DNA of 14,686 nucleotides from Actinomycetes bacterium (lineage in GTDB: Bacteria; Actinomycetota; Coriobacteriia; WRKU01; WQUG01), in the NCBI GenBank assembly GCA_031268615.1, contig JAIRWZ010000121.1, positions 1 through 14,686 of the forward strand, written 5' to 3'. The notes under the pieces were generated by a model. The model had not been told where the DNA came from. It worked only from the letters and a program-made list of their open reading frames with translations, and ran no database searches. The position numbers were made by a program, and so were the translations under genes. This document shows, piece after piece, positions 1 through 14,686 of this stretch (the stretch's first letter is position 1; each line of letters begins with the position of its first letter).

Positions 1-66
1 GAAGGAGTAAGGTTGTGGTGGGGGCGGGCTTTGTTGGCGCGCTGACAAAAAGAAGGGATTGAGGAA
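1..66 (+). other. Leader of the M42 gene and possible tail of an upstream gene
   Basis: Three frames run into this edge. Frame 1 ends at TGA 43-45, frame 2 at TAA 8-10 and frame 3 at TGA 60-62, so an upstream gene may end here, but the fragment is too short to choose between them. AGAAGG at about 51-56 is a plausible ribosome-binding site about 10 bases before ATG 67. GAGGAA at 61-66 directly abuts the start and is too close to serve. No promoter was recognised. Confidence 0.3.
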
Positions 67-1134
67 ATGGACACAAAACAATTAGCATTTTTGAAGGAAC
101 TGGTGGAGGCGCCATCGCCAAGCGGTTTTGAAGAGCCGGCTGCTGCGGTCTTGCGCGAACATTTGACGGGCGTTGTTGACGAGGTTGAGACTGACGTGTT
201 GGGCAGTGTGCATGGTATCTTGCGGGGCAAGGATGCCGCCGCTCCCAGCGTCATGTTGGCCGGACATATAGATGAAGTCGGACTGATGGTCAGCTACATC
301 ATGCCCGAAGGCTACCTGAGCGCCATGATGATTGGCGGCGTGGACAGTGCCATTTTGCCGGGACTGCGGGTTGATGTCCACACGGCGGACGGCCCTCTGC
401 TGGGAGTGCTGGGGCGCAAGCCGATTCACCTGATTGAGCGCGACGAGCGCGACAAGGTCACCAAGTTAGAGAAACTATTTATTGACGTGGGTCTGCCCGC
501 TGATGAGGTCAAGGCGCGCGTGCGTATTGGCGACCCCGTCACCGTACACGTTGGTTTGGAAGAGTTTGGCGACGATTTGGTGGTTTCACGCGCTCTGGAC
601 GACAAGATGGGCGCTTGGATTTGCGCGCGGGTCGCTGAAGAAGTGAAGGCGGCCGGAGGCGCTGCGGGAGACTTGATTGTGGCCGGTACCATTCAGGAAG
701 AAATCGGGCTGCGTGGTGGTCAGACCTCGGCCTATGCTGCCAACCCGGATATCTTTATCGCGGTGGAAGTGGGACATGCCACCGACTATCCTGATATTGA
801 CAAGCGTAGTTATGGCGAGATGATTGTGGGCAAGGGGCCTTCCTTTGGACGCGGTCCTAACATTAACAAAGAAGTTCTGCGTCGACTGGAAGCCGCGGCA
901 ACGGAGGCTGGCGTTGGCTATCAGTTTAACGCCGAGCCGGGCGCTACGGGTACTGACGCCAACACCGCACAGATTGCGCGCGGAGGGATTGCGACAGCGC
1001 TGGTGTCCATCCCGAACCGCTATATGCACACGCCAACCGAGGTCGTGTCTTTGCGCGATTTGGATGCCTGCGTGAAGATTCTGACGCGCTTTGTGTTGGA
1101 CTTGCAACCGGGGGTGGAGCTGCGCCCGGTGTAG
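67..1134 (+). CDS. M42 family metallopeptidase (glutamyl aminopeptidase / TET-type)
   Basis: Predicted cytoplasmic co-catalytic zinc aminopeptidase of 355 residues, the usual length for M42 enzymes, which trim peptides released by larger proteases and often form dodecameric TET shells. Expected motifs appear in order: an AGHIDEVG segment with metal ligand His67 and Asp69, a SRALDDK segment with bridging Asp178, a QEE pair with Glu211-Glu212 (general base and ligand), and HTPTE with ligand His321 near the C-terminus. The inserted apical-type domain occupies roughly residues 75-165. At the position where most members carry an aspartate ligand ('DVT'), this protein reads AVEVGHATD, placing Glu234 there. 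smpB follows 31 bases after the stop and is probably co-transcribed. Substrate specificity cannot be read from the sequence. The family call is firm; the physiological role is inferred. Confidence 0.93.
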   Translation: MDTKQLAFLKELVEAPSPSGFEEPAAAVLREHLTGVVDEVETDVLGSVHGILRGKDAAAPSVMLAGHIDEVGLMVSYIMPEGYLSAMMIGGVDSAILPGLRVDVHTADGPLLGVLGRKPIHLIERDERDKVTKLEKLFIDVGLPADEVKARVRIGDPVTVHVGLEEFGDDLVVSRALDDKMGAWICARVAEEVKAAGGAAGDLIVAGTIQEEIGLRGGQTSAYAANPDIFIAVEVGHATDYPDIDKRSYGEMIVGKGPSFGRGPNINKEVLRRLEAAATEAGVGYQFNAEPGATGTDANTAQIARGGIATALVSIPNRYMHTPTEVVSLRDLDACVKILTRFVLDLQPGVELRPV

Positions 1135-1165
1135 GGACGAGGAGCGCATACCGGCGCTACTTATT

Positions 1166-1642
1166 ATGGCAGAGAAGAAGCAGCAAACTCGCAAGGCGAT
1201 TGCGGGCAACAAAAAGGCCTACCACGATTACTTTGTGGAAGAGACCTTTGAGGCGGGCATTGTCTTGACGGGTACGGAAGTCAAGTCGATTCGTGACTAT
1301 GGTCTGTCGTTGCGTGAAAGCTATGCGCAGGTCCGCGTGGGGGAAGCCTGGTTGCTGGGGGTTCATATCAAGCCCTACACACAAGGCTCGTACAACAACG
1401 TGGACCCCGATCGACCTCGTAAACTGTTGCTGCATCGGCGTCAAATCCGCTATCTGCATGATAAGACCCAACAGCAGGGACTGACTTTGATACCGACGAA
1501 GCTGTATTTTGCTGGCAACAATAAGGTGAAGGTGGAACTGGCGCTGGCGCGCGGAAAAAAGAACTACGATAAACGGGCGACTATCGCGAAAAAGGATGCA
1601 CAGCGCGATATCGCCCGCGCCTTGAAGGAGCGTTCACGTTAA
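1166..1642 (+). CDS. smpB: SsrA-binding protein SmpB (trans-translation)
   Basis: SmpB binds tmRNA and delivers it to stalled ribosomes, so that the nascent chain is tagged for degradation and the ribosome released. The 158-residue product has the full family layout: N-terminal KKAYHDYFVEETFEAGIVL, the hallmark GTEVKSIR, SLRESYAQV, the HIKPY loop, RKLLLHR, and the basic tail with KKNYDKR and the final KERSR that becomes helical in the decoding centre. The open frame extends upstream to 1091, but that part overlaps the M42 gene. ATG 1166 gives the family's normal N-terminus. A GAGGAG at about 1139-1144 lies some 20 bases upstream, which is distant for a Shine-Dalgarno site, so translation may be coupled to the preceding gene. 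No tmRNA gene was recognised next to it. Confidence 0.97.
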   Translation: MAEKKQQTRKAIAGNKKAYHDYFVEETFEAGIVLTGTEVKSIRDYGLSLRESYAQVRVGEAWLLGVHIKPYTQGSYNNVDPDRPRKLLLHRRQIRYLHDKTQQQGLTLIPTKLYFAGNNKVKVELALARGKKNYDKRATIAKKDAQRDIARALKERSR

Positions 1643-1648
1643 ATAATT

Positions 1649-1681
1649 CCTAGAGGATTTTTGCTGATATCCTTAGGTTTT
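1649..1681 (+). terminator. Weak intrinsic terminator after smpB
   Basis: CCTAGAGGAT (1649-1658) pairs with ATCCTTAGG (1669-1677), giving nine base pairs with one bulged G around a 10-base loop, followed by four T (1678-1681). It lies 7 bases after the smpB stop, where a terminator is expected. The stem is AT-rich and the T-tract short, so efficiency is doubtful. Confidence 0.45.
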
Positions 1682-1753
1682 AAGTTCCCTTAACAGAGAC
1701 TTTTCCAAAAATTTACTTTGCACGCATAAATTTTACCGTGCCTTAACACCCCG
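1679..1753 (+). promoter_or_regulatory. Candidate phosphate-response boxes: 11-bp-phased TT-rich repeats
   Basis: Four hexamers begin exactly 11 bases apart: TTTAAG (1679), TTAACA (1690), TTTTCC (1701) and TTTACT (1712). A second pair, TTTACC (1732) and TTAACA (1743), has the same 11-base period and covers about -50 to -29 relative to the predicted transcription start near 1782. OmpR/PhoB-class regulators, including Bacillus PhoP with TT(A/T/C)ACA units separated by about 5 bases, bind direct repeats of this period, and the downstream operon encodes phosphate uptake. The promoter has no recognisable -35, as expected if an activator is needed. The family of the regulator is inferred, and only two units match TTAACA exactly. 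Confidence 0.4.
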
Positions 1754-1766
1754 CCCTGGTGGGTGT

Positions 1767-1775
1767 TGGTATAGT
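1767..1775 (+). promoter_or_regulatory. Extended -10 promoter of the phosphate operon
   Basis: TG-G-TATAGT is a good extended -10 element, with the hexamer at 1770-1775. Transcription would begin 6-7 bases later, at or next to the A of ATG 1782, so the mRNA would be leaderless. No -35 hexamer stands out 16-18 bases upstream; phased repeats occupy that area instead. Confidence 0.55.
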
Positions 1776-1781
1776 TGCGCT

Positions 1782-2657
1782 ATGAAGATGTTGGGCGACA
1801 TATGTGGCACGATTTCCACCTCTGCCGTGTTACGAAAAAAGCGCACCTATGCTTTGCTTATAGTGTCTTTTGTGGCATTGCTTTCCCTCTCTGTCAGCGG
1901 TTGCCTGGATAAAGAGAAGCTTAAAGTTGCTTATTTAGAAGACCAGGCAAAGCTCGTCAAGCGGGAAGGTCTGGCGCTTGAGGCAAGTCTGGCAAACAGT
2001 GACCTTGCAAAGGAATTCTCCGCCATCTTTGGACAAAGCGAGGATACAAACCTTGAGGTGGCCGGTGTGGACACCGAGATTGCCTTAGACGATGTCGAAA
2101 ACGACGTGGCTGATTGCGCCTTGATAAACATACTGCCCGAAGAAACTCCTGATCCATCACGAGCAATACGTATTGCTCCGGATGGAGTGAAATTTATCGC
2201 CAACCCATCCTCAGAGTATGAGGATTTCAATGATGATGACCTGTATGCTCTCGTGAATGGAGAGGAGGACTACTTTGACGAAACAATTTATTTAGTTGCT
2301 CGTTCAAGTGACAGTCACAGTTGGGGGCTTCTGGAGGAATTTTTTCCCATTCAACCAGAAATCGATGGCATTCTGCAACCGATTACCCGCAATCCACGCT
2401 CCATTGTCGCAGACGATGAGACGGTTCTTGAACGCGTGCTGGCCGATCCTCAAGCAATTGGCATGGTCGCTGCAAACACTGATTGTGGCAAAGCCAAACT
2501 GCTCAGCTACAACGGACTTGCTCCTGATGACAGCGAATTTCCCGGTAACAAACCGTTCGTACTTTATGTTGCTGACCGAAATAACACGCTTGTGGGGGCG
2601 CTACAAGATTTTTTTGCCAGCACGCAAGGAAAACAAGCCCTGGAGGAATATCTCTGA
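1782..2657 (+). CDS. PstS-like lipoprotein lacking the phosphate-binding motif
   Basis: A 291-residue secreted lipoprotein. A basic stretch (RKKR, 18-21) precedes a hydrophobic segment (23-38) and a lipobox VSGC with lipidated Cys41. The mature part follows the order of a phosphate-binding protein and lines up with the PstS encoded next: APDGVKFIANP (132-142) matches ALDGIALIVNP, DLYALVNGEED (153-163) matches the DIFLGKITNW region, and QAIGMV (224-229) matches YAIGYD. The ligand-binding TGSGTR of PstS is replaced by SSDSHS at about 175-180, and the earlier SGAG by DTEI, so phosphate binding as in PstS is unlikely. As first gene of the pst operon it could be an accessory or sensing subunit, or bind a different ligand. 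ATG 1782 is favoured because the -10 box predicts transcription starting there. The lipoprotein call is strong, the fold relation moderate, the function unknown. Confidence 0.75.
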   Translation: MKMLGDICGTISTSAVLRKKRTYALLIVSFVALLSLSVSGCLDKEKLKVAYLEDQAKLVKREGLALEASLANSDLAKEFSAIFGQSEDTNLEVAGVDTEIALDDVENDVADCALINILPEETPDPSRAIRIAPDGVKFIANPSSEYEDFNDDDLYALVNGEEDYFDETIYLVARSSDSHSWGLLEEFFPIQPEIDGILQPITRNPRSIVADDETVLERVLADPQAIGMVAANTDCGKAKLLSYNGLAPDDSEFPGNKPFVLYVADRNNTLVGALQDFFASTQGKQALEEYL

Positions 2658-2699
2658 CACCGACAACAGCTTGGCGTTGGCGCCAGAGGTGATATCAGA
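2653..2699 (+). promoter_or_regulatory. Intercistronic RNA structure before pstS
   Basis: TCTGACACC (2653-2661, covering the upstream stop codon) can pair with GGTG-ata-TCAGA (2688-2699), and inside it TGGCG-TTGG-CGCCA (2672-2685) forms a small perfect hairpin. The structure ends just before the strong pstS ribosome-binding site AAGGAG (2707-2712, 9 bases from ATG 2722). It might adjust pstS expression relative to the lipoprotein gene; no T-run suggests termination. Confidence 0.3.
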
Positions 2700-2721
2700 A
2701 TAAGAAAAGGAGAATACGGTA

Positions 2722-3918
2722 ATGAATGTTTCAAAACGTACCAGAGCGTTTCTCGTGACCAGCGTACTCGCACTATCGCTGCTGACTTCCGCAGTCGCCT
2801 TTGCCGCTCCGGCGAAGAAAATTACGGTCAAGGTCGATAAAATAACCGTAGCAACTGATGTGAAGCCGCTTACATCGGGTAAAACAGCGCTCATTTCGTT
2901 GAAGACTATTGCGAATGGACTGGGGGCTACGACTTCCTGGTCAGCTAAGACCAAAAAAGCAACCATCCAGACAACAGCGGTGAAGCTTGTATTCACCGTA
3001 AATGGCAAGACAAAAACCTATACGGTTAACGGGGTAAAAAAGAGTCTGGCCACCCCCGCGCGTTTGAGCGGCAAGAAAGCCATGATTCCCGCAGACGCTC
3101 TATCGAAGGGTCTAGGTGGTAGCGCCAAATTGAGCGGCAAAACGCTGACCATCAAGTATTTCTCCGGTCTGGGCAATCTGAAGGTGACGGGCTCTTCGAC
3201 GCTTGGTCCGGTTATGCAAAGCGCCGCGAAGAAAACAAATGGTTTCGGTGGCACCAAAGTGACCGTAGGCATTAGTGACTCTGGCGCCGGTATCAAGGAT
3301 ACCATGCAGGGTCTGAACAATTTGGGCATGTCCTCGCGCAAACTGGAACCTGCCAAGGGCGAAAAAGGACTGAAAGCCTATTCGGTTGCCCTGGACGGCA
3401 TTGCGCTTATCGTCAACCCAAAACTGACTGGCGTCAGTGGTTTAACCGAAGCGCAGGCACGCGATATATTCTTAGGCAAGATTACGAACTGGCGTACGGT
3501 TGGCGGTCCCAATAAAGCCATTAAGGTCTATACGCGGGAAACCGGCTCTGGCACACGTTCCAGCCTGCAGGATTTATTGTTGGGCAAGGCGGCTGACGGT
3601 AGCAAAAACGACGTGGTGCGCAGCGCTACTATTTCGAAGTCCTCTACTCTCATCAAGCAGGCAGTGGCCAAAAATACCTATGCCATTGGGTATGACTCCA
3701 TTGGATTTGTCGATAAAACCGTCAAAACGCTTTCCCTGAACAAAATTAAGCCGAGCAAATCGACGGTAAAAAGTGGCAAATACTTGCTGAGTCGCTCGCT
3801 CTTTCTTGTCACCAAGGGTAAAGCAGTGGGCAAAAAAGCTCGTCTGATTGATTATCTGAAGACTGCCTATGCTCAAAGTAATCACGTTTCAAAAACCGGA
3901 TACATTGCCATCCGATAA
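2722..3918 (+). CDS. pstS: Phosphate ABC transporter substrate-binding protein PstS with copper-amine-oxidase-type N-terminal domain
   Basis: Extracellular phosphate receptor of the Pst transporter, 398 residues. Residues 1-28 are a classic signal peptide ending AFA-AP with no lipobox cysteine. Residues about 32-147 resemble the copper amine oxidase N-terminal domain, with VKPLTSGKTALISLKTIA, two beta-rich repeats and the ITVKVD / TLTIKY edges. From about 152 the PstS fold begins: VTGSSTLGP (phosphate-contact GSS/T), SDSGAGIKD, ALDGIALIVNP, DIFLGKITNW, TRETGSGTR (main phosphate-binding loop, 271-279), YAIGYDSIGF and SGKYLLSRSLFLVTKGK. The binding residues look complete, unlike those of the lipoprotein encoded just upstream. 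The protein is very Lys-rich. A strong AAGGAG site sits 9 bases before the start. With no lipid anchor, the extra domain may hold the receptor in the cell wall; that is inference. Confidence 0.93.
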   Translation: MNVSKRTRAFLVTSVLALSLLTSAVAFAAPAKKITVKVDKITVATDVKPLTSGKTALISLKTIANGLGATTSWSAKTKKATIQTTAVKLVFTVNGKTKTYTVNGVKKSLATPARLSGKKAMIPADALSKGLGGSAKLSGKTLTIKYFSGLGNLKVTGSSTLGPVMQSAAKKTNGFGGTKVTVGISDSGAGIKDTMQGLNNLGMSSRKLEPAKGEKGLKAYSVALDGIALIVNPKLTGVSGLTEAQARDIFLGKITNWRTVGGPNKAIKVYTRETGSGTRSSLQDLLLGKAADGSKNDVVRSATISKSSTLIKQAVAKNTYAIGYDSIGFVDKTVKTLSLNKIKPSKSTVKSGKYLLSRSLFLVTKGKAVGKKARLIDYLKTAYAQSNHVSKTGYIAIR

Positions 3919-4981
3919 GCAAAACAACACGCACGTCAGCGTTGAGGGGGCAGACCTTAAGCACGCCCCCTCAACGGCTCTGTCACTTTTCCCTCGTCGT
4001 CGCTCTCACGTGCGCGGGTATCGGGGCAGAGCGTCGGTATGGGATAAGATTCCGGAACTAGTGGTAAAGTCCGCAGCTGCCGTTAGTATCCTCTTCATTT
4101 TATCTATTTTTGTGTTTATAACCATGAAGGCTTGGCCGGTGCTGAAGGCAAGCGGCGTTTCACTTATTACTACGAATGGTTTTGACCAGCAGGTAAATGA
4201 CGCTTTCAACAGCGTTGCGGGGCAGGAAAGCTATCGCTTTGGTTTGCTGGGACTTATTGCCGGCACTGGTTTTACTCTGTCCTTTGCTCTACTGTTTGCA
4301 GCGGTTCTGGGAGTGGCCAGCGCTGTGGTTATTGTCGAACTCTTGCCGACTCCCCTGGCTATTGTGTGTCGTGCGTTGATACGTCTGCTTGCGTCCATTC
4401 CGTCTGTTATATTCGGCTTGCTTGCGGTAATTGCCGTGGTGCCTTTTTTTGCAAGTCTCACCAATGATGCTATGCAGGAACGCTTCGTGGGCCAGTTTCA
4501 GATTACCGGGGATGGACTGGGGGCGTCCGCCGTTGTTCTGCTGTTTATGATTGCGCCAACGGTCGTCTCGCTTTCCATAGATGCTCTGGAGGCGGTTCCG
4601 CAACATTTCAGAGAGGCTGGTTTTGCGTTTGGCCTGTCGCATTTTCGCGTTATTCGCACCATCGTCTTACACAATGCCCGTTCGGGCATTATTGCCAGTA
4701 TCGTTTTGGCTGCGGGGAGGGGTATTGGAGAATCCATTGCCGTCGCTATGGTTTGCGGAGGCCTTGGCATTATCCCTAACCCGGCGCATGGCTTTGTCGC
4801 GCTGGTGACACCGGTGCTTCCCTTGGCTCCGGCCATTATAAATAAAGCTGAAGCTATGAATCGGCCTGCCATTGAAGCGGTGCTGTTCGCCTGTGCGTTT
4901 GTGCTGCTGCTTTCAGGAAGTGGACTTTCTCTTGGGGCGAAGCTGATTGAATCCCGCATGAACAAGGCAGCGGGAATCTGA
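3869..4981 (+). CDS. pstC: Phosphate ABC transporter permease PstC
   Basis: One of the two membrane subunits forming the phosphate channel. Six membrane segments are visible at about 66-87, 127-157, 162-193, 216-235, 272-296 and 335-355 of the 370-residue reading. RLLASIPSVIFGLLAV and the cytoplasmic coupling (EAA) loop EAVPQHFREAGFAFGLSHFR are typical of PstC, followed by AAGRGIGESIAVAM. The start is uncertain. ATG 3869 overlaps pstS by 50 bases, has only a weak upstream GAAG, and puts a perfect hairpin (3941-3975) inside the coding region. GTG 4010 would give 323 residues, beginning just after the hairpin and still leaving a basic cytoplasmic tail before the first membrane segment, but it also lacks a clear ribosome-binding site. 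I keep the ATG but trust the protein only from about residue 48 on. pstA follows after 3 bases. Confidence 0.92.
   Translation: MLKVITFQKPDTLPSDKQNNTHVSVEGADLKHAPSTALSLFPRRRSHVRGYRGRASVWDKIPELVVKSAAAVSILFILSIFVFITMKAWPVLKASGVSLITTNGFDQQVNDAFNSVAGQESYRFGLLGLIAGTGFTLSFALLFAAVLGVASAVVIVELLPTPLAIVCRALIRLLASIPSVIFGLLAVIAVVPFFASLTNDAMQERFVGQFQITGDGLGASAVVLLFMIAPTVVSLSIDALEAVPQHFREAGFAFGLSHFRVIRTIVLHNARSGIIASIVLAAGRGIGESIAVAMVCGGLGIIPNPAHGFVALVTPVLPLAPAIINKAEAMNRPAIEAVLFACAFVLLLSGSGLSLGAKLIESRMNKAAGI
3941..3975 (+). promoter_or_regulatory. Perfect 11-bp stem-loop between pstS and pstC
   Basis: GTTGAGGGGGC (3941-3951) is the exact reverse complement of GCCCCCTCAAC (3965-3975), with a 13-base loop. 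It starts 22 bases after the pstS stop. No long T-run follows, so full termination is unlikely. Such structures often protect the 3' end of an abundant upstream message or partly attenuate transcription, which would fit the high PstS to PstCAB ratio typical of binding-protein operons. It falls inside the long reading frame assigned to pstC. Confidence 0.6.
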
Positions 4982-4984
4982 CTT

Positions 4985-5929
4985 ATGTATCGTGAACGCT
5001 CTCATACCCTGACGAATGGCTTTGGGTATATCGGCATGTGGTTCTCACTGGCGCTCATACTGTGTGTGTGCCTGTTTATAGTAGTCAATGTGTTGAATAT
5101 TGGCGCAGATGTGTTGTCCTGGAAATTTCTGACAACCGAGCCAAACCCTCTGATGATGGAATCTGACCCCGGCGGTATTCTAACTCCGCTCATTGGCAGC
5201 TTTCTACTGACGGCGTTGGGGATAGGCATTGCTTTGCCGCTGGCGCTTTGCACCGCCATTTACCTGCGCTACTATGCGCGCCCAGGATATTTTTCTCTGC
5301 TCATCGTGACGGCCATAGATATTTTGGCAAGTGTGCCAACCATTGTTATTGCCATTGCTGGCCTTGCTATTGCGACGCTGCCGCAACTTTCCTTTTTGTC
5401 AACTCCACTGGTGGGAAATGGTAGCGCCATTGAACATTCTTACGGAAAATCATTTCTGACGGCTGCCTGCGCGATGGCCATTATGGTGCTGCCTTTTATC
5501 ACCAAAGCTATTGATGAATCCTTAAAGACGGTGCCTGAAGACCTCATTGCCGGCTCTCTTGCGCTGGGCGCTTCGAAGTGGCGTACGGTTACCAAAGTTG
5601 CGCTCAAAGTTTCGCGCCCCGGTATCGTGACCGGTGTCATTCTTGGTATGGGACGTATCCTGGGGGACACGGCAATCATTTGGTTATTACTGGGTGGGTC
5701 GTTGGAGATGACGGGAAATCAACCCTGGTTCGCGCCACAAAACTGGCTGTCCACTCTACGCAATAGTGGCTCGACGCTGACTTCCTATATATCTGACACC
5801 TCACCGGTTGGGGAAGGAAATCGCTATGATGTGGCCTTTGGCGCTTCGTTTGTTCTTGTTGTTTTAATCGTTTTGCTGAACGCTGCCGCAGCATTTATTG
5901 GAAACCTCGGCAGACATAAAGCGCGCTGA
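4985..5929 (+). CDS. pstA: Phosphate ABC transporter permease PstA
   Basis: Second membrane subunit of the phosphate channel, 314 residues, normal for PstA. Hydrophobic segments lie near 16-36, 69-94, 103-133, 156-176, 212-236 and 287-307. The segment DPGGILTPLIGSFLLTAL, the DILASVPTIVIAIAGLAI stretch, and the EAA-type coupling loop ETVPEDLIAGSLALGASKWRT (about 179-200) leading into GVILGMGRILGDTAIIWLL are characteristic of the family. The gene starts 3 bases after pstC and pstB begins 24 bases after its stop, so the three are surely co-transcribed. The ribosome-binding site is weak (GCGGGAA), consistent with translational coupling to pstC. Confidence 0.94.
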   Translation: MYRERSHTLTNGFGYIGMWFSLALILCVCLFIVVNVLNIGADVLSWKFLTTEPNPLMMESDPGGILTPLIGSFLLTALGIGIALPLALCTAIYLRYYARPGYFSLLIVTAIDILASVPTIVIAIAGLAIATLPQLSFLSTPLVGNGSAIEHSYGKSFLTAACAMAIMVLPFITKAIDESLKTVPEDLIAGSLALGASKWRTVTKVALKVSRPGIVTGVILGMGRILGDTAIIWLLLGGSLEMTGNQPWFAPQNWLSTLRNSGSTLTSYISDTSPVGEGNRYDVAFGASFVLVVLIVLLNAAAAFIGNLGRHKAR

Positions 5930-5953
5930 AGTTTGAACAGAGAAGGGACAGAG

Positions 5954-6799
5954 ATGACGGGTTTCCTCCATCAGGATGTTTTCTCTCGTGCGCATGTGCC
6001 GGTCACAGATTCCGTACTGGCTCATGCCGCGAATACCCGTGAGGAGGAGGGGGTTGTTATCCGTCAGGGTAACGCATGGTACGCTAAACACCATGCCCTC
6101 AAAGATATAGGCCTTTCGATACTGCCGCGTAGTATCTACGCTTTTATCGGGCCATCAGGTTGCGGAAAAACAACTTTGCTCCGTTGTATTAACCGGCTCA
6201 ATGACCTTGTGCCACGTTTTCGATTCAGCGGCGAGCTTTTGGTAGGAGGACGCGATGTCTACCGTCTCAAGGGGTCACGAGAGCTTGCGCAGTTGCGGCG
6301 TGGTCTCGGCATGGTCTTTCAACAACCAAATCCCTTGCCTCGCACTATCATCGACAATCTAATGCTCCCTTTGAGGGAGTGGTACCACCTCTCGGTGACT
6401 CAGGCACGAGAAAAAGCGCTGGAAAAGCTGGAAGAAGTGGGACTTTTAGCAGAGGTTAAAGACAGTCTGCACAAGAGCGCGTTGACGCTTTCGGGGGGAC
6501 AGCAACAGCGGCTCTGTATCGCCCGCGCCCTTATGCTGGAACCCGACATCCTCCTGCTGGATGAGCCTTGCTCGGCGCTTGACCCTCTTTCGACGGCTAT
6601 CATTGAGGACTTGCTTCTTCGCTTGAAAGACCGCTACACCATCATCATCGTGACGCATAATCTGCAACAGGCGCGCCGCATTTCGGATTACATGGCGCTG
6701 TTCTATCTTGGCGAAGTGGTAGAGGCCGGACCCACCGCCCAGTTAAGCGTCAATCCTCAAACGCAGCGGCTGGCTGACTTTTTGAGTGGCGCCTTCTGA
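5954..6799 (+). CDS. pstB: Phosphate ABC transporter ATP-binding protein PstB
   Basis: ATPase that energises phosphate import through PstC/PstA on the cytoplasmic face, 281 residues. Walker A is GPSGCGKTT (66-74), the Q-loop lies in VFQQPNPLP (121-129), the ABC signature is LSGGQQQR (179-186), Walker B is DILLLDEP (198-205), followed by CSALDPLST, and the switch histidine is in VTHNLQQARRISD (233-245). CINRLNDL after Walker A and NPLP after the Q-loop are PstB features. The frame can open at TTG 5933, but ATG 5954 is preceded by AGAAGGGA at 5941-5948 at good spacing, so I use it. About 40 residues precede the core, slightly more than usual. No phoU follows, although it often closes pst operons. 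Confidence 0.95.
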   Translation: MTGFLHQDVFSRAHVPVTDSVLAHAANTREEEGVVIRQGNAWYAKHHALKDIGLSILPRSIYAFIGPSGCGKTTLLRCINRLNDLVPRFRFSGELLVGGRDVYRLKGSRELAQLRRGLGMVFQQPNPLPRTIIDNLMLPLREWYHLSVTQAREKALEKLEEVGLLAEVKDSLHKSALTLSGGQQQRLCIARALMLEPDILLLDEPCSALDPLSTAIIEDLLLRLKDRYTIIIVTHNLQQARRISDYMALFYLGEVVEAGPTAQLSVNPQTQRLADFLSGAF

Positions 6800-6826
6800 C
6801 ACAGATATACCAATTCAGGTAGGGAC

Positions 6827-6844
6827 CCCCGGTCAAGGCCGGGG
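6827..6844 (+). terminator. GC-rich hairpin after pstB, possible terminator
   Basis: CCCCGG (6827-6832) pairs perfectly with CCGGGG (6839-6844) around a 6-base loop, 27 bases after the pstB stop. The following sequence lacks a T-run, so a rho-independent mechanism is weakly supported; it may instead be a 3' stabilising structure. Confidence 0.35.
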
Positions 6845-6877
6845 CAGACTCAGTACTCACTTATTCTTGAGCTGCTG

Positions 6878-6886
6878 TGGTATCCT
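6878..6886 (+). promoter_or_regulatory. Possible extended -10 promoter for nrdR-dut
   Basis: TG-G-TATCCT gives an extended -10 with hexamer 6881-6886, downstream of the pstB hairpin. The predicted start near 6893 leaves a leader of about 39 bases that contains the nrdR ribosome-binding site. No clear -35 and no NrdR-box palindrome were seen. Confidence 0.35.
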
Positions 6887-6931
6887 CATGACAGCATTTA
6901 TGGTTGGCTACGACACGGGACAGGGGGCACT

Positions 6932-7378
6932 ATGCGTTGTCCGGCGTGCGGATTTGAGGAAAGTAAGGTCGTTGACTCGCGTACCAGTGAGGCGCAGGAC
7001 GCCATTCGCAGGCGCCGTGAGTGTCTGCGCTGCGGCGAGCGTTTTACGACCTATGAACGGCGCGAGGAGCAGCCGCTAATTGTGGTGAAACGCGATGGCA
7101 GCCGCCAGCCTTTTGACGACAACAAGCTGCGACGTGGGCTGTTGGTGGCGGCGGCGAAGCGGCCGATTTCCGGTGAAGATATCGACATTTTGATTACTGA
7201 CATTCGCGATAGTTTGCAGAATTCTTTCCGCTCGGAAATCGACAGCGCGACCTTGGGGGATTTGGTGCTGTTGCGTCTGAAAAATCTGGATGCGGTGGCC
7301 TATGTGCGCTTTGCGTCGGTCTATAAGGATTTCCAAAATCTGGAGGAATTCACGCATGAGCTGGACGATTTAAGCTAG
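6932..7378 (+). CDS. nrdR: Transcriptional repressor NrdR
   Basis: NrdR represses ribonucleotide reductase genes in response to (d)ATP. The 148-residue product is typical in length. The N-terminal zinc ribbon begins MRCPACGFEESKVVDSR with Cys3, Cys6, Cys31 and Cys34 (second pair in CLRCGERF), followed by FTTYERREE. The ATP-cone domain covers about 46-136, with VVKRDGSRQPFDDNKLRRGL, an IRDSL helix, and the closing LDAVAYVRFASVYKDF. An AGGGGG site lies 4 bases before ATG. dut starts 16 bases after the stop, so two genes of deoxynucleotide supply are linked. No ribonucleotide reductase gene is in the window; its targets lie elsewhere. Confidence 0.97.
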   Translation: MRCPACGFEESKVVDSRTSEAQDAIRRRRECLRCGERFTTYERREEQPLIVVKRDGSRQPFDDNKLRRGLLVAAAKRPISGEDIDILITDIRDSLQNSFRSEIDSATLGDLVLLRLKNLDAVAYVRFASVYKDFQNLEEFTHELDDLS

Positions 7379-7394
7379 GGGAGGGTTACGAGAC

Positions 7395-7835
7395 GTGACG
7401 AACTTTCGTGTTCCTGTGGTGCGGGTTCACCCTGAAATTCCGATGCCGGTGTATGCGCGGGCAGGCGACGCGGGGCTGGATTTGCATGCTTGCTGTGATG
7501 TTACCATCGCGCCGTTGACGCGGGTGCTGCTGCCGACCGGCATTAAAATCGCCCTGCCGGATGGGTACGCGGGATTTGTGCAACCGCGCAGTGGCCATGC
7601 CCTGCGTTCGGGTCTGACCTTTGTGAATACACCGGGCTTGATTGACAGTAACTTTCGGGGAGAAATCAAGGTGATTGCCTACAACACCGACCCGACGACG
7701 CCGATAGAGATTTCGTTCGGAGAGAAAATCGCCCAACTGGTTATCCAACAGGTTGCGACTATCGACCTGGAGGAAGTTGACGCGCTGGACGCCACCAATC
7801 GGGGCGAGGAGGGCTTCGGTTCGTCGGGGGACTGA
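7395..7835 (+). CDS. dut: Deoxyuridine 5'-triphosphate nucleotidohydrolase (dUTPase)
   Basis: Hydrolyses dUTP to dUMP and pyrophosphate, keeping uracil out of DNA and supplying dUMP for thymidylate synthesis. The 146-residue trimeric-type enzyme shows all five motifs: AGDAGLDL (1, about 23-30), PRSGHALRSGL (2, 64-74), NTPGLIDSNFRGEIKV (3, 78-93), GEKIAQLVI (4, 109-117) and RGEEGFGSSG (5, 136-145). Motif 5 reads GSSG where GSTG is most common. The start is GTG 7395, with GGGGAGGG at 7378-7385 as ribosome-binding site about 9 bases upstream. The last bases of the gene resemble the tandem repeat that follows in the spacer. Confidence 0.96.
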   Translation: MTNFRVPVVRVHPEIPMPVYARAGDAGLDLHACCDVTIAPLTRVLLPTGIKIALPDGYAGFVQPRSGHALRSGLTFVNTPGLIDSNFRGEIKVIAYNTDPTTPIEISFGEKIAQLVIQQVATIDLEEVDALDATNRGEEGFGSSGD

Positions 7836-7860
7836 AGGGTGGTGTGCGCGATGGCGTGAC

Positions 7861-7942
7861 GGCAGGGCTTGCTTGCCATGAGGTCGTCGGAGGATTGACG
7901 GGGCAGGGCTTGCTTGCCGCGAGGTCGTCAGGGAACTGACGG
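7861..7942 (+). repeat. Two tandem 41-bp repeats in the dut-def spacer
   Basis: Unit A (7861-7901) and unit B (7902-7942) both begin GGCAGGGCTTGCTTGCC and differ at 6 of 41 positions by my alignment. Each can fold a hairpin in its second half: CGTCAG-GGAA-CTGACG (7926-7941) in unit B and CGTCGG-AGGA-TTGACG in unit A, where G-T pairs replace A-T and G-C. The end of dut (about 7811-7840) carries a related but less perfect copy. The 206-base spacer 7836-8041 holds no credible gene; apart from these repeats it contains the def promoter. Confidence 0.7.
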
Positions 7943-8007
7943 GCTGGCGTTGAAAGTTCGTTAGTGGGAGTGGAATGCAGGTAGCGGGCGCAGACAAAGG
8001 CCTGGTG

Positions 8008-8034
8008 TTGGACAGGCGAAATGCCTGTTATAAT
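8008..8034 (+). promoter_or_regulatory. def promoter with an embedded dyad (possible operator)
   Basis: TG-T-TATAAT at 8026-8034 is a consensus extended -10, and TTGGAC at 8008-8013 is a -35-like hexamer 15 bases upstream. Between them lies a perfect 17-bp dyad, ACAGGC-N5-GCCTGT (8012-8028), overlapping both elements, where a repressor would block polymerase. The hexamer ends 7 bases before ATG 8042, predicting a leaderless def mRNA. The promoter is likely; the operator is inferred from symmetry and position. Confidence 0.6.
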
Positions 8035-8041
8035 GGCTCTC

Positions 8042-8623
8042 ATGAGCAAGGAAAAACCCTTAAAGAAACAGCGTAAAGGCAAGGCGCTGCCCGTCATTCG
8101 CTACCCTGACCCCATCCTGTCGCAGGTTAGCGTCGAGGTTGCCGTCCAGGACGAAGACCCGCGCGCGCTGCTGTCCTTTATCCGCGACCTGGTGGCGACT
8201 ATGCGCGCTGCCGAAGGCGTGGGTCTGGCCGCCATTCAGGTTGGCATACCCAAGCGCATCCTGGTCTTTGACGACAGCGACGCCGCCGACAACCCGCGCG
8301 CGCTGATTAATCCTCGCATTGTGTGGGCGGGCGATGAAGTGGAAACGCACGATGAAGGCTGCCTGTCTTTTCCGGGCTTGTACGCCCCGGTCGTCCGGCC
8401 GACCACAGTTCGCGTCGAAGCCCTGAACGAACACGGCACGCCCATTCTGTACGAAGGCGAAGGTCTGCTGGCGCGCGTGCTGCAGCATGAGATCGACCAC
8501 CTGAACGGCCTGACTTTTGTCCAGCGAGCCGCGCCTGAGGTGCGCAAAGCGGCGCTGCGTGAATACTTCGATTTGGGAAATCCTGTGTCTGCGTCTGACC
8601 CCGCGGACAACAATTCGAAGTGA
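8042..8623 (+). CDS. def: Peptide deformylase
   Basis: Removes the formyl group from the N-terminal methionine of new proteins, using a bound ferrous or similar metal ion. The 193-residue product has all three motifs: GVGLAAIQVG (59-68), EGCLSFPG (105-112, metal ligand Cys107) and QHEIDHLNG (148-156, ligands His149 and His153, catalytic Glu150). ATGs at 8021 and 8033 are in frame upstream, but they lie within or before the -10 box, so translation should begin at 8042, where transcription is predicted to start. The N-terminus is Lys-rich. The stop overlaps the GTG start of fmt by 4 bases, so the two enzymes of the formyl-methionine cycle are translationally coupled. Confidence 0.95.
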   Translation: MSKEKPLKKQRKGKALPVIRYPDPILSQVSVEVAVQDEDPRALLSFIRDLVATMRAAEGVGLAAIQVGIPKRILVFDDSDAADNPRALINPRIVWAGDEVETHDEGCLSFPGLYAPVVRPTTVRVEALNEHGTPILYEGEGLLARVLQHEIDHLNGLTFVQRAAPEVRKAALREYFDLGNPVSASDPADNNSK

Positions 8624-9807
8624 GTACGTCCATGCGTTGTGTGTTTTTTGGTACACCCGACTTTGCCGCCCGCATACTGCGGCGTCTGGCGGCGGTTCCC
8701 CATCTGGAAATCGCCGGTGTCGTCACCCGCCTGGACGCTGTCAGCAAGCGCGGCAAGACGGCGGCGCCAAGCCCTGTTGCGTTAGCAGCCGCCGAGCTGG
8801 GTTTACCGGTTAAAAAGCTGTCATCGCTGGCTGCTTTCGATACCGATTTCTGTCTGCCCCGTGTGACGGACACTAAGCGACCTTTCGGCTCGGAAGGTTT
8901 CCCTGGCGGCCCGTACCCCCTGGAAGACAACCCGTGTGCGGATGCTGATGTTTTTATTGTGGCAGCGTTTGGCCTGCTGCTGCCACCAGCGCTATTGACC
9001 ATGCCGCGCCGGGGCTGTGTCAATGTTCACGCGTCGCTGCTCCCACGCTGGCGCGGCGCGGCTCCGATTGAACGCGCGATGTTAGCCGGAGACCCGAACA
9101 GTGGCGTCAGTATCATGCGGATGGAAGCCGGGTTGGATACCGGGCCGTATTGCGCGCGCGCGGCTGTTCCCATCGGCGACACATCAGCCGATGAGCTGCG
9201 CCGGGAACTGGCGGAGCTGGGCGCGACCTTGCTGCTGGATAGTTTGCCTGCCATTGCCGATGGCAGCGCAGAGTGGACTGCGCAGGATTTAGCACAGGTG
9301 ACCTATGCGCAAAAGATTGCGAAAGGCGAGCTGAACCTTTCTCCGGAAGTGAACGCTGAAATGAATCTGCGGCGGGTACGCGCGTCAAGCGCAAGCGCTC
9401 CGGCGAAGTGTTGTATCGCGGGCACTGAACTGCGGGTGACAGCAGCACGTGTCGGGGACGCCGGGGGGGACAGAGCCGAAGTCTCGAAAGCAAACGGGAG
9501 GGGCAGGACCGCAGCCCGGCTCGTTGCCCGGTCCCCACAACCGCCAGACGATGGCGCCGTCGCAGTGCCCGCTCTGCGATTGACCTGCACGGATGGCTCC
9601 GTGCTGGAAGTCCTGCGGTTGCAACCGGCTGGTAAACGCGAGATGGCCGCGGCTGACTGGCTGCGGGGCCTGCGCTTGCCCGCCAGCTCCGCCACGGCTC
9701 TCATCTCTGGAGCTACCACTACTGCTATTCCCGCCACCTGCGACGCCACCGCCACGTCCGACCCTGACGCCTCCGACGCCTCTGACATCTACCTGACATG
9801 GCACTGA
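8620..9807 (+). CDS. fmt: Methionyl-tRNA formyltransferase with insertions
   Basis: Transfers a formyl group from 10-formyl-tetrahydrofolate to Met-tRNA for initiation. The N-terminus (MSTSMRCVFFGTPDFAARIL) matches the usual Fmt start, supporting GTG 8620 over ATG 8632. The catalytic residues are present: Asn135 and His137 in VNVHASLLPRWRGAAPI, and Asp173 in GLDTG. At 395 residues it is about 80 longer than typical. About 27 extra residues lie between positions 72 and 108; this follows because the catalytic residues are all shifted by 27 relative to E. coli Fmt. The C-terminal tRNA-binding part carries another insertion near 279-315 and a Ser/Thr/Asp/Ala-rich tail from about 355. The FNPWP motif of the C-terminal domain is replaced by an Ala/Ser-rich stretch. 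The reading frame is intact and the active site complete, so I expect a working enzyme. Confidence 0.93.
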   Translation: MSTSMRCVFFGTPDFAARILRRLAAVPHLEIAGVVTRLDAVSKRGKTAAPSPVALAAAELGLPVKKLSSLAAFDTDFCLPRVTDTKRPFGSEGFPGGPYPLEDNPCADADVFIVAAFGLLLPPALLTMPRRGCVNVHASLLPRWRGAAPIERAMLAGDPNSGVSIMRMEAGLDTGPYCARAAVPIGDTSADELRRELAELGATLLLDSLPAIADGSAEWTAQDLAQVTYAQKIAKGELNLSPEVNAEMNLRRVRASSASAPAKCCIAGTELRVTAARVGDAGGDRAEVSKANGRGRTAARLVARSPQPPDDGAVAVPALRLTCTDGSVLEVLRLQPAGKREMAAADWLRGLRLPASSATALISGATTTAIPATCDATATSDPDASDASDIYLTWH

Positions 9808-11180
9808 GTCCCGCTCGCACCCTGGCCTGCGACGTCATCACCCGCGTTCGTCAGCGCGACGCCTACGCGCACGAGACCCTGTCGGCTGCCCTGTCCCACC
9901 ACCACCTGTCCGCCCCAGACGCCGCTTTCGCCACTCGTCTGGCCTACGGCACGATTGCTTGTCGCGGTACGCTGGACGAAATCGTCACCGCCCAGCTCTC
10001 ACGCCCCAAATCCACCGACCCCGTGGTCATCGACGCTCTGGCGCTTTCTGCCTGGGAACTGTATTTTTCCGATACGGTAAGCTACGCTATCGTTGACCAG
10101 GGGGTTGAGCTGATACATACCCTCAAAGGGCCGCGGTATCGTTCTCTGGCCAATGCTCTGCTCCGCCGTCTGGCCGGCGCGCGCGCCGCCTTCCCCTTTG
10201 CTGACCCCCGCACTGACCCTGCTGCGCATGCTCGTCAACACGGTCATCCCGTCTGGCTGGCTCGTTACCTGCGCGCGCGCTTTGGCTTTGATACCGCCGA
10301 CTGCCTCATGGCCGTCAACAACGAACCGGCCCCGTTGTATTTGGCACACCTGCCCTTTTCCACGGATTTTGATGAAGTCATGGCTCGTTTAGAAGATCAG
10401 CGAGCGCGTCCAGTCCTGGGACCCGTACCCGGCTGTATAGAAATCGGTGTGCCGTCAGCTGTCGTCGCCAGTCCGCTGCTGTCCTCGCGGGACGTGGTGG
10501 TTATCGACGCCGCCGCCCAGCAGTGTGTCGCCTTGGCGCGCGCCCAGGCAGGCCAGTCTCTTGTTGAGATTGGCAGTGGACGCGGGACAAAGACCTTATT
10601 GTTGGCAGCCAACGCGCGTCGGGGAGGTGGTCCGGCGAAGGTACGTGGCATTGACCTGCATGAATTTAAGACGAACGTTCTAAGCGCTGACGCGAAACGT
10701 CTGGGCGCCTGGGAAGTGGACGCGTTGAGCGCGGATGTGACGCAACGCGATTTTATAGATTGGGCTGCGGCGCATAATCTGACTGAAGCCGATACTGTTT
10801 TTATTGACGCGCCCTGTAGCGGATTGGGTACCTTGCGACGCCATCCGGATAAGCGTTGGCGCTTGCAACAGGCCGATATCGGTCGTGCGGCGCAGCTGGG
10901 GTCGGCGTTGCTCCAAACGGCAGCACGATTACTGCATTCTGATGGCATGTTAATCTACGCAACGTGTACAATAAGCGCAGAGGAAAACGAAGACCAGATT
11001 GCCGATTTCCTGTCTTCAGAGCTGGGAAGTCAATTTGAGTCACAGCCGGTGGTAAACAGCGAGCTGCCGCCGACTTTTGCCGACGCTCTGACGAAGAGAG
11101 GGCAGTTTCAGACGCTGCCTACGCACCATGGTCCCGACGGCCACTTTTGCGCCAGACTTAAGAAAAAGAGGGCAGGATAA
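9798..11180 (+). CDS. rsmB: 16S rRNA (cytosine-C5) methyltransferase RsmB (Sun)
   Basis: Makes 5-methylcytosine at position 967 (E. coli numbering) of 16S rRNA using S-adenosylmethionine. The 460-residue protein has a NusB-like RNA-binding N-terminal domain (about 1-130, with RLAYGTI, ELYF and LANALLRRL) and a Rossmann methyltransferase domain from about 230. Motif IV is IDAPCSGLGTLRRHPDKRWR with Cys340, and motif VI is IYATCTISAEENE with the presumed nucleophile Cys390. Motif I reads EIGSGRGTKT rather than the common APGGKT, a variant. The start overlaps fmt by 10 bases. RsmB and the RsmB-like RlmI/NSUN families share these motifs; the NusB-like domain and the def-fmt context favour RsmB. 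Confidence 0.92.
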   Translation: MALSPARTLACDVITRVRQRDAYAHETLSAALSHHHLSAPDAAFATRLAYGTIACRGTLDEIVTAQLSRPKSTDPVVIDALALSAWELYFSDTVSYAIVDQGVELIHTLKGPRYRSLANALLRRLAGARAAFPFADPRTDPAAHARQHGHPVWLARYLRARFGFDTADCLMAVNNEPAPLYLAHLPFSTDFDEVMARLEDQRARPVLGPVPGCIEIGVPSAVVASPLLSSRDVVVIDAAAQQCVALARAQAGQSLVEIGSGRGTKTLLLAANARRGGGPAKVRGIDLHEFKTNVLSADAKRLGAWEVDALSADVTQRDFIDWAAAHNLTEADTVFIDAPCSGLGTLRRHPDKRWRLQQADIGRAAQLGSALLQTAARLLHSDGMLIYATCTISAEENEDQIADFLSSELGSQFESQPVVNSELPPTFADALTKRGQFQTLPTHHGPDGHFCARLKKKRAG

Positions 11181-11196
11181 AGGAAAGGGGAATGAT

Positions 11197-12150
11197 ATGG
11201 AAGCCGCGAGAATTCAGGAAATGATGGACGTGACGATTGCTGCCGCTTTTGCCGCGGGAAAATGGGTGGGACGCGGTGATAAAAACACTGCGGATGGCGC
11301 GGCGGTTGCGGCGATGCGTGAGGCGCTGAACCAGCTGCCGATTTCGGGACGCGTTGTCATCGGTGAGGGAGAACGCGACGAGGCGCCGATGTTGTTTATT
11401 GGCGAAGAGGTGGGCAGCGGCGGAGAGGCAATTGATATCGCTGTTGACCCCATCGAAGGCACAAATATGACGGCATATAACCAACCGAATTCGATTGCGG
11501 TGCTGGCCTTTGCACCACGTGGGTCGCTGTTGTATGCGCCGGACACCTATATGCACAAGATTGCGGCCGGACCCGCGGCACGCGATGTCATCGACATTGA
11601 CGCGACGCCGGGCGACAACTGCCGGGCGGTGGCTGCGGCGCTGGATAAGCCGGTAGAAGATGTGGTGGTCTGTTTTCTGGATCGCGAGCGCAACGAAGAA
11701 AAGATTGCCGCGGTGCGCGAGGCCGGAGCGCGGGTGCGCTTGATTGGTGACGGAGACGTGTTTGGCGTGATTTCAACTGCTATCGCCGGTGCGGGGATTG
11801 ATTTGTACCTGGGCAGCGGCGCTGCGCCGGAAGGCGTGTTGGCCGCAACAGCAATGCGCTGTATTGACGGTGGATTTCAGGGGCGGTTTTTGTTCCGCAA
11901 CGACGACGAGCGGCGCCGTGCGGAGAAAACGGCGGGGCTCGATATTGACGGGGTGCTGCGCCGTGATGATTTGGTGCGTACCGATGATGCCGTATTTATT
12001 GCCACCGGCATTACCGATGGCGAACTGCTACGTGGTGTGGGCAGCGGGGACCGCGCGAATTCACTGGTGATGGATTGCAAGTCGAAAACCATTCGTTTTG
12101 TCGAGACCATTTATCGTGGCCGCTCCACCGGTGCGCTGTCGGTAGCTTAG
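11197..12150 (+). CDS. glpX: Class II fructose-1,6-bisphosphatase (GlpX)
   Basis: Hydrolyses fructose-1,6-bisphosphate to fructose-6-phosphate in gluconeogenesis; the only such enzyme in many actinobacteria. The 317-residue product contains VGRGDKNTADGAAV (about 24-37), VVIGEGERDEAPML with Glu57, DIAVDPIEGTNMTA with Asp80, Asp84 and Glu87, NSIAVLA, and LGSGAAPEGVLAATAMRC with Glu212. These cover the metal and substrate-binding acids of the family. The frame is open from 11128 inside rsmB, but ATG 11197 follows AGGAAAGGGG (11181-11190) by 6 bases and gives the normal N-terminus. Some GlpX proteins also act on sedoheptulose bisphosphate; the sequence does not decide this. Part of the def operon by spacing. 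Confidence 0.95.
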   Translation: MEAARIQEMMDVTIAAAFAAGKWVGRGDKNTADGAAVAAMREALNQLPISGRVVIGEGERDEAPMLFIGEEVGSGGEAIDIAVDPIEGTNMTAYNQPNSIAVLAFAPRGSLLYAPDTYMHKIAAGPAARDVIDIDATPGDNCRAVAAALDKPVEDVVVCFLDRERNEEKIAAVREAGARVRLIGDGDVFGVISTAIAGAGIDLYLGSGAAPEGVLAATAMRCIDGGFQGRFLFRNDDERRRAEKTAGLDIDGVLRRDDLVRTDDAVFIATGITDGELLRGVGSGDRANSLVMDCKSKTIRFVETIYRGRSTGALSVA

Positions 12151-12174
12151 AGCGAGAGTAGGCTTTTCGGGCTG

Positions 12175-13353
12175 ATGGCAGTTCCCCTTCGCAGTTCGCT
12201 GAGCAAGACGGATTTGGCAAAGCTGCCTCCGGTGTCGCGCGAACGCGCACGCAGGCAGCGGCTGGTTGAGGGCATGCTTTTGGTTCGGATTTGTGTGGGG
12301 ATAGCAATAGCGGTCGGCCTGGTTGGTGTGGCGCTGGTGGCGGTAAACATCTGGGGTATGGTTACGGTGCCGGGTGTTGAGGGGACTAATCTGGAACAGG
12401 CCGAGCGTCAGGCGCGTAGCGCCGGGCTAACGGTCGAAGTGGTAGCGGAGCGCTATTCAACCGGACCGCAGGGTCGTGTGTTGGAACAAGAGCCGGCTGC
12501 CGGTCAGCGTATACGACGCGGCACGACGCTGCGTCTGACTGTGTCAAACGGCGTGTCAGGATTTGTCGTACCCGACCTGGTGGGATTGGAGGAGGAACAG
12601 GCCCGCGCGGAGCTGGCGACCTTGGGACTGGAAGTTTCGGTGATAACGGAAAGCTCTGAAGCCACGGCGGGAGTGGTTCTCTCTACCGTACCGGCAGGAG
12701 GCACGAAGGTGACTGCCGGTGATGGACTGGTTTTACATGTGGCAGATAAACGTGACAAGGTCGGTCTGCGCAGCTGGCCTCTGTCCGGGCAGGTTGTAGT
12801 AGTAGAGCCACGCTGGATGGGGCTGTATGAGGACGGGGATGTGACCTATGAGATTGCGCGGCGTCTGGCTTCGCTGGTAAAGGCGGCAGAAGGTAAAGCT
12901 GTGGTGACCAGGCAGGTGCAGGAACGCAGGGTCAGCGATACAGTATATGCGCAACGAGCGAAGAGCGAACACCCTGATGTCTGGATACGCCTGGTGTTAG
13001 ATGGGGTGGGAAGTAGCGAAGGAAGTGAAAAGGCTCAAGGAGGTACCGGCACCGGATTGGTTGTCGGCGCGTCAAGTCGGGTGGGCCGGCCAGACGCTGG
13101 CACTGGCACGGAGGGGGATGGTGAAAGTGATACCTTGGCTGCGGAACTGACTAGCGAACTGCGACAGTTTAGCGATGAGGTCACGCAGGTGCAGATACAG
13201 CTGACAACAACAGTCGCTTCCGGCCGTAGCGTCGTGTTATCGCTGGGCAGCAGCAAAAATACTGCTGACCGGGCGCTGTTTGGCGATTCGCAGTGGTGCG
13301 ACAACGTAGCGCGTGCCCTGTATATGGCCATCGGAGCTACGCTGGCGAAATGA
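12175..13353 (+). CDS. PASTA-domain membrane protein with catalytically degenerate amidase-like domain
   Basis: A 392-residue protein: a basic cytoplasmic N-terminus (1-36), one membrane helix (about 38-58), PASTA domains at about 62-125 (VTVPGVEGTNLEQAE...GTTLRLTVSNG) and 128-190 (FVVPDLVGLEEEQARAEL...GDGLVLHVA), and an extracytoplasmic C-terminal region 205-390. That region follows the outline of N-acetylmuramoyl-L-alanine amidases (Amidase_3): VVVEPRWMGLYEDGDVTYEIARRLASLV, then VVTRQVQERRVSDTVYAQRA, WIRLVLDG, a Gly/Ser-rich loop, VVLSLGSSKNTADR and an ending of AIGATL. The expected zinc histidines (DPGHGG, SIHAN) read EPRWMG and RLVLDG, and the catalytic glutamate site (VELGFLSN) reads VLSLGSSKN, so hydrolysis is unlikely. 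PASTA domains bind muropeptides or beta-lactams. Likely a wall-sensing or scaffold protein. PASTA and membrane topology are firm; the amidase relation is moderate. Confidence 0.82.
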   Translation: MAVPLRSSLSKTDLAKLPPVSRERARRQRLVEGMLLVRICVGIAIAVGLVGVALVAVNIWGMVTVPGVEGTNLEQAERQARSAGLTVEVVAERYSTGPQGRVLEQEPAAGQRIRRGTTLRLTVSNGVSGFVVPDLVGLEEEQARAELATLGLEVSVITESSEATAGVVLSTVPAGGTKVTAGDGLVLHVADKRDKVGLRSWPLSGQVVVVEPRWMGLYEDGDVTYEIARRLASLVKAAEGKAVVTRQVQERRVSDTVYAQRAKSEHPDVWIRLVLDGVGSSEGSEKAQGGTGTGLVVGASSRVGRPDAGTGTEGDGESDTLAAELTSELRQFSDEVTQVQIQLTTTVASGRSVVLSLGSSKNTADRALFGDSQWCDNVARALYMAIGATLAK

Positions 13354-13381
13354 GTGCGGCAAGAATGCGACAATGGCCGGT

Positions 13382-14239
13382 ATGCGTATGAGGGACTCAC
13401 GTGCGATAGCGCAGGTGGTGGGGCGCCAGATTGCCCAGGCAGCGACGGTCCTGCGCCCCGATGTAGTAGTGGCGTTGGAGGCGGCCTGTGCGCGCGAGAC
13501 GAATGCCCGTGCCCGAAACGTCCTGAGCATGTTGCTGGAAAACGCCCACCTTTCCGCTGCAAAGGACCTTCCCCTCTGCCAGGACACCGGCACGGTCTGG
13601 GTGCTGCTGGAGGCCGGTGAGGACGTCACGGGATTTCCTCCTGACCTGCAACAAGCCATTGACGCCGAGGTCGCCCGTGTCTACAAGGAGCAGGGCTTGC
13701 GCGCCTCGACTGTGCGTGACGCGCTCTGCGACCGCAGCAATCCCGGTGACAACACCCCGGCTTTCATCGAGTATCGCCGTCGCCTGGGCAAAGGTCTGAC
13801 GGTTTCAACGCTGCTGAAAGGCGCGGGGTCAGATAACGCGTCGCAGGTAGTGATGTTGCCGCCAGCTGCTGGTAAGCAGGGGATTATGGACGCACTCACT
13901 TCGCTGGTTCGGGAAAAAGGGTCGGCTGCCTGTCCGCCTCTGGTTATCGGGGTCGGCGTGGGCACGACCTTTGACAAGGTGGCTTCGCTGGCCAAGCGCG
14001 CCTTGCTGCGACCGGTGGGGCAGGCGAGCGGCGTCGCGCAGGTCGCGCAATTTGAGGCAGAACTGCTGGCAGCCGTCAACGCGACCGGCGTAGGACCTGC
14101 GGGTTTGGGTGGGGCGACGAGCGCATTGGGCGTGGCGGTAGAGACGGCGCCCGCCCACATTGCGGCGCTGCCGGTGGCTTTCAATTTGGGCTGCTGTGCT
14201 ATGCGTTCCGCGAGCGAAGTGGTGCGTGCGATACAATAG
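13382..14239 (+). CDS. Class I fumarate hydratase (fumarase/tartrate dehydratase), alpha subunit
   Basis: The alpha half of the two-subunit, iron-sulfur class I hydro-lyase that interconverts fumarate and malate (or acts on tartrate). Cluster ligands are the cysteines in LPLCQDTG, AACPPLVIGVG and NLGCCAMRSA. Other family landmarks are DRSNPGDNTPAF, GAGSDNASQVVMLPP, ALLRPVG, GPAGLGGATSALGVAVETAPAHIAALPVAFNL. At 285 residues it matches the separate alpha subunit, not the fused form. No beta subunit follows in the window; the next gene is a transporter. In-frame ATGs lie at 13373, 13382 and 13388. I chose 13382 because TG-C-GACAAT (13366-13374), a weak extended -10, ends 7 bases before it, and because the family N-terminus fits. 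No ribosome-binding site was seen. Fumarase versus tartrate dehydratase is not decided. Confidence 0.9.
   Translation: MRMRDSRAIAQVVGRQIAQAATVLRPDVVVALEAACARETNARARNVLSMLLENAHLSAAKDLPLCQDTGTVWVLLEAGEDVTGFPPDLQQAIDAEVARVYKEQGLRASTVRDALCDRSNPGDNTPAFIEYRRRLGKGLTVSTLLKGAGSDNASQVVMLPPAAGKQGIMDALTSLVREKGSAACPPLVIGVGVGTTFDKVASLAKRALLRPVGQASGVAQVAQFEAELLAAVNATGVGPAGLGGATSALGVAVETAPAHIAALPVAFNLGCCAMRSASEVVRAIQ
14232..14237 (+). promoter_or_regulatory. Candidate -10 box for the transporter gene
   Basis: TACAAT ends 6 bases before ATG 14244 and overlaps the fumarase stop codon. This spacing predicts a leaderless mRNA, matching the geometry at 1770 and 8029. No strong -35 was identified. No ribosome-binding site precedes the ATG, which supports the reading. 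Confidence 0.45.
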
Positions 14240-14243
14240 ACGA

Positions 14244-14686
14244 ATGAAAACAGCAAACACAAGACCCGAAGCCGGGCTACCGGTCGGCCCATCAAACCCA
14301 CTGACTGACCCACCGGCCAGTCCCTCTGACCCCTCAATTGCCCCCTCCAGTCCACCAGCGGACCCCTCCCGCCCACCAACCGAGCCTGCCCCGACCGACC
14401 ACGGCGGCTACACGCGCCTGTGGCAAAGCGGCGCGTTTCGCAAACTGTGGGTGGCCCAGTTTGTGTCCTCGATGGGGGATTGGCTGATTATCGGCATTCT
14501 GGTGCCGACGGTGACGGAGCTTTCCGGAGGCTCGTCGATGGCGGTTGCCGGCATTATGATTGCCAAAATCCTGCCCGCCTTGCTGCTGTCCGGTGTGGTA
14601 GGCGCGATTGTTGACCGCTTCCCGCGTCGCGATATCATGATTGTTGCTGACCTGGCACGCCTGGGCCTGGTGCTGATTTTGCTGGT
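14244..14686 (+). CDS. Major facilitator superfamily transporter, 3' end beyond the window
   Basis: The frame is open to the window edge (147 codons seen). Residues 1-52 form a low-complexity cytoplasmic tail rich in Pro, Ser and Asp. The transporter begins at about 57: RLWQSGAFRKLWVAQFVSSMGDWLIIGILVPTV is the typical first helix of the EntS/MFS_3-type drug or siderophore exporters, followed by a second helix with GIMIAKILPALLLSGVVGAIVDRFPRRDIMIVADLARL, containing the family's G-x-x-x-D-R-x-x-R-R loop between helices 2 and 3. Export substrate unknown. The start is set by the leaderless promoter geometry; a later start near residue 53 would remove the Pro-rich tail but has no good start codon that I noticed. 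Direction and spacing place it right after the fumarase gene, but it probably has its own promoter. Confidence 0.85.
   Translation, partial: MKTANTRPEAGLPVGPSNPLTDPPASPSDPSIAPSSPPADPSRPPTEPAPTDHGGYTRLWQSGAFRKLWVAQFVSSMGDWLIIGILVPTVTELSGGSSMAVAGIMIAKILPALLLSGVVGAIVDRFPRRDIMIVADLARLGLVLILL

Follow-up and report, generated by a model that had tools for sequence, protein, structure and literature searches.

The question raised by this locus is what a protein with PASTA domains and an amidase-like domain devoid of its zinc site does in a genome place that in Firmicutes is presumably occupied by the PASTA kinases PknB, PrkC and Stk1. The gene lies at 12175..13353 on the forward strand, as do all features of the window given below, the window being the whole stretch of 14,686 nucleotides that was analysed. 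The frame list gives an open reading frame from an ATG at 12175 to 13353, stop included, encoding 392 amino acids; its Pfam matches to PASTA (E 2.9e-28) and Amidase_3, together with its relatives, identify a PASTA-PASTA-pseudo-Amidase_3 membrane protein. The start at 12175 is backed by the relative P0002, which has the same N-terminal tail. The database entry for the same protein, P0001, begins at residue 34 and loses this tail, which the relatives share.

Layout and active site were compared in a joint alignment of 83 rows from the family with 33 control amidases, 31 of them from the class and two from elsewhere in the phylum. The family rows are the window protein, P0002-P0005 and P0070-P0149, minus the fragments P0119 and P0138; left out were P0001, which is the same protein, P0150, with 168 aa, and P0151, which bears the name of a kinase. 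The single membrane helix and two PASTA domains reported in the preliminary description are both borne out. A basic tail (residues 1-38; 12175..12288) common to P0002 is predicted to be cytoplasmic, and is followed by the helix at residues 39-57 (12289..12345; hydropathy 2.88). The charge of +4 in the 15 residues preceding the helix and of -1 in the 15 following it implies an orientation with the N-terminus inside and the C-terminus outside, which puts the PASTA and amidase-like parts, as predicted, outside the membrane. One such helix is present in 81 of the 83 family rows (none was found in the other two), and 76 of these 81 are more basic before it than after. PASTA domain 1 (residues 63-125; 12361..12549) is the best stretch of the match to Pfam PF03793, and domain 2 (residues ∼126-191; 12550..12747) was bounded from it by eye; the match as a whole has two stretches and lies above the cut-off, at 98.1 bits and E 2.9e-28. 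The remainder, residues 198-392 (12766..13350, the start set by eye), is an Amidase_3-like domain without catalytic residues, as judged from Pfam (E 5.2e-6), hhalign (98.7%) and PDB profiles. Near 281-292 the window protein has about a dozen inserted residues, which 81 or 82 of the 83 rows lack.

The likeness of this C-terminal region to Amidase_3 had been proposed from the order of short motifs, and VVxxP (207-212), VVTR (243-246) and VxLxLGxxxN (353-362) do occur at those residues. The profile HMM comparison that had been suggested as a check returns a match of the C-terminal piece to PF01520 at E 5.2e-6 and 27.1 bits, the curated cut-off being 27; with a slightly different C-terminal cut the score is 26.9 bits, and for the entire window protein it is 24.3, below the cut-off. 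Among 32 C-terminal domains (the window and 31 relatives), 31 match Amidase_3 at E up to 1, with a best value of 1.8e-13, and the likeness is therefore not due to chance. In a search of the genomes 26 family loci were matched, 20 above the PF01520 cut-off and six below, including the window's own. Profile-profile comparison with hhalign against 14 amidases of related genomes gave a probability of 98.7%, and at E up to 1 a profile of the 32 domains found 14 different sequences in the PDB, 13 of them under 0.02. These 13 are amidases or amidase-type by name, except for one called Ply protein; the best is the germination-specific amidase 7rag (E 8e-10), followed by 5emi, 4bin and 4rn7. The last of the 14 is an enoyl reductase (0.56) and was taken as a chance match. 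Homology of the C-terminal domain to Amidase_3 is thus confirmed at the level of sequence profiles.

The catalytic residues of Amidase_3 are missing from this domain. In the 33 amidase controls the columns for His, Glu, His and Glu are kept in 33, 33, 32 and 33 rows, respectively, the count for His 1 being 33 by construction because the controls were cut by a motif around it; 11 further amidase rows chosen without that motif, five of which are the same genes fetched again, have all four residues in 11 of 11. The family counts at His 1, ligand Glu, His 2 and catalytic Glu are 0, 9, 0 and 0 of 83, so that 74 rows keep none of the four and nine keep the ligand Glu alone. In the window protein the first zinc His position is W214 (12814..12816), a column with Pro in 55 of 83 family rows; the zinc Glu position is D220 (12832..12834); the second zinc His position is V274 (12994..12996), where one control has Tyr; and the catalytic Glu position is S356 (13240..13242), where Arg is found in 44 of 83. 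The claim that metal histidines and catalytic glutamate are absent thus stands: the window protein has none of the His, Glu and His ligands or the catalytic Glu of an active zinc amidase, and the sole His in its C-terminal part is residue 266. Across the family, 60 of 83 domains contain no His whatsoever, and a His near the first site occurs in none of the 83 and near the second in one.

Against complete loss of the site, the ligand-Glu column retains Glu in nine rows and has Asp in 17, and the His 2 column has Asp in 53 of 83; these acidic residues make some ligand or metal binding possible. The domain is also conserved, and one could suppose that it is still an active hydrolase using other residues, or another metal bound by those aspartates. 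With Pro predominating at His 1, Arg at a catalytic position from which Glu has gone altogether, most domains free of His, and no alternative set of His and Glu residues fixed across the 83 rows, we consider this very improbable.

In the search of relatives the gene was matched at E up to 1e-20 in 33 of 59 genomes, including the window's own, and in a wider sample of the class 65 of 296 genomes match at E 9.5e-27 or better, the best value elsewhere in that sample being 2.8e-12. Twelve weaker matches were read: eleven are second matches in genomes also having a strong one, and eleven have all four catalytic residues. The one lacking the second His, L100 (650-2005; G088), is otherwise an active-type PASTA-amidase with Tyr at that position, possibly another amidase losing its activity. 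Families f4, f6, f7 and f22 have no strong match among the class-sample matches listed. Across 396 genomes of the phylum, in which minor classes are thinly sampled, seven matches were found at E up to 1e-15, namely the window's own, four of the same class, and those of G304 and G358, both of which keep all four catalytic residues; no further family member was thus found outside the class at that threshold. With midpoint rooting the dead family forms one clade of 35 rows (support 100/99) opposite all 33 controls, and its profile matches the PASTA-amidase group (98.3%) and the longer amidases (98.4%) almost equally well; neither result singles out the active PASTA-amidases as the source of the family. 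In G074, two adjoining pieces (L099, 3314-5333) match the pseudo-amidase family, either as a tandem copy or as a broken duplicate.

Conservation within the family has its own pattern. R230, L234, A237, R246, D371, D376 and Y383 are fixed in all 83 rows, and nearly fixed acidic residues are D222, D365, D371 and D376. A C-terminal segment at residues 369-387 (13279..13335), whose conservation is not shared by the controls, contains the invariant D371, D376 and Y383 along with W374 (79/83) and R380 (81/83), and in the first helix R229 (81/83) accompanies the invariant R230 and L234, a pattern that the controls likewise do not show. The assignment of first and last helix is assumed from the Amidase_3 family. 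Nei-Gojobori dN/dS for nine pairs is 0.07-0.28 over the gene and 0.04-0.27 over its C-terminal 185 residues, near the values for fmt and rsmB; dS is near or above 1 (>0.9) in eight of these pairs, and the least saturated (dS 0.28) gives 0.20 and 0.18. By these ratios the family is under purifying selection, and none of the 65 strong matches contains an internal stop. Loss of catalytic residues would by itself fit a decaying remnant without function, but the intact frames, dN/dS well below 1, the seven invariant residues and a single genome place across many families make this extremely improbable. As far as sequences can tell, this is a real, conserved family of pseudo-enzymes.

The genome place is itself conserved. 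In the window the gene follows a def-fmt-rsmB block (8021..11180; names from reading frames, with homologues in the fetched loci) and glpX (11194..12150; Pfam FBPase_glpX, E 2.7e-122), from which it is separated by 24 bases, in agreement with the location first given for it. Loci were fetched for every relative with a hit except G012, 31 of 32 in all, and the proposed survey of position shows the place to be kept: glpX is the next matched gene upstream on the same strand in 29 of 31. In the two exceptions, without a glpX match between, the gene comes after fmt (L044) or after rsmB (L070). glpX also precedes the gene in six of six further members (G088, G060, G064, G074, G126 and G010), with one additional opposite-strand ORF between the two in G074; the member in G010 is short and strongly diverged (L105, 6486-7214; ∼242 aa) and lies between glpX and asp23. 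A small opposite-strand zinc-ribbon gene (Pfam Zn_ribbon_8 in one example) intervenes in 13 loci. The fullest form of the block reads metK-priA-def-fmt-rsmB-glpX-(zinc ribbon)-pseudo-amidase-M23-thiT-thiN-HD/GAF-asp23-dak-degV-recG, where metK, priA, dak, degV and recG are named from sequence and the part from M23 to asp23 by Pfam on examples. Downstream in the window there is instead a fumarate hydratase-type ORF (13313..14239; Pfam Fumerase, E 4.9e-84), which has no match in the loci of the 31 relatives. For ten genomes lacking a strong match, rsmB was used to fetch the locus; def and rsmB were present in all ten, with no match to the gene in any at E up to 1e-4.

The preliminary description regarded this as a place where PASTA kinases usually sit. 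That view is plausible, as the priA-def-fmt-rsmB and thiN-asp23-dak-recG flanks of the relatives resemble the presumed prpC-prkC neighbourhood of Bacillus subtilis. Replacement of a kinase by this gene is ruled out by a full PASTA kinase of 699 amino acids that the genome encodes on contig C71, adjoining an ORF with FtsW and transpeptidase domains. This ORF (L075, 7386-10163), directly upstream of the kinase, is 925 amino acids long with FtsW/RodA and penicillin-binding transpeptidase domains, and is apparently a fused wall polymerase and crosslinker. The window protein contains no kinase domain by Pfam, and against the PASTA kinase profile NF033483 it scores 92.2 bits where the cut-off is 450, aligning residues 25-198 with profile positions 326-503 only. 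A scan of contigs found five loci matching the PASTA part only; in the window's genome, L074 (4861-6294) and L076 (6139-7383) are kinase-less with four PASTA stretches each, one of them beside an L,D-transpeptidase gene, and an additional PASTA match lies on C37. No other Amidase_3 match was found in this genome, which is 62% complete. With a PASTA kinase elsewhere and no other Amidase_3, the dead amidase is neither a kinase replacement nor, as far as a genome of that completeness shows, in need of an active Amidase_3 partner.

A PASTA kinase in the same cells does raise the possibility that the protein is its substrate or co-receptor. Kinase matches at E up to 1e-80 are present in 56 of 59 genomes, 54 of them above the curated cut-off, and the predicted tail would lie on the opposite side of the membrane from the PASTA domains. 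There is also a precedent in the mycobacterial CwlM (Rv3915), described in PMC4946905 as an amidase homologue with degenerate zinc histidines that keeps two of four zinc residues, that has an essential regulatory role and from which the remaining zinc residues can be removed. According to the same source it is phosphorylated, likely by the PASTA kinase PknB, and the phosphorylated form stimulates MurA. CwlM, however, is described there as cytoplasmic and without a secretion signal (PMC4946905), whereas the amidase-like part here is predicted to be outside, the window protein having one membrane helix and positive-inside charge. Moreover, no invariant Ser or Thr was seen in the tail among the alignment columns listed, and the kinase is present too in genomes that do not have this gene. 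A membrane-based counterpart of CwlM acting through the kinase is therefore unlikely.

The gene order of the relatives points in a different direction. Directly after the pseudo-amidase gene, 39 of 65 genomes encode an M23 endopeptidase that has a PcsB-type coiled coil; Pfam gives M23 3e-23 and CC_PcsB 1.6e-7 for one such protein, and three of three scanned reach or exceed both cut-offs. Among 18 loci the gap is 6-59 bases in nine and there is a 4-base overlap in two; in the remaining seven the longest frames overlap and the start is ambiguous. For MepM, an active enzyme, PMC8360153 gives five active-site residues (His, Asp, His, His, His), and their counterparts are invariant across 10 of 10 aligned M23 rows and were seen by eye in all 18. 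The preliminary description proposed a muropeptide-binding sensor or scaffold of wall synthesis; a wall endopeptidase so frequently next door points to a role in hydrolysis at least as much as to one in synthesis.

The pairing is not obligatory, and an M23 enzyme as a required partner is ruled out. The 65 genomes divide into 39 with the M23 gene adjacent, 10 with it elsewhere, for some of which a contig break is possible, and 16 with none at threshold, the partial M23 rows of G102 and G128 (the latter at a contig edge) being omitted from this count. In G120 the pseudo-amidase and the M23 gene are on different contigs, the former near a contig end, where a break is possible. Conversely, G048 (L149) has an M23 gene that remains at the locus without any pseudo-amidase match, and both this genome and the 16 without M23 argue against dependence. 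The sampled members of the window's own order are among those 16. Two of them have remote or incomplete matches: in G012 these are two partial pieces, each at the start of a contig, and in G009 a coiled-coil M23 protein that is only distantly similar. The window's genome has three coiled-coil matches, namely one NlpC/P60 protein, one protein of lytic-transglycosylase type and one truncated coiled-coil piece.

We favour the reading in which a PASTA stalk displays a peptidoglycan amidase domain, catalytically dead, on the outer side of the membrane, and in which the protein probably acts as an adaptor bound to the wall, placing or gating a hydrolase or the divisome. That a dead version has been kept at the same genome spot suggests that it regulates wall remodelling instead of cutting, and the broader description of a wall-bound pseudo-amidase adaptor or regulator is likely. 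In such a mechanism peptidoglycan would be held, uncut, by the PASTA repeats together with the former substrate groove. R229, R230 and L234 in the first helix and D371, W374, D376, R380 and Y383 in the last would form a new protein-docking face, through which the adaptor might place or gate a wall hydrolase or the divisome. The likeliest partner would be the coiled-coil M23 endopeptidase next door, which is found in most of the carrying families of the class.

A more specific version of the adaptor is modelled on EnvC, NlpD and ActS, in which a dead wall-hydrolase domain (M23) acts as an amidase regulator (as described in PMC8360153 and PMC8594824). Here the roles would be inverted, with the PASTA pseudo-amidase recruiting and switching on the adjacent live coiled-coil M23 enzyme in most of the families that carry it, and binding of nascent wall by the PASTA domains would make the switch wall-sensing. 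We put this forward tentatively, as a possible but not a probable mechanism; it is drawn from the M23 neighbour in relatives, and the window's own genome lends no support to it. Were it true, the arrangement would mirror that of Gram-negative bacteria, where a live amidase is switched on by a dead M23 domain.

The protein could alternatively be a decoy or brake for the active-type PASTA-amidases of the same genomes, competing with them for substrate or activator. Such enzymes do exist, since PASTA precedes Amidase_3 in nine of ten scanned amidases of related genomes and the four residues are kept by all but L100. The dead protein is nevertheless retained in G009 (98% complete) and G012 (90%), in neither of which a search at E up to 0.001 turned up another Amidase_3, and its family does not stand beside the PASTA-amidases in the tree; a decoy function is accordingly doubtful.

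Comparison with known systems places the preferred adaptor among, and apart from, several of them. The enzymes 7rag, 5emi, 4bin (AmiC), 7tj4 (LytH) and 1jwq (CwlV), which we take to be zinc enzymes, give profile matches over much of the domain, and their catalytic residues are absent here. With the PASTA kinases PknB, PrkC and Stk1 the window protein shares the membrane helix and PASTA repeats, and it differs in having no kinase domain. Active-type PASTA-Amidase_3 proteins of the same class (such as L086 and L087) likewise have PASTA followed by Amidase_3, although they have one PASTA stretch where there are two here, keep His, Glu, His and Glu except in L100, and form a separate tree group. 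The distinction bears on public names, for three members, P0070, P0144 and P0150, are recorded as N-acetylmuramoyl-L-alanine amidase; for P0070 and P0144, the two of these that were aligned, the name is unsupported by the residues.

We found no paper in the open-licence literature on an architecture of PASTA with a dead Amidase_3. Pseudo-hydrolase regulators as such are already known in EnvC, NlpD and CwlM, and the present family would be a variant of these. With EnvC, NlpD and ActS it has in common the retention of a dead wall-hydrolase domain; in those systems, however, it is the M23 (LytM) domain that is dead and the amidase that works, whereas in this family the dead domain is the amidase and the M23 protein encoded next door in relatives keeps its five residues, and the window protein itself has no M23 match in Pfam at E up to 10. 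Like CwlM it is an amidase homologue with lost zinc residues, but its domain is predicted to lie outside the membrane, is fused to PASTA and a membrane helix, and has all four of four positions changed in the window protein. If it does regulate wall cutting, the gene order predicts a hydrolase as partner, and the family would be the second dead amidase turned regulator after CwlM, this one extracellular and fused to PASTA.
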